Positions 1 to 64,000 of a stretch of DNA of 64,000 nucleotides are shown piece by piece; the first letter of the stretch is position 1; every line of letters begins with the position of its first letter. A program made the translations under genes and the position numbers. The notes beneath the pieces were generated by a model. It searched no databases. It worked only from the letters and a program-made list of their open reading frames with translations, and was not told the DNA's origin. The stretch covers positions 1,018,388 to 1,082,387 of the forward strand of contig NZ_CP007140.1 in NCBI RefSeq assembly GCF_000816105.1, in the 5' to 3' direction. The stretch comes from Thermococcus guaymasensis DSM 11113. Lineage in GTDB: Archaea; Methanobacteriota_B; Thermococci; Thermococcales; Thermococcaceae.

Positions 1-393
1 CTTCCTGTAGAGGGCGTGGGCAATCTCCCCGTATCCAGCGAGAAGTGCCGAGAGTTCATATCCCCTCTCACGGGAATCTATGAGGGCGTGCTCCAAGAGC
101 CTCTTGGCAAGCCCTCTCCCCCTGAACTCCGGGCTCGTGCACACGTTCGCTATCCCTGCTGTTTTGAAAAATTCTCCCCTGACCTTGATTTCTCTGTCAA
201 TGACATGAACCATGGCCGCGAGCTTCCCACCTTCAACGCAGAGGTACGTGCCGTCAAGACTGACCCCCGGGTCGCTCTTCAGCCATTCGCGGAACTTCTC
301 CTCATTGAGCCCCCAGTTCCTGTACGTCCTGAAGCACTCGTTCATAAGCTTCACTATCTCTGGTATGTCCTCCTCCCCCGCGGTTCGTATCAT
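1..393 (-). CDS. GNAT-family N-acetyltransferase, C-terminus cut by window edge
   Basis: The reverse strand reads from an ATG at 393 and is still open at base 1, so about 131 residues are visible. They include a central strand-turn region and the acetyl-CoA binding signature SPEFRGRGLAKRLLEHAL (pattern RGxG followed by a helix), which is the hallmark of the GNAT fold. The reaction would be transfer of an acetyl group from acetyl-CoA to an amine; the substrate cannot be told. The start lies 5 bases after the stop of the M14 peptidase gene, so the two are probably co-transcribed. Family assignment is firm; any specific role is unknown. Confidence 0.82.
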   Translation of the reverse strand, partial: MIRTAGEEDIPEIVKLMNECFRTYRNWGLNEEKFREWLKSDPGVSLDGTYLCVEGGKLAAMVHVIDREIKVRGEFFKTAGIANVCTSPEFRGRGLAKRLLEHALIDSRERGYELSALLAGYGEIAHALYRK

Positions 394-397
394 GCTC

Positions 398-1561
398 TCA
401 CCTTACCGCTTTTATCTCGACGTCGAAGAACTTGTCGAGGGTGTGTGGCCCCTTCCGCCTCTTTCTTAGCTCCTCGTTGTACCAGTGCTCCCTGTCGAGG
501 AGGAGGATTGCCATTCTGCTTCTCCGCTGGGGCATCTTCACTATGATCTCGTCCCTTCTCTCCTCGAACTCTATGCCGTGCAATGACAGAACTTCCTTTG
601 CCTTTTCGAGTTCTCTCCCAGCGATGTGGAATTCCCTGTATTCGCGTCCCACCTTTTTTTCTTCCTTTTTCCACTCGTTCTTCATCTCGATGAACTTCTC
701 CGGGTTCTCCTCCATGAACTCTATAGCCGTGAGAATTGCGTTGAGGTGGATGCTAACCCTGTCGGGGAGGAGGTAGTTCCCGAGTGCCGTGCCCCAGCTC
801 TCGACGAGAACTTTGGCCGAGCCCTCGAAGGGCACGTGGGAGCCGAGAACGTTGTTCGGGACTATTGGGAACTCGTGGGCCTCCGCCATGAAGTGTCTCA
901 TCTTAGGCTTCCATGGGAGAGACCTCGCTATCTCCTTGGCGACCTTCTCCGAGACGAGCCTTATTGCCTCGTTGACCCAGTTGTAGGGTGTATCCGTGAG
1001 CGTCGAGAGGAAGCCCTCCGTTTCGTCGGCCCACTTCGGGGGGCAACCACCCTTCGCGTAGAACTCGTGGAGGTCGAGGACGAGGTGCGGGTCAACCTCG
1101 TTGATGACCCTGTGAATCGCCCTCGTCTCCGGCTGGCTCAGCCGCATCCAGTCCCTGTTCAGGTCAACGCCGTTCGCGTTTCTCCTAGCCTCCTCCCAGA
1201 CGTGGCTCCAGTGGGGCTCAAAGCCCTTCTTCTTGAAGAGCTCGTAGTTCAGCTGAAAGCCGTCTGGGTTCGCCAGGGGGATTAAGTGAACCTCAACGTT
1301 TTTCAGTCCCTCAAAGTTGTAGCCGAGGGGGTACCTCTCCTTGAGGAGGTCTAGGAGCACAAGGGAGGCGTTCACCGGTGCGGGCTCGGTGCCATGGATC
1401 CCGGCAACTATGAGGAGCCTGACCTTCCCTTTTCCCATCTTCACGTGGTAGACGTTCCTTCCCGAGGCACTTTTTCCGGCAACTTCGTACTTCCGGCCGG
1501 AGGTTTCGACGGCCCGTGAGACTTCCTCATAGGGAATGAGTCTGAAAAGCGGGTTCGTCAT
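398..1561 (-). CDS. M14-family zinc carboxypeptidase-like protein
   Basis: This protein of about 387 residues shows the zinc-carboxypeptidase pattern. The segment GIHGTEPAP near residue 75 gives the HxxE zinc ligands, DLNRDW near residue 130 matches the substrate-carboxylate binding Arg region, and DLHEF near residue 165 supplies a downstream metal-site histidine. I chose the ATG at 1561 because GGGTGAGAGCC lies directly in front of it; a GTG at 1570 is an in-frame alternative. No signal peptide is seen, so it probably acts in the cytoplasm. A divergent gene starts at 1671 and a GNAT gene follows closely. The substrate (peptide or amide) is not predictable; succinylglutamate-desuccinylase-like M14 members are an alternative. 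Confidence 0.8.
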   Translation of the reverse strand: MTNPLFRLIPYEEVSRAVETSGRKYEVAGKSASGRNVYHVKMGKGKVRLLIVAGIHGTEPAPVNASLVLLDLLKERYPLGYNFEGLKNVEVHLIPLANPDGFQLNYELFKKKGFEPHWSHVWEEARRNANGVDLNRDWMRLSQPETRAIHRVINEVDPHLVLDLHEFYAKGGCPPKWADETEGFLSTLTDTPYNWVNEAIRLVSEKVAKEIARSLPWKPKMRHFMAEAHEFPIVPNNVLGSHVPFEGSAKVLVESWGTALGNYLLPDRVSIHLNAILTAIEFMEENPEKFIEMKNEWKKEEKKVGREYREFHIAGRELEKAKEVLSLHGIEFEERRDEIIVKMPQRRSRMAILLLDREHWYNEELRKRRKGPHTLDKFFDVEIKAVR

Positions 1562-1612
1562 GGCTCTCACCCGTGATGTTTTTACAGTGTTGGTTTAAAT
1601 TTTAAATCTTAT

Positions 1613-1626
1613 AAAGGTTTATATGC
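1613..1626 (+). promoter_or_regulatory. TATA promoter for the ceramidase-like gene
   Basis: The sequence AAAGGTTTATATGC has the form of an archaeal BRE/TATA element and lies about 50 bases before the ATG at 1671, giving a leader of roughly 25 bases that ends with GGTGAT. The 110-base gap 1562-1670 also has to hold the divergent promoter of the M14 gene; the T/A-rich stretch 1593-1612 is the likely place. No experiment supports either start. Confidence 0.5.
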
Positions 1627-1670
1627 AAACTACTGTAACCTAATCTGAAATTTTATAACGGGTGATTACC

Positions 1671-2912
1671 ATGCTCGTAGCCTCGGGAAAAGTGGAGATA
1701 ATGCCAGAAAAGCCGATGCCGATGGCCGGCTATGCCCTGAGAAAGGGGAAGAGCGAGGGAACCCTCGATCCACTCTACGCTAGGGCCCTCTACCTCGAGG
1801 AGGAAAGGCCCGCGGTTCTAATATCACTAGACCTCGTCAGGGTGGACAATGAGCTTTACCATGAGATATCAAAGGAAGTCAGCAGGGTCCTCGGTTTGCC
1901 ACGAAAAAACGTCTTCGTCTCAGCCACGCACATCCACTCAGGTCCAGAGGTTTCAACCTCTTTCTGGAACAGCGTTGAACTCGATGACGATGACGTGAAA
2001 CTCGTGAGTGAGTACCGCGCCTTCCTCGTGGAGAGGATAGGGGCTCTGGTTGAGGAACTCCAGCCAAAGCCAAGGGAACTTTATGCGGGCAGTACCGAGG
2101 TCAAGGGTGTTTCCTCCAACAGGGTGAGCGAGGACGGGCCCCTCGATAGAGAGTGCGTCTTCCTGTTCTCCAGAGGCGAGGCTATAGCGTTGAACTTCGC
2201 CTGCCATCCAACGGTTCTTCCCGCTGAAAACAAAAAGTTCTCAGGTGACTTGGCTGGAGCGATAACGAACCTTTTCGAATCAAAATTCAGAACCGCCATG
2301 TTCCTCAACGGGGCCGCTGGAAACGTGAGCACAAGGTTCACCCGGAAGGCCCAGACGCCGGACGAAGTCATGAGGCTCGCGAGGCTGTTCTACGAGCAGG
2401 TTGCGCCGTCACTCGAAAAGGCCCACCAGGTTAGCGGTGCCGTGAATGTTAAGTGGAGGAACCTGAAGTTAAAGCTCAGGGAGTTCCCACCCATTGAGAC
2501 CATCGAGAGGCTTGAGGAAGAAGCGTTCAAGCAGTGGAAAAGCTCCCTGAACGCCCCGCTCCCGGTGCGCAGGATGTGCGAGAGCAACTATCTGGGAGTT
2601 AAAATCCTGAAGCGCAGGCTTTCCCTGCTCGAGGGCATTAGGAGCATAGACTTCAGAATAGCGAAGATGAGCATCGGAAGGGACATAGTTGCTCTCTTCG
2701 TTCCGGCGGAGCTCTTCGTGGAGTATCAGATAGCAGCAAAGAGAGCCTCGGCTTATATACACACGATACTCGTCGGCTACTCCAACGGCTACTGGGGGTA
2801 CGTCCCCTACGGCAAAACTGGGGATAGTACATACGAGATGGCGGTTTCACTCATTCATCCTGACGAATACGGGAGAATCCGTGAGACGCTCGTGGAACTC
2901 GTTAGGGAATAA
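1671..2912 (+). CDS. Neutral/alkaline ceramidase N-terminal-domain-like protein
   Basis: The protein of 413 residues resembles the N-terminal domain of neutral/alkaline non-lysosomal ceramidases. Visible family features are the opening glycine-rich MAGYA segment, the metal-site-like THIHSGPE near residue 85, the HPTVLP segment near residue 180 and the FLNGAAGNVS segment near residue 210. Canonical ceramidases hydrolyse N-acyl sphingoid lipids, which archaea lack, so the true substrate is probably another amide or a different ester. It lacks a signal peptide and the C-terminal ceramidase domain. The ATG at 1671 follows GGTGATTACC; a GTG at 1662 is in frame upstream. Confidence 0.75.
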   Translation: MLVASGKVEIMPEKPMPMAGYALRKGKSEGTLDPLYARALYLEEERPAVLISLDLVRVDNELYHEISKEVSRVLGLPRKNVFVSATHIHSGPEVSTSFWNSVELDDDDVKLVSEYRAFLVERIGALVEELQPKPRELYAGSTEVKGVSSNRVSEDGPLDRECVFLFSRGEAIALNFACHPTVLPAENKKFSGDLAGAITNLFESKFRTAMFLNGAAGNVSTRFTRKAQTPDEVMRLARLFYEQVAPSLEKAHQVSGAVNVKWRNLKLKLREFPPIETIERLEEEAFKQWKSSLNAPLPVRRMCESNYLGVKILKRRLSLLEGIRSIDFRIAKMSIGRDIVALFVPAELFVEYQIAAKRASAYIHTILVGYSNGYWGYVPYGKTGDSTYEMAVSLIHPDEYGRIRETLVELVRE

Positions 2913-2937
2913 AAAATTTTAAAAATCACGAGCCCGA

Positions 2938-5670
2938 TCAGGACAGAAACTCGAAAGTCTTGTGCAGCTCATTGTTCGCCCAGTTGAGTGTGGGCTCGTT
3001 CTTAGCCGAAACCTTGGCGTCTATTGTGACTTCCGTTTTTCCAGTGCTGATTACTAGGACGGGAATAAGCACGCTCTGTTTCTTTTTGAGGGTTCTCAAG
3101 TGGAACGTTAAAGTTCCCTTGTATCCCCTTACTCCTCTTACTTTCACGTTTACAGTAACGCTGACCCCAACTGCGTCAGTGTTTCCGTAGTTTTTGACCT
3201 TCAAGAATATTACCCTAGTCCTAGCGCTCCCTAAGGAATGAAGGTTCCTGATGCCACTAACGGCTAGGGCGAGGTCCGGGCTCTCGAGCCTTGTCTTCAA
3301 CGTGCCCCACCTGAAGTACACAACGCCCTTCGCGGGTTCGAGGCTTATCTCCCTTCCCTTCCTCGAGACGAAGTATATCGCGTTGAACCAGAGCCTGTAG
3401 TTGTACTTTGAGCCGAGGATGCTCTTTGGCGCGTACCTTAAATCGCCAGTCGTCAGCTCCGGGTGGAAGCCGAAGAGGACTATCTTACCGTGTCCGTACT
3501 TCGAGTATATCACCGCAGAGGAATCCCTCATTACGCTCTCAACGAACGTCCTGTTGAAGTCCCCCCAACCGTAGCTGAAGGCTCCCAGTGTGCTGTCTGG
3601 TGAGACGTACCTCACGAGCTCGACGTAGGGCTCGACGGCTATTCCGAGTGGTGTGTCATTCTTGAGGTCGAAGGGCTTGAGCACAGGCCCGTTCCAGTAG
3701 ATTGCGTCGAAACCGTCCCTGAATCCAAAGACGACAGGGCTGCTATCGTTCGTGACCTTGACGTGGACTATGCCCACTCCAAGCCACCACTGGGGCCAGT
3801 TCTTGAGCTCTGCATCCACGAGCTGGACTTTACTTGTGGGTTCGTTGTAGCCCTTGATTACCGCATAGCCCCCGGCGCACACGCCTATAAGGCCGCCGCC
3901 ACCAGCAAGGAACTCGGCTAGCTTTTCGGCGCCTTCTTCACCTAGGAGCTTGGCCTCCCATGTACCGCTCCCCGGCGGGAGTATCAGGAGGTCATACTTG
4001 CTTAGAACTCCCTCCTTTATGCTGCCGTTAGTCACGAGGTCGTACTCAAAGCCAAGCTCTTTGAGAACGTCGTTTATTGTGTACTTCTCGCCAACGTCTA
4101 AGAGAGCTATCTTTGGAGGTATCAGGGGAATCGCCCTTACGCTTGGAAGTCTCTCGAGCGGAACGACTTTTACTCCCACTCTCGCTGCAGTTTTCTTGAG
4201 GTTCTCCAGCTCATAGCGGTCTCCTATGAGAACCAGGGATCCCTTAGGGGCGGTCACTCCTTCACCCTTCAGGTCTTCTGTAATCATGTATCCTGTGAAT
4301 TCGTCAGCATAGAGCTTCTTGTTTATGAACGCAAGGAGGTCTATCACCTTGTTTGCTCTTTCGTTGTCCTCAGGCTTGTCTATTGGTAGGGCAACGAGGT
4401 AGATTGCCTTTTCTGGGAACTCAGAGAGAGTGAAGTCTTTCTCCTCCAAAACGGTTTCCATCGGAACGCCGTAGCTCTGAACTCCAACCAGAGAAACGCT
4501 CTTGGTTCCGGTAATCCCGACGAGGTGGCCCTTCACAACGCCGACCCAGCTGATCGGTTCGCCGTAGTCCTTGAAGTAGGCCATTGGAATGAGCCAGTCA
4601 ACACCCAGCTTGACGAAGTCGCTCCAGACCTGAGCGTAGTGCATTATCTGGAACTCCTCGGGGTAGAGAATGTTGTCCCTCGTCCAGTCCGGCATTAGGG
4701 CGGCAGATACTATCGGCTTCTCTCCGTCCCAGGTCTTGAGGGAGTGCACGACCTGAGTGATGTTGCCAACGTATGAGTCAACGTCCTTCCTCCTGAGCTC
4801 GAACCACTTGACGATGTCCTTGTCGCCCTTTACGTAGAGCTTGAAGATGTAGTACGGATCCTTCGGCCCCATCGTCTTGTTGGTTTCCGGGATTGGAACG
4901 TCGTTGTAGAAGGTGTGCTCCACAGCCAGGGTTACCTTCGTGACGTTTATCCCGGCCTTCTCGGCCCTCTCAACGTCCCCCGGTGAGAAGCTGTAAACCA
5001 TGTGTGGGTACCTTATGTAGTCGAGGTGAATTCCGTCGAAGCCCATTGAGATTAGCTCCTTGGCGATGTTCTCGAGAACCTTGAGGTACTCTTTATTACT
5101 CAGCCTGACCCTCCCTGGGACAGGATATGCCTCCCAGTTCTTTGAGGCCTTTCCAACGTGCCAGATCGGGTCGGTCTTTCCAAAGAAGTACTTGTCATAG
5201 TGGACTATCATCCAGGCGTGAACCCTGATGCCGTTTCTGTGTGCCTCCTCGAGGAGCGGCTTCAAGATGTTGGTTGTGTTGTACGGATAGGCCGGGTAAG
5301 TCCTCTCCGGATAGACCTTGCTCGGGTAGATTACGTAGCCAGTGGTGAGTTTTACCTCGATGAACACGTCTGTTATCCCGGCCTCCTTGAGCTCGCTTAC
5401 GAGCCTTTCGGCGGCCGTTTTCAGGGCCTTCTCCTTCACATCCTCTGGTATGTTGGGGTAGACTTTCTCGTCGAAGGGGTTGCTGTAGCCGAGCTCCTCA
5501 AGGGCCTCCTGGTAGTACGCCCTGTAAGTGCTCGGCCACATCCAGACCCCTGAGACAACCTTCTGGTCAATCTTTTTCTGCTCAGCCTTTGCGACCGTAG
5601 CGGAGGGCACTGTCACTAGGGACATCACTACCAAAAGAACGAGGGCCAGTACAAGGGGCTTCTTGACCAT
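2938..5670 (-). CDS. Secreted GHL10-type glycosyl-hydrolase-like protein with glutamine-amidotransferase-like domain
   Basis: The 910-residue product begins with a clear signal peptide (basic MVKK, long hydrophobic run, cleavage near residue 28). Residues about 40-400 look like the glycosyl-hydrolase-like 10 (DUF187) TIM barrel, with VHAWMIVHYDKYF and FDGIHLDYIRYP strand motifs carrying acidic residues. Residues about 510-760 resemble a biotin-protein-ligase N-terminal/class I amidotransferase-like domain, with GVCAGGYAV near residue 597 as nucleophile elbow. The last 120 residues look like a CARDB-type beta-sandwich. It would be exported and may bind or cut surface polysaccharide; the substrate is unknown. 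AGGTGATACC precedes the ATG. The gene stands alone between an opposed gene and the CO operon. Confidence 0.78.
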   Translation of the reverse strand: MVKKPLVLALVLLVVMSLVTVPSATVAKAEQKKIDQKVVSGVWMWPSTYRAYYQEALEELGYSNPFDEKVYPNIPEDVKEKALKTAAERLVSELKEAGITDVFIEVKLTTGYVIYPSKVYPERTYPAYPYNTTNILKPLLEEAHRNGIRVHAWMIVHYDKYFFGKTDPIWHVGKASKNWEAYPVPGRVRLSNKEYLKVLENIAKELISMGFDGIHLDYIRYPHMVYSFSPGDVERAEKAGINVTKVTLAVEHTFYNDVPIPETNKTMGPKDPYYIFKLYVKGDKDIVKWFELRRKDVDSYVGNITQVVHSLKTWDGEKPIVSAALMPDWTRDNILYPEEFQIMHYAQVWSDFVKLGVDWLIPMAYFKDYGEPISWVGVVKGHLVGITGTKSVSLVGVQSYGVPMETVLEEKDFTLSEFPEKAIYLVALPIDKPEDNERANKVIDLLAFINKKLYADEFTGYMITEDLKGEGVTAPKGSLVLIGDRYELENLKKTAARVGVKVVPLERLPSVRAIPLIPPKIALLDVGEKYTINDVLKELGFEYDLVTNGSIKEGVLSKYDLLILPPGSGTWEAKLLGEEGAEKLAEFLAGGGGLIGVCAGGYAVIKGYNEPTSKVQLVDAELKNWPQWWLGVGIVHVKVTNDSSPVVFGFRDGFDAIYWNGPVLKPFDLKNDTPLGIAVEPYVELVRYVSPDSTLGAFSYGWGDFNRTFVESVMRDSSAVIYSKYGHGKIVLFGFHPELTTGDLRYAPKSILGSKYNYRLWFNAIYFVSRKGREISLEPAKGVVYFRWGTLKTRLESPDLALAVSGIRNLHSLGSARTRVIFLKVKNYGNTDAVGVSVTVNVKVRGVRGYKGTLTFHLRTLKKKQSVLIPVLVISTGKTEVTIDAKVSAKNEPTLNWANNELHKTFEFLS

Positions 5671-5917
5671 GGTATCACCTCATCCTTTCTCGATTTAAAA
5701 CTATTTAAAATATTCGGCTAATTTTGTTAACTTTCTTGCGAATTTTGAACATTTCTTATACAACTCTGGACAATATTATCGGCAGAATGTTGGAAGTAGA
5801 GGGCGATAAGGGAAATCAATGAGAAGTCTTCGCGATATTTTTATTGATATATACCCGATCCGACCAATAAGAAGAACTTTAGCTGACGTTTCTTCCTTCT
5901 TTGTCAAAAGCCTAGCT

Positions 5918-5932
5918 AAAAATTGTGAAAAA
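5918..5932 (-). terminator. Oligo-T terminator of the CO/hydrogenase/antiporter operon
   Basis: Just after the mnhD stop the minus strand has two T5 runs (5928-5932 and 5918-5922) within an AT-rich tract, the usual form of archaeal intrinsic termination. The remaining gap up to the promoter of the secreted protein at 5670 (265 bases in all) is AT-rich and shows no further gene. Confidence 0.45.
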
Positions 5933-5935
5933 GGC

Positions 5936-7504
5936 TCAGAGGCCGAGTTTGATTTTTGCCGCGTACTCTGCTGCCTTCTGAACGTACACCTTGTAATCCA
6001 CCGCCTGAACCGCCGCGGGATCAACATAGTGGCTCACAACGTACGGAGCAACCAAACCAATAACAACACAAGCCAAAGCAAGGATTAGGCAAACACCACT
6101 CAAACCCCAGCACTCCCTAGCGTCAATATCTTTCTTGGGCTTCCCAAGCCAAACCTCATAAAACACCCTAACATAAGCCACCAAAGCAGTCACCGAACTA
6201 ACAACAAGCACCAAAGCCAGCACTGGATTCTTATCCAAAAACGCGTTGAAGAGGAGTAACTTGCTGAAAAACACGTTGAACGGTGGCACACCAACGAGAC
6301 TCAGCGAAGCTACCGCCAGGCTGAAGGTCGCCACCGGCATCCTCCTCCCAAGCCCAGCCAAGTCCTCCAAATTCCTTGAGCCGGTAGCGTGAATAAACAC
6401 TCCCGCAGAGAGGAAGAGTAAAGCTTTAGCGACGGCGTGATTCACCATGTGGAAGATTGCCGCGCTCAAAGCCAACTCACTCCCAACGCCCACAGCCATG
6501 ATCAAGTAGCCCATGTGCATTATTGTCGAGTAGGCGATCAGCCTTTTCACGTCCTTCTGCACGAGCATCATTAACGCCCCGAACAGGGCTGAAACCGCCC
6601 CAAGGAGCATTAGGACAACACTGAGCGCGTGAACTACACTGGACAGACCGGATGTCAAAGTCCCACCGTAAACCGTGTACAGGAACCTGGCCAGAGCGTA
6701 AACGCCAACGTTAACCACTAATCCAGAGAGTATCGCCGAAATTGGACTCGGTGCCGCAGGGTGTGCCTCCGGAAGCCAGAAGTGGTTCGGGAAGACCGCC
6801 GCCTTAATCAGGAACGCCCAAGTGGCCAAGGCTAAAGCAATTCCAGAGGCAATGACAACATCCCCGTAAGGCTTCCCAACCACCGGGAAGCTCATCCCGT
6901 GAACCAACGCGCTCAAGTTTGCGAAGTTCAGTGTTCCAAAGCCGTAGTAAAGGACTCCTAAGGCTAGGAAGTACATCGTCGTTCCAACCGCGCCAATCAG
7001 CGCGTATTTTAATCCAGCGACGACAGAATCCCCTCTATCCCTGTAGTACATGACCAAGGCATAAGCCGCGATGCTCGTAACCTCAATCATGACGAAAAGG
7101 TTGAACGCGTCGCCCGTGAGGAGAACGCCGAGTAATCCCGCCTCAAGCCCGAGGTAGAGCGTGTAATACCATTCCAACCCACCCTCGCCCTCAAGGTAGC
7201 GGTAACTGTAGATTGCGATGAGGAACATTAGTGTGGCAGTTACGAGGGCTATTAAAGCGCTCATCCTGTCGACCTCGTAGATTATGCCCACTGGAGCCGC
7301 CCAGCCGCCGAAAGTGTAAATCAAAGGTTCTTTTGAAGAGTACGCCAACTGGAAGAGCTTGACGGCACTCAGCAGGGTTAAGCCTGTTCCAGTTAGAGCG
7401 TAGGCGCCTATAACCTTCCTGTTGCCTTTAACGAGGATTGAGGTTAGCGGTAATGCAAAGGCGAAGAGGATTGGGATTATGAGTGTTAATCCTATGACGT
7501 TCAT
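5936..7504 (-). CDS. mnhD: Mrp-type antiporter subunit MnhD (proton-conducting, NuoN/L-like)
   Basis: The 522-residue polytopic protein has about 14 hydrophobic segments and the ion-pumping family signatures: an acidic residue in LFVMIEVTSIAAYAL and the lysine-bearing segments LIKAAVFPNHFWLPEAHPAAPS and LMMLVQKDVKRLIAYSTIMHMGYL. It would carry H+ or Na+ across the membrane as the main antiporter subunit. The ATG at 7504 follows GGTGG; an upstream in-frame extension to 7546 would run into mnhE and is unlikely. It is the last gene of the operon. The codons lean to A/C-ending third positions compared with the genes upstream. Confidence 0.9.
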   Translation of the reverse strand: MNVIGLTLIIPILFAFALPLTSILVKGNRKVIGAYALTGTGLTLLSAVKLFQLAYSSKEPLIYTFGGWAAPVGIIYEVDRMSALIALVTATLMFLIAIYSYRYLEGEGGLEWYYTLYLGLEAGLLGVLLTGDAFNLFVMIEVTSIAAYALVMYYRDRGDSVVAGLKYALIGAVGTTMYFLALGVLYYGFGTLNFANLSALVHGMSFPVVGKPYGDVVIASGIALALATWAFLIKAAVFPNHFWLPEAHPAAPSPISAILSGLVVNVGVYALARFLYTVYGGTLTSGLSSVVHALSVVLMLLGAVSALFGALMMLVQKDVKRLIAYSTIMHMGYLIMAVGVGSELALSAAIFHMVNHAVAKALLFLSAGVFIHATGSRNLEDLAGLGRRMPVATFSLAVASLSLVGVPPFNVFFSKLLLFNAFLDKNPVLALVLVVSSVTALVAYVRVFYEVWLGKPKKDIDARECWGLSGVCLILALACVVIGLVAPYVVSHYVDPAAVQAVDYKVYVQKAAEYAAKIKLGL

Positions 7505-7514
7505 CTCCACCACC

Positions 7515-8000
7515 TCACTCGAATATCCTCTCCGCGTACTTCTCAAACTCCTCGCAGATTTCCCTCTTGGCCTTCTCAGGCTCCTCAGTAGTCACGTTAA
7601 TCCAGTTCACGTACAAGTAATCCTCGTCCACGTCAACGACAACTGTCCCAGGAGTGTTCGTTATCGAGTTGGCAACGAGAGTCCTCGCGTACTCGCTCTT
7701 CACCTTCAATGGAACTTTCACTATGCCGGGCTCGATGTCTCCGGTGATTATCCGCCTTATCACGTCCAAGTGCGCTTTAACTTCTGCAACGAGGAAGTAC
7801 CAGAGGAAGTAAATCAAGCCCCAAGCCCATCTAACTGGATTGAGGGCTTTGGCATCGTTCTCCACGAGGAATCTGCCGACGAGGAGGCCGACGGCTATTC
7901 CGACTATTGCTCCAGTGACCAAATCGTAGGGTGTGATTGAGCCCGTGAAGATGATGTACGTGATGAATGCGAGTAAGGCCGTTGCTACAACCCCCCTCAT
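7515..8000 (-). CDS. mnhE: Mrp-type antiporter subunit MnhE
   Basis: The 161-residue protein has two or three N-terminal membrane spans and a soluble C-terminal part with the family pattern in which LVANSITNTPGTVVVDVD precedes LYVNWINV. MnhE is a small structural subunit of multi-subunit Na+/H+ antiporters. Its ATG overlaps the stop of mnhC as ATGA, showing translational coupling, and mnhD starts 10 bases after its stop. Confidence 0.9.
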   Translation of the reverse strand: MRGVVATALLAFITYIIFTGSITPYDLVTGAIVGIAVGLLVGRFLVENDAKALNPVRWAWGLIYFLWYFLVAEVKAHLDVIRRIITGDIEPGIVKVPLKVKSEYARTLVANSITNTPGTVVVDVDEDYLYVNWINVTTEEPEKAKREICEEFEKYAERIFE

Positions 8001-8401
8001 GCTTCACCCCTCCTCAGCAGCTCGGGGAGTGTTTTCCCGACTTCTCTAACGTCCAGCGTCCCGTAAATCCTGTAAATCTGGATTATCGCGAAGGCGATGA
8101 GTATGTTAACCGCCATGCCAATGACTACTGCAGTTATGACTAACGCTTGGGGAAGCGGGTCGACGGCCGTTTTGACGAACTCGCCGAGGGCCGTTTTGGA
8201 GAGCTGGGGCAGGATTGGGGGCTTCACTGGGTAGATTACTCTATAACCGAGGAGGACGACGAGGACGTTTGCGGTATCACTGAAGATTGTCAAGGCTATC
8301 AGTTTTTTCACGAGGTTTGGCTTCGCAACAATCCCGCAAACGCTTATGATGAGCGTCGCGAGGAGTGAAACTATTGTGATGCTCCAGAGGAGTGCAATCA
8401 T
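7997..8401 (-). CDS. mnhC: Mrp-type antiporter subunit MnhC (NuoK-like)
   Basis: The 134-residue protein has three membrane spans, as in MnhC/NuoK. The second span contains the family pattern of a small-residue-rich helix after DPLPQALVITAVVIGMA, close to the conserved DPxxQALxLTxIVI motif of MrpC. It would form part of the lateral membrane path next to MnhD. Start and stop overlap both neighbours by four bases, so it belongs to the same transcript. Confidence 0.9.
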   Translation of the reverse strand: MIALLWSITIVSLLATLIISVCGIVAKPNLVKKLIALTIFSDTANVLVVLLGYRVIYPVKPPILPQLSKTALGEFVKTAVDPLPQALVITAVVIGMAVNILIAFAIIQIYRIYGTLDVREVGKTLPELLRRGEA

Positions 8402-9156
8402 CTCCTCACCCCCAGGAATTTCTTGAACTTCTTCTCGGGAATGCTGAGGAGCAGGAAGACCGCCGTGAAGCCCGCGCCGACCGCCAGGTACTCGAAGAGG
8501 TTGTACAGCACGAGTGAGCCTCCCAGGGGCACTCCGAGGGCTTCTCCTGGGAAGATTGGTTGATTCTGCATGATGTAACCGTTGGCGAGAAGTGGTGTTA
8601 AGGCCGTGAGTGCTATTCCGAGTAATCCTATGGAGCGGATTATTATTGCCCTCGTCTTGTCCAGGCCATTCTTTTCGAGCGCGTATTTAGTGTAGGCGGC
8701 TATCACGAGGAGTGGGGCAACAGCCAGTGCCGAACCGCCCTGGAAGCCGCCTCCGGGCGTTAACTGCCCGTGGAGGGCTATTGAGGCTGAAACTGCTAAA
8801 ATCATCGCAACCGTGAGTTTTGTGACCACTACGACAGGCTCTGGAAGCTGTGGTTTTGGCTGGCCTTGTTTTGCTTCTTCGGCTTGTTCTTTGCTCAGTC
8901 TGAAGAGGGTGAGGCTTCCGATTATCGCGAGGAAGAAGACGGCCGTTTCGAATAGCGTGTCAACTCCACGGTAGTCCCAGAGGATTGATGTTACCACCTC
9001 GGGGCTTTTTGCGGAGTGTTCTCCGAAGTAGCTGTTTTCGAGATAGTACTCTCCAAGCGGGTGGAGGTTTTCCGGTGGGGTAATGTTCTGGGCGATGTAG
9101 AACGCTACTCCGAGGACTGTGATGAGAAGTATGAGCAGGCCAATTAGGCGTTTCAT
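8398..9156 (-). CDS. mnhB: MnhB-family antiporter subunit fused to an MbhE-like N-terminal part
   Basis: The product has 252 residues, longer than a plain MnhB (about 140). Residues about 1-95 resemble the MbhE/MrpA C-terminal piece (the segment ILWDYRGVDTLFET is characteristic), and residues about 110-250 match MnhB with HGQLTPGGGFQGGSALA, the most conserved MnhB motif. In Thermococcales hydrogenases the MrpA C-terminal pieces are split off as small subunits; here one is joined to MnhB. Start follows directly on the stop of the DUF4040 gene and overlaps mnhC. Confidence 0.87.
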   Translation of the reverse strand: MKRLIGLLILLITVLGVAFYIAQNITPPENLHPLGEYYLENSYFGEHSAKSPEVVTSILWDYRGVDTLFETAVFFLAIIGSLTLFRLSKEQAEEAKQGQPKPQLPEPVVVVTKLTVAMILAVSASIALHGQLTPGGGFQGGSALAVAPLLVIAAYTKYALEKNGLDKTRAIIIRSIGLLGIALTALTPLLANGYIMQNQPIFPGEALGVPLGGSLVLYNLFEYLAVGAGFTAVFLLLSIPEKKFKKFLGVRR

Positions 9157-9411
9157 TCACACCACCTCGTATCTTTCGGTTTTCCCGATGATGAAGATGA
9201 GGAGTGCCGAGTATATTCCCACTGCTATTGCCACGTAAGCTAGGACGATGTCCGGCGCCATGAGGAGGTAGAAGATGATCGCGTAGGCTATGGCCTGGAT
9301 TGCTGAGTAACCAACAGCCTTAAGGAGGTCTTTTTCGGTTATTGCGAGGTATGAGGCTATTAATCCGATTAATGCGGCGATGGCGAGGATTGTTAGGTGT
9401 ATTTCAATCAT
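9157..9411 (-). CDS. DUF4040/MbhD-like antiporter subunit
   Basis: The 84-residue protein has three hydrophobic helices and the segment LLKAVGYSAIQAIAYAIIFYLLMAPDIVLAYVAIAVG, in which the APDIxLxxxAIG pattern marks the DUF4040 (MbhD, MrpA C-terminal) family. It supplies part of what MrpA provides in bacterial antiporters. The ATG at 9411 overlaps the stop of mnhG as ATGA, which decides this start over an upstream GTG-type extension to 9450. Confidence 0.85.
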   Translation of the reverse strand: MIEIHLTILAIAALIGLIASYLAITEKDLLKAVGYSAIQAIAYAIIFYLLMAPDIVLAYVAIAVGIYSALLIFIIGKTERYEVV

Positions 9412-9755
9412 TTTTTCGCCTCCTTCAAGTGGTCGGTTTTGGGTTTCCACTCTACGGTGTTACTTTTGTGGGCGGCGTAGGCTAGGGCCGTTGAACCTGC
9501 CGGAGCAGCGAGAAGGACTATTATCCCCGTGATGAAGCTGGCTCCGGCTATTGCGTACTTGTGTGGAATGTCGGTGCCGAGTGCGAGTAGTGCCACGCCG
9601 AAGAGGGGAACCGCTGCTCCTCCTATTGTTCCTATTGTTGCCGCGTGTAACCTAACATAGAAGTTTGGAAACTTGAGGAGGCCGATTGCTCCAAAGAGGT
9701 CGCAGATTCCGCCGATTGTTATGAGTATCGCGCCGAGGGTGAAGAGTATGTTCAT
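9408..9755 (-). CDS. mnhG: Mrp-type antiporter subunit MnhG
   Basis: The 115-residue protein has three membrane helices and the MnhG signature GLLKFPNFYVRLHAATIGTIGGAAVPLFG (FPdxyxRxHAat-x-G). It is a small structural subunit of the antiporter. ATGA overlaps with mnhF upstream and with the DUF4040 gene downstream place it inside the same operon. Confidence 0.92.
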   Translation of the reverse strand: MNILFTLGAILITIGGICDLFGAIGLLKFPNFYVRLHAATIGTIGGAAVPLFGVALLALGTDIPHKYAIAGASFITGIIVLLAAPAGSTALAYAAHKSNTVEWKPKTDHLKEAKK

Positions 9756-10030
9756 ACCCCCACCTCCTTTTTTGTGAGGTGGTTTGCGACGTAAACGTCC
9801 AGCAGGTAAGCCCAGAGTGCTAAGATTATGGCTCCGGTGATGAGGTAGGTGCTTTTGAAGTATACTGCGAGGATTGCCATGAAGGCTGCTATGTCGAAGC
9901 TCATGCAGTCTACCGCGAGGATTATGTCCGGTATTGTTGGGCCTTTGATGGCTCTGACTGTGTAGAGGATGAAGGCGGTCACGTACAGGGGGAGGATGAT
10001 TCTCATGAGTATAACAACCTCAGACGACAT
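9752..10030 (-). CDS. mnhF: Mrp-type antiporter subunit MnhF
   Basis: The 92-residue protein has three helices and the MnhF pattern RAIKGPTIPDIILAVDCMS (kGPtxpDrilA.D). The ATG at 10030 follows GGAGGGTCTG and comes directly after the hydrogenase small-subunit stop, so the longer open frame to 10192 is not used. It starts the seven-gene antiporter module attached to the hydrogenase module. Confidence 0.9.
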   Translation of the reverse strand: MSSEVVILMRIILPLYVTAFILYTVRAIKGPTIPDIILAVDCMSFDIAAFMAILAVYFKSTYLITGAIILALWAYLLDVYVANHLTKKEVGV

Positions 10031-10031
10031 C

Positions 10032-10595
10032 TCAGACCCTCCTGACCTCGAGCTTTGGAAGGAAGTGCCTCGTCTTCTCGGCCTCCATGAGAAGGCTCTC
10101 CAGCCGGGCTTTTTCCTCGACAACGCTTTCCTCGGGCTCGATGTAAACCTGTTTCCTCTGCTTCTTTTCGAGCATTCCCCTTGCGACCGCAACTCCGTAG
10201 ATTATGGCCTCCGGCTTTGGCGGACAACCTGGGATGAAAACTGTGGCGGGCGGTTCGATGTTGTACTCCTCCCTCAGGATTTTGTAGAGCTCCTTGACCC
10301 CTCCAATGACGGAATACGTGTCGTACCAGATGCCTCCCCCGCAGGCGCAGGCTCCAATGGCGAGAACGACCTTGGGGTCGGGAACTGCCGTGAGGGCGTC
10401 TATAACTTTGGGAAGGCACTCCCTTGTTATTGGCCCGGTAAAAGCTATGGCATCCGCATGTCTCGGGCTTCCAACGAGCTTTATTCCCAGTCTCTCCACG
10501 TCGTTCCTCGGGGCGAATATGTTCAGAACCTCTATGTCGCAGCCGTTGCATGAGCCTGAGTTGAGGTGAAAGACCCAGAGGCTTTTCTTTATCAT
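10032..10595 (-). CDS. [NiFe] hydrogenase small subunit (CooL/MbhJ, NuoB-like)
   Basis: The 187-residue protein has the proximal [4Fe-4S] cluster ligands of group 4 hydrogenases: GSCNGCDIE near residue 14, GACACGGG near residue 86 and PGCPPKPEAI near residue 120. It passes electrons from the ferredoxin-like subunit to the NiFe site in the large subunit, on the cytoplasmic side of the membrane. No Tat signal is present, as usual for group 4 enzymes. The ATG at 10595 overlaps the upstream ferredoxin gene by four bases. About 70 C-terminal residues after the last cluster motif are charged and shared only with close relatives as far as I can judge. Confidence 0.92.
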   Translation of the reverse strand: MIKKSLWVFHLNSGSCNGCDIEVLNIFAPRNDVERLGIKLVGSPRHADAIAFTGPITRECLPKVIDALTAVPDPKVVLAIGACACGGGIWYDTYSVIGGVKELYKILREEYNIEPPATVFIPGCPPKPEAIIYGVAVARGMLEKKQRKQVYIEPEESVVEEKARLESLLMEAEKTRHFLPKLEVRRV

Positions 10596-11098
10596 CTCTT
10601 ACACCCCCAGAGCCTCCATTCTGATGTCTTCTCCCTCCGGCACTCGGGGCAGAGAAGGAGCGACCCTCTTTCCCACGGGGGAACGTTTTCAGCCACATGT
10701 ATCAGGTGCCTGTAGGTGTCGAATGGTTTCCCGCACTTGCTGCAACGGGCGAGTTTTAGCTCGACAATCTGATGGAGGTCGTCCTGGTTCGGGGTGGCCA
10801 GCTCAAACTCCTTCGTCAGCTTTATCGCCCCCACGGGGCAGACATCCTGACAGCGGGCGCAGAAGATACACCTCCCGAGGAAGAGGTGCACGATCCTCAC
10901 TCCTCTCTCAAGGTCGTCGTAGACTTGGATTGCCTGGGGCGGGCAGGCGTTGGCGCAGGCACCGCAACCGATGCACTTCTCCTCGTTTATCACGGGCTTT
11001 CCCCTGTAGTCCTCCGGCACCTCAATCGGCGCGAAGGGATACTTCTCGGTGACTTTACCTATGGAGATGGCCTTAGAAATGAGTTTAAGCCTTCCCAT
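10592..11098 (-). CDS. Polyferredoxin subunit of the CO-linked hydrogenase (CooX/MbhN-like) with zinc-knuckle tail
   Basis: The 168-residue protein has two [4Fe-4S] motifs, CIGCGACANACP near residue 41 and CIFCARCQDVCP near residue 77, the NuoI-type arrangement. It would hand electrons from the CooF-type ferredoxin to the small subunit. The last 60 residues add CSKCG and CPEC separated by about 35 residues, a rubredoxin-like or zinc-knuckle module. The start overlaps the end of the large-subunit gene by 14 bases. Confidence 0.9.
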   Translation of the reverse strand: MGRLKLISKAISIGKVTEKYPFAPIEVPEDYRGKPVINEEKCIGCGACANACPPQAIQVYDDLERGVRIVHLFLGRCIFCARCQDVCPVGAIKLTKEFELATPNQDDLHQIVELKLARCSKCGKPFDTYRHLIHVAENVPPWERGSLLLCPECRREKTSEWRLWGCKR

Positions 11099-12722
11099 TG
11101 CCCAACCTCCTCACTCCCTCTTCTAGAGAACCCCTCCAGAGAACCCTACCCCCTTTGGAATCTATTATTGAGACGTGGTCAGTGCATGAGAAGCACGGGT
11201 CTATCGAGGCTATGATTATGGGAGCGTCCGCGATGTCATTGTCCCTGAGCATAACCGGAACTGCGGGCAGGTTGTTGTACGTTGAAGCCCTCGGATGCCA
11301 GCGGTAGACTTTGTTTTCGCCCCAGGTTATTAGGACGTGGACGTCCTCCCCACGGGGAGCCTCGGTAACGCCGAGGCCGAGCTTGAATCGGGGTATCTCG
11401 TAGTCCTCGTTTATTAGCTCCCCTTCCGGCATGTTGGCGAGTGCCTGCCTTATCATGCTGAAGCTCTGGAAAATTTCGTCGCATCTCACGAGGAACCTTG
11501 AGAGAACATCCTCACCTTTGTAAACGGGAACCTCGAAGTCAAGGTCGCCGTATGCCGCGTATGGATGGTCTCTCCTGACGTCCGTGTCTATCCCCGAGGC
11601 TCTCGCAACGGGTCCCACAACACCTATTCTCCTGCCCTTCTTCTTTGGAAGAACTCCAACGTTCTCCATCCTTTCCCTGAGCTCTTTCATCTTGGCAACG
11701 CTGTCCAAGACCTCCCTGCTGTCTTTCTCTGCCAGGTCAAGGAGCTCCAGGACTTTCTTCTTTTTCTTCTCCGGGATGTCCCTCCGGACACCGCCGACGA
11801 GGTTTATCCCGTAGGTTTTCCTGTTGCCCGTTATCAGCTCAGCTACGTCCATGATGTACTCCCTGGCCCTCCAGAGGTGCATGAAACCGCTGTCGAAGCC
11901 GAGGAGGTGGCAGGCGATCCCGAACCAGAGGAGGTGGCTGTGAATCCTCTCAACCTCAAGCATTATCGTCCTGATATACCTTGCGCGTTCTGGAACGTAG
12001 ATATCGGCCGCATCCTCCACTGCTTGACAGTAGGCAGTCGAGTGGGTGCACCCACAGATTCCGCATATCCTCTCCGCCAGGAATGGGATCTGATTGAGGG
12101 TCATCCTACTCTCCGCGAGCTTCTCCATGCCCCTGTGGACGTGGAACCCCCTGTATTTCGCATCGACGATTTTGTCCCCCTTCACGTAGATTTCAAAGTA
12201 CTCCGGCTCGTGAAGGGTTGGGTGATATGGCCCGAGGGGCACTTCCATAACGTTGGCCCTCGGCTTTCTCTTCTCTCCCTTTGGCTTGGCCGGCGGGAGC
12301 TTTTTGTTGTAGGGGAAGCCCTTCCTCAGGGGATATACCCCCTTGGGCCAGTCTTCGGGCAGGATTAGTCTTTCTGGTTCAGGGTGGCCATCAAAAACGA
12401 TTCCGAGCATGTCCATTGCTTCTCTCTCCGACCAGTTGGCCCCCTCTATCACGGGGGTTATGGAGGGCATCGTGAGCCCGTTTGCCGGAGTCGTCAGCTT
12501 GAGAATTACGTGCCTCCTCTCGGCCTCGCAGTTGAAAACGTGATACATCGCGAACCTCAGGTTGATTGGCCTCTCATCGACCCCCATTCCGCACGAGTAG
12601 TAACAGCCAGCGTTGAAAAGCTCCCTGGCTATTTCCCTGATCCTCTCAGGACTCACCTCCGCGACGGTTACCCTCTCATCGTGTCGCAGTATCCCACATC
12701 CCTTCAGTATCTCAATAACCAT
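11085..12722 (-). CDS. [NiFe] hydrogenase large subunit fused to NuoC-like subunit (CooU-CooH type)
   Basis: The 545-residue protein joins an N-terminal NuoC/30-kDa-like domain (residues about 1-160, with ANWSEREAMDMLGIVFDGHP) to a NuoD/49-kDa-like catalytic domain. The NiFe ligands are visible: ERICGICGCTHS near residue 220 (RxCGxC) and DPCFSCTDH near residue 510 (DPCxxC). About 28 residues follow the second motif, which in this family are normally cut off by an endopeptidase after metal insertion. The subunit would reduce protons to H2. The ATG at 12722 lies 2 bases after the NuoH-like stop; upstream in-frame codons lie inside that gene. Confidence 0.93.
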   Translation of the reverse strand: MVIEILKGCGILRHDERVTVAEVSPERIREIARELFNAGCYYSCGMGVDERPINLRFAMYHVFNCEAERRHVILKLTTPANGLTMPSITPVIEGANWSEREAMDMLGIVFDGHPEPERLILPEDWPKGVYPLRKGFPYNKKLPPAKPKGEKRKPRANVMEVPLGPYHPTLHEPEYFEIYVKGDKIVDAKYRGFHVHRGMEKLAESRMTLNQIPFLAERICGICGCTHSTAYCQAVEDAADIYVPERARYIRTIMLEVERIHSHLLWFGIACHLLGFDSGFMHLWRAREYIMDVAELITGNRKTYGINLVGGVRRDIPEKKKKKVLELLDLAEKDSREVLDSVAKMKELRERMENVGVLPKKKGRRIGVVGPVARASGIDTDVRRDHPYAAYGDLDFEVPVYKGEDVLSRFLVRCDEIFQSFSMIRQALANMPEGELINEDYEIPRFKLGLGVTEAPRGEDVHVLITWGENKVYRWHPRASTYNNLPAVPVMLRDNDIADAPIIIASIDPCFSCTDHVSIIDSKGGRVLWRGSLEEGVRRLGNGKA

Positions 12723-12724
12723 TT

Positions 12725-13606
12725 TCACCACCCCATGAGGGCAAGCAACCAGCACAGGGCACCGAGGACTGAGAACCTCTTGAGGAACCTCACCGCGTCC
12801 TTAGTCCTGAATCTCCCGCAGGAGGCCTCTATTGCGGAATAGATCACCGATAGAACGATTAGGCCTATTACGTAATAGATTGCCCTAACCGCTGGGCTCC
12901 CCCTGAGGAAAAAGTTCAGAAAGACCGTGAACAGGAGGAGTCTCTTTGTATATATTGAAAGCTTCAGTAGTGCGAGCTGCCTTCCACTGTATTCAATCAG
13001 CGGGCCCTCTACTATCTCGGGCTCAGCCTCCGAGACATCAAACGGAACCCTCGCCCCACTCACGTATGCAAGCACCGCGAAGAGGAGTGCACCGATTAGG
13101 GCGGAGGCCTTGAGCGGGAGGGGGAACAGGCTTGAGAGCGTGAAGCTTTTGACGGAGACTGATAAAGCCGCTATGACGAAGGCCAGCGAGAACTCCTCGG
13201 CCATGAAGAGGGATACTTCCCTGTGGGACCCTATCTGGGCGTAGGGGTTTCCACTTGAAAAGCCTCCCAGGGTTACGGCGACGGTGCTGAGCGTCATCAG
13301 GTAGAGGAACGCTATTATGTCTCCCCAGAACCTCATTGAGTCTGGCAGAACCGCTGGAACGAAGAAGAAAGCCGTGAGGATTGAGGCAAGTGCTATGGGC
13401 GGCCCGAGGCGAAAGAGCCATCCTATTGACTCCGATGGGGTTACCGAGGGCCTTTTGAAGAGCTTTATCAGGTCAAACCACGTCTGAACCAACGGTGGTC
13501 CCTGGCGCGTCTGGAGTTTGGCCTTTACCTTCCTTTCGAGACCGTCTAAGAGCGGGGCAAAGATGACTGCGAATATTACGTTCACGATGCATCCCGCGAG
13601 GCTCAT
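12725..13606 (-). CDS. NuoH-like membrane subunit of the hydrogenase (CooK/MbhM type)
   Basis: The 293-residue protein has eight or so helices and the NuoH signatures GLERKVKAKLQTRQGPP (ERK..ar.Q.R.GP) near residue 25 and ARVPFDVSEAEPEIVEG near residue 190, the conserved quinone-chamber-like region that in hydrogenases couples the soluble arm to the membrane arm. The ATG at 13606 overlaps the stop of the 632-residue subunit as ATGA; the frame upstream to 13756 is a shadow of that gene. Confidence 0.92.
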   Translation of the reverse strand: MSLAGCIVNVIFAVIFAPLLDGLERKVKAKLQTRQGPPLVQTWFDLIKLFKRPSVTPSESIGWLFRLGPPIALASILTAFFFVPAVLPDSMRFWGDIIAFLYLMTLSTVAVTLGGFSSGNPYAQIGSHREVSLFMAEEFSLAFVIAALSVSVKSFTLSSLFPLPLKASALIGALLFAVLAYVSGARVPFDVSEAEPEIVEGPLIEYSGRQLALLKLSIYTKRLLLFTVFLNFFLRGSPAVRAIYYVIGLIVLSVIYSAIEASCGRFRTKDAVRFLKRFSVLGALCWLLALMGW

Positions 13607-15501
13607 AGTGACGCACCCCCGAGTATCAGAACCATTATCAGGAGCGCCACGGCGGAAGCCGTCATCATCAGGTCGGCCTGGTAAGACCGCACCTCGTAGA
13701 GAACCGCGAGTCTCTTGGTGCCTCTCCAGATTGAGCTGATTGCCTTCCCTGCCCATTCGCCGAGGGAGTAGACCTCCTCGAACTCCTCCTCAAAGGAAGC
13801 GTAGTATGAACTCGCCGGAAGGCGCATGGAGAGGGGCTTCCTCGTCCCGGTTGTCCATACCGGCAGGACAACTTTGGAGTGAGTCAGAGCCAGGAAAGCG
13901 GTTCCAAAAGCTAGGAGGACGACGAAAATAGCTAAGGGCTCGATGTTCCCGGTGTTGGGGATAACTATTCCGGGGAACGTTTTAAGTGCCGGAACGCTAA
14001 CGCCCGCTGATTTTAGGGCTTTCGATATAAGGCCGAGCGGTAGTTTTGGGTAGATTCCGAAGGCTAGGCAGACGAAGGCGAGTATTGCCTGCGGAACCCA
14101 CATCGTTGGGGGAACTTCTTTGACCTCGATTCTCTCCAATGGAGGCCTTGTGAACATCGTCGTGAAGTATTTGACGAACGAGGCGGTAGTTACAGAGCTT
14201 ATGAAGAGCGCGAACGCTCCAAACAATGAGAGAACCGTTGGTGTTGGAAGCGTCGAGGCGTATATCATCCATTTGCTCACGAAGCCGTTCAGCGGTGGCA
14301 TCCCCGCTATTGAAAGCGCCCCGATGAGGGCGGTAAATGCCGTTATCGGCATGGACTTTGCGAGTCCTCCGAGGTAGTTCAAATCCCTGCTCCCGGTTCT
14401 GTAAGCAACTGAACCCGCCGTGAGGAAGAGGAGACCCTTGAAAGTCGCGTGGTTTATCGCATGGTACAGCGACGCGGCCAGTGCAACGGCCCCGAGGAGA
14501 GCGTCTCCCCTTGAGAGGAGGTACAGCCCCGCTCCAAGGGCCAGGATTACGTAGCCTATCTGCCCAATGCTGTGATACGCCAAAAGCCTCTTTGAGTCCG
14601 TCTGCTTGAGGGCGTACATCGTTCCGAAGAAGAGGGTCAGGGTGCCTATCAGTGCTATTCCCAGCCCGAGGTACTTATCGAGGGGCAGGAACCTCAGGAA
14701 CACGACGAACATCATGTAAACCGGAATTTTTTCCATGACCCCGCTGAGTAACGTCGAGACGTTGCTTGGGGCTTCCATGTATGCATCTGGAAGCCATGAA
14801 TGGAGGGGCACAACGGCGGCTTTAACCCCCAATCCCACAAGCATGCCAATCGCTATGGCGTAAGTTTCTGCCGGGTGATGAATGAGATAAGAGGGCAGAA
14901 CCTGGGATATTCCTGAATAGTCTGCCGTGCCAGCAGTTTTGATTATCGTGAGGACTATCGCTAACAACATAAAGTCGGCCCCCGCTTTGGTCATGCAGAA
15001 GTATTTGAAAGCGGCTTTGACAGCCCTCTCGCTTCTTTCAAACGCAACCAGGAACTGGGAGAAAAGGGTCATCAGTTCCCAGAAGATTATGAACCAGAGG
15101 AGGTTCTGGGTCAGCAGAGTCAGCATCATGAACAGCAGGAATAGGGGATAGCTGACGTTGTAGAGCCTCATATCCCTCCTGTACATGTCCATGTAGCTAA
15201 CCCCGTAGAGGGAAGCCGAGAACGAGAGGACGCCAAGAATCAGCAGGAAAAAAGCCGACAGCGGTGTTACTTTAAGGGTCAGTGAGCCCAACAGCCCTGT
15301 TATGCCGCTCCCCCCTTCAAACAAGCTGAGCGTAACTGAAGGTGGGTTGTTAGTAAACCCGAGGATTCCGAGGTAGCACACCCCGATGGATGCCAGGGCT
15401 GAAATCAGATTCACGGCCTTTGTCATCGCTTTTCCGCCGGAGAACAGCCCAACAACTGCCGCCAAGATAAAGAGAAAAGCGATAAAGGCCAGGGGCGTCA
15501 T
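13603..15501 (-). CDS. Large proton-conducting membrane subunit of the hydrogenase (HyfB/CooM/MbhH-like)
   Basis: The 632-residue protein has about 15 helices and the antiporter-like family motifs, including LLWFIIFWELMTLFSQFLVAF with its membrane glutamate, AAVVPLHSWLPDAYMEAPS and the lysine segment ALKQTDSKRLLAYHSIGQIGY. It is the ion-translocating partner of the hydrogenase arm. A C-terminal extension of about 100 residues with an amphipathic helix, as in NuoL/HycC proteins, may tie the complex together. The ATG overlaps the stop of the preceding cooT-like gene by one base. Confidence 0.9.
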   Translation of the reverse strand: MTPLAFIAFLFILAAVVGLFSGGKAMTKAVNLISALASIGVCYLGILGFTNNPPSVTLSLFEGGSGITGLLGSLTLKVTPLSAFFLLILGVLSFSASLYGVSYMDMYRRDMRLYNVSYPLFLLFMMLTLLTQNLLWFIIFWELMTLFSQFLVAFERSERAVKAAFKYFCMTKAGADFMLLAIVLTIIKTAGTADYSGISQVLPSYLIHHPAETYAIAIGMLVGLGVKAAVVPLHSWLPDAYMEAPSNVSTLLSGVMEKIPVYMMFVVFLRFLPLDKYLGLGIALIGTLTLFFGTMYALKQTDSKRLLAYHSIGQIGYVILALGAGLYLLSRGDALLGAVALAASLYHAINHATFKGLLFLTAGSVAYRTGSRDLNYLGGLAKSMPITAFTALIGALSIAGMPPLNGFVSKWMIYASTLPTPTVLSLFGAFALFISSVTTASFVKYFTTMFTRPPLERIEVKEVPPTMWVPQAILAFVCLAFGIYPKLPLGLISKALKSAGVSVPALKTFPGIVIPNTGNIEPLAIFVVLLAFGTAFLALTHSKVVLPVWTTGTRKPLSMRLPASSYYASFEEEFEEVYSLGEWAGKAISSIWRGTKRLAVLYEVRSYQADLMMTASAVALLIMVLILGGASL

Positions 15502-15698
15502 CAGATCACCTCCTTCAGGAATACCTTGTGGGAGATGAAGTCCACGCTTTCAACTCTGCATCCACGGAGGGTTTTTCTGTTGCCCATGATGTCCATGATC
15601 TCTATTCTCCCGTCGTCCTTAACGTCCATCAGAACAACGTCCGTCATTATCACCTCGGCCCCGTTTCCGTTGAGGAGTATTACCTTTGACTGGCACAT
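15501..15698 (-). CDS. cooT: CooT-family small protein (second copy)
   Basis: The 65-residue protein starts MCQSKVILL and has the family layout: an N-terminal Cys at position 2, a beta-rich core ending in LRGCRVESVDFISHKVFL. CooT of Rhodospirillum rubrum binds nickel through Cys2 and helps nickel delivery to CO dehydrogenase. It lies 6 bases after another copy with about one third identical positions. GAGGTGAG precedes the ATG. Having Cys2 and the neighbouring cooS/cooC makes a nickel-related role likely. Confidence 0.78.
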   Translation of the reverse strand: MCQSKVILLNGNGAEVIMTDVVLMDVKDDGRIEIMDIMGNRKTLRGCRVESVDFISHKVFLKEVI

Positions 15699-15704
15699 CG
15701 GGGC

Positions 15705-15896
15705 TCACCTCAGTCTCAGATATATAACGTGGTGTATGAAGTCAATGCTCTCTACCTCGTAGTCCTCGAATACCATTTCCTCCCCCACGATGTTCCTTAG
15801 AACGGGCTTTCCGTCCTTGAAGTAAAGGAAGGCGACGTCCTCCATGACTACTTCTTCTTTTTCGTCCTCAACTACAACCGCCTTCGCCTCACACAT
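15705..15896 (-). CDS. cooT: CooT-family small protein (first copy)
   Basis: The 63-residue protein begins MCEAKAVVV with Cys2, the nickel ligand of the CooT family, and ends in VESIDFIHHVIYLRLR, parallel to the next gene. I prefer the ATG at 15896 because it places Cys at position 2; an ATG at 15902 and a GTG at 15905 overlapping the cooC stop are alternatives. The two copies differ in acidic content, the first being richer in Glu, which suggests different partners or heterodimers. Confidence 0.76.
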   Translation of the reverse strand: MCEAKAVVVEDEKEEVVMEDVAFLYFKDGKPVLRNIVGEEMVFEDYEVESIDFIHHVIYLRLR

Positions 15897-15901
15897 TTCC
15901 A

Positions 15902-16711
15902 TCACCCCACCTTTGACCTCCGCTTCAGGCTCAGTATTCTCCTTGCTAAGGACATGGCGTCTTGGTACACAGTGGAATCCCTTGGGATGGAATCGACCCC
16001 AAGCCCAGAGTTGTCGGCCTTAACAACGTTTTCATCGTATCTTATCATGCAGTAGGGAATCGGTTCATCGGAGAAGACCTTCCCGTAAAGCTGGGATGCT
16101 TCTACGGTATCCCGAACTTTGTTCATGACGAGCAGGAGCTTTGAGATATTGAGCTCCCTCCCCATCCTAAGGAGTTTCTTTGCTATCATGAGGGATTTGA
16201 GCGTGGGTTCGGCAACGCATATCATTATGTCGAACTTCTCCGCGAGCCCCCTTCCGAAAACCTCGGCACCGGCCTCGCTATCCACTATCACTATGTCCTT
16301 CTCTTTGAGGAGGACGTGGGTTAGAAAGGCACGCGCGAGCGCTATCGAGGGACACATACAGCCTTCTTTCGGCTGCTCAATGCTCCCAACAACAACCAAG
16401 CTGAGGTTCGGCCTTATTCTTATTCCATACTTATCAGCGAGGTCGTCAACTTTTGGTGTGAGCGAAAATATAACCCCCCATCCGGAACCCGGTCTCGCCC
16501 CGGTTCTCTCCTCGGCGAGGTCTTCGTTTCTTGAGAGGGGCACTATTTCGAGGGCTTTCTCATAGGGAACCCCGAGGCTCTGAGCCAGGTTCGGAACCGA
16601 ATCCGCGTCCAAACATAGAACGCTGTACCCCTCATCGGCGAGGATGTGGGCCAGCAATGCCGAGACCGTGGTCTTTCCGACGCCCCCTTTCCCAGCGACG
16701 AGAATCTTCAT
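15902..16711 (-). CDS. cooC: CO dehydrogenase maturation ATPase CooC
   Basis: The 269-residue protein opens with the deviant Walker A motif GKGGVGKTTV at residues 7-16, of the MinD/ParA class. It also has CLDADSVPNLAQSLG and IVVDSEAGAEVFGRGLA, typical of CooC, and a mid-protein CMCP segment corresponding to the CxC nickel/zinc site at the dimer interface. It uses ATP to insert nickel into the C-cluster of CooS. The ATG at 16711 lies 44 bases after the cooS stop with GGAGGTGACAGCT in front; earlier codons belong to the intergenic stretch. Confidence 0.93.
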   Translation of the reverse strand: MKILVAGKGGVGKTTVSALLAHILADEGYSVLCLDADSVPNLAQSLGVPYEKALEIVPLSRNEDLAEERTGARPGSGWGVIFSLTPKVDDLADKYGIRIRPNLSLVVVGSIEQPKEGCMCPSIALARAFLTHVLLKEKDIVIVDSEAGAEVFGRGLAEKFDIMICVAEPTLKSLMIAKKLLRMGRELNISKLLLVMNKVRDTVEASQLYGKVFSDEPIPYCMIRYDENVVKADNSGLGVDSIPRDSTVYQDAMSLARRILSLKRRSKVG

Positions 16712-16755
16712 AGCTGTCACCTCCACTAAGAAAAAGTAACGAATCAAAAAATAAA

Positions 16756-18654
16756 TCAAAGTGGCCATCCGAGCTTCTTCCTCTTTTCGATGATGACGTT
16801 GTATATCGTCTCGGCGGCCTTAACCGGGTCTGGCTCCACGTAGAACTTTCCTCCGACGATGTCCTCAACGTCCTCAGTCAGTATCTTGGCAACCTTCTGG
16901 CTTCCCATCACGGGCGGGACAACGCCAAGATGCGTGAACACGCCGCTGGCAACGAAGTAAGTTCCTATCGAAACCGCCTTCTCGCTCATCCACTCTGGAG
17001 CTGAACCTGCCGCCGGGAGGTCTGGGATGTCCACTCCCAGGGCCTCTGCCAGTGCCCCGAGGGCTATCAGTATCCTCGAGCAGTCAACACAGCTACCCAT
17101 GTGGAGGCACGGCGGGATGTTCAGTGTTTCACATACCTTCTTCAGCCCCGGACCGGCCAGATCAACGGCCTTCGGGGACATCAGGCCATCCATTGCAGCT
17201 GCTATCGACCAGCATCCGGTTCCCACGACGAGCACGTCCCTCTTTATGAGCTCCTTAGCGATGGTGACGTGGCTGTGGTTGTGCCTGACCTTCGGGTTGT
17301 TACAGCCCACTATCCCGACGATTCCCTTTATGGTTCCGTCCCTCAGGGCGTTGATGAGAGGCTCAAGCGTTCCGCCGAGGGCCTCGAGTATGGCTTCGAC
17401 GCTGAAGCCAGCTATTGCCTCTATCTTGTGCTTGGGAATGTGCACCCTGTCCCTCGGCCTGTTCGGGTAGTTTTCAATAGCTATCCTCACGATTTCCTTC
17501 GCTATCTCGTCGGCCTTCTCGGCGTTGAACTCTATGTGGATGGCACCCGGAATGTGCGCCTTTGGCTCGGTTGTTATGACCTTGGTATGGTAGCACTGGG
17601 CAACGTCAACTATGGCCGGCATTATACACTGGTAGTCGACTATTATGGCCTCAACTGCACCGGTTATCACCGCCAGCTCCTGCATCAGGAAGTTGCCCGC
17701 TATCGGAACCCCAAGCCTCATGAGAACCTCGTTTCCCGTACAGCACATTCCAGCAACGTTAACTCCCTTGGCCCCGTACTTCTTGGCGAGCTCTTGCATC
17801 TCCTCGCTCATGGCAACTTCAACGATCTTGGTTGAGAGTATCGGGTTGTGTCCGTGGACGATTATGTTGACGTAGTCCTCCTTGAGGACGCCGAGGTTGG
17901 CCTCGGCCTTTATCGGCTTTGGCGTTCCAAAGAGTATGTCGCTCAGGTAAGTGGCCATCATTGAGCCGCTCCATCCATCGGCGATGGAAGTCCTTATACC
18001 GTGGAGGAGCAGTGAAACGGGATCGGCGTCGACACCGATGTGCGTCCTGTGCATGCACTCACAGATTTCCCTGTCTATGGCCCTTGGGATGACCCCTGCC
18101 TTCTCCCAGACCTTAATCCTCTTCTTCGGAGCGAGGGCGAGCATCCTCAGGGGCTCGTCTCCCGGTTTCCCGAACTCTCCCTCAAGCACCTCAGCGAGCT
18201 CCCTTGCTATCTCGTGCTCGTCCTTATTCTCTGTGCTGATTCCCAGGGTCTCGGCGAGCGACTTGAGCTTCTCAACGTCGGTCAGTCTGTAGTACTGAAG
18301 CCTTCCCTCGGCCACTCCCTTGAAAACTTCAGCTACGTCCCTGGCGTGGTCGCTGTGGGCGGCGGCTCCCGCGGCTATCATCCTGAGGAGGTTCCTGGCA
18401 ACTATAGTGTCAGCACCAGCTCCACAGACACCTTTTGTTGGTCCCGACCCAAACGGGTCTATCCTGCACGGCCCCATGTTACAGTTTCTACAGCAGAGAC
18501 CAAGCTGACCAAAGGCACACTGGGGTTGCTGCTCCAGAAGGCGGTGCCAGGCGGTCTTCACGCCGTCCTCTTCGGCCTTCTCAATCAACTCGGCAACACC
18601 CTTGGTTGCCGAAACCCCCCTTGCGGGGACACGATACTTAATGTATTCAGCCAT
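16756..18654 (-). CDS. cooS: Ni-CO dehydrogenase catalytic subunit CooS
   Basis: The 632-residue protein is of normal CooS length. The cluster ligands of the family can be seen: CAFGQLGLCCRNCNMGPCR near residue 46 for the D and B clusters, HSDHARDV near residue 98, CCTGNE near residue 303, GCNNPKVRHNH near residue 445, GTGCWSIAAAMDGL near residue 475 and CLHMGSCVDCSR near residue 520 for the NiFe C cluster. It oxidises CO with water to CO2 and gives two electrons to ferredoxin. No acetyl-CoA synthase subunits lie nearby, so this is an energy-yielding, hydrogenase-linked enzyme. Confidence 0.97.
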   Translation of the reverse strand: MAEYIKYRVPARGVSATKGVAELIEKAEEDGVKTAWHRLLEQQPQCAFGQLGLCCRNCNMGPCRIDPFGSGPTKGVCGAGADTIVARNLLRMIAAGAAAHSDHARDVAEVFKGVAEGRLQYYRLTDVEKLKSLAETLGISTENKDEHEIARELAEVLEGEFGKPGDEPLRMLALAPKKRIKVWEKAGVIPRAIDREICECMHRTHIGVDADPVSLLLHGIRTSIADGWSGSMMATYLSDILFGTPKPIKAEANLGVLKEDYVNIIVHGHNPILSTKIVEVAMSEEMQELAKKYGAKGVNVAGMCCTGNEVLMRLGVPIAGNFLMQELAVITGAVEAIIVDYQCIMPAIVDVAQCYHTKVITTEPKAHIPGAIHIEFNAEKADEIAKEIVRIAIENYPNRPRDRVHIPKHKIEAIAGFSVEAILEALGGTLEPLINALRDGTIKGIVGIVGCNNPKVRHNHSHVTIAKELIKRDVLVVGTGCWSIAAAMDGLMSPKAVDLAGPGLKKVCETLNIPPCLHMGSCVDCSRILIALGALAEALGVDIPDLPAAGSAPEWMSEKAVSIGTYFVASGVFTHLGVVPPVMGSQKVAKILTEDVEDIVGGKFYVEPDPVKAAETIYNVIIEKRKKLGWPL

Positions 18655-18666
18655 ACCATCACCTCC

Positions 18667-19305
18667 TCAATACCACCTAACAGGAGTGTACATCCTGTAG
18701 AGATCCATGGGTTTGAATGGTTCCTCTTCTTCCTTTTTCTCAACAATCGGTTTTACGTAGACCATGCCCGGAACCTTCATTCCGGAGATTAGGTTCTCGG
18801 CCTTCTCCCTCTTGACCTCCTCAAGGATGTCACTGAGCCGTCCGAACTTCATTGCCCCCGTTGGGCAGGCTTCAACGCACGCCGGAGGTTTGCCTTCTCT
18901 GACGCGCTCGACGCACGAATCGCATTTCAGAACCACCTTGTATTCGGGCTCATATTTTGGATGACCAAAGGGACATGCCATCACGCACATGAGGCATCCA
19001 ATGCACTTGTTCGGGTTCAGGACAACGAAGCCTTCCTCTGTCTTGGATATTGCTCCCGTTGGACACGCCTTCATACAGGGAGCGTCTTCACAGTGCTGGC
19101 ATCTCATTGGGACGTTGAAGAAGTCGGCGACGACAACCTTCAGCCTTGGTTTCGGCGTTGGCTTCTCTTGGATTGCCCCAAAAAGGTCCTTGCTCATAGA
19201 ATGCTCGATGGCACAGGCCATTTCGCAAGACCTGCAGCCCATGCACTTTGATGGGTCGATATAGACTGTCAACTTGTCGCTCGCGGGCGATAGGATAGAA
19301 TCCAT
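18667..19305 (-). CDS. cooF: CooF-type polyferredoxin
   Basis: The 212-residue protein has four [4Fe-4S] motifs: CMGCRSCEMAC, CQHCEDAPCMKACP, CIGCLMCVMACPFGHP and CDSC...PACVEACP, the DmsB/CooF arrangement. It would carry electrons from CooS to the hydrogenase. The last 50 residues are charged and end in a short aromatic tail. ATG at 19305 follows GAGGTGATAACA. It is the first gene of the CO unit, 12 bases ahead of cooS, so the operon promoter lies upstream. Confidence 0.92.
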   Translation of the reverse strand: MDSILSPASDKLTVYIDPSKCMGCRSCEMACAIEHSMSKDLFGAIQEKPTPKPRLKVVVADFFNVPMRCQHCEDAPCMKACPTGAISKTEEGFVVLNPNKCIGCLMCVMACPFGHPKYEPEYKVVLKCDSCVERVREGKPPACVEACPTGAMKFGRLSDILEEVKREKAENLISGMKVPGMVYVKPIVEKKEEEEPFKPMDLYRMYTPVRWY

Positions 19306-19335
19306 TGTTATCACCTCGATTTAGGTTAAACAAAA

Positions 19336-19349
19336 CAGATAAAAGGAAG
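19336..19349 (-). promoter_or_regulatory. Weak TATA element of the CO operon
   Basis: On the minus strand TTCCTTTTATCTG lies about 35 bases before the cooF ATG, a fitting place for a TATA box with a start site near 19317. It departs from the TTTATATA consensus and lacks a good BRE, which would make transcription depend on an activator. Confidence 0.45.
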
Positions 19350-19352
19350 TCG

Positions 19353-19370
19353 TGTTCGGTAATTAGAACA
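19353..19370. promoter_or_regulatory. Dyad TGTTC-N8-GAACA, candidate CorR/CorQ operator, proximal site
   Basis: The 18-base element has perfect 5-base inverted arms and lies directly upstream of the TATA/BRE area of cooF, where archaeal activators that recruit TBP/TFB bind. A second dyad with the same arms lies 29 bases further upstream. Assignment to CorR is inference from position. Confidence 0.5.
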
Positions 19371-19381
19371 TTAACGGCCAT

Positions 19382-19402
19382 TGTTCTCCTAAATCTAGAA
19401 CA
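19382..19402. promoter_or_regulatory. Dyad TGTTCT...AGAACA, candidate CorR/CorQ operator, distal site
   Basis: The element has 6-base inverted arms TGTTCT (19382-19387) and AGAACA (19397-19402), sharing TGTTC/GAACA with the proximal dyad but with a wider spacer. It sits between the corR stop and the cooF promoter. The two dyads are about three helical turns apart, start to start. Confidence 0.5.
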
Positions 19403-19411
19403 CGGCCATGG

Positions 19412-20539
19412 TCATGTGTACAGGGACAGTAGCACTTTTTCTCTAACCTTGCGGTACTCCTCCAAGATGTTCCGTGCGAATCCTGTCAAAATAGTTACCC
19501 CCTTCTTTCTGCCTCCCCTCACGGTTATTAGAATGGACACCCCAAGCTTGTCCTCAAGCTCCTTTATCCTTTCCCAGTACGTCGATGGAGAAACGCCCAT
19601 GGCCTTACATGCGGCCCTGAAGGACTTTAGCTGGGAGATCAGCTCAAGGAGTTCCATGACGTCCGGTGGTATCTCAACCCCCTCCTGCGTCACAAAAGAA
19701 ACTTTGACTTTGGGAGTTAGTTGGACGGCGTTTTGACTCAGAGGGCACGGGGAAAAGAGTATCTTCCTGAGGTATTCGGTTGAGAGGTGCCGATAACTAA
19801 TACTGAGCTTTGAGTGGGGACATTTGGAAACATTGCCGTAGGGGTTTACGTAGAGGGTTTTGCAACTCTCCGGAGAGGGGGACGTCAGCAGGGTCACTGG
19901 ATAGTCGTCAAAGAAAACCTTGAGGGCATGGTACATGTATTTTACCCCGTAGTGCAGGCCCACCTCGGTGTTTTCTCTCTTCGCAAGTTTTTTCAGGAAT
20001 TCTTCCGTGGGGGCCTTCTCATAGAATCTCGGCCCCACTGTTATTCTAAGCCCCAGCCTCCGGCAGATGCCAATCAGGGAAAGTATTTCGGCAAAATCAA
20101 AGCTCAATCCCAGCGGTATGTACGCTTCAATGTTATCGAATCCGAAGGACAGCAGGTTTTTTATCGTTTGGACTGATGACGTCATTGCCTTTTGGGAATT
20201 CACTAAGATTATGAGAGCGTGTATGTTGTTTGAAATTTTTTTAAGCTGGCCGCTTCGAGCGACGTTCTTTAATCCGGAGATTGGAACAAACACATCAACG
20301 CGATCGCATAGTTCTTGAGTTTTATCCAGGATGACGTCTATCTTTGGATGAGAGAATGGGTTGGGGCATATTACAACGCACTCATCAAACCTGAAACCGT
20401 TTAAGTTCTCGGCCAGGGCATCCAATGCAAGGGGCGGTAGCATCATTCCCGTGCAGCCAAACTTTTCCCTCCACGGACAGATTATGCAACTCCCATCACA
20501 TTTTGTTGAGGGCTGGATTACCAAAAGGGTCATGCCCAT
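19412..20539 (-). CDS. corR: CorR-like CO-responsive regulator: radical-SAM-like domain fused to LysR/ModE-type HTH
   Basis: The 375-residue protein has two parts. Residues about 5-270 resemble a radical SAM protein: KCDGSCIICPW supplies C14, C18 and C21 in exact CX3CX2C spacing, and C226, GNVSKCP (C240) and C265 look like a twitch/SPASM-type second cluster region. The usual GGE motif is replaced by CPNPFSHP. Residues about 295-370 form a winged HTH of the LysR/ModE N-terminal class (SFRAACKAMGVSPSTYWERIKELEDKLG, then a wing with GGRKKG). A CorQ/CorR pair was reported as the CO-dependent activator of such operons in T. onnurineus; position and domains agree. ATG at 20539 overlaps the corQ stop; 20533 is an alternative. 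Confidence 0.82.
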   Translation of the reverse strand: MGMTLLVIQPSTKCDGSCIICPWREKFGCTGMMLPPLALDALAENLNGFRFDECVVICPNPFSHPKIDVILDKTQELCDRVDVFVPISGLKNVARSGQLKKISNNIHALIILVNSQKAMTSSVQTIKNLLSFGFDNIEAYIPLGLSFDFAEILSLIGICRRLGLRITVGPRFYEKAPTEEFLKKLAKRENTEVGLHYGVKYMYHALKVFFDDYPVTLLTSPSPESCKTLYVNPYGNVSKCPHSKLSISYRHLSTEYLRKILFSPCPLSQNAVQLTPKVKVSFVTQEGVEIPPDVMELLELISQLKSFRAACKAMGVSPSTYWERIKELEDKLGVSILITVRGGRKKGVTILTGFARNILEEYRKVREKVLLSLYT

Positions 20540-21111
20540 CACTCGAATATGACTTCAAATCCGCAGAAATGGTTGCCAAGTCCCCAGCAGTACACCTCTC
20601 TCGTAATGTTCTTGCCTATGAGGGCCTCCATGACCCCCTGTATGAAGCCGGCCTCGAAGTCACAGAGGGTTCTTCCCACTGGTGTGGTGTTGTAACAGCT
20701 CATGCACTCGTAGAGGTTGACCTTCATACGGTTGAAGGATTCTTCTACGATATCGACTATGCCAAGTTTCTGTTGCAGGAATACCCTTGGGAGATCGTCT
20801 ATGCTTCTGATCTCGTTGGTCTCGACGAGTTTACGGGCCAACCTATAACCTGCGCCCCTGAGAATGAGAATCCTTAGGGAGGGGCTGTATTTGAGCATAC
20901 CGTACGAGATCATCCTGAAAGTTCTGACGTATGTTGGATCCTCGGGGGATAGTCTTACAAAGAACGGCCTTTTTACGTTGAAGTATACCGCTGGATCAAG
21001 CTCGAGGTGCCCAACTTTTTCAGCGCACTTTTTTTGTTTCTTCTCCTCTTTGTACACCTCCCGCCACTTTTTCAGCGAGGGTTCAACTAGACAGGCAACA
21101 TCTTCCATCAT
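20539..21111 (-). CDS. corQ: CorQ-like V4R (4-vinyl reductase) domain protein, partner of CorR
   Basis: The 190-residue protein ends in a V4R domain: ECMSCYN (C136, C139), RTLCDFEAGFIQG (C150), and YCWGLGNHFCGFEV (C175, C183), the small-molecule-binding, metal-ligating pattern of this family. The N-terminal half is basic and helical and carries no known domain. The stop overlaps the corR start (TGATG), so the two are made together. In Thermococcus the pair was described as the CO sensor-activator; which of the two senses CO is not decided by sequence. ATG 21111 and ATG 21108 are both possible; GGTG lies just before. An AT-rich ATATATAA lies just upstream. Confidence 0.8.
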   Translation of the reverse strand: MMEDVACLVEPSLKKWREVYKEEKKQKKCAEKVGHLELDPAVYFNVKRPFFVRLSPEDPTYVRTFRMISYGMLKYSPSLRILILRGAGYRLARKLVETNEIRSIDDLPRVFLQQKLGIVDIVEESFNRMKVNLYECMSCYNTTPVGRTLCDFEAGFIQGVMEALIGKNITREVYCWGLGNHFCGFEVIFE

Positions 21112-21304
21112 TGGCACCAAATTATATATGATTTGATGTTTAACTAAAACCTTTTTGGTTGGCAAAGAAAGTCTTATTAACTCTCCTCCTCACAAACTCT
21201 TCGCGGGGTGGGATGACAGAACCCCTTTAACCGATGACATCAACTCCGCTGAAAATGCCCCTTTGGTTAAAAAGAGGCCTGAAAGGGGAGATTTGAGTTG
21301 CGAA

Positions 21305-21360
21305 CCGATGAAGAGTGTCATCCCTCCTGATGTCGAGATGATGACATTATCCCCACCTGA
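21305..21360 (+). ncRNA. Candidate box C/D guide RNA in the leader of the next gene
   Basis: The stretch shows, in order, a C-like box CCGATGA (21305-21311), D' CTGA (21327-21330), C' ATGATGA (21338-21344) and D CTGA (21357-21360). The C'-to-D guide is exactly 12 bases, the standard archaeal spacing; the first guide is 15. The C box is imperfect and no strong terminal stem is visible. It overlaps the ribosome binding region of the gene at 21370. The whole gap 21112-21369 also contains inverted repeats (CCTTTAACC with GGTTAAA, and CCCCTTT with AAAGGGG). Confidence 0.33.
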
Positions 21361-21369
21361 GGTGGTCTT

Positions 21370-21840
21370 ATGCTCGGATTTTTGAAGCGGAAGAAGAAAG
21401 AAGTCCGCGGGCCCTTCGTCTACCTGACGGAGCCAACATTCCTCTACCACACCCGGACTGAGAAGGCAATCCTCGAAATCATTGAGGAAAAATTGGATTC
21501 AACCAATGTCCTCGTTCCTTCCAAGTACGGCATAAGAGACACGAGCGACAGGATTAAGGAAGCGGAATACCTCGTCGCAGTCGCTCCCCTCGGAAAGTTC
21601 TCCTCCCTCGTCTGCAGGGAAGTCAAAATCGCACAGGAACTCGGTGTTAAAGTCTTCACACTGCTTATAACCCGCAATGGGGACGAGCTGGTATACCTGT
21701 GGGTCGAGGGCGTTCCCGAAGATGTGGAGTGGCTCTCCCCCGAGGAGACAATGGAGTTTACCAAAACGTTCGTCAACAGCGAGTTTATGGATCAGATAAA
21801 GCACGGCTTTATCTTCGGGTCAAGAAAAAGGGAATGGTAG
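21370..21840 (+). CDS. Conserved-looking hypothetical protein
   Basis: I do not recognise this 156-residue protein. It has a basic N-terminus (FLKRKKKE), no membrane span, and an alternating alpha/beta pattern with repeated hydrophobic strands (NVLVPSKYG, YLVAVAPLG, KVFTLLITRNG), suggesting a small Rossmann-like or TIR/SLOG-like fold: the EAEYLVAVAPLG and REVKIAQELGVKVFTLLI segments are of the kind seen in nucleotide-processing SLOG/TIR sensors, but no catalytic residues can be fixed. The start follows GAGGTGGTCTT. It precedes the phosphopantothenate synthetase gene by 39 bases. Confidence 0.7.
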   Translation: MLGFLKRKKKEVRGPFVYLTEPTFLYHTRTEKAILEIIEEKLDSTNVLVPSKYGIRDTSDRIKEAEYLVAVAPLGKFSSLVCREVKIAQELGVKVFTLLITRNGDELVYLWVEGVPEDVEWLSPEETMEFTKTFVNSEFMDQIKHGFIFGSRKREW

Positions 21841-21879
21841 GCTTTTAAAGTGGCTCTCCAACTTGTTTTGGTGATCAAA

Positions 21880-22665
21880 ATGGTCAAGATTCCCAAGAGC
21901 CATCCGCGCTACTGGAGCCTCTACTACAGGGAGAAAATCATCGAGGGAATGGAGAAGGGTATGACAGCCAAGGCCGGACTGATCGCCCACGGGCGCGGCG
22001 AGGCCTTTGACTACCTCATCGGGGAAAAGACAATAGAGCCCGCGGAAAGGGCCATGAAGGCCGCCGTTGCGAAACTGCTCCTAGCAAAGCACCCCGTCAT
22101 TTCGGTGAACGGCAACGTTGCGGCGCTCGTCCCAAAGGAGACAATAGAGCTCGCCAAGGCCCTCAACGCAAAGCTTGAGATAAACCTCTTCTACAGGACG
22201 GAGGAGCGCGTTAAAGCTATAGCTGAAGAGCTCCGCAAGTACGATCCAGAAATCGAGCTCCTCGGCATTAACCCGACGAAAAGGATTCCCGGCCTGGAGC
22301 ATGAGCGCGGGAAGGTCGATGAAAACGGTATATGGAAGGCAGACGTGGTCATTGTACCTCTGGAGGATGGCGACAGGACGGAGGCGCTCGTAAACATGGG
22401 CAAGTTCGTCATCACGATCGACCTCAACCCGCTGTCAAGGAGCGCGAGGATGGCCGACATAACAATAGTGGACAACATAATCCGGGCTTACCCGAGGATG
22501 ACGGAGCTGGCAAGGGAGATGAAGGACTACAGCAGGGACGAGCTCATGGAGATTGTGGAGGCCTACGATAACGGGAAGACGCTGAGCGACGTGCTCATCC
22601 ACATAAGGGACAGGCTAACCCGGCTTGCCGAGGAAGGGATCTGGAGGAAAAAAAGTTTGGATTAA
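21880..22665 (+). CDS. 4-phosphopantoate--beta-alanine ligase (phosphopantothenate synthetase)
   Basis: The 261-residue protein matches the archaeal PPS family (former DUF137): it opens [21 protein letters not shown], then [21 protein letters not shown], and contains [33 protein letters not shown] near residue 145. It joins 4-phosphopantoate and beta-alanine with ATP in the archaeal route to coenzyme A. The ATG at 21880 follows GGTGATCAAA; a GTG at 21871 is in frame. It acts in the cytoplasm and stands at the end of its transcript, opposed to the next gene. Confidence 0.93.
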
Positions 22666-22666
22666 C

Positions 22667-23470
22667 TCATTTTTCGCTTTTTTCTACCAGGGCGCGAAGG
22701 CCAGTTATGAGTTCGTTTTCGTTCTCAGCGTGCGAAACTACTAGAGGAACGCGCTCCTTCTCGGCGAGTTTTACGGCAAGTTCGTCGAGTTTCTTGACGC
22801 CGTGCACCACGACAACGGCCGGTTTGAGCCCCTGGACTCTGACCGCTACCATTGGGCTTCTCCCGGTGCTGACCTTTGTGAACACGAGTGCCCTCTCCGT
22901 CGTCCAACCGTAAAGCTTGAGGAACTCCTCGCTGCTCATTTCAAGGATCGCCCTTATGCTGTCAACTACAGTGTAGCCGTAGATTCTTCTGCTTAAGTCG
23001 TCCCCCTCTGTCACTACCTCGCCTTTGACTGCCTCGACCAGTTCGGCTATTGTTACTGGTATTGCAAACTCCCTGATGTCAAGTATCGCGCTGGTGGGCA
23101 GTTCTACGCCTATGGTTCTGCTGAAGGCTTTTATGACGTTGCCGCCCCTATTTTCGTCTATCTCAAGGAGGGCCTCCACGAACTTTCTTATCGTTGATGC
23201 CCCCGGGCTTTTCCTTCTGCCACCTTCATAGTCACTTATCACAGAAGAAGAAACGCCGAGGTGCTCTGCAAGCTCCGTCTGACTGATTCCGAATATTTCG
23301 CGCCATTTTCTCATGGTCTTTCCAGGGTCTGATGAGAGGACTATTTCGCCCGCTATCCTCCTCGCCAGGGTTTCCTTTTCTTTCTCCAGCATGTTTCGGT
23401 AATCTCGCTTGATGGTTATAAACCTATCGGCAATTGCTGAAACTTTGCTTAAAGTTTTCAAGACTTTCAT
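22667..23470 (-). CDS. XRE-type HTH transcriptional regulator (COG1709-like)
   Basis: The 267-residue protein has an HTH of the Cro/C1 class at residues about 50-105 (WREIFGISQTELAEHLGVSSSVISDYEGGRRKSPG) preceded by a short helical arm, and a C-terminal alpha/beta domain of about 150 residues with TGRSPMVAVRVQGLKPAVVVVHGVKKLDELAV, typical of the archaeal COG1709 regulators. The ligand is unknown. The stop abuts the end of the convergent PPS gene. ATG 23470 is the first start; the weak ribosome site leaves a later start possible. It diverges from the AIR-synthase-like gene. Confidence 0.82.
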   Translation of the reverse strand: MKVLKTLSKVSAIADRFITIKRDYRNMLEKEKETLARRIAGEIVLSSDPGKTMRKWREIFGISQTELAEHLGVSSSVISDYEGGRRKSPGASTIRKFVEALLEIDENRGGNVIKAFSRTIGVELPTSAILDIREFAIPVTIAELVEAVKGEVVTEGDDLSRRIYGYTVVDSIRAILEMSSEEFLKLYGWTTERALVFTKVSTGRSPMVAVRVQGLKPAVVVVHGVKKLDELAVKLAEKERVPLVVSHAENENELITGLRALVEKSEK

Positions 23471-23596
23471 TCATCGCTGATAGCACCAAATCAACTCTGC
23501 GAAAAGGTTTAACGCTAGAGCTTTAACATGTTAATTGACAAAACCATAGTAGCGAGGTGCATGTTTAGGAAACAATTATTTTGGGGGGTGATTAGC

Positions 23597-24616
23597 TTGG
23601 GTAAGGTGCCGGGAGAGCTTTTGAGGAAGTACGTGTTTAGGAGGACTGGATCGAGAAGGGATGACGTCATCGTGGGGCCTCAGGAGGGTGTTGACGTCTC
23701 AGTGATGTCTGCCGGTGACGATATTGCTATCGTCGCTCACTGCGACCCCATAGTTGGTGCCTTAAGGAGGATCGGGTGGTTAGCCGTAAACATTGCGTGC
23801 AATGATGTGGCCACAGCTGGCGTGAGGCCGAGGTGGATTTTGCCCACTATCCTGCTACCCGAGAAGTGGGATGAGGGGATGATTGATGAGATAACCAAAG
23901 ACATTGACAACGCCTCAAAGGAGTTAGGTGTAGCTGTCGTAGGTGGGCATACGGGCTATGCAGTGGGTTCCTTAAGGCCTATAGTGGTAGTTACAGCTAT
24001 GGGCACTGGCTTAAGGAGCGAGGTGATCACTTCTGCGGGGGCAGGCGTGGGGGACTCGGTCTACATAACCAAGGGTGCAGGTATTGAAGGCACGGCCATC
24101 TTGGCGAGTGACTTTAGAGACGTGCTGCTTGAGAAAGGTGTTAGTGAGGAGTTGATTAGGAGGGCTGAGAGGTTCATGAACGAGATCAGCGTGGTTAAGG
24201 AGGCGCTGGCCCTATCAGAGGCTAAGGCAGTAACAGCGATGCATGACGCGACGAGAGGAGGGGTCGCGGAAGCACTGGCCGAGCTGGCCGTAGCATCAAA
24301 CAAAACCATCGAGGTTTGGGAGGATAGAATCCCCATCAGGCCTGAGACTAAGGCGTTTGCTGAGGCTCTAGGCTTTGATCCCCTATGGATGATTAGCTCT
24401 GGAACGTTGGTATTCACAGCACCTAAGGAACGGGCTGAGAGAGTTAGGGAAGTGATGGACAGCTTAGGCATTAAGTATGCGGAGATAGGTGAAGTGAGGG
24501 AAGGAAAAGCTGAAGTATTGATCCACAGAGAGAGGGGGATAGAGAGAATTAAGAACCCCCAACCTGAGAGGGACGAGCTCGCTAGACTGTGGGAGATTTA
24601 CCCAAGAGTGGGTTGA
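23597..24616 (+). CDS. AIR-synthase-related, HypE-like protein (COG1973 type)
   Basis: The 339-residue protein has the PurM/HypE two-domain layout: GPQEGVDVSVMSAGDDIAIVAHCDPIVGA with a metal/ATP aspartate region, NIACNDVATAGVRPRW, the GGHTGY segment, and later TAMHDATRGGVAEALAELA. The family hydrolyses ATP on small substrates; these HypE-like members are of unknown reaction. I chose TTG at 23597 because GGGGGTGATTAGC stands before it and homologues start at GKVP; an ATG at 23528 adds 23 residues. Codons use far more A/T third positions (TTA, AGG, GTT) than neighbours, suggesting transfer. It is not HypE itself as the C-terminal PRxC is absent. Confidence 0.8.
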   Translation: MGKVPGELLRKYVFRRTGSRRDDVIVGPQEGVDVSVMSAGDDIAIVAHCDPIVGALRRIGWLAVNIACNDVATAGVRPRWILPTILLPEKWDEGMIDEITKDIDNASKELGVAVVGGHTGYAVGSLRPIVVVTAMGTGLRSEVITSAGAGVGDSVYITKGAGIEGTAILASDFRDVLLEKGVSEELIRRAERFMNEISVVKEALALSEAKAVTAMHDATRGGVAEALAELAVASNKTIEVWEDRIPIRPETKAFAEALGFDPLWMISSGTLVFTAPKERAERVREVMDSLGIKYAEIGEVREGKAEVLIHRERGIERIKNPQPERDELARLWEIYPRVG

Positions 24617-24649
24617 CCTTTCCTCCCCTCGTGAAAGGTGGGCTCAACC
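24611..24649 (+). repeat. Interrupted inverted repeat at the end of the AIR-synthase-like gene
   Basis: Arms GGTTGA plus CCTTTC (24611-24622) pair with GAAAGG (24633-24638) and TCAACC (24644-24649), leaving a 10-base loop and a 5-base bulge. It overlaps the stop codon. It may end transcription or protect the mRNA 3' end. The rest of the gap 24617-24806 has no gene; 24660-24735 is GC-rich with GTGATGA and CGATGA boxes and pairing CCCCC/GGGGG tracts, possibly a further small RNA. Confidence 0.5.
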
Positions 24650-24806
24650 ACAAAAACATGTCACTAGTAGTGATGAGGCCCCGGTTCCCCCGAAAGCCCT
24701 CCGATGAAGATTGGGGGAGGAAAAGTGGCTGAAGATCGCTTATGAGGTAGGTGAAAGCCTTTGTCCTAACTTGGGACGAGGATCTTGCATACAAGAGAGA
24801 AACATT

Positions 24807-24951
24807 ATGAGGAGGCGCATTTGTATCACAGTGAGCGAACAGATTTTGGCTTTTATTGAGGAGAACGACTTTCAGAAGTCGGCTTTTTTTGAGGCTGCAG
24901 CTCTTTTGTATATTGCAATGTGGAAAGGAGAACGCTCAGAATCGAAAATTC
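24807..24951 (+). pseudogene. Fragment of a ribbon-helix-helix (CopG/VapB-like) protein running into tRNA-Ile
   Basis: From an ATG at 24807 the frame gives about 48 residues with the ribbon-helix-helix pattern: strand RRRICITVS, helix EQILAFIEEND, then FQKSAFFEAAALLYIAMWKG (the usual SxFxxxA helix). The frame has no stop before the tRNA gene and continues through its antisense strand to 25061. A native gene would not end this way, so the 3' end was probably lost. It lies exactly at the 3' side of tRNA-Ile, the classic integration side for archaeal elements. Confidence 0.45.
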
Positions 24952-25029
24952 TGGTGGGCCCGCGGGGCTTCGAACCCCGGACCTCCCGCTTATCAGGCGG
25001 GCGCTCTGACCAGGCTGAGCCACGGGCCC
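24952..25029 (-). tRNA. tRNA-Ile (GAT anticodon)
   Basis: The minus strand folds as a full cloverleaf: acceptor GGGCCCG with CGGGCCC, D arm GCTCAGCCTGGTCAGAGC, anticodon stem CCCGC/GCGGG around loop CTGATAA with anticodon GAT, and T arm with GGTTCGAA. The CCA end is encoded. It follows tRNA-Glu after 10 bases, so both come from one transcript. No intron is seen. Confidence 0.97.
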
Positions 25030-25039
25030 GCGAGAATTC

Positions 25040-25117
25040 TGGTGCCCCGGCCGGGATTTGAACCCGGGTCGCGGGATCGAGAGTCCCGCATGATTGACCG
25101 GGCTACACCACCGGGGC
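25040..25117 (-). tRNA. tRNA-Glu (CTC anticodon)
   Basis: The minus strand has acceptor GCCCCGG pairing with CCGGGGC, D arm TGTAGCCCGGTCAATCA, anticodon stem CGGGA/TCCCG with loop CTCTCGA giving anticodon CTC, and T arm with GGTTCAAATCC. The CCA end is encoded. It is the first gene of the tRNA pair and reads codon GAG. Confidence 0.96.
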
Positions 25118-25144
25118 GCGTCCGAGATTAAGGGTGAGGGAGGG

Positions 25145-25159
25145 TTTAAAAAGTTTTCG
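25145..25159 (-). promoter_or_regulatory. BRE/TATA promoter of the tRNA-Glu/tRNA-Ile pair
   Basis: The minus strand reads CGAAAACTTTTTAAA, a strong BRE plus TATA box whose centre is about 32 bases before the tRNA-Glu 5' end, giving a start a few bases ahead of the mature tRNA. It overlaps the 3' end of the flippase gene. Confidence 0.75.
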
Positions 25160-26294
25160 GATCGAGGAGGAGCGTTGCGAGCAGGTGAGCAAAGACCCAT
25201 GCGATCCCTATTCCGGTTATGCCGTACTCTGGCAGGAGAAAATAACTAAGAGCCAGAAAAGACGAACCCCTGACGAGGTTTACTGCGAGAATTCTGCTAG
25301 GTTTGCCTTTGACGGTGAGGGCTGAAATGCCAAGATAAACGAACCCAAACGGTCCAAGTCCAAGGGCGATGAGCTTGAGCATTGGAAGGGCTTTGGTATA
25401 ATCCTCTCCAAAGATCGAGAGAACGTGTGTCCCGAGGCTGAAGACGCCCGCTGTTGCCAGAAGCCAGTAGACCAACACAATGACCAGTGATTTTCTAAAG
25501 AGTTTTCTATCGCCGTCCCGCATAAGAACGGTGGAGAGCGCGACTATTGGGGTCATCAGAAGGTTTCCCACTGTGAAGCCAACGTAGTAGTAGCCCGTCC
25601 ACTCCCGTCCAAGCTCCATGAGGATAATAGTGGGCATCAAGTAGACCGGAAGGACGTTAACGAGGGATCCGAGATAGTTGCTCATGGATATGGCAAAGCT
25701 CTCTCTTATGAACTTCAGGTCGAGAGTGGGGGAAATCTCTCCTTTAAACTCTCTCAGGCCAAAGGCCGTAGCCAGAGCAAGGCCCACTGAAGTTGCCAGC
25801 ACCATTCCCGCTGCTTTCAGTGCTCGGGTGGGGAGGAGAAAGAGGATCCTCAGGCCGTAGAGGAAGCTCATCTTGACGTATACATCCGTTCTCCGGAGGG
25901 GAATGGAAACGAAGCCAAGGGCGTTGTAAAGCGCGCCGAAGACGCAGGTCAGATACGCTCCGATAACAATTTCAGGTGCCTCAATGATGTTCCCGGGATT
26001 TGTCACCACGTATGCAGTTGTAAGGCCGATTGAGAGCAGTAACATTGTTATTATCGTTGTGCCGGTGGCACTTTTTCCGTATTCCTTGTAGAACCTAATT
26101 AGGCCAACGTTCAACCCGATTGTTGAGAGCGCAAAAACGAGGTTTATGAAAGATATCAGCGCAGAGGCGGTTCCTACATCCTCCGGTGAGTACAGCCTTG
26201 CGGCAAAAATCCAGAAAAAGAGGCCGCTTACGGCCATCACAATCGTTGCGAGACTCAGGTCTGTGGTGGATTTAAGGAGGGTCTTCAGCTCCAC
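25146..26294 (-). CDS. Polysaccharide/oligosaccharide flippase (MATE/Wzx superfamily)
   Basis: The 382-residue protein has about 12 membrane helices and begins LLKSTTDLSLATIVMAVSGLFFWIFAARLYSPEDVGTAS, the typical opening of Wzx-type flippases. It would move lipid-linked sugars across the membrane, supplying AglB whose gene lies just upstream and overlaps by 10 bases. The start is GTG at 26294. The C-terminus ends soon after the last helix, a little shorter than many flippases (about 420-480 residues). The 3' end carries the tRNA promoter. Confidence 0.82.
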   Translation of the reverse strand: MELKTLLKSTTDLSLATIVMAVSGLFFWIFAARLYSPEDVGTASALISFINLVFALSTIGLNVGLIRFYKEYGKSATGTTIITMLLLSIGLTTAYVVTNPGNIIEAPEIVIGAYLTCVFGALYNALGFVSIPLRRTDVYVKMSFLYGLRILFLLPTRALKAAGMVLATSVGLALATAFGLREFKGEISPTLDLKFIRESFAISMSNYLGSLVNVLPVYLMPTIILMELGREWTGYYYVGFTVGNLLMTPIVALSTVLMRDGDRKLFRKSLVIVLVYWLLATAGVFSLGTHVLSIFGEDYTKALPMLKLIALGLGPFGFVYLGISALTVKGKPSRILAVNLVRGSSFLALSYFLLPEYGITGIGIAWVFAHLLATLLLDPKTF

Positions 26295-28651
26295 CCGTCT
26301 GACCTCCTGAAGACGCCTCTGTCCAGAATGCGGTCGCCCTTGAGGTACGTGTATCTGATCACGGCTCCCTTGACATCTGGGGGTATCCTGAACTCTCTCA
26401 TTCCCGAGACGTTGTAAACCTGGTAGAACACCCTCTCCCCATTGTCGGTGTAGCCGTATATCCTCAGCGTGTCGCCGGTTGCGTTTTCAAACCTGAGAAC
26501 TGGTTCGTCTTCGCGGACGAGGGCGACGTTTGGGTGGAGAAGCCCGAATACCTTAACCATCCCACCATCCGTGTAAACGAGCTCGTAATCCTGGGGGTAG
26601 TCATTCGTGAACATGAGCCGGGCGAAAGGCGTCTTAAACGTGTCCCCATCCATCAGCACAGCGTAGCCGTAGTTCAGGTTGACATAGAGGTAGGCATTGC
26701 CAGCTTTTTCGCCGGTTACGTTTGCCAGGTAGACGCCGTTTTTGTCTTCTATCCACGTTTCTTTGGGTATGAACTGGGCTCCTGCGGCGTTCACAAGGAC
26801 GTTCCAAGCCACCCCATTTTTCCTAACAGCCGCTTGGTAGTTTCCGTTCTGGAACAGTGCGGTGTCGCCGTAGGTTCCCACGAAGGGCATGACAATCAGG
26901 ACGTAGCCGTTTGTTCGGCCGGCTGTCGCCTTAACTGACTCCCACTTTAGCATAGTGTCAAAGGAGACCGTGATGTAGTCCACCCCAAGCTCCAGGAGGT
27001 TTTCCTTTGTTGTTTTCCCTAAGTAGAACTTCGAGACCAGTTCGCTCGGTGTTCCCTGGGCAACCGCCGCCCTGTGGGAGAAGTACGTTACCCAGTGGCC
27101 GTGATCCCACCATGTGAGCACGATATCGTTTTCGTTCGAAATGTCGCTAAGATACTTCAGGGCATTTTCCCAGTGTTCATCTACTATTGGTTTCACCTCA
27201 TATGTTGCTTTCACTGAGTGGTAGCCTCCCACGAGGAGCAGGGCTGTGAGTGTGAGGGCCCCGAGTGGGCGTGCGTTTTCGCGGGTAAGCTTAAGGATCT
27301 CTGCCCCTCCAATCCCCCCAAGCAGTGCCAGGCCAAGCGACCCTATGAAAAGGAACCTGGTCCAGTAACCAGCCAGGACAATGAGCGGAAGGGAAGAGCC
27401 GAGGGCAAACGCGTCGGATAGGCGGGGCTTCCTTAGGGAGAGGGGGTAGAGCAGGGGGAAGACCAGGAGCACGTGGTAGGCCGTCTTAATATCCCACCAC
27501 TCTGGCTTTGACATCTCTGCCGTTGCCGCCCCTCCAAATGTGGTGAGTCCAGCGGAGAGGAGTTCAAACGTACCGCTGTACTTCCAGAGCAGACCTATAA
27601 AAACTAGGGCCATGATGCCCAGAGTACCCGCGGTTCCAATTTTTTTGAGCTTTTCGGGAACCTTTGATTTTAGTGCCCACAGCGCCCCGATTATTAAGAC
27701 CGTTACGGGCAGGATAATAACGAGATGGAGCGCGAGGTAGACGTCTTCGAGGGGCCCTGGCTTTATTCCGGTGAGTTTCAGGAGCTGCTCCCCCTGCCAG
27801 TTCCCCTCCCAGAACATTCCGAAGCCAAGGACGCGTCCCATGGCAGAGGCGATGAGGGCGGCGATTCCCGTTGAGAGGGCCATGAGAAGTGCGTCGATGA
27901 ACCTGTTCTCTCTCATAAAGGAATACGCCGAAACACTGAGTGCAACGAAGAGCGGGAGGACGAGGACTATGTAGTAGGCACTCCAGAAGGCGCTTGAGAA
28001 GCCGCCGGCGAGGCCAGCGAGGGTATAGAGAACTGTTTTTTTCCGGGGGTTTTTCTCAAACAGGGCCAGCGAGAAGAACAGGAGCACGATCGAGTACCAG
28101 AAGAGGGCATAGTTGTCGCCCCTGTAGTAGTTCGCCATTGACCTGAAAATGTGGCCGAATGTGAGGGCCAATATAAGTGAAGATAGAATTGCTGCTTTCT
28201 CGGAGTGAATTCTCCGGACAGTGTAGTAGAGGGCCAGAACCGTCAGCGCGCCAAATATGGGAGGCACCAGTTTAAATGCCCCGTATGCTGAGAGCCCAAG
28301 CACTTTCCCGATGGTGTAAATCACGTACGGAGCCCCCCACATGCCCTTTGGGTGGAAGTGATTGATCAGAAAGCCCCAGGGGCCGAGGGCGTAGGGGAAG
28401 TAGTTTGCCCACCCGTGCTCCGTCACGTATTCAAGGTAAGCAAGATGGAAGTATGGATCATACCCTATTGGGTACCTGAGTCTGTAGGGAATAAGGCGTA
28501 TAACAAGCGCGATTAGTGTTATTAGGGCTGGAATGAGGGGCTTTGGAATTGATTTTATTGATTTAAGTACTAGATGTGCTACTGAGACTTTCCTTTTTTC
28601 TGATGTACTTTCAGTTGTCTCCTTTTTCTTTCTCCCTCTTTTCCTCGTCAT
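26285..28651 (-). CDS. aglB: Oligosaccharyltransferase AglB (STT3 family)
   Basis: The 788-residue protein has a basic N-terminus, about 13 helices and a soluble C-terminal domain facing outside. The catalytic-site aspartate region GYDPYFHLAYLEY lies near residue 75, a second acidic site NYYRGDNYALFWYS near residue 175, and WWDHG near residue 515 stands where WWDYG is the rule. It transfers a glycan from a dolichol carrier to Asn in N-x-S/T sequons of surface proteins. I chose ATG 28651 (AGGTGCAAGGGC upstream); ATG 28684 is in frame. The C-terminal domain ends in a beta-rich part. The nearby 28.7-40.5 kb genes encode likely substrates. Confidence 0.92.
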   Translation of the reverse strand: MTRKRGRKKKETTESTSEKRKVSVAHLVLKSIKSIPKPLIPALITLIALVIRLIPYRLRYPIGYDPYFHLAYLEYVTEHGWANYFPYALGPWGFLINHFHPKGMWGAPYVIYTIGKVLGLSAYGAFKLVPPIFGALTVLALYYTVRRIHSEKAAILSSLILALTFGHIFRSMANYYRGDNYALFWYSIVLLFFSLALFEKNPRKKTVLYTLAGLAGGFSSAFWSAYYIVLVLPLFVALSVSAYSFMRENRFIDALLMALSTGIAALIASAMGRVLGFGMFWEGNWQGEQLLKLTGIKPGPLEDVYLALHLVIILPVTVLIIGALWALKSKVPEKLKKIGTAGTLGIMALVFIGLLWKYSGTFELLSAGLTTFGGAATAEMSKPEWWDIKTAYHVLLVFPLLYPLSLRKPRLSDAFALGSSLPLIVLAGYWTRFLFIGSLGLALLGGIGGAEILKLTRENARPLGALTLTALLLVGGYHSVKATYEVKPIVDEHWENALKYLSDISNENDIVLTWWDHGHWVTYFSHRAAVAQGTPSELVSKFYLGKTTKENLLELGVDYITVSFDTMLKWESVKATAGRTNGYVLIVMPFVGTYGDTALFQNGNYQAAVRKNGVAWNVLVNAAGAQFIPKETWIEDKNGVYLANVTGEKAGNAYLYVNLNYGYAVLMDGDTFKTPFARLMFTNDYPQDYELVYTDGGMVKVFGLLHPNVALVREDEPVLRFENATGDTLRIYGYTDNGERVFYQVYNVSGMREFRIPPDVKGAVIRYTYLKGDRILDRGVFRRSDGWS

Positions 28652-28681
28652 GCCCTTGCACCTGATCCGGGTTGACTTTCT

Positions 28682-28716
28682 CATATATATCTCTGACGGA
28701 GCAGAAACGTTATATT
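28682..28716. promoter_or_regulatory. Divergent promoter pair for aglB and the repeat protein
   Basis: The gap 28652-28748 holds ATATATATG on the minus strand (28682-28690), about 35 bases before the aglB ATG, and GTTATATT on the plus strand (28709-28716), about 37 bases before the ATG at 28749. Both are TATA-like and lie back to back, so aglB and the sequon-rich protein may be co-regulated. Confidence 0.5.
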
Positions 28717-28748
28717 GGTGAAGGTCGGTATAAACCAGGTGGTCTCTA

Positions 28749-29552
28749 ATGGAGAAAAAGCTTAAGGTCTGGCTTAGCTTCCTGACTGTGGTTGTCATAC
28801 TCCTCTTACTCGTGGACATCGGGGCTGTAATGGTCGCGTTGGGTGTCAAGGGAAAGGCAGCTTCTGCCGTGGATCAGGCAATAGACTCGCTGGAGGAGCT
28901 GAAGAGCAAGACGTTTCAGGTAAAAGTGCCTATCCACAGGACAGTGAAAGTGCCGGTCAACACCACCGTTAAAGTACATGTCTCCAAGACCTTCGACGTA
29001 AGGATCGAGAAAACGGTAGAGGTGGAAGTTGACAAAGACTTCAATGTAAACATCTCTGACACTGTGGAAGTTCCGATAAACCAGGAGGTCAGCTTTGACG
29101 TGCCTATAGACCAGGTCGTTGACGTTCCAATAAACACCGTCACTAAAGTTCACATAGTTCAGACGGTTAATACAACCGCCTACAACAAGGAGAAGAACCT
29201 GACCCTGAACGTCACAGTCCCGATCGACAAGTGGGTGGACGTTCCCATAAACACTACCGTGAAAGTCCGTATAAATACCACAGTCCCAGTTACGACTCTC
29301 GTGAACACCACCACAACGGTTCCAATTGACACGACGGCGGTTGTTCCGTTCCACGACACTCTGGAGGTTCCCATAAACACGACCGTAGAGGTTCCCTTTG
29401 ATGACTACATTGATGTTCCAATAAACCAGGAGCTTGAGGTTCCAATTGACATAGAGTTCACTATGAACCTGACCGCCGAGGATCTGGGTCTCGACGAGAT
29501 GATAGACCAGCTGGTGGACATGCTTGAAGATATCCAGGCTGGTTTGGGCTGA
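28749..29552 (+). CDS. Membrane-anchored short-repeat protein rich in N-glycosylation sequons
   Basis: The 267-residue protein begins with a membrane anchor or signal (residues 8-35) and a short helix. Residues about 55-240 are built of near-repeats of 8-16 residues of the form VxVPINTTVxVP (for example TVKVPVNTTVKVHV, VDVPINTTVKVRI, LEVPINTTVEVPF, IDVPINQELEVPI). The alternation of Val and Pro-Ile suggests stacked beta strands, a fibre or solenoid. At least ten N-x-S/T sequons lie in it. It ends in an acidic amphipathic helix. I know no function; it may be a glycosylated surface fibre made opposite aglB. GGTGG precedes the ATG. Confidence 0.85.
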   Translation: MEKKLKVWLSFLTVVVILLLLVDIGAVMVALGVKGKAASAVDQAIDSLEELKSKTFQVKVPIHRTVKVPVNTTVKVHVSKTFDVRIEKTVEVEVDKDFNVNISDTVEVPINQEVSFDVPIDQVVDVPINTVTKVHIVQTVNTTAYNKEKNLTLNVTVPIDKWVDVPINTTVKVRINTTVPVTTLVNTTTTVPIDTTAVVPFHDTLEVPINTTVEVPFDDYIDVPINQELEVPIDIEFTMNLTAEDLGLDEMIDQLVDMLEDIQAGLG

Positions 29553-29599
29553 GCCGTTAAACCTAAAAGCCCTCCTTTCAATTTTTCTGCGGTGAGCCA

Positions 29600-30709
29600 A
29601 TGGACGTTTCGGTAGTTTTGCCGACGATGAACGAGGAAGAGGCCATCAGAATAGTTCTTCCCCGGATAAAGACTGTTCTCAATAGAATGGGCTTAAATTA
29701 CGAGATAATAGTCGTAGATAAGAGCGAGGACAGAACCCCAGAAATAGCAAGGGAACTGGGGGCAACGGTGGTACGTCAGAAGGGCAAAGGGTACGGCGAT
29801 GCGTACCTTGAGGGGTTTAAACGGGCAAAGGGAAAGTACATCCTGATGCTGGATCCGGACGGGAGCTACGACCCCGAGGACATACCGGCGCTTCTGGAAC
29901 CCCTTCTAAAAGATGAAGCCGACTTTGTAATAGGTTCCCGGCTTAAAGGTGAGATTGACCCCGGAGCGATGCCGTGGCTCCACAGGCGCGTGGGGAACCC
30001 CTTACTCACCTGGATCCTCGACCTGTTCTTCAAGGCTGGGATCTCCGACGCTCACTGCGGGATGAGGGCAATAAAGCGGGAAGCCCTTGAAAAGCTCCCG
30101 CTTAAGTGCAGGGGCATGGAGTTTGCCAGCGAGATGGTGATTGAGGCCGCCAAACACGGGCTCCGGATAAAGGAAGTACCAATACGGTACCACAGGAGGA
30201 TCGGGAAATCAAAGCTCAGCTCCTTTAAGGACGGCTGGAGACACCTCAGGCTGATGCTCCTCTACTCCCCGACCCATCTCTTCCTCGTTCCTGGTCTCTT
30301 GTTGTTTGTACTGGGAATTTTTCTCCTAACGTACACCTACGTTTTTGAGCCCATAAGGCTTCACACGATGATACTGGGCTCTCTCCTTCTCATTACTGGA
30401 ACACAGGTTATTAGCTTTGGTGTTTCTGCAAAGGTGTATGCCGTTAAAGAGGGGTTTGAAAAGCCCGACAGGATAACACGATTCTTCATGAGGTACTCGA
30501 TCCTGGAGGAGGGCCTCTTGGTTGGAGGGATCTTCCTGTTAGTCGGCCTCGTGCTTGGCGTTAGGCTCTTCCTTCAATGGAGGGAAGCGAACTACGGTGC
30601 CCTCTTTCACATACGGGAGGCAGTCCTGATACTCACCCTCATAACCCTCGGCCTTCAGGTGGTCTTCTTTTCGTTCTTCATTAGTATATATATGCTGAAG
30701 GAGGGTTAG
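29600..30709 (+). CDS. GT2 dolichol-phosphate-sugar synthase-like glycosyltransferase
   Basis: The 369-residue protein has an N-terminal GT-A domain: VVLPTMNEEEAI, VVDKSEDRTPEIA, and MLDPDGSYDPEDIP with the metal-binding Asp residues near residues 92-94, plus GMRAIKREALEKLPL. Residues about 235-365 hold four membrane helices, as in dolichyl-phosphate glucose/mannose synthases. It would load a sugar from a nucleotide donor to dolichol phosphate at the cytoplasmic face, feeding the glycan carried to AglB. ATG 29600 follows GGTGAGCCA. It overlaps nothing but lies 2 bases before the next glycosyltransferase. Confidence 0.88.
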   Translation: MDVSVVLPTMNEEEAIRIVLPRIKTVLNRMGLNYEIIVVDKSEDRTPEIARELGATVVRQKGKGYGDAYLEGFKRAKGKYILMLDPDGSYDPEDIPALLEPLLKDEADFVIGSRLKGEIDPGAMPWLHRRVGNPLLTWILDLFFKAGISDAHCGMRAIKREALEKLPLKCRGMEFASEMVIEAAKHGLRIKEVPIRYHRRIGKSKLSSFKDGWRHLRLMLLYSPTHLFLVPGLLLFVLGIFLLTYTYVFEPIRLHTMILGSLLLITGTQVISFGVSAKVYAVKEGFEKPDRITRFFMRYSILEEGLLVGGIFLLVGLVLGVRLFLQWREANYGALFHIREAVLILTLITLGLQVVFFSFFISIYMLKEG

Positions 30710-30711
30710 CG

Positions 30712-31848
30712 TTGCGGGTTCTCATCGTCTCCCCCTATTTTCCCCCGGAAGGTGGGGGCCTTGAGAGCTACGCCCTTACGATGGTCGAGGACCTCGTTGA
30801 AGAACATGAGGTAAGGGTTCTCTGCATGAGCAGGTTCAAATCGTCCCGCGAGAACCTCTCGGTGAAGGGAAAAACCGTACAGGTGGAGAGGGTGAAGGCC
30901 CTCGTGTTCTTGAACACTCCTGTGAGCCTAAAATTCCCCCTAAGGCTTCTCTCACTTGTTAAGGAGTGGCGGCCGGACGTTATCGTGGCGCATACCCCCG
31001 TCCCCTTCGCCGCTGACACGGCTGCGTTCGCCTCTTTTCTCCTCGGGACTCCTCTTGTTGTCGTTTACCACACCCTCGGCCTTAAAAAGGGCTCCTTCCT
31101 CGACGTAATCGCCTCGGTGTACTCAAAGACGATAGAAATGTTTACGCTCTCCAGGGCCCGTCTCCTTGTGGCCGTCTCTCCCTCCGTTAAGAATTACCTG
31201 CGAAAAAAAGGTTTTCGTTCTCTTATTATCCCCCCAAGACCCAAACGCGAACTTCTTGAGGCATCATTGGAGCTTGCGAAAAAAGAAAAAGTTGTTCTCT
31301 TCGTTGGTCAGCTTTCCCGTTCTTACCGCTTCAAGAACTTTGAGCTCCTCCTAAGGGCCTTTGCCGAGGCTTCGGAGGGCCATTCCGAGTGGGAGCTCTG
31401 GGTCGTGGGGGGCGGTGATGAGCTGCCCCGCTACCGTGCCCTGGTAGCGGAGCTCGGAGTGGGTGAAAGGGTGAGGTTTTTTGGTTCGGTTTCCGATCCC
31501 AAAAAACTCGCCTGGATATACTCAAAGGCCTCGATCATAGTTCTCCCTTCTTCTTTTGAGTCGTTCGGCCTCGTCGTTCTTGAAGGTGCACTGTTTGGTG
31601 CTGTTCCAGTCGTTTCGCAGGTAGTTGCTCGGAACATTTCTCCAACCTATCCGAGGATTGGCAGAGCTTCGTACGTGTTACGGCAAAAGGCGGAGCTTTC
31701 TTCGATATTAAACGAGCTGTTTGAGAATCCAAAAACTTTAAAAAAGCTTTCAGCGATTCTATCAAAGAGTGGAGGATCTGAAAAACTCGTTAAAGAGTCT
31801 GAATGCCTTAGAGTTCTTTCAGAGCTTAATCTTTTGGAAAAATTTTGA
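30712..31848 (+). CDS. GT4-family glycosyltransferase
   Basis: The 378-residue protein has the GT-B/GT4 layout: VSPYFPPEGGGLESYALTMV at the N-terminus, HTPVPFAADTAAF, then VVLFVGQLSRSYRFKNFELLLRAF and VLPSSFESFGLVVLEGALFGAVPVV, in which ExFGxxxLE is the nucleotide-sugar site. It starts with TTG, 2 bases after the previous stop, with GGAGG upstream, so the two are coupled. The gene probably adds a sugar to the N-glycan lipid precursor; donor and acceptor are unknown. The 3' third is more AT-rich than the 5' part. Confidence 0.87.
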   Translation: MRVLIVSPYFPPEGGGLESYALTMVEDLVEEHEVRVLCMSRFKSSRENLSVKGKTVQVERVKALVFLNTPVSLKFPLRLLSLVKEWRPDVIVAHTPVPFAADTAAFASFLLGTPLVVVYHTLGLKKGSFLDVIASVYSKTIEMFTLSRARLLVAVSPSVKNYLRKKGFRSLIIPPRPKRELLEASLELAKKEKVVLFVGQLSRSYRFKNFELLLRAFAEASEGHSEWELWVVGGGDELPRYRALVAELGVGERVRFFGSVSDPKKLAWIYSKASIIVLPSSFESFGLVVLEGALFGAVPVVSQVVARNISPTYPRIGRASYVLRQKAELSSILNELFENPKTLKKLSAILSKSGGSEKLVKESECLRVLSELNLLEKF

Positions 31849-31918
31849 AAATAGTGTGTGTTTTTTTGTGAAATTTGTTTCTATGCCTTCAATTATTAAA
31901 TAATGCCCGGTAATCCAG

Positions 31919-31934
31919 CGAAAGGTTTATATTT
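31919..31934 (+). promoter_or_regulatory. Strong BRE/TATA promoter of the giant surface protein
   Basis: CGAAAGG (BRE, 31919-31925) is joined to TTTATATTT (TATA, 31926-31934). A start near 31955 would give a leader of about 60 bases, longer than usual here, ending with AGGTGAAGTAGT before ATG 32014. High expression fits a surface layer protein. Confidence 0.7.
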
Positions 31935-31965
31935 ATCCGGTTGTCTATAAGGTATTGGCCTTCCA

Positions 31966-31979
31966 TGAGGCCGGCCTCA
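31966..31979 (+). promoter_or_regulatory. Palindrome TGAGGCCGGCCTCA in the surface-protein leader
   Basis: The 14-base perfect palindrome lies about ten bases after the expected start site. As RNA it can only form an intermolecular or very short hairpin, as DNA it could bind a dimeric regulator; GGCC is also echoed at 31957. No factor is known. Confidence 0.4.
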
Positions 31980-32013
31980 AAGAGTGGCAAAAAAGGAAGG
32001 TAGGTGAAGTAGT

Positions 32014-35000
32014 ATGAATAAGCGCAGGAAAGCGCAGATCTTTAGTTTGTTGTTGGCATTTTTAATGCTGGCTTCAGTGATTCCAGGGACGTTCCTCAAG
32101 CCAGTGAGTGCAGGACCGACGATTGCCATTGAAAGTGCTGATTTCTACCTGAACCAAACTAGCAATTCAGTGTCAAAGCCCTTCGTGGGCTATCCAGCCA
32201 ACCTGTCAGTGAACGTCAGCGGAAACCTCAACTTCAACTTCCAGATTCTCGTGTACTACAACGAGTCTGGAATACTGGTTAAAAAGGCCTCCAGCGGTCT
32301 CATAAACATTGGTGACGATGGCTGGGAGGTTGTTGATTTCTCACTGCCCGCTATTCCAAAGAACGCTACACACGTAGTAATCAAGGCTCAGGTAGTTGAC
32401 ATAGTTGATGGTCAGCTCGGTGTTGTCACAGAGGACGTTGAGGTCGTAGAAGTTAGCAACAACGTGGTTACCGGATACGGCAACGTTAACATCGTTAGCA
32501 CGGTTCCATACAACGCAAGCGGTACCCCTGACTACAGCAAGGCCTTCAAGAACATACCGTTCAACCTCACTCTGGAAGTTGACTTCAACGACACCCTTGT
32601 TAGTGGGTATCCAGGTCTCCTCCCGAACGAGACCGAGCTCAAGGCTTACCTGTACGCAGGATCAAACAAGATTGCGGAGGGCATTGTTAACACCTCCCTT
32701 GCAACGGCTCCCAATGACTACTTCATTAACTTCACCAACGTAAAGACATCCTACGTCGGCAACCTAACTCTTATCCTCCACGACACCAAGCATGACCTTA
32801 CCTACACGATCCCGCTCAACGAGAGCGGAAATGCAGTTACTGTCTACGACTGGTGGCTCAACGTCACTTACGAAATTCACGGAAACTGGGCCAACCCCAG
32901 CGTTAACGGTGTCATCAAGCTCGTTCCATTTAACGTGACGTTCAACATAACCTCAAACAGTAGCGTTGGTAAACTTCTCCTAAATGCCACTGGTACTTTC
33001 AACCTCGAAGGTGCTTCAGAAGCTACACCTATGAGCGGAACCTTCAACCTGACCAACGGTTTCAACCAGACTACGATCTACAATGTCTCAGCCGACCCAC
33101 TCGTGGTGACCTTCAGCCTTCCGGACTACGGTGTTGAGAGGACCGTTGAGATAACGGTCTATGACTGGCAGATCAACGTTGATGCCGACATCTACATCTA
33201 CGACAATACCTCCGAGCCGTACAACCTCACCTCGGACGAGAGTGGCTACGGATTCTACAAGGACATACCAGCAACTATGCTCGTCAAGTTCAACTACACT
33301 AACACAACCCTCGGTCTCATAGACATAAACAGCAACGCTACCGTTGAGGTCTACTACGGCGACCAGCTGATATGGAGCAACAACTCGGTTCCGGTCACGA
33401 ACGGTGAGGGTCAGATCTTCGTCAACCTCACCAACGTCAGCTTCGTTCCTGATGACGCCACCAAGAAGATAAGGGTCGTCGTCAAGGACAACAACTACGC
33501 CAAGTGGGGCGATAAGGACATCACGGTCTACGACTGGGGAGTGAACGCTGACCTTGAGGACGTTTACATCTTCGGCAACTCAACATGGTCGTCTGATCAC
33601 TTCACCAAGAACATCCCGGCTAACTTCACGTTCAGGGTTTCATTTGAAAGGTATGATGTCTTCACCGAGCCAGTTCATGATGCCTGTGGATGTGTGATAG
33701 GATACGAGAACGTTACTGAGCCAGCAGGGGCTCTACCGTTCGTTCCGAAGACCCAGCTCAACGTCACAGTACAGGGTCCAGGCGTTGACGAGTGGTTTAT
33801 CCTCAACGTCACGGGCGTTAACAAGACCTACTCAATATCGAAGCTCATCACCTTCACTGACACTGGAGAAGCTACCATAACCGTTACCGACACCGAGTAC
33901 GGCAGGAGCGACAGCTTCACCGTTGACATTGAGGAGATCGACACAGAGCTGGGTAACTATGTGGTGTACTCATTTGGTACTAACGTTGCCCACTGCAAGA
34001 CCATAGACGATGATGCTTTCTACGCCCACGTCCCGGCGAACCTCACGTACGACATATACGTTGGATTCCCGATCGAGGAAGCCTACGTCAACGTGACTTT
34101 AGTTGGCCCAGACGCCACCTACGGTCCGTTCGAGTACTACGTCAACACGACCAACGGTGGACTTGACGTTTACAGTGATTACTCGATAATACACCTCAAC
34201 GTCAGCAAGCTGATGCAGTTCAACGAGAGCGGTGAAGTGAAGTTTGAGTGGGAGATGCTTATCTTCGCCAACCACAGCACCTACAATACAACAATAGAAG
34301 GTGGCTCGTACTATTACTATGGATGGTACAATACGATAGACGTTGAAGGATGGCCAGTAATCCATGCCGCTGTTGGTGATCCATGGCCAGGGGGAGGAGA
34401 CCACTTCTACATTGGAGTCCCAGATGACCTTCACATCAAAGGATATTATAACTTCCCATTCCCAGCCAACGCCAACATCACCGTCCATGTTACTGGCCCG
34501 AACTACGACAAGTGGATCAACAAGACCATCACATATGAGAAGGTTTGTGAGGAAGGATATGACTTTAGTGATTTATTCCACAATGACTTATATGACCTCC
34601 AGTTCAACGAGACCGGAAAGGTCACCGTGGACTGGGAGGTCACCTACTGGGACGACAGCCTCAACCTCACGCCGTTCACCGTTAGCGATGTAGAGACCTT
34701 TGAGGTCGAGCCGTGGTACGTCCAGTTCGAGGTCTCACCGGACAGCCTCACAGTCGGCGAGGATGCCTTCCTCGGCATAAACGTTGGTGTGTTCCCGAAC
34801 GTCGACGTGCTTCGGGACAGGATGTTCAACATCACGGTCGAGCTACCGAACGGGCAGAACTTTACTGCCACCGCCTACGGCGCTTGGAATGACATGGACG
34901 CCTACATTAAGATCCCGGCCGAGAACATAACTGTCCCAGGTGTGGCCAAGATAACCGTCGCTGACGAGAGCGGCCTCGTCAAGGCCGTCCAGTACATACC

Positions 35001-38000
35001 GGTCTACCCGAACGTCCAGTACAACAAGAAGTACATCGACGTGAAGGTCACCCCGGAGGAGACCTACAAGTACCAGACCGTTAACCTCACCATCGACCTC
35101 CAGTACATGGGAGTCAGCGGTAACTGGATCTACCCGATCGACGCCGACAGCATGGCTCAGGTAGTTGTCTACTCCGGCGACGAGGTCGTCTACAACGAGA
35201 CCATACCGATGCACAACAACAACGGCCATGTTACTATAACCGGCGTTGCCTTCGACGCCGTTGGCCCGATCACCGTTGAGGTCAAGGACCTCACCGACAG
35301 CAGCATTGCTGGTGCAGCCGCCGTTGAAGTCAAGCCGTGGGATGTCGACGTTACCTTCGAGCCTCAGAAGGTCTACAAGTACATACCGGTCAACCTCAGT
35401 GTCGTTGCCACACCGAACGTCCCCGCGATAAGCGAGGACGACCTCAGGATCTACGTCAACGGCGAGCTCTACACCGGCGAGGAGTTTGAGTTCCTCCCGC
35501 TTGAGGACACCAACTTCACCGTCGCCGTCTACTACGTCAGTGACTTCGGCAACGAGTACCTCATGTACAACGAGACCTACACCGTCAAGGTGCTCGACTG
35601 GGGCATCGAGGTTGACACACACCCGCTCTACGTCCACCCGCAGTTCGAGAACAGCCTCAAGTTCCCGTTCAGGTACGTTGACGAGAACGGAGATCTCGTC
35701 CCGTTCACCGGAAAGGCCAACGTTACCCTCGTCCTGCCCGACGGCCAGAACTTCACAGGAGCCTTCGACGTTGTCAACGGCGAGGGTGTCATCGACTTCG
35801 GCAAGGCTGTAATTAGTGAGACCGGAAACGCTACCCTCACAGTCGCCCAGTTCATAGGCGACTACAACGTCACCAAGGAGGTAGAGATACCAGTTGACGA
35901 CCTCGTCACGATAACCAAGGTCGAGCCCACCACGATCTACGCCGACGTGCCGACCGAGATCAAGGTCTACGTCCACTCAGGTGCCAACGACTACGAGAAC
36001 ATAACCGTCACCCTCAACGGCAAGAAGCTCAAGTACCTCGGAAGCGGTGTCTATGCAGAAAACTTCACACTCGCCGCAGGTAACTACACGATAACCGTCT
36101 ATGACAGCATCTACAACGTTACCACCACCGAGAACATCACTGTTGAGGGCTGGCACCTCGTCATGAGCGTTACTCCTGACGAGTTCACCGCTGCTACCCT
36201 CAGGACGATCACCATAGAGGTCAAGGCCGTCCTTGACAGGAACGAGTCAATAATCGCCAAGATTGACGATGTCTTCACCGGTGTTGCCGCCTTCGACGAC
36301 GTTGGCCTGTACCCGATCGAGACCGAGTTCACTGTTGAAATGGAGGAAGGTGTTGGTACAACAACGATTCAGCTCTACGCACCGGACGAGGGCAACTACA
36401 CCATCAGCGGTAAGGACGAGTACAACAAGACTGCCGAAGTCACGATACCGGTCAGCGCACCGGATCTGAGCAAGCTTGCTTGGGTCTACGTCACGATCAA
36501 GAAGGAGGGTACCCTTGAGTCCCCGAACGAGACCACCGTCATCTACGTTGCCTTCAACAACAGGGAGGGACCGTACGTTCCGGCTTACGACTTCGTCAAC
36601 CACAAGAGCGTTAGCGGAACTACCGAGGCAGTATTCCCGCTCGCTCCGGTCGAGAAGTTCAGCCTCTACGTCATTGCACTGCCACTGGAGATCGCCAAGG
36701 ACGTTCCGTACATCGAGGACATCTCGAACTTCACCAAGACCTGGGACGTCCCCAAGACCTACTACGAGGTTACCCCAGAGGTCACTCGCGTGGACGAGAT
36801 AACCTGGAACATCACCGTTGAGGTCGACGGAAACGTCACAGTCTACACCTACACCTACAAGCCACCTATGGCACCGGGTGTCATCCCGATCGAGCCGCAG
36901 GCCTCATCAGTTTGGGGCAACGCCATCTACACCCCGGTGACCAAGGAGATATCCGAGGTTACTCCGCTCGAAGGATTCAGCGAGACCATCAAGCTCACCC
37001 CGACCCTTGAGGTCGAGCGCGTGACGCCCATAGACATCCAGCCCGCCAAGGAGGGCTCATACTTCGAGCTCCTTGCCAAGCTCTACGTGGAGAACGCTGA
37101 GGAGCAGTTCGAGCAGCTCTTCAGTGAGCGCGTCGTTCCGAAGGTACAGGCTATGGACTTCCTTGAGGAGAGCGAGAAGGAGAACCTCATCAGCGAGCTC
37201 AAGGAGATGGCAGGCAACGTGAGCACCGCTAACGGTCCACTCGCCGGTAAGACCATTGAGTTCCACATCGACAACGAGGCCATTGCCTACGTCGAGCCGA
37301 CTAACACCACCACCGACGAGAACGGTACCGCAACCTTCAAGGTCTACTCCAAGGCCAAGGTCGGCATGACCCCGGACGAACTCTTGACCCTCATGGGTGC
37401 AGTCAACGTCTGGGCCACATACGACGATGTGACCAGCAACACCCTGACCGTCAAGTTCGGTGGCGTTGGCAGCATCGCTGGTATCGTCATGGACGAGAAC
37501 AACAACCCAGTCGCGGGAGTTGAAGTCGTCCTCTACACCTTCAACGGAACCGAGTGGGTTCCGGCAGTCGACTACAACGGCAACGTGCTCAAGGCAGTTA
37601 CCGACGTGCACGGCCGCTATGAGATCGACGGCATCCCGGCTCTGCCGCCGCTCAGCATCTACAGGGCCGTTGCACTCGTGGCTGACACTCCGGCGGGATT
37701 CGCTGAGGCAGCCGTCTCACCGTTCCAGACCTCGCCGGTGAACATCGTCATAACCGCAGAGGGAACTGAGGCCACAGGCCTTGGTGCCTTCCTCAGCGAT
37801 GCCCAGAGCCACGATGTCAAGTTCGTCACAGGCAGCAACATCTTCAACCCAGACTACTACGCCAAGGACTTCCTCGTCGAGTACATCGGTGCCAAGCCGG
37901 TCTACACTGACAAGAGCATCAACGTCGAGGCACTCACAGAGAAGGACATGATAATAGCGATCGGAGGTCCGAGTGTCAACAGCATCACCGCCCACTACCA

Positions 38001-38376
38001 GGAGATGGCCCCGGTCAAGATGGTCACCAACGACGACGGCTCAATAAGCATCATCGTCGACAACGAGACTGTCGCCAACTGGACTGCCCCGAGCCCATGG
38101 TGGAACGTTAGCAAGGGCTACTGGGTCGTCCAGAGGGTCGTCGATCCTGACACCGGTGCAGTGGTCTACATGATCTACGGTACCGACGCTGACAGCACCT
38201 GGGCCGCAGCCTACTACTTCAGCGAGCACTTCGGCGAGCTCCAGGGTAAGGACTACGTCATCGGCTACTGGGAGGACACCGATGGCCAGATCTTCGGCGA
38301 TGCCCTTAAGTTTGCCAGCGACGACAACAACGGATTCAGCCCGACCGACGAAATCGGCGTAATAGTTGAGGGCTGA
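32014..38376 (+). CDS. Giant secreted surface protein with Ig-like repeats and S-layer-like C-terminus
   Basis: The 2120-residue protein has a signal peptide (basic start, hydrophobic run, cleavage after residue 33). Residues about 35-1790 consist of beta-sandwich repeats joined by a recurring linker of the form TVYDW or VxxW at about residues 278, 381, 506, 898, 1108, 1195 and 1378. Dozens of N-x-S/T sequons point to dense N-glycosylation. Residues about 1820-1905 look like a carboxypeptidase-regulatory-like domain (GIVMDENNNPVAGVEVVLYTF). Residues about 1926-2120 resemble the archaeal S-layer family C-terminal domain with GGPSVNS and TWAAAYYFSEHF. It may be a surface layer component or a filament; no membrane anchor follows. 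It is the main likely target of AglB. Confidence 0.88.
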   Translation: MNKRRKAQIFSLLLAFLMLASVIPGTFLKPVSAGPTIAIESADFYLNQTSNSVSKPFVGYPANLSVNVSGNLNFNFQILVYYNESGILVKKASSGLINIGDDGWEVVDFSLPAIPKNATHVVIKAQVVDIVDGQLGVVTEDVEVVEVSNNVVTGYGNVNIVSTVPYNASGTPDYSKAFKNIPFNLTLEVDFNDTLVSGYPGLLPNETELKAYLYAGSNKIAEGIVNTSLATAPNDYFINFTNVKTSYVGNLTLILHDTKHDLTYTIPLNESGNAVTVYDWWLNVTYEIHGNWANPSVNGVIKLVPFNVTFNITSNSSVGKLLLNATGTFNLEGASEATPMSGTFNLTNGFNQTTIYNVSADPLVVTFSLPDYGVERTVEITVYDWQINVDADIYIYDNTSEPYNLTSDESGYGFYKDIPATMLVKFNYTNTTLGLIDINSNATVEVYYGDQLIWSNNSVPVTNGEGQIFVNLTNVSFVPDDATKKIRVVVKDNNYAKWGDKDITVYDWGVNADLEDVYIFGNSTWSSDHFTKNIPANFTFRVSFERYDVFTEPVHDACGCVIGYENVTEPAGALPFVPKTQLNVTVQGPGVDEWFILNVTGVNKTYSISKLITFTDTGEATITVTDTEYGRSDSFTVDIEEIDTELGNYVVYSFGTNVAHCKTIDDDAFYAHVPANLTYDIYVGFPIEEAYVNVTLVGPDATYGPFEYYVNTTNGGLDVYSDYSIIHLNVSKLMQFNESGEVKFEWEMLIFANHSTYNTTIEGGSYYYYGWYNTIDVEGWPVIHAAVGDPWPGGGDHFYIGVPDDLHIKGYYNFPFPANANITVHVTGPNYDKWINKTITYEKVCEEGYDFSDLFHNDLYDLQFNETGKVTVDWEVTYWDDSLNLTPFTVSDVETFEVEPWYVQFEVSPDSLTVGEDAFLGINVGVFPNVDVLRDRMFNITVELPNGQNFTATAYGAWNDMDAYIKIPAENITVPGVAKITVADESGLVKAVQYIPVYPNVQYNKKYIDVKVTPEETYKYQTVNLTIDLQYMGVSGNWIYPIDADSMAQVVVYSGDEVVYNETIPMHNNNGHVTITGVAFDAVGPITVEVKDLTDSSIAGAAAVEVKPWDVDVTFEPQKVYKYIPVNLSVVATPNVPAISEDDLRIYVNGELYTGEEFEFLPLEDTNFTVAVYYVSDFGNEYLMYNETYTVKVLDWGIEVDTHPLYVHPQFENSLKFPFRYVDENGDLVPFTGKANVTLVLPDGQNFTGAFDVVNGEGVIDFGKAVISETGNATLTVAQFIGDYNVTKEVEIPVDDLVTITKVEPTTIYADVPTEIKVYVHSGANDYENITVTLNGKKLKYLGSGVYAENFTLAAGNYTITVYDSIYNVTTTENITVEGWHLVMSVTPDEFTAATLRTITIEVKAVLDRNESIIAKIDDVFTGVAAFDDVGLYPIETEFTVEMEEGVGTTTIQLYAPDEGNYTISGKDEYNKTAEVTIPVSAPDLSKLAWVYVTIKKEGTLESPNETTVIYVAFNNREGPYVPAYDFVNHKSVSGTTEAVFPLAPVEKFSLYVIALPLEIAKDVPYIEDISNFTKTWDVPKTYYEVTPEVTRVDEITWNITVEVDGNVTVYTYTYKPPMAPGVIPIEPQASSVWGNAIYTPVTKEISEVTPLEGFSETIKLTPTLEVERVTPIDIQPAKEGSYFELLAKLYVENAEEQFEQLFSERVVPKVQAMDFLEESEKENLISELKEMAGNVSTANGPLAGKTIEFHIDNEAIAYVEPTNTTTDENGTATFKVYSKAKVGMTPDELLTLMGAVNVWATYDDVTSNTLTVKFGGVGSIAGIVMDENNNPVAGVEVVLYTFNGTEWVPAVDYNGNVLKAVTDVHGRYEIDGIPALPPLSIYRAVALVADTPAGFAEAAVSPFQTSPVNIVITAEGTEATGLGAFLSDAQSHDVKFVTGSNIFNPDYYAKDFLVEYIGAKPVYTDKSINVEALTEKDMIIAIGGPSVNSITAHYQEMAPVKMVTNDDGSISIIVDNETVANWTAPSPWWNVSKGYWVVQRVVDPDTGAVVYMIYGTDADSTWAAAYYFSEHFGELQGKDYVIGYWEDTDGQIFGDALKFASDDNNGFSPTDEIGVIVEG

Positions 38377-38434
38377 GGCCCTTCCAACCTTTCTTTTCTC
38401 TCTGTTTATTATTACAAAAATTCCGGTGGTTGTT

Positions 38435-40543
38435 TTGAGTTCGCTGGGATTTTTGAAAAACAAGCTGGCGTTCATCGGACTGTTTCTTGCGGTATGGCTT
38501 GTGATTAGGTTTGGATCGGGTAGGATAACAACTACCTTCGACGAGGCATACTACATTTCGACGATTAAAATCGGTGGTGTGTACTCGGGACTGATAACCC
38601 CTTACCTTCTTAGGTCGATTAATAGCATAGTCTCTAATCCTGTGGTTTCCCTGCTGAGTGTATCCCTGGTGCTGTTCCTTATTTACCCATTCTTTCTCTT
38701 GTGGTTCCACAGGTCGTTCAGCGGATATTCCTCCAATGCACTTCCCTTCTATCTGGCGTTGCTCTTGAGCAGTCACTACCTGTGGTCATCGAACGAAGTT
38801 AGACCTCAGCAGACGGGAGTCTTGGTTGGGCTTGTTCTCATACTGGTTATTCTCAGGGTTTTTGATGGTGACTCTCTCGCCCCAAAGAGCGTTCTTGTGG
38901 TATCTGCTCTTTGGGCTTTGCTTGGACTCTCCCATATTCTCTCCTTGGGGATATTCCTTGCTCTGGCCTGGTTCATAGGAGTTGTGAAACTAACTGAGGG
39001 AAGGTCTTTGAGCAGGTATTTCATGGCCCTTGGTCCTTCTGCTCTTGGAGTCTTATCCCTACTTCTCCCTCAGTATAGGACAACAGTATTCTCGATCAAA
39101 TGGATTCTGAAGCACTCATCAAACCCTCTGTTCTGCTCTGCCGGCTGGAACTTCTATTTCTCCCTTGTCATTGGATGGTTCCTCCTCTTGATCTCAGGCC
39201 CTCTTGTTGCTAAGATGTGGGAGAGAGTCCCGTCACTGAGATCATTCTTCGAAAGAATTCGGAGCGAGCTCACACATAGAGCTGGCCTTTATGCTTTCCT
39301 TGGAATCCTTGGGATGGCAGCCTTAATGCTAGTCCAGTTTCATCTAGGTGCAGAGGTTTATGAAAAAGTTTACCGTGATCGGATGTTTATCGTGATTATG
39401 CAAACCGGAAACTTTCTCTTTGGTGCTCTCACGGTTGTTGGTTTTATAAATGCCCTTAGAGAAAAGAGGCAAGACTCCAGCACAAAAGTCCTGGTTTTTA
39501 TGGGACTTCTGATGATTTTTGCCCTGCTAATTTCGATGGTGATGCCATCAGGCTTTGGAAGCTTTGGCTTTAGAAACTGGATGATCAGGGTGTACCAGTA
39601 CTTTGTCGTTTTCTCTGTCCCTTTTGTTGCACGGGAAGTTGAGGTTTTGCTTAAGGGCACTAAATTGCACCGAGCAACTGTTGTTGCAGTTCTGGTTATT
39701 GGAATTGTGATTAGTGTCTTGAACGTAGGGCGCCCGCCTGTCGTTTACAACTATCCCTACTACTGGACGGAGAGGGATCTTGAGCTACTTCCAAGGGTTG
39801 GTCCTGGGTTTGTGTACCTTGATGATACCCTCACTCCCCCAGAAAATTCCCTGGCGGTGTCTTTCCTTGGATGGGCCTATGGAAACCGCATTGAGCCGTA
39901 TCCTTGTGGTGTGGAGCATCTCCCAGAGCCTGATTACTGTGTCTCGGGTCTGTGTCATTCTCCTTATCCATACCAGGAAATTTCACTGGCTTCACTGAAC
40001 CTCTCCCACGCAACTGTAATTTCAGGGGATACACCAAAGAGTCTTGAGAACTGGGCGCTTTCTCTGTTTTCCATCACCGGGGCAACAAAGACGACAAAAG
40101 TACCCGTAATCGCTTTGGGGAACTCTACATTGAACCCTATGATCGAGGAACTTGAATCCCAGTACCTTCTTCCGGTCATGGTCAACTACTCAATAATCAC
40201 GGGTCCTAACTTCAAATACTACTATGCCATCAAGGAGGGACGGAGAAAGGGAGATGTTGTTCGCTCCATGTTTGTTGTTCAAGCTGTCCTTGTTAACAAC
40301 GCTCCCGTGGTTGTTATTAGCTCCCCCTCGTTGGATGGTGTGGTCGCTGGCCTGTGGGTTCTCAGAAATGAAATTATTCAGAGCCCAGCGAAATGGCAGG
40401 ACGTTTCATTCGTGGTTGGGGAATGGGAGGAGAAAGATGGAGAAGTTCTGCCTTTCGTGGAAGCCTATCCCGGTGATAAAAACGGTTTCAGTTATGGAGA
40501 TGAGATAAAAATTCTGAGAATCGGAACGGTCGGAAAGCCCTAA
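38435..40543 (+). CDS. Large multi-pass membrane protein, GT-C glycosyltransferase-like
   Basis: The 702-residue protein has about 12 helices in its first 470 residues and a soluble, presumably outside-facing C-terminal half. FDEAYYISTIKIGGVYSG near residue 35 sits where GT-C enzymes (PMT, ArnT, STT3) keep a catalytic Asp/Glu pair in the first loop, so I read it as a lipid-linked-sugar transferase. The C-terminus has IALGNSTLNPMIEELESQ and an ending with GDKNGFSYGDEIKILRIG, which resembles the end of the surface protein upstream. TTG at 38435 is chosen since GGTGG precedes it; the longer frame overlaps the upstream stop. The substrate is unknown. Confidence 0.72.
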   Translation: MSSLGFLKNKLAFIGLFLAVWLVIRFGSGRITTTFDEAYYISTIKIGGVYSGLITPYLLRSINSIVSNPVVSLLSVSLVLFLIYPFFLLWFHRSFSGYSSNALPFYLALLLSSHYLWSSNEVRPQQTGVLVGLVLILVILRVFDGDSLAPKSVLVVSALWALLGLSHILSLGIFLALAWFIGVVKLTEGRSLSRYFMALGPSALGVLSLLLPQYRTTVFSIKWILKHSSNPLFCSAGWNFYFSLVIGWFLLLISGPLVAKMWERVPSLRSFFERIRSELTHRAGLYAFLGILGMAALMLVQFHLGAEVYEKVYRDRMFIVIMQTGNFLFGALTVVGFINALREKRQDSSTKVLVFMGLLMIFALLISMVMPSGFGSFGFRNWMIRVYQYFVVFSVPFVAREVEVLLKGTKLHRATVVAVLVIGIVISVLNVGRPPVVYNYPYYWTERDLELLPRVGPGFVYLDDTLTPPENSLAVSFLGWAYGNRIEPYPCGVEHLPEPDYCVSGLCHSPYPYQEISLASLNLSHATVISGDTPKSLENWALSLFSITGATKTTKVPVIALGNSTLNPMIEELESQYLLPVMVNYSIITGPNFKYYYAIKEGRRKGDVVRSMFVVQAVLVNNAPVVVISSPSLDGVVAGLWVLRNEIIQSPAKWQDVSFVVGEWEEKDGEVLPFVEAYPGDKNGFSYGDEIKILRIGTVGKP

Positions 40544-40592
40544 CCGTTCATCACGTTTCAGTGTCCTGGCTTCTCGTCATCCCGGGAGGAAT

Positions 40593-40781
40593 TCACTCGC
40601 TCTTGATCTTTTTGAGGGCCCTCTTGCCCTTTGGCCTGCCCCCTCTGAAGAGCCATCCGTGGGACTTGTTGACGTGCCTTATGTAGTCTCTACTCTTCTT
40701 GAAAATCATGCCGCAGCGTGGGCAGCGATAGTAGAGCTCACCATCCCTATCACGGAAGGTGATGGCCTTGAGCTCCACCAT
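40593..40781 (-). CDS. Small C2H2 zinc-finger protein
   Basis: The 62-residue protein has one C2H2 finger, [24 protein letters not shown] (C-x2-C-x12-H-x4-H), followed by a strongly basic tail ([16 protein letters not shown]) fit to bind nucleic acid. Such short single-finger proteins are common in Thermococcales and of unknown role. GGTGGGAGG stands directly before the ATG, so it is a real gene despite its size. Confidence 0.85.
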
Positions 40782-40829
40782 CCTCCCACCTCCGATTTTT
40801 CCCTGCTCTTCTGTTTTTTAAAGGTTGCG

Positions 40830-41639
40830 CTATGCCCATATCCTGTTGCCTTTGACCTTGAGATATCCAAGGCTCTGAAGCTCCTTTAGAAAGCTCTCAA
40901 TGGCCTCTTCGTCGAAGTACACCTGGACGGTTTCCTTCTCGCCATCAACACTTATGGGCTCCATTTCGAGAAGTTTCTCTATCAGCTCATCTTTCCTCTT
41001 GACTTTCTCCGCGAGTTTGAGGATGACGTCTGCGAGGACTGACCTTGAGATACCAACGAACATGGCCTCGACATAACTTTCTTCTGTTGCATACTCTTTT
41101 GCTATCTCAAGCGCTGCTTCAATTAGTTCTCTGTCCACTTCCAGCACTTCAACATAATAGGCTTTCATTATGGCAACCTCGGTTACCATCCTCGGATTGA
41201 ATCTCTCCTCGATTTTCTCCAGATCCTCTTCAAGTTCGTCGAGGGGAAACCTCAGCTCGATTTTTAGGTTCTCTAGGGAGGGCTTTGAAACAATCTTCAA
41301 CTCTTCGTCACTTTCTTCGAGGGCTCCCTCTTCCATCAATGCCTCAAGCAGTGCGAGTCCCCCGTCCAGTTCTTCCAGAAGCTCCTCGGGTTTAACGGTG
41401 TCTCCTATGTCCCTTGACAGGACAACCCGCTGGTAGGCTCCTCTGATGGAGTAGAGGGAATCTTCCAGAGGCTCAATACCTTCAGCCTTTTCAAAGAGCT
41501 CCCCATACTTCCCCTTGATGACTACGTAATGTGAGACCTCCTTTTTGACCTCTTCTATCTTCCTGTTCATTATGCCTGCCCTGCTCAGTTGTCTTGAGAG
41601 TTCATTCATATCATCCTTGGAGAGAACCTCAAACCTCAT
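40830..41639 (-). CDS. Hypothetical acidic helical protein
   Basis: I do not recognise this 269-residue protein. It is rich in Glu and Lys, predicted mostly helical, with a central acidic stretch (LEELDGGLALLEALMEEGALEES) and the end IESFLKELQSLGYLKVKGNRIWA, which looks like a winged-helix third helix plus wing, so a DNA- or RNA-binding end is possible. ATG 41639 follows AGGTGGTTGG; the frame continues upstream to 41669 without a better site. It follows the zinc-finger gene's direction and lies 51 bases from the next gene. Confidence 0.75.
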   Translation of the reverse strand: MRFEVLSKDDMNELSRQLSRAGIMNRKIEEVKKEVSHYVVIKGKYGELFEKAEGIEPLEDSLYSIRGAYQRVVLSRDIGDTVKPEELLEELDGGLALLEALMEEGALEESDEELKIVSKPSLENLKIELRFPLDELEEDLEKIEERFNPRMVTEVAIMKAYYVEVLEVDRELIEAALEIAKEYATEESYVEAMFVGISRSVLADVILKLAEKVKRKDELIEKLLEMEPISVDGEKETVQVYFDEEAIESFLKELQSLGYLKVKGNRIWA

Positions 41640-41690
41640 CCAACCACCTAATAATGAGTTGACGTCCAAAGTTAAAAAGAAAACGGAATG

Positions 41691-42056
41691 TCAGACATTT
41701 CTTTCTTCCTCGGGCTCGCCTCTCCTCCTGCTCTCGTTCTTGATGACTTGAATAACGTAATCTATGAACTTCCTGACCTCCTCAAGGTCTTCCTCGGGGA
41801 TGTCTTGGATTTTCTTGTTCTTGGTCTTGTACGTCAGCAGTTTAAGGAGCGCGAGCCTTCCAAGGGCCGTCTTGGTGCTTATCTTGCCATCTTTCCAGTC
41901 GCGCCATATGGCGTTTGCTATGCCGTAGAACTCCGGGATGCTGTCAAGTCCGGGGTCGTCAACGTCTATGACTTCCTTCCCGAGGTACTTGTAGCGCTTC
42001 TCCTTTTCCTCCTTTGAGAACTCTTTGGTCTTCTCCTTGATGTAAGTGTGCACCAT
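41691..42056 (-). CDS. Hypothetical small protein
   Basis: I do not recognise this 121-residue protein. It is highly charged (lysine- and glutamate-rich ends) with a folded middle, GLDSIPEFYGIANAIWRDWKDGKISTKTALGRLALLKLLTY, which suggests a helical bundle. GGAGGTGGTTGCC before ATG 42056 supports the start. It precedes the helical protein on the same strand and could share its transcript. Confidence 0.72.
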   Translation of the reverse strand: MVHTYIKEKTKEFSKEEKEKRYKYLGKEVIDVDDPGLDSIPEFYGIANAIWRDWKDGKISTKTALGRLALLKLLTYKTKNKKIQDIPEEDLEEVRKFIDYVIQVIKNESRRRGEPEEERNV

Positions 42057-42106
42057 GGCAACCACCTCCGTGTTAAGAATCGGTGGAAGTTTTTATTAAC
42101 CTTTCG

Positions 42107-42934
42107 TTAGTTTTTCCTTATCTCGTTCCACACACCCGCCATGATGAGGAATGCGCCCGCTAAAGCCCTCTTCGTGAACCTCTCGTCGAGAACCAGGAAC
42201 GCCGATAGGGAGCCGAATACTGGCTCCATCGAATAGATGAGCGCCGCCTTGTAGGCCGTCGTGTGCTTCTGGTACTTAACCTGGAGGGTGAACGCTATAA
42301 CCGTTCCAAAGAGGGTCGTGTAGAGCAGTCCAAGCCAGGGAGGTAACTCGCGGGGGAAAACCCTGGGCTCAAATGCCAGAGCGAAGGTTAGGGAAAACAC
42401 GAAGTTCCAGAAAATCTGCCAGAAGGCCAGGCTGAGGTAATCCTTCTCGCCAAAGCGCTGAACGAGGACTATCTGGAATGCGAAGCTGAGGGCGCAAAGG
42501 GCTGTTAGGAGGTCACCGTAGTTTATGCTTGTGCTGGCTCCGGAGATAAGGTAGAGGCCTGTGAGAGCTATGGCAAGCGACAGGCCATCCCTGAGCTTGA
42601 CCCTCTCGCCGAGGAGGGGGTATGCTATGAATGGCGTGAAGACGACGTAGAGGGATGTTATAAACGCCGAGTTTGACGCGGTGGTGTACTCAAGGCCAAC
42701 AATCTGGAAGCCGTGACCGAAGAAAAGTGTGATGCCGAGGAGGAAGCCCTCACGCAGGGTTTCTTTCTTTAGGGCTTTTGAACGGAAGAGCAGGAGCATG
42801 ATGAGCGATGCGATACCAAAGCGATAGGCAAGGAAGAGAATTGGTGGTAGATAATTCAAGCTAACCTTCATTGCAGGGAACGTAAACCCCCATATCGCCG
42901 TGATGCCGAGGAGTATGAGCTCCGAGCGGTTCAT
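42107..42934 (-). CDS. EamA/DMT-family transporter
   Basis: The 275-residue protein has ten helices in two repeats of five, each repeat of the EamA type (WGFTFPAMKVSLNYLPPILFLAYRFGIASL; then SLSAFLVLDERFTKRALAGAFLIMAGV). It is a drug/metabolite or amino-acid exporter; substrate unknown. ATG 42934 has no ribosome site; CTTATAAAAAG lies about 25 bases upstream, so the message may be leaderless. It diverges from the polyferredoxin gene. Confidence 0.9.
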   Translation of the reverse strand: MNRSELILLGITAIWGFTFPAMKVSLNYLPPILFLAYRFGIASLIMLLLFRSKALKKETLREGFLLGITLFFGHGFQIVGLEYTTASNSAFITSLYVVFTPFIAYPLLGERVKLRDGLSLAIALTGLYLISGASTSINYGDLLTALCALSFAFQIVLVQRFGEKDYLSLAFWQIFWNFVFSLTFALAFEPRVFPRELPPWLGLLYTTLFGTVIAFTLQVKYQKHTTAYKAALIYSMEPVFGSLSAFLVLDERFTKRALAGAFLIMAGVWNEIRKN

Positions 42935-43015
42935 CGCGTTCGTTAAAGTTTTTCTTTTTATAAGTTCTTCCGTTCGTATAGATCCATATCTGCACGCTTC
43001 GTTGGGTTCATAAAG

Positions 43016-43029
43016 GGTTATATAATATG
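43016..43029 (+). promoter_or_regulatory. TATA promoter of the tungsten oxidoreductase operon
   Basis: GGTTATATAATATG lies about 35 bases before ATG 43058, with AGGTGATAAC in the short leader. The sequence GGGTTCATA...TATGAACCC (43005-43033) spans it as an inverted repeat, a possible operator overlapping the TATA box. Confidence 0.5.
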
Positions 43030-43057
43030 AACCCAAATACATCAATTAGGTGATAAC

Positions 43058-43585
43058 ATGGGTGAGGAAGCCACCGAGAGGTTATGGATTCTGGTGACTC
43101 CCGAAAGGTGCAGCGGCTGCCGGCTGTGCGAGGTTGCCTGTTCTCTGGAGCACGAGGGGATCATATGGCCGGAGGCTTCGCGCATAAGGGTCTTTGAGAC
43201 ACTGCCCGGCATCAACGTTCCCCACACCTGCGTCCAGTGTCCGGACTACCCGTGTGTTAATGCCTGCAAGTTCGGCGCGCTGAGCGTTGATGAAAAAACC
43301 GGCGCGGTGCTCGTGGACGAAGAGAAGTGTACCGAGTGCGGGGCGTGCGTTCTAGCGTGTCCCGGTAGCGTGCCGAGGATTCCTGCCGGCAAGGGCAGTG
43401 TTGTCATATGCGACCTCTGTGGAGGAGAGCCGAAGTGCGTCGAGGTATGCCACGAGGCGGGACATGACGCGTTAAAGCTCGTCAAGGGAGACTACAGATC
43501 CGTTTTCAGGACGTTCGCCAAAGATCCGCTGGAGAAGAGCTACGACGTGGCGAAAAAGGTCTTTGGAGAAGAGTTCTTGGGGTGA
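43058..43585 (+). CDS. Polyferredoxin partner of the WOR5-like tungsten oxidoreductase
   Basis: The 175-residue protein has four [4Fe-4S] motifs (CSGCRLCEVAC, CVQCPDYPCVNAC, CTECGACVLAC, CDLCGGEPKCVEVC), about 19 kDa. In Pyrococcus furiosus WOR5 is a heterodimer of a 65-kDa tungsten subunit and a 19-kDa subunit with four clusters; size, cluster number and the immediately following gene agree. It passes electrons from the tungsten subunit to ferredoxin. The stop lies 2 bases before the next start, so the pair is co-made. Confidence 0.88.
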   Translation: MGEEATERLWILVTPERCSGCRLCEVACSLEHEGIIWPEASRIRVFETLPGINVPHTCVQCPDYPCVNACKFGALSVDEKTGAVLVDEEKCTECGACVLACPGSVPRIPAGKGSVVICDLCGGEPKCVEVCHEAGHDALKLVKGDYRSVFRTFAKDPLEKSYDVAKKVFGEEFLG

Positions 43586-43589
43586 TAGC

Positions 43590-45464
43590 ATGAGGGGATA
43601 CGCTGGAAAGCTTCTCGATGTTGACTTGACCAGGGAGAAAGTCAGGGAAGTCGAGCTGGACGAGGAAATCTTGAGGAAGTTCTACGGCGGGAGAGGGCTC
43701 GGTACCTACCTCCTTTGGAAGGAGCTGGGGGAGAAGTGGGAAAAGGTCGATCCCCTCGGCGAGGAGAACCTTCTTTTGATACTCACCGGCCCGCTGACGG
43801 GCTATTACCCCGGCATGAAGACCGCCGTCGTTTCCAAGTCGCCGGAGAGCAACGGCGTCGTTGGGAGCGTTTTAAGCAGTGAAGTTGGGTTGGAACTTAA
43901 AGCGAGCGGCTACGACGGGATAATCATCAGGGGAAAGGCCAAGAACCCCGTCTACCTGTTTGTCCACAACGACACCGTTGAGATAAGGGACGCGGGCAAA
44001 TACTGGGGTATGGGCGGTGTTGGGCTCCACAAGACCCTCCTGAAGGAGGTCTATGAGGAGATACGGAAGAAGGAGAAGCTGAAGGGCGTTCCCAAGGAGC
44101 CTGCGATGATGTACATCGGTAGGGCCGGCGAAAATCAGGTTCGCTACGCCGCGATAATGACAAAGCTCATGCACGCGGCTGGTTACGGCGGCTACGGAGC
44201 GGTCATGGGCAGCAAGAACCTCAAGGCTATCCTCGTGAAGGGAAGCGGTTCCCTGCCGGAGGTTCACGACAGGGAGAAAATGAGGTCTCTCCTCCGGGAG
44301 TTCTGGAAAGAGCTGTTCTCCATGACGACCTTCAGGGAGTGGGGCACCGGGGCAGGCGGTTACAGCGTCGGCCACGACAGGTCGAGCGAGCCCATAAGGA
44401 ACTGGCAGGAGGAGTACCACGACGACGAGAAGATCAGCGTGGTCAACTTTGAAAACAAGGCCTGGATAAAGAAGTACTGGGCTGACTACGGCTGTCCTGT
44501 AAACTGTATGAAGATTTCATACCTCCGCTATGGCCCGTACAAGGGCTCGATAACAGACGCGCCTGACTACGAGCTTATGGCCTACATGGGCACAAACCTC
44601 GGCATATTCGAGCCGGAGAAGATCGTCTACCTTTCCTACCTGGTGGACGAGCTCGGCCTGGACGGCATAAACGCGGGCAACGTCCTTGGCTTTGCGGCTG
44701 AGCTCTACCAGCGAGGAATCCTCACGGAGGAGGACATCGGCTTCAAGCTCGAATGGGGGGACGAGAAGGCCTTCGCAAAGCTCCTGCACCTCATAGCCGA
44801 AAGGGAGGGCATAGGTGAGATACTCGCCGAGGGAACCTACAGGGCTGCGCTGAAGATTTCGGAGATGAAGGGAGTGGATGCTACCAAATACGCCGTCCAC
44901 GTAAAGGGCATCGGCATTGGTGCCCACGGCGTAAGGAGCGAGCTCGACTACACGAGGGACATCAGTTACGCCGTCTCGGTCCAGGGAGGCGACCATACCT
45001 CGACAGCAGCCCTTCCTGCGAAGAGCTACGAGGGGGAGATGGTGAACGCATTCTACGACTCCGCAGTAGTCTGTATGTTCGTTACGAAGCCAGGATTCGA
45101 GAGAATCCTTGAGTTCGGAAACGCTGTCACGGGCTTTGAGCTGACGCCGGAGAAGTGGTTCAATGAGACCGGCCTGAGGATAATCCACCTCCAGAGGATC
45201 CTGCTCCTTCTCGGAGGGCCCGATGCCTACTGGGACCCTAGGAAGGACGACGACAACCCGCCGAGATTCTACGAGCCTCTCCCGAGCGGGCCGGCGAAAG
45301 GAAAGGCCCCAAGCATGGAGGACATAAAGGTCAAGGCAAAGCAGTACTACGAGGAGATTGGCTACGACGAAAACGGCATTCCGAAGGAGGAGGTACTGGA
45401 GGAGCTCGGGCTTGGAGAGGCGAAGAGGGAAGTCCGGAGAATCAAAAAGCGCCTAAGTCTTTAA
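43590..45464 (+). CDS. Aldehyde:ferredoxin oxidoreductase family, WOR5-like tungsten subunit
   Basis: The 624-residue protein has the AOR-family pattern: GYAGKLLDVDLTREKV at the start, GGRGLGTYLL for pterin binding, ADYGCPVNCMKI for the cluster ligands, DYELMAYMGTNLGI, and the domain 3 motif EYPLMG-like LDGINAGNVLGFA. It oxidises an aldehyde to acid with a tungsten-bispterin site and reduces ferredoxin. The C-terminal pterin region KGIGIGAHGVRSELD lies near residue 445. The broad-substrate WOR5 is the nearest call because of the four-cluster partner; other AOR-family members are an alternative. GGTGATAGC precedes ATG 43590. Confidence 0.88.
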   Translation: MRGYAGKLLDVDLTREKVREVELDEEILRKFYGGRGLGTYLLWKELGEKWEKVDPLGEENLLLILTGPLTGYYPGMKTAVVSKSPESNGVVGSVLSSEVGLELKASGYDGIIIRGKAKNPVYLFVHNDTVEIRDAGKYWGMGGVGLHKTLLKEVYEEIRKKEKLKGVPKEPAMMYIGRAGENQVRYAAIMTKLMHAAGYGGYGAVMGSKNLKAILVKGSGSLPEVHDREKMRSLLREFWKELFSMTTFREWGTGAGGYSVGHDRSSEPIRNWQEEYHDDEKISVVNFENKAWIKKYWADYGCPVNCMKISYLRYGPYKGSITDAPDYELMAYMGTNLGIFEPEKIVYLSYLVDELGLDGINAGNVLGFAAELYQRGILTEEDIGFKLEWGDEKAFAKLLHLIAEREGIGEILAEGTYRAALKISEMKGVDATKYAVHVKGIGIGAHGVRSELDYTRDISYAVSVQGGDHTSTAALPAKSYEGEMVNAFYDSAVVCMFVTKPGFERILEFGNAVTGFELTPEKWFNETGLRIIHLQRILLLLGGPDAYWDPRKDDDNPPRFYEPLPSGPAKGKAPSMEDIKVKAKQYYEEIGYDENGIPKEEVLEELGLGEAKREVRRIKKRLSL

Positions 45465-45535
45465 CCTTTTCTTTTAAACCTCTGGTTTTGGTGGCCTTTT
45501 TAAGGCATTACTGCCAAAGTAATAACGGTGATGTT

Positions 45536-45967
45536 ATGGTCGAGTATAAGGACATGGTTCTAAAGGTTGTTGGAGAGAGGCTCTCCCCGACCAAGATGAA
45601 GGTCAAGGCCGGAGATTTTGAGATAGTGATGGACAAGCTCGGTGGAGAGGCTCCTAGCCCAATAGACTACGTTCTTGCTGCCCTCGCTGGCTGTATAAAC
45701 ATAGTGGGGACCCTCGTTGCCAAGGACATGGGAATAAACATCGAAGACCTGAGTATTGAAATCGAGGGTGTCTTCAACCCGGGGAAGCTCTACGGCAAGG
45801 GCGACGAGAGGGCGGGATACAAGGAGATAAGGGTCAAGGTTAAGGTGAAGACGGACGCGGACGAGGAGACCCTCAAGAAGTGGCTTGAGCAGGTTGAAGA
45901 GCGCTGTCCTGTCAGTGACAACCTGGCCAACCCGACCCCTGTAAAGGTCGAGTTCGAAAAGTGCTGA
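45536..45967 (+). CDS. OsmC-family protein
   Basis: The 143-residue protein matches OsmC/Ohr: GGEAPSPIDYVLAALAGCINIVGTLVAKDMG with the first redox Cys in AGC near residue 50, and EERCPVSDNLANP with the second Cys near residue 125. These cysteines reduce organic hydroperoxides in the family. It is probably an oxidative-stress protein. ATG 45536 follows GGTGATGTT. The transposable element begins right after its stop. Confidence 0.87.
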   Translation: MVEYKDMVLKVVGERLSPTKMKVKAGDFEIVMDKLGGEAPSPIDYVLAALAGCINIVGTLVAKDMGINIEDLSIEIEGVFNPGKLYGKGDERAGYKEIRVKVKVKTDADEETLKKWLEQVEERCPVSDNLANPTPVKVEFEKC

Positions 45968-45972
45968 GCGTT

Positions 45973-47391
45973 TTAGCTCTCCTTCTTTTGTATTCCTCTT
46001 GGGTAGCTTGAAAAGTTTGAGTGCGGTTTATTGAACTGACCTCCTCCCCGCCCTAAAGGGCGAGGGTTCCAACGAGTTAACCCCTCGCCAAGGGCGGAGA
46101 GGTTTGGGGGGGTTCTCATTAGGGAACCCGTTAGAACGGGTTCTTCGAACCCCTCGGGGAGGGCCTTCCCCCCGTTACCCCTCCTCTGAGCATAAAGCCC
46201 GCCCAGATTCGGGGTTATGGTTTTAACAACTTTCTTCAAAATGTTGAAAGCTCCAACTAAATCCGCATTAAAAACAAGCCCCGTCGCGGGACACTTAAAC
46301 AATCCACGAACAAACCTCGCCCCCTCGTGGGGCTTCCCGCAGACAGGGCAAACCTTAGAAGTGAAAGCCTCATCAACGAGCTCAACGACAATACCATACT
46401 CTTCCGCAACTTCGGTTAAACGTTTAATGACATACTTAAACCGCCAAACGTGAGAGAGGACGAAATTCTGCCTTTTGCCCCTATCAGAATTCCGAGCTAT
46501 GCCCTTAGGATAACCAACGACAATCTTAGAAACACCCAACTCGTAGAGCTTCCTAACCGTTCCTCTTACGGCAGTGTTAATGTAGTGTTTGGCCTGAAGC
46601 TTAGCCTTCACGTGCATTCTCTTGAGTTTTCTACTCGCTTTAGCTCCACTCTTGTTGAGTTTTGACTGGTAGTCAGCAATTTTTCTCCTCCAGTAAAAAG
46701 CAATGCTCTTCAGCGGCCTTCCATTCACGAGGAAGCTTTCTCCATTCTCCACATAAACTGCCATCAAATTGTTTACTCCAAGGTCAATTCCCGCCGAGAG
46801 GCTTCCTTTTGGCGTTCTTGGAACGCTTACCCATTCCTCACCCTCAAGTTTTTCCCCGACAGTAAGGCTAACGTGAGCATACCATTTCCGCTTAACGGGG
46901 TCATAAGTGATTTCTAAGCGTCCTTGCTTGCCCTTCAGGTGAATTCTTCCCTTAAACTGGACTTCGAGGCGTTTAAACTTGCCAAGACCCTTGAGGATTA
47001 GTTTGTTCCCTTCAACCTTGTACTGGTCGTTTCTGAGAACGATTAAGGGTCTTCTCCTCCCGTCTTCTTCCAGGTAGTTTGGTGGTTTTGGTTTGAGCCA
47101 AGAGGGGAGTTCTCCATTCCTCTTCTTCCTCAGGAGTGAGAAGAATGAGCGCCAAGCTTCCGCATTTTTGCGACATATTTGTTGAACGGTTGCCGACCCG
47201 ATTTCTCGTTTAAACTCTTCATAAACGGTTTTTTCTGTGCTGTTGAAGTCCACGATTTTGTGTTGGAAGAATTCTTGTCGCCTCAAGTAGTTTACTCGGT
47301 TCCAGGCTTTGGCTCCTGCATCGGCTAACTGGTGGAGGATTTTTGCTTGTTCTTTTGAGGGCTGGAGTTTTACCGTTACTGTTCTCTTCAT
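45973..47391 (-). CDS. tnpB: TnpB (IS605 OrfB) RNA-guided nuclease-like protein
   Basis: The 472-residue protein has the TnpB layout: an N-terminal helix-turn-helix-like part, a beta domain, and a RuvC fold with GIDLGVNN (D203), zinc-finger CPVCGKPHEG (C348, C351) with C367, and NADLVGAFNIL (D377). At the RuvC-II strand KIVVGYPKGI has Gly293 where Glu is usual; E341 in LVDEAFTSKVC, near the finger, may be the replaced catalytic residue. No tnpA gene is present, so it cannot transpose by itself. The last residues run past the right end hairpin. TnpB proteins cut DNA with a guide RNA made from the element's end. Confidence 0.92.
   Translation of the reverse strand: MKRTVTVKLQPSKEQAKILHQLADAGAKAWNRVNYLRRQEFFQHKIVDFNSTEKTVYEEFKREIGSATVQQICRKNAEAWRSFFSLLRKKRNGELPSWLKPKPPNYLEEDGRRRPLIVLRNDQYKVEGNKLILKGLGKFKRLEVQFKGRIHLKGKQGRLEITYDPVKRKWYAHVSLTVGEKLEGEEWVSVPRTPKGSLSAGIDLGVNNLMAVYVENGESFLVNGRPLKSIAFYWRRKIADYQSKLNKSGAKASRKLKRMHVKAKLQAKHYINTAVRGTVRKLYELGVSKIVVGYPKGIARNSDRGKRQNFVLSHVWRFKYVIKRLTEVAEEYGIVVELVDEAFTSKVCPVCGKPHEGARFVRGLFKCPATGLVFNADLVGAFNILKKVVKTITPNLGGLYAQRRGNGGKALPEGFEEPVLTGSLMRTPPNLSALGEGLTRWNPRPLGRGGGQFNKPHSNFSSYPRGIQKKES
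46046..46065 (+). repeat. End hairpin, right end of the TnpB element
   Basis: CCCCGCCCTAAAGGGCGAGG contains the perfect stem CGCCCT (46049-46054) and AGGGCG (46057-46062). It differs from the left-end hairpin at three positions only, two of them compensating so that pairing is kept. Confidence 0.85.
46066..46200 (-). ncRNA. Candidate guide (omega) RNA region of the TnpB element
   Basis: By analogy with other TnpB elements the 3' end of tnpB and the right end form the guide RNA scaffold. Here a strong 9-base stem GAACCCGTT/AACGGGTTC (46124-46132 and 46135-46143) and pairing between AGGGCGG and CGCCCT tracts are visible. The guide would be the host sequence just past the right end, at about 46010-46035. 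The exact ends cannot be fixed by sequence. Confidence 0.5.
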
Positions 47392-47470
47392 TTCAAGGTA
47401 TAGTGTGAATTTTAGGCTTTAAAATAGTTTTGCCTTCCTGCCTAAAGGCTGGTTGGGTGTTTTATTGCAT

Positions 47471-47490
47471 CCCCGCCGTGAACGGCGAGG
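47471..47490 (+). repeat. End hairpin, left end of the TnpB element
   Basis: CCCCGCCGTGAACGGCGAGG contains the stem CGCCGT (47474-47479) and ACGGCG (47482-47487). Same orientation as the right-end hairpin, as in the IS200/IS605 family, where such hairpins are recognised by the Y1 transposase. It is followed by CTTTCAAAAG. Confidence 0.85.
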
Positions 47491-47526
47491 CTTTCAAAAG
47501 AAAAATGTAAGTTCCGGGTTGCTTTC

Positions 47527-47835
47527 TCACTCGCCGGGCCCATTGACACATGACATGTTCATAGCCAGGAGCATCTCGACGTAGCCTGATTCGAGGTTTT
47601 TCTTTATTCTGTCCGCCAGCTCCTCGAACTCCTCAACTGTGAGCGGCCTCTTGGTTTTGAGCCATTTAATCTTCCCGTCGTTCTTGTCGAGGACTACTAT
47701 CTCTCCTTCAGTTATGAGCGGGACGTAGTTCATCTTCACCCCGTACAGCTCCTCAGCAAAGGCCAGCTTCGCTCTCAGAAGCTCAAGGTAGTTGGCAAGG
47801 TCTTCCCCCAGAATCTTCCTGAACTCGCGCTCCAT
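47527..47835 (-). CDS. Hypothetical small protein
   Basis: I do not recognise this 102-residue protein. It has an N-terminal helix, a small beta region (EGEIVVLDKNDGKIKWLKTKRPLT) and a C-terminal helix ending in a Cys-containing tail (MNMSCVNGPGE). GGTGGAAAG stands before the ATG. It diverges from the GH57 gene and may share the promoter area 47836-47960. Confidence 0.72.
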   Translation of the reverse strand: MEREFRKILGEDLANYLELLRAKLAFAEELYGVKMNYVPLITEGEIVVLDKNDGKIKWLKTKRPLTVEEFEELADRIKKNLESGYVEMLLAMNMSCVNGPGE

Positions 47836-47960
47836 CTTTCCACCGCTGAAACTTCAATGTACAGGTTTATTAATCTATCGGGCACATCTGGGTAAAAGTG
47901 CCCTTTAATTTTCCCGAAACTGAGATAAGGCCGAGGGATGTATCACCACAGGTGAGACAA

Positions 47961-49688
47961 ATGGAGATGAAGTACGCCCACCACTTCCACGCCTACCAGC
48001 CCGGCGACATAGTTTACGTTAAAGATGGAGACGGCTCCGGGCCGATAGAGTATGAGGAGAGAAAGAGCCCCGTAGCGATAAAAATCCGGGGGGAGGAAGT
48101 TAAGGGTGAGAACTGGACGAGGGCGATGCTCCACTCCTACGAACACATAGCAGATACGCTCTCGCGCATGAAGGGCATCAGCGTTGACATAGAGCCCTTC
48201 ACGTTCCTTATGCTCCTCCACTACCATAAGAGCGCCTTCGAAGACGCCGTTGAGCTTCTGGGGAAGTTTGACGCTGTTCCAACGACCCCGTTCCATCCGA
48301 TAGTTCCCCACCTTGACGAGTTCGAGCAGAGGATCCTTGCGAGAGTTTCATTCGACTTCTACGCCCCCCTTATTGGAAACAAACCTGTAATCGGCTACTG
48401 GCTCCCCGAGGCGGTCATAACACGCCGCAGTGCCGAGCTCATCGAGTCCTCAACCGACAGGAAGCTTGTGTTCCTCCTCGACGAAAGGCAACTCCTCTAC
48501 GACTTCCCCCAGGCCAAGCACTCTTGCAACCGCTACGGCAACTCCTTTGTCTTCGGGAGGGAGTGGAGCATAAGCGACGCCTTCGCCTTCAACACCCTCG
48601 ACGTCCCTGGCCTGGTTTCGGCCACCCTCGCCTTCAGGGACGAGCACAAGGAGAAGCTCGGCGTCCCCTACCTGGTCTTCACCGCCAGCGACCTTGAGAG
48701 CCTCCTCGGGAACCCCGCCCAGCTCGACCGCTTCACCGCCTGGATGGAGGGACTTGAGAGGAACGGCGTCGAGAGAGTCTCTGCGATGGAGTTCGTGAGG
48801 AGGAAGCTCTCCGGGGAGTTCAAGCGCTTGGACGGCGAGTGCTCCTTTGAGATGGGCGTCAAGGACTACTCCGCGTGGAGCGACTACTTCGACCTGAGCC
48901 TCGACGGCAAGACAAGCGATTCCCGGTGGCTCGGCTACAGGAGGGCCGACGGAAAGGTTTTCGCGAGAGAAGTGAACGGCAGGAAAGTCTCCCAGATCTG
49001 GAAGGTCGCCTTCACGCGCCTCTTCGAGGAGCTGAACAGGGTGGTGAGGCGGGGAGTCCTGAAGGGCCTCGAAGGGCTTGGGGCCAACGCTGAGGAGTTC
49101 CTCGTCCGCTACGCTAGGGTATTCTTTAGGGACTACTACGATTACTTCGGCATGGATACTTCGCTCGACTACGTGCTTGAGCCTGCTGGCGGAGACAGAA
49201 ATGCCCTGAAGCTCGGAAGGATTTACTACCTCATGCTCCTCGCAAACCACTCCTGCCCGCGCTTCTGGGAGAACCTCGACACCCGCGTCGCCTTCGGCAA
49301 CGTTGCGGTAATGGCAAATGCTTTAATAGAGCTCATGGACTACTTCAACGGCTGTGAGCTCCAGAACCTCTTCGTGGAAGCCTACCTGAAGCTCCTCAAC
49401 TTCGAGAGCCTCTACCACGTCTGGAACCTCGGGACAATGCCTTCCTTGGAGGGCTGGGAGACGAGTGAAGACGCCTGGAAGGACGCTCTGAGACCAGAGG
49501 TCCCCAACAGCGGCTACAACGTGGTGACGAGGGCCGCTCTATACGTCGGCAGGCGCGACCTTAAGGGTGACCTGAGGATCATCATTGAGAACTACAACCT
49601 CAACTGGGCGGTGGCAGACACGGGTCACATTCCGGGCGAGAGGCACGGCCACTGGGAAAACCAGGAGTGGTGCGAGCACAGGGAATGA
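47961..49688 (+). CDS. Glycoside hydrolase family 57 protein
   Basis: The 575-residue protein has the GH57 (beta/alpha)7 barrel motifs: KYAHHFHAYQPGD at the start (HxH-Q type motif 1), LHYHKSAFEDAVELL, TTPFHPIVPHLDE, and GYWLPEAVI with Glu150 as the expected catalytic nucleophile. The family includes amylases, 4-alpha-glucanotransferases and branching enzymes of Thermococcales; specificity is not clear. No signal peptide, so it acts on intracellular glycan. ATG 47961 follows GGTGAGACAA. The track upstream to 47898 has no better start. Confidence 0.88.
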   Translation: MEMKYAHHFHAYQPGDIVYVKDGDGSGPIEYEERKSPVAIKIRGEEVKGENWTRAMLHSYEHIADTLSRMKGISVDIEPFTFLMLLHYHKSAFEDAVELLGKFDAVPTTPFHPIVPHLDEFEQRILARVSFDFYAPLIGNKPVIGYWLPEAVITRRSAELIESSTDRKLVFLLDERQLLYDFPQAKHSCNRYGNSFVFGREWSISDAFAFNTLDVPGLVSATLAFRDEHKEKLGVPYLVFTASDLESLLGNPAQLDRFTAWMEGLERNGVERVSAMEFVRRKLSGEFKRLDGECSFEMGVKDYSAWSDYFDLSLDGKTSDSRWLGYRRADGKVFAREVNGRKVSQIWKVAFTRLFEELNRVVRRGVLKGLEGLGANAEEFLVRYARVFFRDYYDYFGMDTSLDYVLEPAGGDRNALKLGRIYYLMLLANHSCPRFWENLDTRVAFGNVAVMANALIELMDYFNGCELQNLFVEAYLKLLNFESLYHVWNLGTMPSLEGWETSEDAWKDALRPEVPNSGYNVVTRAALYVGRRDLKGDLRIIIENYNLNWAVADTGHIPGERHGHWENQEWCEHRE

Positions 49689-49747
49689 ATTAACCTTTTT
49701 CCTTTCTTCTCGATTTCATTATTGAAGTGTTTGGGACTGAACTTGCT

Positions 49748-51115
49748 CTAACCTTTCAGGTTCCACTTCTCCCTGCTCAAGAAGAGGTAAGCGTCCTCCT
49801 CCAGCTCCTTGGGAACGTAGTCTAGCAGGATTTCCCCGCTTTTTATATCTTCCCTCACGTTCTTTCCCAGCGCGACCTGGTCCTTCTCCAGGAGCTCCAA
49901 GATGACGTCAATGATGTTCTCCTTAACTCTCTTCTCAGCGTAGAGCCTCTTGCCGATGATCCACACCTTCTCGTTCTTTCTGTAGAAGTCCCAGCCCCTC
50001 TCTGTGAAGAACTCCGGCCCGGGCTTTATTGTGACCCTTTCTCGTTCCCTCCTGTCCACCTCAAGCATCACGAACGCCTTGCCGCTTCTGTGCCCCACAT
50101 CCCAGCTGAGGACTCTGAACCCTTCCCTTGATAGGGCTCTCTCAAAGCCCTTGGCGCTCCTCTCCAGCTGGGGGAGGAGGATGTCATCAACGAGGTCTGG
50201 CTTTGGAAACATTAGGGTAACGAGGTGGGTTCCCTTTCTCCTCAGTTCGGCGAGGTAGCTTCCCTTTGTTCCAGTCTTTCCGAAGAAAAACTCCTCGGAG
50301 GGGTTTTCCAGGAACTGATGCGCCTTGAAGTAGAAAATTCCGTAGCGCTCCCAGCTCAGGTTGGCTGAAACGTTCCGCCTCGGGTCAACTGGGTCGATGA
50401 CGATTAACGGCCTGTCTTCCTTGGTTTCCCTCCTCACGGTCTTCATTGCAACCTCAGGCTCTCTCCTCAGCCAGCCGGCGGGGTCTATTACCTTCTGCCT
50501 CAACATGAAGTCTGCCTTCTCCAGAACTTCCAAGAACGAGCCGTACTTGATGATGAGGATTTCGGCCAGGTAGCCTGAAAAACCCCTTACATAAATTTCA
50601 CTCCCGTAGGCGTTAATGCCCTTCAAAAAGCGCTTGAGCAGTCTAACCTCATCGTTCCGCCCTTTAAGGTTCCCGTTCACCCACCTCGTGTGGAGTATCG
50701 AGCGGTCAACGGCCGTTCTAACGTCTCTCCAGTCCTTGACGTCGTAGCAGGGCACGAGGTCAACGCTCACACCCCGGTATTTGGCTCGAACGTAGGGATG
50801 CTCGGCGTAGGCTATCTCGTATGAGTCGAGTTTTTCCGCAATGGCCTCTCCGAGTTCCAGGCCTTTTTCCCTCAGCTCTTCGAGGGGAGTTTCGAGGGGA
50901 AAGGCAAGGAAAAGGTCGACGTCGTGGTCTCCGGCCAGATAAGTGTCCTTGGCGAGGGAGCCGACAAAATAGGGCTTGACGTCGAGACCGAGTTCGTTGA
51001 TTTTTTCCTCGGCTATGGTTCTCAGCTCCTTCATAAGGGCCTCAACGAAGGCCCTCTCCTCATCCGTCGGGCGTATACTCTGGAGGACTCTCTCTATCAC
51101 TGCCTCGATGTTCAT
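49748..51115 (-). CDS. cca: CCA-adding enzyme (archaeal class I tRNA nucleotidyltransferase)
   Basis: The 455-residue protein has the class I nucleotidyltransferase signature VGSLAKDTYLAGDHDVDLFLAF near residue 50, with the two metal-binding Asp residues in DVD, and a family-typical tail domain (RDDEVR-like NDEVRLLKRFLKGINAYGSEIYVRGFSGY). It adds or repairs the CCA end of tRNA with CTP and ATP. ATG 51115 follows GAGGTGTGGAA. It lies 9 bases after thpR, an arrangement conserved in Thermococcales. Confidence 0.96.
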   Translation of the reverse strand: MNIEAVIERVLQSIRPTDEERAFVEALMKELRTIAEEKINELGLDVKPYFVGSLAKDTYLAGDHDVDLFLAFPLETPLEELREKGLELGEAIAEKLDSYEIAYAEHPYVRAKYRGVSVDLVPCYDVKDWRDVRTAVDRSILHTRWVNGNLKGRNDEVRLLKRFLKGINAYGSEIYVRGFSGYLAEILIIKYGSFLEVLEKADFMLRQKVIDPAGWLRREPEVAMKTVRRETKEDRPLIVIDPVDPRRNVSANLSWERYGIFYFKAHQFLENPSEEFFFGKTGTKGSYLAELRRKGTHLVTLMFPKPDLVDDILLPQLERSAKGFERALSREGFRVLSWDVGHRSGKAFVMLEVDRRERERVTIKPGPEFFTERGWDFYRKNEKVWIIGKRLYAEKRVKENIIDVILELLEKDQVALGKNVREDIKSGEILLDYVPKELEEDAYLFLSREKWNLKG

Positions 51116-51124
51116 TTCCACACC

Positions 51125-51679
51125 TCACTCCGCGAGCTCGAACCTCGCTACCGTCTCGTAAATCGGGCCCTTTGGGGTGAGCGTGCTCTTCTTCAGCTCT
51201 ATGGCATCGACCTCGAACTCGCCAAAGTCCTCGTTGGCCAGTTCCTTCAACGCCATAGCGAGCTCCACCTTGTCGCGGACGAACTTAACGCGTCCGATTG
51301 TTATGTGGGCGACGAAGTCCTTGTCCTTCTTGAAGCCCAAGCGACGCATCTCGCGCTCCACGTCGCTGGCTATCGCCGTTATCCCCTCGTCGTTCTCTAT
51401 GCCTGCCCAGATGACGCGGACGTAGTTCGGGTTCGGGAAGACGCCGATGCCTTTGACCCGAACCTTATGCTTCTTGTGCCTCTTCGCTATCTCGGCCAGG
51501 GCCTTTTTGACTTCCTCCGCCGTTACCTCGTCAATCTCGCCGAGGAACTTGAGCGTTACGTGGAAGTTCTCCCGCTCGACGAACTTTATTTTCGCTGCTT
51601 TGTTTCCTATCCTCTCCTGGGCCTTCAGGAGGTTGTCGCGAACCTCGTCGCTAACATCAATCGCTATGAATGCCCTCAT
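51125..51679 (-). CDS. thpR: RNA 2',3'-cyclic phosphodiesterase (ThpR/LigT)
   Basis: The 184-residue protein has the two HxT motifs of 2H phosphoesterases, [12 protein letters not shown] near residue 43 and [15 protein letters not shown] near residue 130. It opens 2',3'-cyclic phosphate ends to 2'-phosphate, and was first seen as tRNA ligase-like activity. Start ATG 51679 follows GGTGGTATG-type spacing and it is the first gene of the pair with cca. Confidence 0.95.
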
Positions 51680-51732
51680 ACCACCACCGAAAAAAGTGGG
51701 GGGAGGGGGTTAAAAGGGATTGCGATTGGTTG

Positions 51733-52911
51733 TCACTCTTTCTCAAGGATGAACCACGGGTACATCTCCACCTTGATTTTTATTTCTGGGGCTTCTTTGT
51801 AAGTTTTTAGATTATACATTGCACATCCTGTATAAATCATTGGTGGGCAGTAAAGCTTTTTATATTCTCCAACAAAGCGTGCCTTTGCTTCGATTTCTAT
51901 GTCTCCCTCATGAAAAGCCACTTCAGGATTAACCGTTACTATAGTGAGTGTTGTTGCCCTGAATATTTCACCCCATGCAGGTGAATCTCCTTTTCTCAAC
52001 TTATAAAATTTGAAGGTTATATCCCTGTTCGGGTCGCTGGAGGATACGTACCATCTAAAGTTAAGCCCATCGCTTGAAGTTTCGCTGAATCCCGCGGATA
52101 TGGAGGGTAAGATGTATGGGAATTCAGGGGCAGCACTGGCACCAATGTTTATCCCCCAAGTCTTTGTTGCCTCTTTTGATTCACCGCTCCCATAGGGCAT
52201 GTAATCGGACAGGAAAACCTGTATGTTTCCATCGAATCTATTGCGATAGTTGAGGATTCTAACTGACTCTTTGACACTGTCTACGGCTAACTTTAGGCCA
52301 TTTTGCTCCTCTTTGTCTGGTACCTCGGCTTCGTGCTTTGTGAACACATAGTAATCATATTGACCACTTGTTGTTGTTCCATACCAAAAATCTGCTTTAA
52401 CTTTGTGAGATGCTTCCAAACACACTCCCTCTGAGTTGCATACCTTTGTGGTTTTTTCTTGCCAGATTATTGTTCCTATCTTCTTAAGCTCTCTTGAGGG
52501 TTCAATATCGACTGAAACAATAGACTTTAGTGGAGTTCTTTCAATTCTAAATATATGTTTCTTGAATTCCTCTTCATTTTGAGAAGTGTCGGCGCTATCG
52601 CTTATGTAGTATGTGGGTATGTACATCCCGTTGGGCAGTTTTCTGAGATATATTCCAACGAAATGAGCTGTGGAAAATTCCGACAGGTTAACCCTCAAAG
52701 TGAGGTGATCCCTGTACCTTTCAATGAATTTGAGAGCATCCTGAACGGCATTTTGTCCCGTGAATACCCTGAACTCTGGGGTGATGCCGGACACGGGAAG
52801 CAAGGCGTTTGGTGGTGTAGTTTTTGCATCTATTCTCTCTATTCCTGTTCCCTTTGCAGGAGAAATGGCTAAAACAACTAGAAGAATTGGGACCAATATT
52901 TTTAGTTTCAT
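51733..52911 (-). CDS. Secreted orphan protein, AT-rich
   Basis: I do not recognise this protein. It has 392 residues with a signal peptide (KLKILVPILLVVLAISPAKG) and no other membrane span. It is beta-rich with two Cys pairs (VCNSEGVC near residue 161, and CPPMIYTGC near residue 362), which could form disulfides outside the cell. The base composition is clearly more AT than flanking genes (frequent TTT, ATA, AAT), suggesting transfer. GGTGGTGAACCTA precedes ATG 52911. The flanking gap 52912-53101 is AT-rich and shows no gene. Confidence 0.75.
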   Translation of the reverse strand: MKLKILVPILLVVLAISPAKGTGIERIDAKTTPPNALLPVSGITPEFRVFTGQNAVQDALKFIERYRDHLTLRVNLSEFSTAHFVGIYLRKLPNGMYIPTYYISDSADTSQNEEEFKKHIFRIERTPLKSIVSVDIEPSRELKKIGTIIWQEKTTKVCNSEGVCLEASHKVKADFWYGTTTSGQYDYYVFTKHEAEVPDKEEQNGLKLAVDSVKESVRILNYRNRFDGNIQVFLSDYMPYGSGESKEATKTWGINIGASAAPEFPYILPSISAGFSETSSDGLNFRWYVSSSDPNRDITFKFYKLRKGDSPAWGEIFRATTLTIVTVNPEVAFHEGDIEIEAKARFVGEYKKLYCPPMIYTGCAMYNLKTYKEAPEIKIKVEMYPWFILEKE

Positions 52912-53101
52912 TAGGTTCACCACCTTTATTGTTCTTCAACAGGATGTTGATTATTAGTTTTATAAATTTTTTATTTATTATAGTTGTCAACATCTATTCT
53001 TCTAGGTGTGATATTACTCATGGCTATGCTATATCCCCTTTATAGAACAAGCAAAAAACAAGTGAAAGACAAAGATCAGACGATATAAAAGTTTTAAAAG
53101 C

Positions 53102-53566
53102 TCACTCCCTCACAACGACGGGGAACTCCTCCCAGGGGAAGACTATCCACTTGTCGGTTCTGAATACATAGAAGTCGGGAACAACCTTCGTCCAGGGCTT
53201 CATGCTGAGGCAGGCGACCTTTACCTCCTTCGCCCCTGCCTTCTTGACCTCCTCGATGACGACTTCAAGGGTCTTGCCGGTATCGCTGACGTCGTCAACT
53301 ATGACGACCTTCTTGCCTTCCAGCAAGCCGTGGAGCGGGATTGTTATCTCCGGTTTCTCCATTCTGTCGTCTATGCCCTTGTAGAACTTGACGTCTATGA
53401 CTTTAACCTCAAGGTCGCCGAGGATGTGGCTGAGCCTCACCGCGGGGATAAGTCCACCTCTCGCTACCCCGACAATGACGTCAGGCATAAAGTTCTTTCT
53501 CAGCTCGTCAGCCAGCGCGAAGATGGCCCTGTCAACCTGCCACCAGGTTAGGTAAACCTTGTCCAT
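53102..53566 (-). CDS. Xanthine/hypoxanthine-type phosphoribosyltransferase
   Basis: The 154-residue protein has the PRTase PRPP-binding motif VVIVDDVSDTGKTLEVV near residue 90, with the two acidic residues and the TGKT turn, and VGVARGGLIPAVRLSHIL for the flexible loop. It would make purine nucleotides from base plus PRPP, similar to the Gpt-like enzymes of Thermococcales. GGAGGTGTCGCT precedes the ATG. Base specificity is not decided by the motifs alone. Confidence 0.9.
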   Translation of the reverse strand: MDKVYLTWWQVDRAIFALADELRKNFMPDVIVGVARGGLIPAVRLSHILGDLEVKVIDVKFYKGIDDRMEKPEITIPLHGLLEGKKVVIVDDVSDTGKTLEVVIEEVKKAGAKEVKVACLSMKPWTKVVPDFYVFRTDKWIVFPWEEFPVVVRE

Positions 53567-53694
53567 AGCGACACCTCCGAATAGCGTGAGTTTTGAGTGT
53601 CACAACTTAAGACTTTGTGTGATGGGTAAAAGTTAAAGATATCGGCTTAAAAAGCCTCCGTTGGCAGAAAAATGTCAAAGGGAAAAGTGGAGAG

Positions 53695-57015
<3,321 letters not shown>

Positions 57016-57075
57016 TCATTTTGCTCAGAGGGTGAATGCGTAGAAAAGGGTGATGTCGGATAAATTGTCCATATG

Positions 57076-57516
57076 CTAAAGGGCCTCGTACACTATTCTG
57101 AGCCGGTAAACGTGCTTCAGCTCTTCACCGGCCATCATTCTAAAAATCTGGCTGAGAGGGCCCTTTAGTATCTTCGAGAGCTTTGAATACATCTCGTATG
57201 CGTGCTGTTCCCTGATGATGGCCTCGACAACCAGTTCTTCGAGGGAGCTTGGTTCAGCCCTTTTATCCTTTAGAACCGGTTCGAGGGATAGTACATCCAT
57301 GTAGTCTATGACCTCACTTCCCTCAAGGCTCTCCTCTGATAGTATGGACTCCAGGGTTCTTCTGTGCCTGAGTTCCTCCTCCGCAATCAGCCGGAAGGTG
57401 TCCGCGAACTCGGCTCTCTCAAAGGTCGCGAAGGTTTCACCCAGCTTGTGGAGGTTGTAAAGCTCGTTTTCTTGGTGTATTAATGCCTCCAGGAGCTCTC
57501 TAACGTTCATTCTCAT
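57076..57516 (-). CDS. Ferritin-like/rubrerythrin-fold diiron protein
   Basis: The 146-residue protein is a four-helix bundle with two ExxH-type metal motifs, EEELRHRRTLE near residue 47 and GEELKHVYRLRIVYE near residue 130, and single glutamates in the partner helices (HQENELYNL, REQHAYEMY). It may act in iron storage or peroxide removal. It lacks the rubredoxin domain of rubrerythrin. Start 57516 overlaps the upstream HAD gene by 17 bases; ATG 57510 is an alternative with a better spaced GGGGATGA. Confidence 0.85.
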   Translation of the reverse strand: MRMNVRELLEALIHQENELYNLHKLGETFATFERAEFADTFRLIAEEELRHRRTLESILSEESLEGSEVIDYMDVLSLEPVLKDKRAEPSSLEELVVEAIIREQHAYEMYSKLSKILKGPLSQIFRMMAGEELKHVYRLRIVYEAL

Positions 57517-58321
57517 CCCCCAGCACTGTGGATATGTGGTTCTTGAGCTCCTTTATGCTTGGGAGCACGAGGTCTGGTTTAACTTCGCTCTTTTCGATGT
57601 CCTTTAGACTGCTGACCCCTGTGAGCACCATTATAGCTTTCATTCCAAAGCGCTTGGCAAAAACGATATCAGTATCCAGCCGGTCTCCCACCATCCAAAT
57701 CTCATCCACGGGCCCGAGCTTCTCTTTGGCAACCTCGTATGCCGGTTCGTTTGGTTTTCCTATTATTAACGGCTCAACTTCAGTAGAGGCCTTCAGCGCC
57801 GCTATTATTGCGCCTGCTCCAGGGTATAGGCCTTCCTCGGCAGGGTAAGTGGTGTCGGGGTTAGTGCCTATGAACTTTGCGCCATTTCTTATCGCCAGCG
57901 TTCCATACTTGAGCTTCTCGTAGGTTAGCTCCGGGTCGAGACCAACAACAACGTACTTAATTTCTCTCCACATACCATTCCTGGCGTCGTCGAGGCCAAC
58001 TGTGCCCCAGCCGAGGCGCTTCATCTCCCGGTGCAGTCCTTCTCCGCCTATGACGAAGATTTTTCCCGGTTTAAGGTGCTTTTTCATATAGAGCCTTGTT
58101 GCTACACCAGATGTTACTATTGTATCCTCGGGGACGTCTATCCCCATCAAGAGAAGCTTCTCACGGTACATGGCCGGATCTCTGGTGGAGTTGTTGGTGA
58201 GAAATATGAACGGGATACTTCTTTTCTTTAAGAATTCTATAACCTCCTTGGCTCCTTCAATCGGTTCGTTTCCCCTGTAAACAACACCATCCATGTCAAA
58301 GATTATGCCTACCATACTCAT
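57500..58321 (-). CDS. HAD-superfamily NagD-like phosphatase
   Basis: The 273-residue protein has the HAD motifs IIFDMDGVVYRG (DxD nucleophile), FLTNNSTRD (motif II), and MVGDRLDTDIVFAKRFGM (motif IV), with an NagD-type C2 cap (GLDPELTYEKLKYGT). It would remove phosphate from a sugar or nucleotide monophosphate. ATG 58315 (MVGIIF) is also possible, as GGGATGAG stands before it. It overlaps the ferritin-like gene, so both are read together. Confidence 0.9.
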   Translation of the reverse strand: MSMVGIIFDMDGVVYRGNEPIEGAKEVIEFLKKRSIPFIFLTNNSTRDPAMYREKLLLMGIDVPEDTIVTSGVATRLYMKKHLKPGKIFVIGGEGLHREMKRLGWGTVGLDDARNGMWREIKYVVVGLDPELTYEKLKYGTLAIRNGAKFIGTNPDTTYPAEEGLYPGAGAIIAALKASTEVEPLIIGKPNEPAYEVAKEKLGPVDEIWMVGDRLDTDIVFAKRFGMKAIMVLTGVSSLKDIEKSEVKPDLVLPSIKELKNHISTVLGDENER

Positions 58322-58374
58322 CCCAGACTAGAAGAGGAGAGGCCCTTTAAAAGCAAATCGGAAAATAGAGGGGA

Positions 58375-59052
58375 TCAGAGTTCGAGCTCTTCGCCTGGCT
58401 GGAGAACAACAACCTCAACCTTGTCCCCGACGAGCCTCTTGAACTCCTCTGGGTCAGCTGAAATCGGGGGCCAGGTGTTGTAGTGCATCGGGACGACCTT
58501 CTTCGGTTTGAGGAGCTCGACGGCCTTGGCAGCCTCCTTAACGCCCATTGTGAAGTGGCCGCCTATCGGGAGCAGGGCAACGTCAATTGGGCCGTAGAGC
58601 TCGGCGAAGAGGCCCATGTCGAGGAACACGAACGTGTCTCCGGCGTGGTATATTGTCTTTCCGTCGAGCTTAACGATGTAGCCGCAGGGGTTTCCGATGC
58701 TGTACTTCCCGTCGCTGCTGGAGTGCCAGGCCGGAACCTGAACGATTCCAACGCCGTCAACCTCGGTCGGGCCGTAGTTCATGCCGATGGTTTCAACCTT
58801 GCCCCCGGCCTGCTCGCTTATGTAGTTGGCTACGTCGTACATTGCCACTATCTTCGCTCCTGTTCTCTTGGCGATCTCAACAGCATCTCCAATGTGGTCG
58901 CTGTGGGCGTGGGTGATCAGAATTAGGTCGGCCTCAATCTCTTCTGGCTTGGCTGCCGCTTTCGGGTTTCCTGTCAGGAACGGGTCTATGAGGATCCTCT
59001 TGCTTCCCTCGATCAGAAAGGCCGCGTGGCCGAGGAACTTCACCTTTACCAT
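58375..59052 (-). CDS. UPF0173 metal-dependent hydrolase (metallo-beta-lactamase fold)
   Basis: The 225-residue protein begins KVKFLGHAAFLIEG and has THAHSDHIGDAVEIA (HxHxDH) near residue 48, with further ligands in VPAWHSSSDG, YHAGDT and VPMHYNTWP, the complete UPF0173 zinc set. The substrate is unknown. GGAGGTGATGGCCA precedes the ATG. On the minus strand CGAAAGGTTTAAGTA at 59088-59102 is a BRE/TATA element about 40 bases upstream. Confidence 0.93.
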   Translation of the reverse strand: MVKVKFLGHAAFLIEGSKRILIDPFLTGNPKAAAKPEEIEADLILITHAHSDHIGDAVEIAKRTGAKIVAMYDVANYISEQAGGKVETIGMNYGPTEVDGVGIVQVPAWHSSSDGKYSIGNPCGYIVKLDGKTIYHAGDTFVFLDMGLFAELYGPIDVALLPIGGHFTMGVKEAAKAVELLKPKKVVPMHYNTWPPISADPEEFKRLVGDKVEVVVLQPGEELEL

Positions 59053-59180
59053 TGGCCATCACCTCCAAGGATAAAATAACCATAGCTTACTTAAACCTTT
59101 CGATGAATAAAAAAGCCCACTAATGAACCCAATAATCACAATGATGCTCTAAAATCCCCCGATGCCCCTTTTGGGAAAGC

Positions 59181-59187
59181 TTATATA
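59181..59187 (+). promoter_or_regulatory. TATA box of the acyl-CoA synthetase/ior operon
   Basis: GGGAAAGC plus TTATATA lies about 35 bases before ATG 59219, leaving a leader of about 10 bases that contains GGTGAG. It would drive the alpha subunit, the 58-codon ORF and iorAB together. Confidence 0.6.
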
Positions 59188-59218
59188 CGATTCACCGGAG
59201 ATTTTAACGGTGAGATTC

Positions 59219-60595
59219 ATGGACCTGGACTACTTCTTCAAACCGAGGGGCATAGCCGTCATCGGGGCATCCAACGATCCCCGGAAGCTCGGCTACGATG
59301 TCTTCAAAAACCTCAAGAGATACAAGGATGGCAAGGTTTACCCAGTCAACATCAAGGACGAGACCGTTCAGGGCATCAAGGCATACAAGAACGTCAAGGA
59401 CATCCCAGATGAAGTTGACCTCGCAGTTATTGTTGTCCCGAAGAGGTTCGTGAAGCAGGCGATAACCGACTGCGGCGAAAAGGGCGTTAAAGGGGCCGTC
59501 ATTATAACTGCCGGCTTCGGTGAGACCGGCGAGGAGGGCAAGAAGGAAGAGCGCGAGCTCGTCGAGATAGCGCACAGCTACGGCATGAGGCTCATCGGGC
59601 CGAACTGCGTCGGCGTGATGAACACCCACAACGACATGAACGCGACCTTCATCATGGACGCCAAGAAGGGAAGCATAGCCTTCGTGAGCCAGAGCGGTGC
59701 CTTGGGAGCCGGAATCGTCTACAAGACCGTCAAGGAAGGGATAGGCTTCTCCAAGTTCATCAGCGTCGGCAACATGGCCGACCTTGACTTTGCTGAGCTG
59801 ATGGAGTACCTAGCCGACACCGAGGAAGACAAGGCAATAGCCCTCTACATCGAAGGAATAAGGGACGGGAGGAAGTTTATCGAGGTCGCCAAGCGCGTTA
59901 CCAAGAAGAAGCCCGTTATAGCACTCAAGGCCGGAAAGAGCGAGAGCGGTGCTAGAGCGGCGTCAAGCCACACCGGTTCTTTAGCTGGAAGCTGGAAGAT
60001 TTACGAGGCGGCGTTCAAGCAGAGCGGCGTCCTCGTGGCCGAGACAATAGACGACATGCTCAGTATGGCGAGGGCCTTCACGCAGCCGCTTCCGAAGGGC
60101 AGACGCGTCGCGATAATGACCAACGCCGGCGGGCCGGGAGTTCTGACCGCGGACGAGCTGGACAAGCGCGGGCTGAAGCTGGCGAACCTTGAGGAGAAGA
60201 CGATGGAGGAGCTCCGCTCGTTCCTCCCGCCGATGGCAGCGGTAAAGAACCCGGTTGACATGATAGCCAGCGCCCGCGGTGAGGACTACTACAGGACGGC
60301 AAAGGCCCTGCTCGAAGACCCGAACGTCGACATGCTCATCGCGATATGTGTCGTCCCGACATTCGCGGGCATGACCCCGACCGAGCACGCCGAGGGCGTT
60401 ATCCGGGCGGTCAAGGAGGTCAACAACGGAAAGCCGGTTCTCGGCCTCTTCATGGCCGGCTACGTGAGTGAGAAGGCGAAGGAGTTCCTTGAGGCAAACG
60501 GAATCCCGAGCTATGAGAGGCCGGAAGACGCGGCAGCTGGTGCCTACGCGCTCGTCCAGCAGGCGAGGAACGCCGGCGTTTTGGAGGAGGAGTGA
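59219..60595 (+). CDS. ADP-forming acetyl/acyl-CoA synthetase alpha subunit
   Basis: The 458-residue protein has the ACD alpha layout: CoA-binding Rossmann domain (RGIAVIGASNDPRKLGYDV), a succinyl-CoA-ligase-like middle (GPNCVGVMNTH, FVSQSGALGAG), and the SSHTGSLAGSWKIY segment near residue 255 whose His is phosphorylated. It turns acyl-CoA plus ADP and phosphate into acid, ATP and CoA with a separate beta subunit not found in this window. The following iorAB suggests aryl-acyl-CoA substrates. ATG 59219 follows GGTGAGATTC. Confidence 0.92.
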   Translation: MDLDYFFKPRGIAVIGASNDPRKLGYDVFKNLKRYKDGKVYPVNIKDETVQGIKAYKNVKDIPDEVDLAVIVVPKRFVKQAITDCGEKGVKGAVIITAGFGETGEEGKKEERELVEIAHSYGMRLIGPNCVGVMNTHNDMNATFIMDAKKGSIAFVSQSGALGAGIVYKTVKEGIGFSKFISVGNMADLDFAELMEYLADTEEDKAIALYIEGIRDGRKFIEVAKRVTKKKPVIALKAGKSESGARAASSHTGSLAGSWKIYEAAFKQSGVLVAETIDDMLSMARAFTQPLPKGRRVAIMTNAGGPGVLTADELDKRGLKLANLEEKTMEELRSFLPPMAAVKNPVDMIASARGEDYYRTAKALLEDPNVDMLIAICVVPTFAGMTPTEHAEGVIRAVKEVNNGKPVLGLFMAGYVSEKAKEFLEANGIPSYERPEDAAAGAYALVQQARNAGVLEEE

Positions 60596-60596
60596 G

Positions 60597-60773
60597 ATGG
60601 GGACAACCCCGAGGCAGAAAGCTGAATTTCCCTCTACTTCTCCCATTACCGTTAGGGAAGTTTATGAGCGTATGAAGGATATGCTGGGCACGGCTGAGAA
60701 TGACCCGCACGACATCTTGAGGGAGATAAGGGAGTTTCGATTTATTACGACTGGCAATGGAGGTGTTGTTTGA
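60597..60773 (+). CDS. Small 58-residue protein between the synthetase and iorA
   Basis: The ORF starts at ATG 60597, one base after the synthetase stop, with GGAGGAGGAG directly upstream, and its TGA overlaps the ATG of iorA at 60773. Translation is MGTTPRQKAE followed by a helical VREVYERMKDMLGTAENDPH segment. The tight fit into the operon supports that it is translated. I see no known domain; it may be a small accessory subunit or a start coupler. Confidence 0.65.
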   Translation: MGTTPRQKAEFPSTSPITVREVYERMKDMLGTAENDPHDILREIREFRFITTGNGGVV

Positions 60774-62719
60774 TGGCAAAGGTTACAGACATGGTGTTGT
60801 GGGACAAGCCTGGGGAGAGGGTTCTCCTCCTCGGCAACCAGGCCATAGCGCGCGGTGCGCTTGAGGCAAACATAGCGGTTTACGCCGCCTACCCCGGAAC
60901 CCCGAGCTCGGAGCTCACCGACACAATGGCCATCGTGGCAAAGAAGGCGGGCGTTTACATGGAGTACTCCACCAACGAGAAGGTCGCTTTCGAGACCGCT
61001 TTAGCTGCTGCCTGGAGCGGCCTCAGGGCCATGACGGCAATGAAGCACGTCGGACTGAACGTCGCCGCCGATACCTTCCTCAGCGCCGTCGGAATGGGCG
61101 TCGAGGGCGGCTTCGTCATAATGGTCGCCGACGATCCGAGCATGTGGAGCAGCCAGAACGAGCAGGACACCAGGGTTTACGCGAAGTTCGCCAACGTCCC
61201 GGTCCTTGAGCCTTCTGACCCGCACGAGGCCAAGGAGATGACGAAGTACGCCTTCGAGCTCAGCGAGAAGTTCAAGCACTTTGTCATCCTTAGGACAACC
61301 ACGAGGAGCTCCCACGCGAGGGGCGACGTCGTCCTCGGAGAGCTACCTGAGGAAATAAAGACCGGCAAGAGGAAGTTCGGGAACTTCAAGAAGGACCCGA
61401 GCAGGTTCGTGGACGTCCCGGCCAACGCCAGGAAGTTCCACCCGATAGTACTTGAGAAGATCGAGAAGATACGTGAGGAGCTCAACAACTGCCCGTTCAA
61501 CCGGATAGAGGGCAAAGAGGACGCCAAGGTCGGTATAATCGCTCCGGGCCTCAGCTACGCCTACGTCAAGGAGGCCCTTCACTGGCTCGGCGTTGATAAT
61601 GTCAAGATTCTTAAGCTCGGAACACCGTTCCCCGTCCCGTACGGGCTGCTTGAGAAGTTTTTCGACGGCCTTGAGAAGGTTCTCATCGTCGAGGAGCTTG
61701 AGCCTGTCGTCGAGGAGCAGGTCAAGACCTGGGCCTACGACAAGGGAATCAGGATTCCGATCCACGGAAAGGACCTCGTGCCGAGGGTCTACGAGATGAC
61801 AACGAGGAGGGCCGTCGAGGCCATAGCCAAGTTCCTCGGTATCCCCACGCCGGTTAACTACGAGGAGCTTGACGCAAAGTACAAGAAGGCGCTTGAGATA
61901 GTCCCGCCGAGGCCACCGAGCCTCTGCCCGGCCTGTCCTCACAGGAACAGCTTCTTCGCCATAAAGAAGGCCACCCACTCAAAGGGCATCTACCCCAGCG
62001 ACATAGGCTGTTACACCCTCGGTCTCCTCCCGCCGCTCAACGCCGTTGACACCACCGTTGCGATGGGTGCCTCAATAGGTATCGCCCACGGACTTGATGT
62101 TGCCTTAAACGGTGTGCCCGGCGAGGACGAGAGGAAGACCGGCAAGGAGAAGAAGGTCATCGTTGCTACCATCGGTGACTCGACCTTCTACCACACCGGA
62201 CTTCCTGCACTCGCTAACGCAATCTACAACCGCTCCAACGTGCTCGTCGTCGTCCTCGACAACCTCGTGACGGCAATGACCGGTGACCAGCCCAACCCGA
62301 GCACCGGCCAGACCCCGCACGGTGAGGGGAGGAGAATACCAATCGAGGACGTTGCCAAGGCGATGGGCGCCGACTTCGTTGCCGTCGTCGACCCCTACGA
62401 CATAAAGGCCACTTACGAGACCATAAAGAAGGCCCTTGAGGTTGACGGTGTCAGTGTCGTCGTCGCGAGGCAGGTCTGTGCCCTCTACAGGATAGGCCAG
62501 ATGAGAAGGAAGGGCGAGAAGTGGCCTATCTACTACGTGGACGAAGAAGCCTGTACCGGCTGTAAGATATGTATCAACGCCTACGGCTGTCCGGCAATCT
62601 ACTGGGACGAGGAGAAGAAGCAGGCGAGAGTTGAGCCGACCATGTGCTGGGGTTGCGGAGGCTGTGCTCAGGTCTGTCCGTTTGGAGCCTTTAAGCCCGT
62701 AGAGGGGGGAGAAGAATGA
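60773..62719 (+). CDS. iorA: Indolepyruvate ferredoxin oxidoreductase alpha subunit
   Basis: The 648-residue protein has the pyruvate-oxidoreductase-type domains: [15 protein letters not shown], the thiamine diphosphate site with GDSTFYHTG and [11 protein letters not shown], and a C-terminal ferredoxin part with two [4Fe-4S] motifs ([26 protein letters not shown]). It oxidises aryl pyruvates to aryl-acetyl-CoA, reducing ferredoxin. The middle holds a CPACPHRN motif. ATG 60773 follows GGAGGTGTTGTTTG. Confidence 0.96.
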
Positions 62720-63324
62720 AGGAGTATAACATTGTCATCACCGGTGTCGGCGGCCAGGGTGTCCTTACGGCCGCAAACATCCTCGGTTGGGCCGCCCTTC
62801 ACGCGGGCTACAAGGTCAGGATGGGTGAAGTTCACGGCATGAGCCAGCGCTTTGGTAGCGTCGTCTCTTACGTCCGCTTCGGCGAGGAAGTCTACGGCTC
62901 GATGGTTCCTGAAGGAAAGGGCGACGTTATCCTCGCCTTTGAGCCGGTTGAGGCGCTCCGCTACATCAACTACCTCAAGGAGGGCGGAATGGTCGTCGTG
63001 AACACAAAGCCCATCGTTCCCGTCCAGGTCTCGATGGGCAAGGCCCGCTACCCCACGCTCGAAGAAATCAGGAAGATCGTTGAGGAGGACTTCAAGGCCA
63101 AGTGGATTGGCTTCAACGCAGAAGAACTCGCCATAAAGGCCGGCCACGTCGTCACGACCAACACCGTCCTCATCGGCGCCCTGACCCAGATTCCGGAGTT
63201 CCCGCTTGACGCGGAGCACGTCAGGGAGGTCATAAGGCTCAGCGTCCCGCCCAAGGCCGTCGAGATGAACATGAAGGCCTTCGATCTCGGTGTCCAGGCC
63301 GCGAAGGAGATTCTGGGGCTCTGA
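62716..63324 (+). CDS. iorB: Indolepyruvate ferredoxin oxidoreductase beta subunit
   Basis: The 202-residue protein starts [43 protein letters not shown], the classic gamma-type domain of 2-oxoacid ferredoxin oxidoreductases. It forms the heterodimer with IorA. The start overlaps the iorA stop by four bases, GGGGGAG being just upstream. It is the last gene of the operon. Confidence 0.96.
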
Positions 63325-63401
63325 ATGCCCAGTTACTTCTCTTCTTTTGTTCCCCCGAAATTCTTATTAGTTTGAAACAGAATAACTTTTTTGGTGTATC
63401 C

Positions 63402-64000
63402 ATGCAGTGCATCGATGGGAAGACGCTCGATGGCTGGAGGATATCTTCCACTAAGGACGGCTACTGGGCATTCATAGAAGATGAAAAACTCTACATCTTT
63501 GAGTGGACAAAGTATCACGTTGAAGGAACAAACAATGACCTTAGGGAGGTTCTCATCAACGGTAAGCCTGCGAAGAGGCTTAAAAACGGGCTTTTTGTCG
63601 TGTCCTTTGGAAATTTTGTCGGCCTTTCCGAATTAGTCCTCATTTTTGAAAATGGCAGGACAATAACAATGCCCGTTGAAGTCCTTTCGTCCAAGCTCTT
63701 AAAGATTAATCCAGAATTTTTCTCAAATCTCAAGAGCCAATATGAGTGGATTGAGCGGCTTTCAAACGTCCAAAACGCTTTTGTTGATGCGCTAATTGGG
63801 GACATCCTCCAGTATTCGCAGGCAATCCCCTTCTATCTTGAGTCCCCAACCGCGTTCTCAGTTACGGAAAGCGATGAACCCATAAACGAGCTCTTCGCCT
63901 ACCACTTCCTCCGCTCAAACAAAACCCGAATCATCGAGGCCTTTGAGGTGATTATGCACAGGATGAAGCGAGAACTTAGAGTGGAGGAAGAGTGGCTAAG
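63402..64000 (+). CDS. DUF2357-like protein, 3' end cut by window edge
   Basis: About 199 residues are visible from ATG 63402 (GGTGTATCC upstream). A beta-rich N-terminus (about 1-110) is followed by DALIGDILQYSQAIPFYLESPTAFSVTESDEPINELFAYHFLRSN and AFEVIMHRMKRELRVEEEW, a pattern I associate with DUF2357, the McrC-like nuclease component (COG1700) of type IV-like defence systems. The PD-(D/E)xK nuclease part would come after the edge. No partner GTPase is in the window. Recognition is moderate, based on recall and not on a search. Confidence 0.5.
   Translation, partial: MQCIDGKTLDGWRISSTKDGYWAFIEDEKLYIFEWTKYHVEGTNNDLREVLINGKPAKRLKNGLFVVSFGNFVGLSELVLIFENGRTITMPVEVLSSKLLKINPEFFSNLKSQYEWIERLSNVQNAFVDALIGDILQYSQAIPFYLESPTAFSVTESDEPINELFAYHFLRSNKTRIIEAFEVIMHRMKRELRVEEEWL

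Follow-up and report, generated by a model that had tools for sequence, protein, structure and literature searches.

The corR-cooF gap and its inverted repeats

In the window, the whole 64,000-nucleotide stretch of the Thermococcus guaymasensis DSM 11113 genome that was analysed, corQ, corR, cooF and cooS follow one another in this order on the minus strand. A gap of 106 nt separates the corR stop codon from the cooF ATG, and the original prediction had placed in it two inverted repeats with the same arms and spacers of 8 and 11 nt. Both were found to be exact, and the features of this part of the locus are as follows:

18667-19305, minus strand: cooF, gene 1 of the CO operon, with Fer4 domains; the ATG at 19305 was set from the alignment of 16 gaps
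19412-20542, minus strand: corR, encoding the proposed binder, with an HTH_1 match (E 5e-9) of ModE type
20539-21111, minus strand: corQ, encoding the partner of CorR, with a V4R domain (E 7e-10 for a scan that took 21123 as the start)
19353-19370, minus strand: proximal dyad TGTTC-N8-GAACA, centre 19361.5, exact in the window
19382-19402, minus strand: distal dyad TGTTC-N11-GAACA as first described, exact in the window and present in 1 of 16 genomes
19398-19404, minus strand: distal outer half-site CGTGTTC; 12 of 16 genomes have TGTT in exactly this register

The CGTGTTC of the outer half-site is inverted to the GAACACG of the proximal dyad, and exactly 40 nt separate TGTTC from GAACA. These two dyads were the sole matches to TGTTC-N6..14-GAACA in the window, where 0.67 would be expected by chance and where at least two arose in 16 of 100 shuffles. 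Across the genome, TGTTC-N4..16-GAACA occurred in 21 places versus nine for a reversed control, a density at which a pair within 50 bp would be unusual. As the dyad count alone was indecisive, conservation had to decide.

The C-terminal HTH of CorR that matched Pfam HTH_1 also matched the ModE repressor domain TIGR00637 (E 4e-10, below the cut-off of that model) and, by profile, the solved ModE-like structure 2ijl (E 1e-7). Residues 1-265 of CorR carry a CX3CX2C motif (C15, C19 and C22) that was invariant in all 11 aligned proteins, as were C227, C241 and C266, and a weak match to Pfam Radical_SAM was seen in four of the 11 (best E 5e-4). For the V4R domain of CorQ, the nearest NCBIfam model was transcriptional factor MsvR, at E 2e-11, which is below its cut-off. 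A predicted structure of CorR, made from a two-row alignment, had a mean pLDDT of 45.6 and was not used.

Two further observations were made elsewhere in the window. Open reading frames on both strands of positions 24711-25200 give PRGFEPRTSRLSGGRSD-like peptides, a pattern familiar as an artefact when tRNA genes are translated. On the plus strand, an open reading frame of 2120 amino acids at 32014-38376, following glycosyltransferase-like genes, appeared by eye to encode a large secreted repeat protein.

An invariant nine-base core upstream of cooF

Of the 94 family genomes, a protein search with CorR identified the gene in 16. The same 16 were recovered by a CorR profile search of 115 genomes of the phylum, in which none of the 21 further genomes outside the family yielded a CorR; CorQR presumably also occurs in Korarchaeum. 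In all 16 corR-positive genomes cooF lies immediately 3' of corR. A comparison of these gaps, proposed together with the original prediction, showed that one half of the proximal dyad is invariant:

19351-19359, minus strand: proximal core half-site CCGAACACG, identical in 16 of 16 corR-positive genomes

Over alignment columns -60 to +29, the core, with its nine columns, formed the sole invariant run; elsewhere invariant columns were scattered and included a T and an A of the distal arms as well as the initial T of the proximal left arm. In every one of the 16 gaps, the cooF start codon follows 54-57 nt after the beginning of the core and 52-55 nt after that of its GAACA. The spacing of the core is fixed relative to the TATA-like box described below but not relative to the corR stop codon, which lies a variable 20-83 nt upstream. 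Sequence outside the core was far less constant, with 14-17 of the 38 positions of the outer-arm interval identical to the window in other clades. The proximal left arm was perfect in 5 of 16 genomes (the window genome G000, G051, G087, G088 and G063), carried one mismatch in G020 and had two or three in the other ten. Among the latter are G013 and G026, which belong to the lineage of the published T. onnurineus promoter and have two mismatches each. Its first T was retained in all 16.

A second dyad in a fixed register

The claim of an 11-nt spacer in the distal dyad did not survive the comparison as a conserved form, since the right arm GAACA was present in 1 of 16 genomes, the window alone, and reads AAACA in its two closest relatives; the N11 pairing was therefore dropped. 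Arms with an 8-nt spacer were instead slid along the upstream sequence and scored out of 10 over six lineages, which brought out the following register:

19385-19402, minus strand: distal dyad in the conserved N8 register, here TGTTC-N8-GGAGA, centre 19393.5

This register, at -45 (45 nt before the core GAACA), scored 7.83, the next best reaching 5.0 and all registers averaging 2.56 (sd 1.08). The score was matched in 0 of 5000 shuffles, and without the window clade it was 7.8, again with 0 of 5000, although such shuffles overstate significance because the aligned sequences are related, and the register and arm controls, which keep the relatedness, are limited. Among all 1024 five-base arms TGTTC ranked first with six lineages and joint first with TATTC with five. 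Of the spacers from 4 to 14, a spacer of 8 scored highest with six lineages and was tied with five by a spacer of 13 at -18, the right arm of which is the core itself. With a DNA helical repeat of 10.5 bp per turn, the 32 bp between the distal and proximal dyad centres amount to about three turns, and the 21 bp from the proximal centre to the centre of the TATA-like element to two, both by arithmetic.

The distal dyad is not equally well kept in all lineages. Its right arm fits the N8 form poorly in the window clade (GGAGA, GAGAA), and in G087, G088 and G063 the register falls within the corR coding sequence, where the similarity may stem from protein conservation. Its left arm is lost in G013 and G026 (three mismatches), so that the two-dyad geometry is weakest in the very lineage, that of the published T. 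onnurineus promoter, in which experiments were done.

That the two dyads are a functionless chance pair would agree with the shuffled window counts and with the restriction of the N11 form to the window. Such an explanation is, however, contradicted by the 9-mer invariant in 16 of 16 genomes and by the fixed register of the second dyad, and is considered extremely improbable. The element is better defined as CCGAACACG together with a distal N8 dyad in phase with it.

Association of the motif with corR

Exact occurrences of CCGAACACG were collected from six corR-positive genomes, giving 31, of which 30 could be read; the one left out is a place in G020 for which there was no locus. A TATA slot with seven or more A/T letters out of 8 marked all six cooF sites and not a single one among the remaining 24 occurrences; the six also scored 6-10 for the distal dyad and had a Shine-Dalgarno-like sequence. 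Coverage by an open reading frame was useless as a filter, since spurious open reading frames cover four of the six cooF sites. A wider CorQR regulon was considered and rejected, the exact motif standing in promoter context at cooF alone in these six genomes (30 of 31 occurrences read).

A second CODH/cooF-like type, about 62% identical, was present in 18 of 94 genomes, and loci were obtained for 15 (L034-L048), none of which had corR alongside. GAACACG was not found within 300 nt upstream of cooF at any of these 15 loci. One of them (L038) is carried by G051, a genome that also has a corR-positive operon with the motif. The four second-type promoters that were inspected look BRE- and TATA-rich. 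The motif thus accompanied corR at 16 of 16 corR-positive loci versus 0 of 15 CODH loci without adjacent corR.

It had also been noted that no such arm pair is seen before corQ, which was taken to suggest that corQR is not itself under the control of the site. Consistent with this, GAACACG and CGTGTTC were absent from the 250 nt before corQ in the window and 13 other corR-positive genomes (14 of 14), a set from which G083 (tblastn match outside corQ) and G082 (no corQ match) were left out, and corQR is apparently not controlled by this site. The corQ promoter itself (21139-21165, minus strand, in the window) differs from the coo promoter in showing a conserved A-rich BRE-like ACCAAAAA, followed in relatives by a TATA-like element. 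CAAAA, CGAAA or similar preceded a TATA-like element in 14 of 14 scanned genomes, a count that was selected for, as the search pattern had been chosen for an A-rich BRE.

Perfect TGTTC-N8-GAACA dyads elsewhere were read at 12 loci. Two are inside other genes, and ten, assigned by eye, stand before ribD-like (L116, L117, L119 and L127) or ribU-like genes (L118, L120-L123 and L128). These ten were considered as CorQR sites and judged to belong to another regulator. Such sites recur across Thermococcaceae and may be the RbkR operator. RbkR is mentioned for P. furiosus in PMC10746257. It could be argued that the coo dyads likewise belong to some other, general regulator of the Thermococcales whose sites have similar arms, the riboflavin regulator RbkR for instance, given that the riboflavin-gene dyads are perfect, have an AT-rich centre, occur in several genomes and are present also in the corR-less G022 and G056. 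Most of the riboflavin-gene sites, however, read TGTTCYAWWWWTRGAACA or near to it, a form that none of the 16 coo sites fits (the window site reads TGTTCTAATTACCGAACA), and the coo core is far more conserved than its symmetric arms and confined to corR-positive loci. A shared regulator of this kind is therefore judged very unlikely.

The core promoter and the adjacent EnfR site

The near dyad had been described as lying directly upstream of a poor TATA element, and this arrangement was confirmed, the dyad with its following CG ending 6 nt before TTTTATCT (19344-19337). The features downstream of the core are as follows:

19345-19350, minus strand: BRE slot ACTTCC, without a purine-rich BRE (mean purine fraction 0.29 over 16 genomes)
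19337-19344, minus strand: AT-rich TATA-like element TTTTATCT, which in all 16 genomes starts 6 nt downstream of GAACACG
19312-19347, minus strand: region equivalent by position to the 36-bp EnfR site of T. onnurineus, from the placement of the 36-mer in G013 and G026

From -2 to +12 of the core, a stretch that takes in the BRE slot and its surroundings, AAA occurred in none of the 16 genomes. The alignment would put the TATA-like element 32-39 nt before the start codon in the window; the authors of the EnfR study put a TTATA 15-19 bp before it.

Because CCGAACACG directly adjoins the BRE slot, it might be a core-promoter element such as an unusual BRE, and because it lies downstream of corR, co-transcription with corQR is conceivable and it might function at the RNA level, as part of the corQR 3' end. 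Against this stand the 15 other CODH promoters of the family, which do without the motif, its dissimilarity to the VRAAA BRE quoted in PMC5937170, and its spacing, which is fixed to the TATA-like box while the corR stop codon wanders. Either role is judged very unlikely.

The same promoter is bound by a repressor in T. onnurineus. According to PMC10570040, EnfR represses and binds the codh promoter of that species, with a footprint from -44 to +3 relative to the cooF start and a 36-bp site. The published 36-mer is present letter for letter in G013 and G026 and starts 3 nt after GAACACG, so the dyads are the upstream neighbour of the EnfR site and not part of it; in the window genome EnfR would be expected to bind at the equivalent region. 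The dyads could nevertheless have been thought to belong to the operator of EnfR, a Tfx-family repressor, or to bind it, as EnfR binds the T. onnurineus coo promoter (PMC10570040) and a TFX_C protein was found in all 12 genomes tested, the window genome included. The footprint, however, starts downstream of GAACACG and leaves the dyads outside, the 36-bp site is without TGTTC or GAACA arms, and TFX_C is present also in the corR-less G001 and G007, whereas the motif accompanies corR. An EnfR operator extending over the dyads is therefore regarded as highly improbable.

A predicted CorQR operator

The original prediction had read the arrangement as the layout of an activator site, and this reading is supported by the invariant CCGAACACG, its fixed distance to the TATA-like element and its absence from the 15 CODH promoters without adjacent corR. 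A lack of conservation in related gaps, named with the original prediction as one of two outcomes that would refute it, was not observed. On sequence evidence, the feature probably serves CorQR as operator in activating the coo (CODH/hydrogenase) operon, and the association of motif and gene, together with their relative position, suggests that CorR binds the dyads. In the proposed mechanism, the C-terminal ModE/LysR-type winged HTH of CorR would bind the CCGAACACG half-site, the weaker half paired with it at N8 spacing, and also the second N8 dyad three helical turns upstream, which would set two dimers on one face of the DNA beside the core promoter. In the presence of CO, CorQR would probably offset the missing BRE by recruiting TFB/TBP, and it may compete with EnfR, the footprint of which starts 3 nt downstream of the core. 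The corQR genes, with a BRE/TATA promoter of their own and no operator, would not be autoregulated by this site. The dimer geometry, the recruitment of TFB and the competition with EnfR are suggested by spacing and position.

CorR is perhaps a fusion of a radical-SAM-like or Fe-S domain, as the candidate CO-sensing part, with a ModE-type HTH. More tentatively, and with the odds rather against so complete a picture, CorQR may sense CO and activate without haem: its CorR, radical-SAM-like, rich in cysteine and fused to a ModE-type HTH, would act from two dyads on one DNA face, stand in for the BRE that its one dedicated promoter lacks, and compete directly with EnfR. In archaeal hydrogenogenic CO metabolism, the activator named as responding to CO is CorQR, still a little-understood sensor. 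The 9-bp core, the in-phase second dyad and the BRE-less promoter make its CO sensing directly testable in vitro. They also offer a means of tuning H2 production and a way to study how a single archaeal promoter accommodates both EnfR, a repressor, and an activator.

Comparison with known systems

The haem protein CooA, of the CRP family, is the CO-dependent activator of bacterial coo operons, which its dyad precedes. The coo site described here resembles the CooA site as a CO-dependent activator dyad before a CODH operon, but the proteins differ, CorR having a ModE/LysR-type HTH and CorQ a V4R domain. LysR-type boxes are palindromes with a T-N11-A core; the arms of the dyads are 8 apart, in a comparison limited to arm spacing. 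The EnfR operator shares the T. onnurineus promoter with the dyads, but is a repressor site over the TATA region, downstream of and adjoining them, with no arms in common.

The primary CorQR paper is reportedly that of Kim et al. (2015) on Thermococcus onnurineus, and no published CorR binding site was recognised in the literature searched, which did not extend to that paper. In T. onnurineus the same regulator pair stands by the same operon and is reported as an activator, PMC4791640 stating that CorQR activates the CODH cluster; the pair of that species is also mentioned in PMC6557876 and PMC13077300. The coo site would be of an ordinary kind, that of an archaeal activator operator, although it has apparently not been mapped before. 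A close parallel in layout is the site of TFB-RF1 of Pyrococcus, an activator that, according to PMC5937170, recruits TFB at promoters where a weak BRE and a good TATA element are immediately preceded by a palindrome. Both sites are palindromic, lie at a conserved distance and are conserved among Thermococcales, and at coo a palindrome stands at a fixed 6 nt from a TATA-like element that is paired with a weak BRE. The TFB-RF1 motif TCTGAANTTCAGA belongs to an unrelated activator and is a single palindrome, whereas coo has two dyads 32 bp apart, and TFB recruitment has been demonstrated for TFB-RF1 (PMC5937170), whereas at the coo site it is suggested by the similar layout.

Follow-up and report, generated by a model that had tools for sequence, protein, structure and literature searches.

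Evidence for radical-SAM ancestry of the N-terminal domain in the archaeal CO-responsive regulator CorR

Introduction

The carbon monoxide dehydrogenase (CODH) and hydrogenase gene cluster of Thermococcus guaymasensis DSM 11113 is preceded by a two-gene regulator, CorQR, which raises the question of which of the two proteins receives the CO signal and by what chemistry. CorQR is known from Thermococcus onnurineus NA1 (Kim et al. 2015, cited in passages of PMC4791640 and PMC6557876), where it is reported to be a CO-responsive activator of the CODH cluster and has also been a tool in H2 production from CO, according to the sections of PMC4791640 that treat it; there is therefore practical value in knowing its input. 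The CO sensors with a known cofactor in the CorQR-related passages, CooA and RcoM, are both haem-based, and they have the same role, switching on CODH/hydrogenase operons in response to CO, whereas CorR lacks a haem domain and has an unrelated fold with a putative Fe-S site.

By context the CorR studied here is the orthologue of the T. onnurineus protein, with the same gene pair, the same site beside a CODH-hydrogenase operon, and the same helix-turn-helix (HTH) and V4R domains. The published accounts, in the parts concerned with CorQR, give only the HTH and V4R and describe no N-terminal domain and neither the C58 nor the twitch cysteines discussed below; the relevant passage of PMC6557876 also exchanges the two partners, giving the HTH to CorQ and the V4R to CorR. 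No mention of a radical-SAM origin was found in the CorQR passages of the citing publications, the original 2015 description aside. What was known is CorQR as a CO-responsive activator pair; relative to those passages, the radical-SAM-derived N-terminal domain and its seven invariant cysteines, including C58, are new.

The corQR locus and its DNA-binding domain

The window, the whole 64,000-nt stretch of DNA that was analysed, is part of a closed 1.92 Mb genome. Within it, corR occupies 19412..20539 on the minus strand and encodes 375 amino acids from an ATG at 20539, numbered here as residue 1; an alternative GTG start lies one codon upstream (ORF 19412..20542, minus strand). Its V4R-domain partner corQ (20539..21165, minus strand), identified by Pfam/NCBIfam-type profile matches, overlaps corR at GTGATG, and the two are likely to be translationally coupled. 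On the minus strand the order is corQ, corR, a 97-base gap, cooF, cooS, a cooC-like ATPase, and hydrogenase and Na+/H+ antiporter genes. The first gene of this presumed target operon is a cooF-like 4Fe-4S ferredoxin (18667..19314), followed by the Ni-Fe CO dehydrogenase cooS (16756..18654), the cooC-like P-loop ATPase (15902..16768), and, still within this cluster, the genes for the energy-converting hydrogenase and the Na+/H+ antiporter (5936..15501), all on the minus strand. As an HTH protein adjoining a V4R CorQ and a CODH-hydrogenase cluster, CorR belongs to a CorQR pair.

The corR-cooF gap holds a candidate operator, TGTTC-N8-GAACA (19350..19370, minus strand), just upstream of a TATA-like stretch, for which the evidence is weak. 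Other Thermococcaceae have CCGAACACGA in common in this gap, and a second lineage described below has TTCGGAA(C) there, or a palindrome, for example CGTTTTAAC-N5-GTTAAAACG (locus L145). Upstream of corQ, on the opposite strand, a 156-aa ORF (21370-21840, plus strand) had no Pfam match up to E 1.

The LysR/ModE-type winged HTH named in the original prediction was confirmed at residues 293-368 (19436..19663, minus strand) by Pfam, NCBIfam and PDB searches: it scored above the cut-off of Pfam HTH_1 (5.1e-9, 36.4 bits, cut-off 26.6), matched ModE_repress at 4.4e-10 but below the cut-off of that model, fell well short of the ModE family TIGR00637 (39.5 bits, cut-off 98.5), and found the ModE-like 2ijl as its closest solved structure. 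CorR thus shares the winged HTH of ModE and LysR proteins and differs from them in carrying it at the C-terminus, without a LysR effector domain or a molybdate-binding domain; the LysR layout of an N-terminal HTH followed by a substrate-binding domain is absent, as no such domain was matched.

Distribution and relatives of CorR

Of the 94 Thermococcaceae genomes, 16 carry CorR, and these same 16 carry CorQ. CorR is present in every one of the 15 genomes whose CODH is of the high-scoring type (762-793 bits). A CODH match was also obtained in 17 further genomes, among which G063 alone has CorQR; it is the sixteenth CorR genome, and its CorQR contig ends before the expected CODH genes. Other CODH types (about 660-690 bits, and 575 bits) are present without CorQR among the 94 genomes, and their regulation must therefore differ.

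When searched with a profile of the N-terminal domain, another archaeal family (f20) also yielded CorRs; in this second lineage a V4R CorQ lies before corR and cooF/cooS lie after it. The lineage is probably Korarchaeia, because Korarchaeum is the other lineage reported with CorQR. One corR of genome G280 (L147) is split in two frames (2082-2339 and 1156-2109), as a frameshift in the metagenome-assembled genome (MAG) or as a pseudogene.

A CorR-like radical-SAM/HTH fusion at 26% identity was found in genome G407 (L164, 1144-2178, minus strand; L170, 8213-9247). It adjoins an energy-converting hydrogenase cluster, with no CODH in the 18 kb read and no neighbouring CorQ, the best V4R match of the genome being weak and on another contig. 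This gene hints that hydrogenase regulators of this kind form a wider family.

Radical-SAM ancestry of the N-terminal domain

Residues 1-270 (19730..20539, minus strand) form, according to profile, Foldseek and AlphaFold results, a radical-SAM-like (beta-alpha)6 domain followed by a twitch-like segment. In single-sequence searches the N-terminal domain of the window's own CorR had no match in Pfam, NCBIfam or PDB, and the ancestry signal became visible because alignments of its relatives were used. Among 15 Thermococcaceae CorR N-domains, five match Radical_SAM PF04055 (best 6.8e-4) and four match archaeal MoaA (best 3.5e-4). In the second lineage, CorR L144 reaches 32.3 bits against PF04055 (cut-off 29.5, E 1.4e-7), its siblings match at 0.0012-0.041, and all CorRs other than L144 stay below the cut-off.

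Profile-profile comparison gave the clearest result. An earlier 15-sequence profile scored 31.5 against MoaA while one of 200 shuffles reached 33, so that this likeness is suggestive without being clear-cut; the relationship was settled by adding the second lineage. The resulting 12-member profile A5, spanning both lineages, aligned with 20 Thermococci-class MoaAs over 237 columns (hhalign probability 94, E 8.7e-8), with a score of 59.8 against 15.1 +/- 2.7 (maximum 25.1) for 300 column shuffles, and placed three features in register: CX3CX2C, CPNP with GGEP, and C226-C240 with the MoaA CX13C. In a rougher hhalign control with CorR set aside, the 12 best single-protein scores were ORFs of radical-SAM loci, above all unrelated window ORFs; this control is biased because the radical-SAM loci had been pre-filtered for CX3CX2C, and we give it no weight.

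Structural comparison agrees. The top matches of an hmmsearch against the PDB were MoaA structures (2fb2, 2e-4; 1tv7, 3.1e-4), and Foldseek with the AlphaFold model of the N-domain returned MoaA and SuiB as its top five PDB matches, the best being MoaA at 8.7e-5. The models are modest (mean pLDDT 64-66, N-domain 65.5), and the partial (beta-alpha)6 TIM barrel predicted from secondary-structure order and Foldseek is of low confidence at residues 1-32, which hold CX3CX2C and score below 50. The original prediction that a radical-SAM fold ending in a twitch-like segment had become a regulator, for which an AlphaFold/Foldseek comparison had been proposed, was thus borne out by Pfam, profile-profile, PDB profile and Foldseek searches alike, with the (beta-alpha)6 order recovered and MoaA ranked first. 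We conclude from these comparisons of sequence profiles and predicted folds that the N-terminal domain of CorR is of radical-SAM (MoaA/SPASM-like) ancestry.

Among the weak matches of CorR N-domains was the haloarchaeal 'pseudo-SAM/SPASM' family TIGR04347 of NCBIfam, possibly another non-catalytic branch of the radical-SAM fold.

Conserved cysteines and the altered SAM-binding motif

The N-domain carries the radical-SAM cluster motif C14-x3-C18-x2-C21 (20477..20500), an octapeptide C58-P-N-P-F-S-H-P at residues 58-65 (20345..20368) in register with the radical-SAM GGEPLLHP, a twitch/SPASM-like half-motif C226-x8-G-x4-C240 (19820..19864), and a third twitch-region cysteine, C265 (19745..19747), all on the minus strand. 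These positions agree exactly with the original prediction, which had listed six of the seven conserved cysteines and overlooked C58, although it had quoted the octapeptide that contains it. All seven (C14, C18, C21, C58, C226, C240 and C265) are identical in the 15 aligned Thermococcaceae CorRs, the others of which are 50-91% identical to the window's protein; C159 and C311 are likewise invariant in this set, and C29 is variable. The seven are also kept in the 12-sequence alignment that includes the second lineage at 22-26% identity, where the invariant N-domain columns are C14, C18, C21, L34, C58, P59, P61, H64, L99, L129, G163, Y203, F209, P214, C226, G235, C240, P241 and C265 (identity down to 22%). 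When the most divergent relative, the G407 protein L164, is added, 16 invariant columns are left, seven of which are cysteines; this protein keeps C58-P59 and all seven cysteines and loses P61, H64 and the rest of CPNPxxHP. Judged on these alignments, the cysteine pattern is not due to chance.

It is conceivable that the cysteines serve as zinc ligands or have a structural role, with the radical-SAM likeness reflecting fold ancestry only, and the low model confidence at the N-terminus would fit; we regard this as very improbable given that, in an anaerobic host, CX3CX2C is exactly spaced and, like the C-x13-C that resembles MoaA, invariant.

The CX3CX2C of radical-SAM proteins is invariant in all relatives, whereas the GGE-type SAM-binding motif expected after beta-2 is replaced by CP(N/D)P in every CorR and by CPW in the most divergent relative. 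CPNPLLHP of CorR aligns over GGEPLLHP, and C58, which with P59 is invariant in all relatives, replaces the first glycine of GGE. In the CorR-MoaA profile alignment the TNG stretch after beta-3 is lost as well. The claim that the cluster cysteines were kept while GGE was lost is therefore supported, as read from the alignments with MoaA. A strict GGE is missing from several radical-SAM families that are active, and its loss alone is no proof of lost SAM binding. CorR might accordingly still work as an enzyme, using an unusual SAM site to modify CorQ, CorR itself or a small ligand on exposure to CO, and the complete retention of CX3CX2C and the twitch cysteines would be in keeping with that; GGE, however, is lost in every CorR and kept in the close MoaA/SPASM relatives, and the TNG stretch is not retained, which makes an active enzyme quite improbable in our estimation. 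Because the GGE feature was looked for and found absent, we describe CorR, on its sequence, as radical-SAM-derived and do not file it as a radical-SAM enzyme.

With MoaA and the SPASM/twitch enzymes (SuiB, NirJ, AhbD) CorR shares the (beta-alpha)6 order, CX3CX2C, the GGEP register and the C-x13-C of the second cluster; it differs in having C-P-N/D for GGE, a fused HTH and no known substrate, and the Thermococcaceae CorRs also lack the first twitch cysteine. Twitch/SPASM segments are C-terminal and rich in cysteine, with the pattern CX9-15GX4C plus additional cysteines. The twitch site of Thermococcaceae CorRs has three cysteines, the number also seen in MoaA, as CX8GX4C and C265 only, whereas the second lineage (L143-L148, L162) has four in all, as CX3CX13C and a later cysteine, and fits CX12GX4C with one later cysteine. 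A vacant iron at the three-cysteine Thermococcaceae site is possible, and the second cluster of MoaA has a potentially free site (PMC5352715). Such an open twitch iron would not be conserved, because the second lineage has a fourth cysteine there, and from this sequence comparison it is a poor candidate for a shared CO receptor.

Candidate routes of CO sensing

The original prediction suggested that the site-differentiated iron of the radical-SAM cluster, read here as a vacant site, could bind CO directly. This part did not stand as worded, as the invariant C58 at the GGE position could ligate that iron, and we recast the idea as a ligand-displacement or redox sensor. Since C58 lies at the first glycine of GGE, it probably occupies or guards the otherwise 'open' iron as a fourth ligand or gate, by analogy with enzymes in which a protein residue plugs the unique radical-SAM iron, namely NifB (C62), Mmp10 (Y115) and TsrM (E273) (PMC9692996). 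In NifB and Mmp10 the ligating residue is able to leave (PMC9692996). CorR would share with these enzymes a protein residue (Cys, Tyr or Glu) as ligand and would differ in that its plug stands at the GGE position and serves a switch. C58 may be the most informative of the seven cysteines.

We infer Fe-S content, CO binding and loss of SAM chemistry from the cysteine pattern, and the model that we prefer, to which we give an even chance, is that CorR is an activator built from a radical-SAM fold and a winged helix with a C58-guarded [4Fe-4S] cluster that is CO-ligated or redox-switched. One cluster would sit on C14/C18/C21, with C58 taking over from SAM in holding or guarding its fourth iron, and a second on C226/C240/C265, in a domain without SAM radical chemistry. 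Under CO, either the cluster would be ligated by CO and C58 displaced, or its redox state would shift as CODH drives low-potential electrons; the twitch segment would relay the change to the HTH, CorQ would complete the switch as partner, and the CODH-hydrogenase operon would be turned on. A cluster-bearing, SAM-less fold of this kind would be a rare turn of the radical-SAM fold from catalysis to gene regulation.

In CooA, CO displaces a protein ligand of the haem, and the first branch proposes a like switch: a non-haem sensor in which CO takes the place of C58 on the unique iron of what was once a radical-SAM [4Fe-4S] cluster, and in which the ligand swap drives the HTH. We hold this specific version only tentatively and think it on the whole unlikely; if true, it would be an iron-sulphur counterpart of CooA, with a concrete site (C58 and C14/C18/C21), and would move the search for the CO receptor from the V4R of CorQ to CorR. 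The second branch, stated alone, is a redox relay without CO binding: CODH would create a low ferredoxin potential from CO, a four-cysteine [4Fe-4S] cluster in CorR would respond to that potential, and the system would thereby sense the metabolism of CO instead of the gas. C58 would be able to complete such a four-cysteine cluster, and the twitch site of the second lineage has four cysteines too; the CorR-like gene beside the G407 hydrogenase cluster, with no CODH seen in the 18 kb read, fits better with redox as the signal than with CO. Autoinduction, however, would require some prior CODH, and as a full account we find the relay doubtful.

The partner protein offers a different answer. The V4R domain of CorQ has E153, C168, C193 and C201 (window CorQ alignment numbering) invariant in both lineages (window 20539-21165; L143-L148). 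A V4R site of one glutamate and three cysteines is of the zinc-binding kind, and zinc does not bind CO; the CorQ site is more likely a zinc or thiol site than a CO receptor. In profile matches CorQ resembles MsvR of methanogens, in which the redox state of V4R cysteines modulates DNA binding (PMC3729527), and the V4R of CorQ includes the three conserved cysteines that MsvR uses in thiol redox control; MsvR has its own HTH, whereas CorQ depends on CorR for DNA binding. The V4R of CorQ could therefore sense CO or redox, with the N-domain of CorR as a cluster-stabilised platform that binds CorQ and positions the HTH. The constant pairing of CorQ with CorR in Thermococcaceae, the four residues invariant across both lineages and the likeness to redox-acting MsvR speak for this arrangement, as does the passage of PMC6557876 that places CO sensing in the V4R domain. 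Against it stand the zinc-type site, the G407 relative, which keeps all seven cysteines without an adjoining CorQ, and the share of cysteines among the 16 invariant N-domain columns, which exceeds the needs of a scaffold, and we consider it unlikely that CorQ is the sensor.

Additional searches

No CorR was found in viral contigs or in plasmids, the latter giving a LysR HTH match only. Two CorR-like matches with internal stops (L032 and L037, of the same class) were actually stand-alone ModE-like HTH genes and were rejected. The sole search covering bacteria was a pattern scan of genome contigs; it relies on exact matches to short peptides and did not recover the second lineage either. It returned Thermococcus-type CorR loci only, one of them in a MAG labelled Thermotogota that is probably mis-binned.
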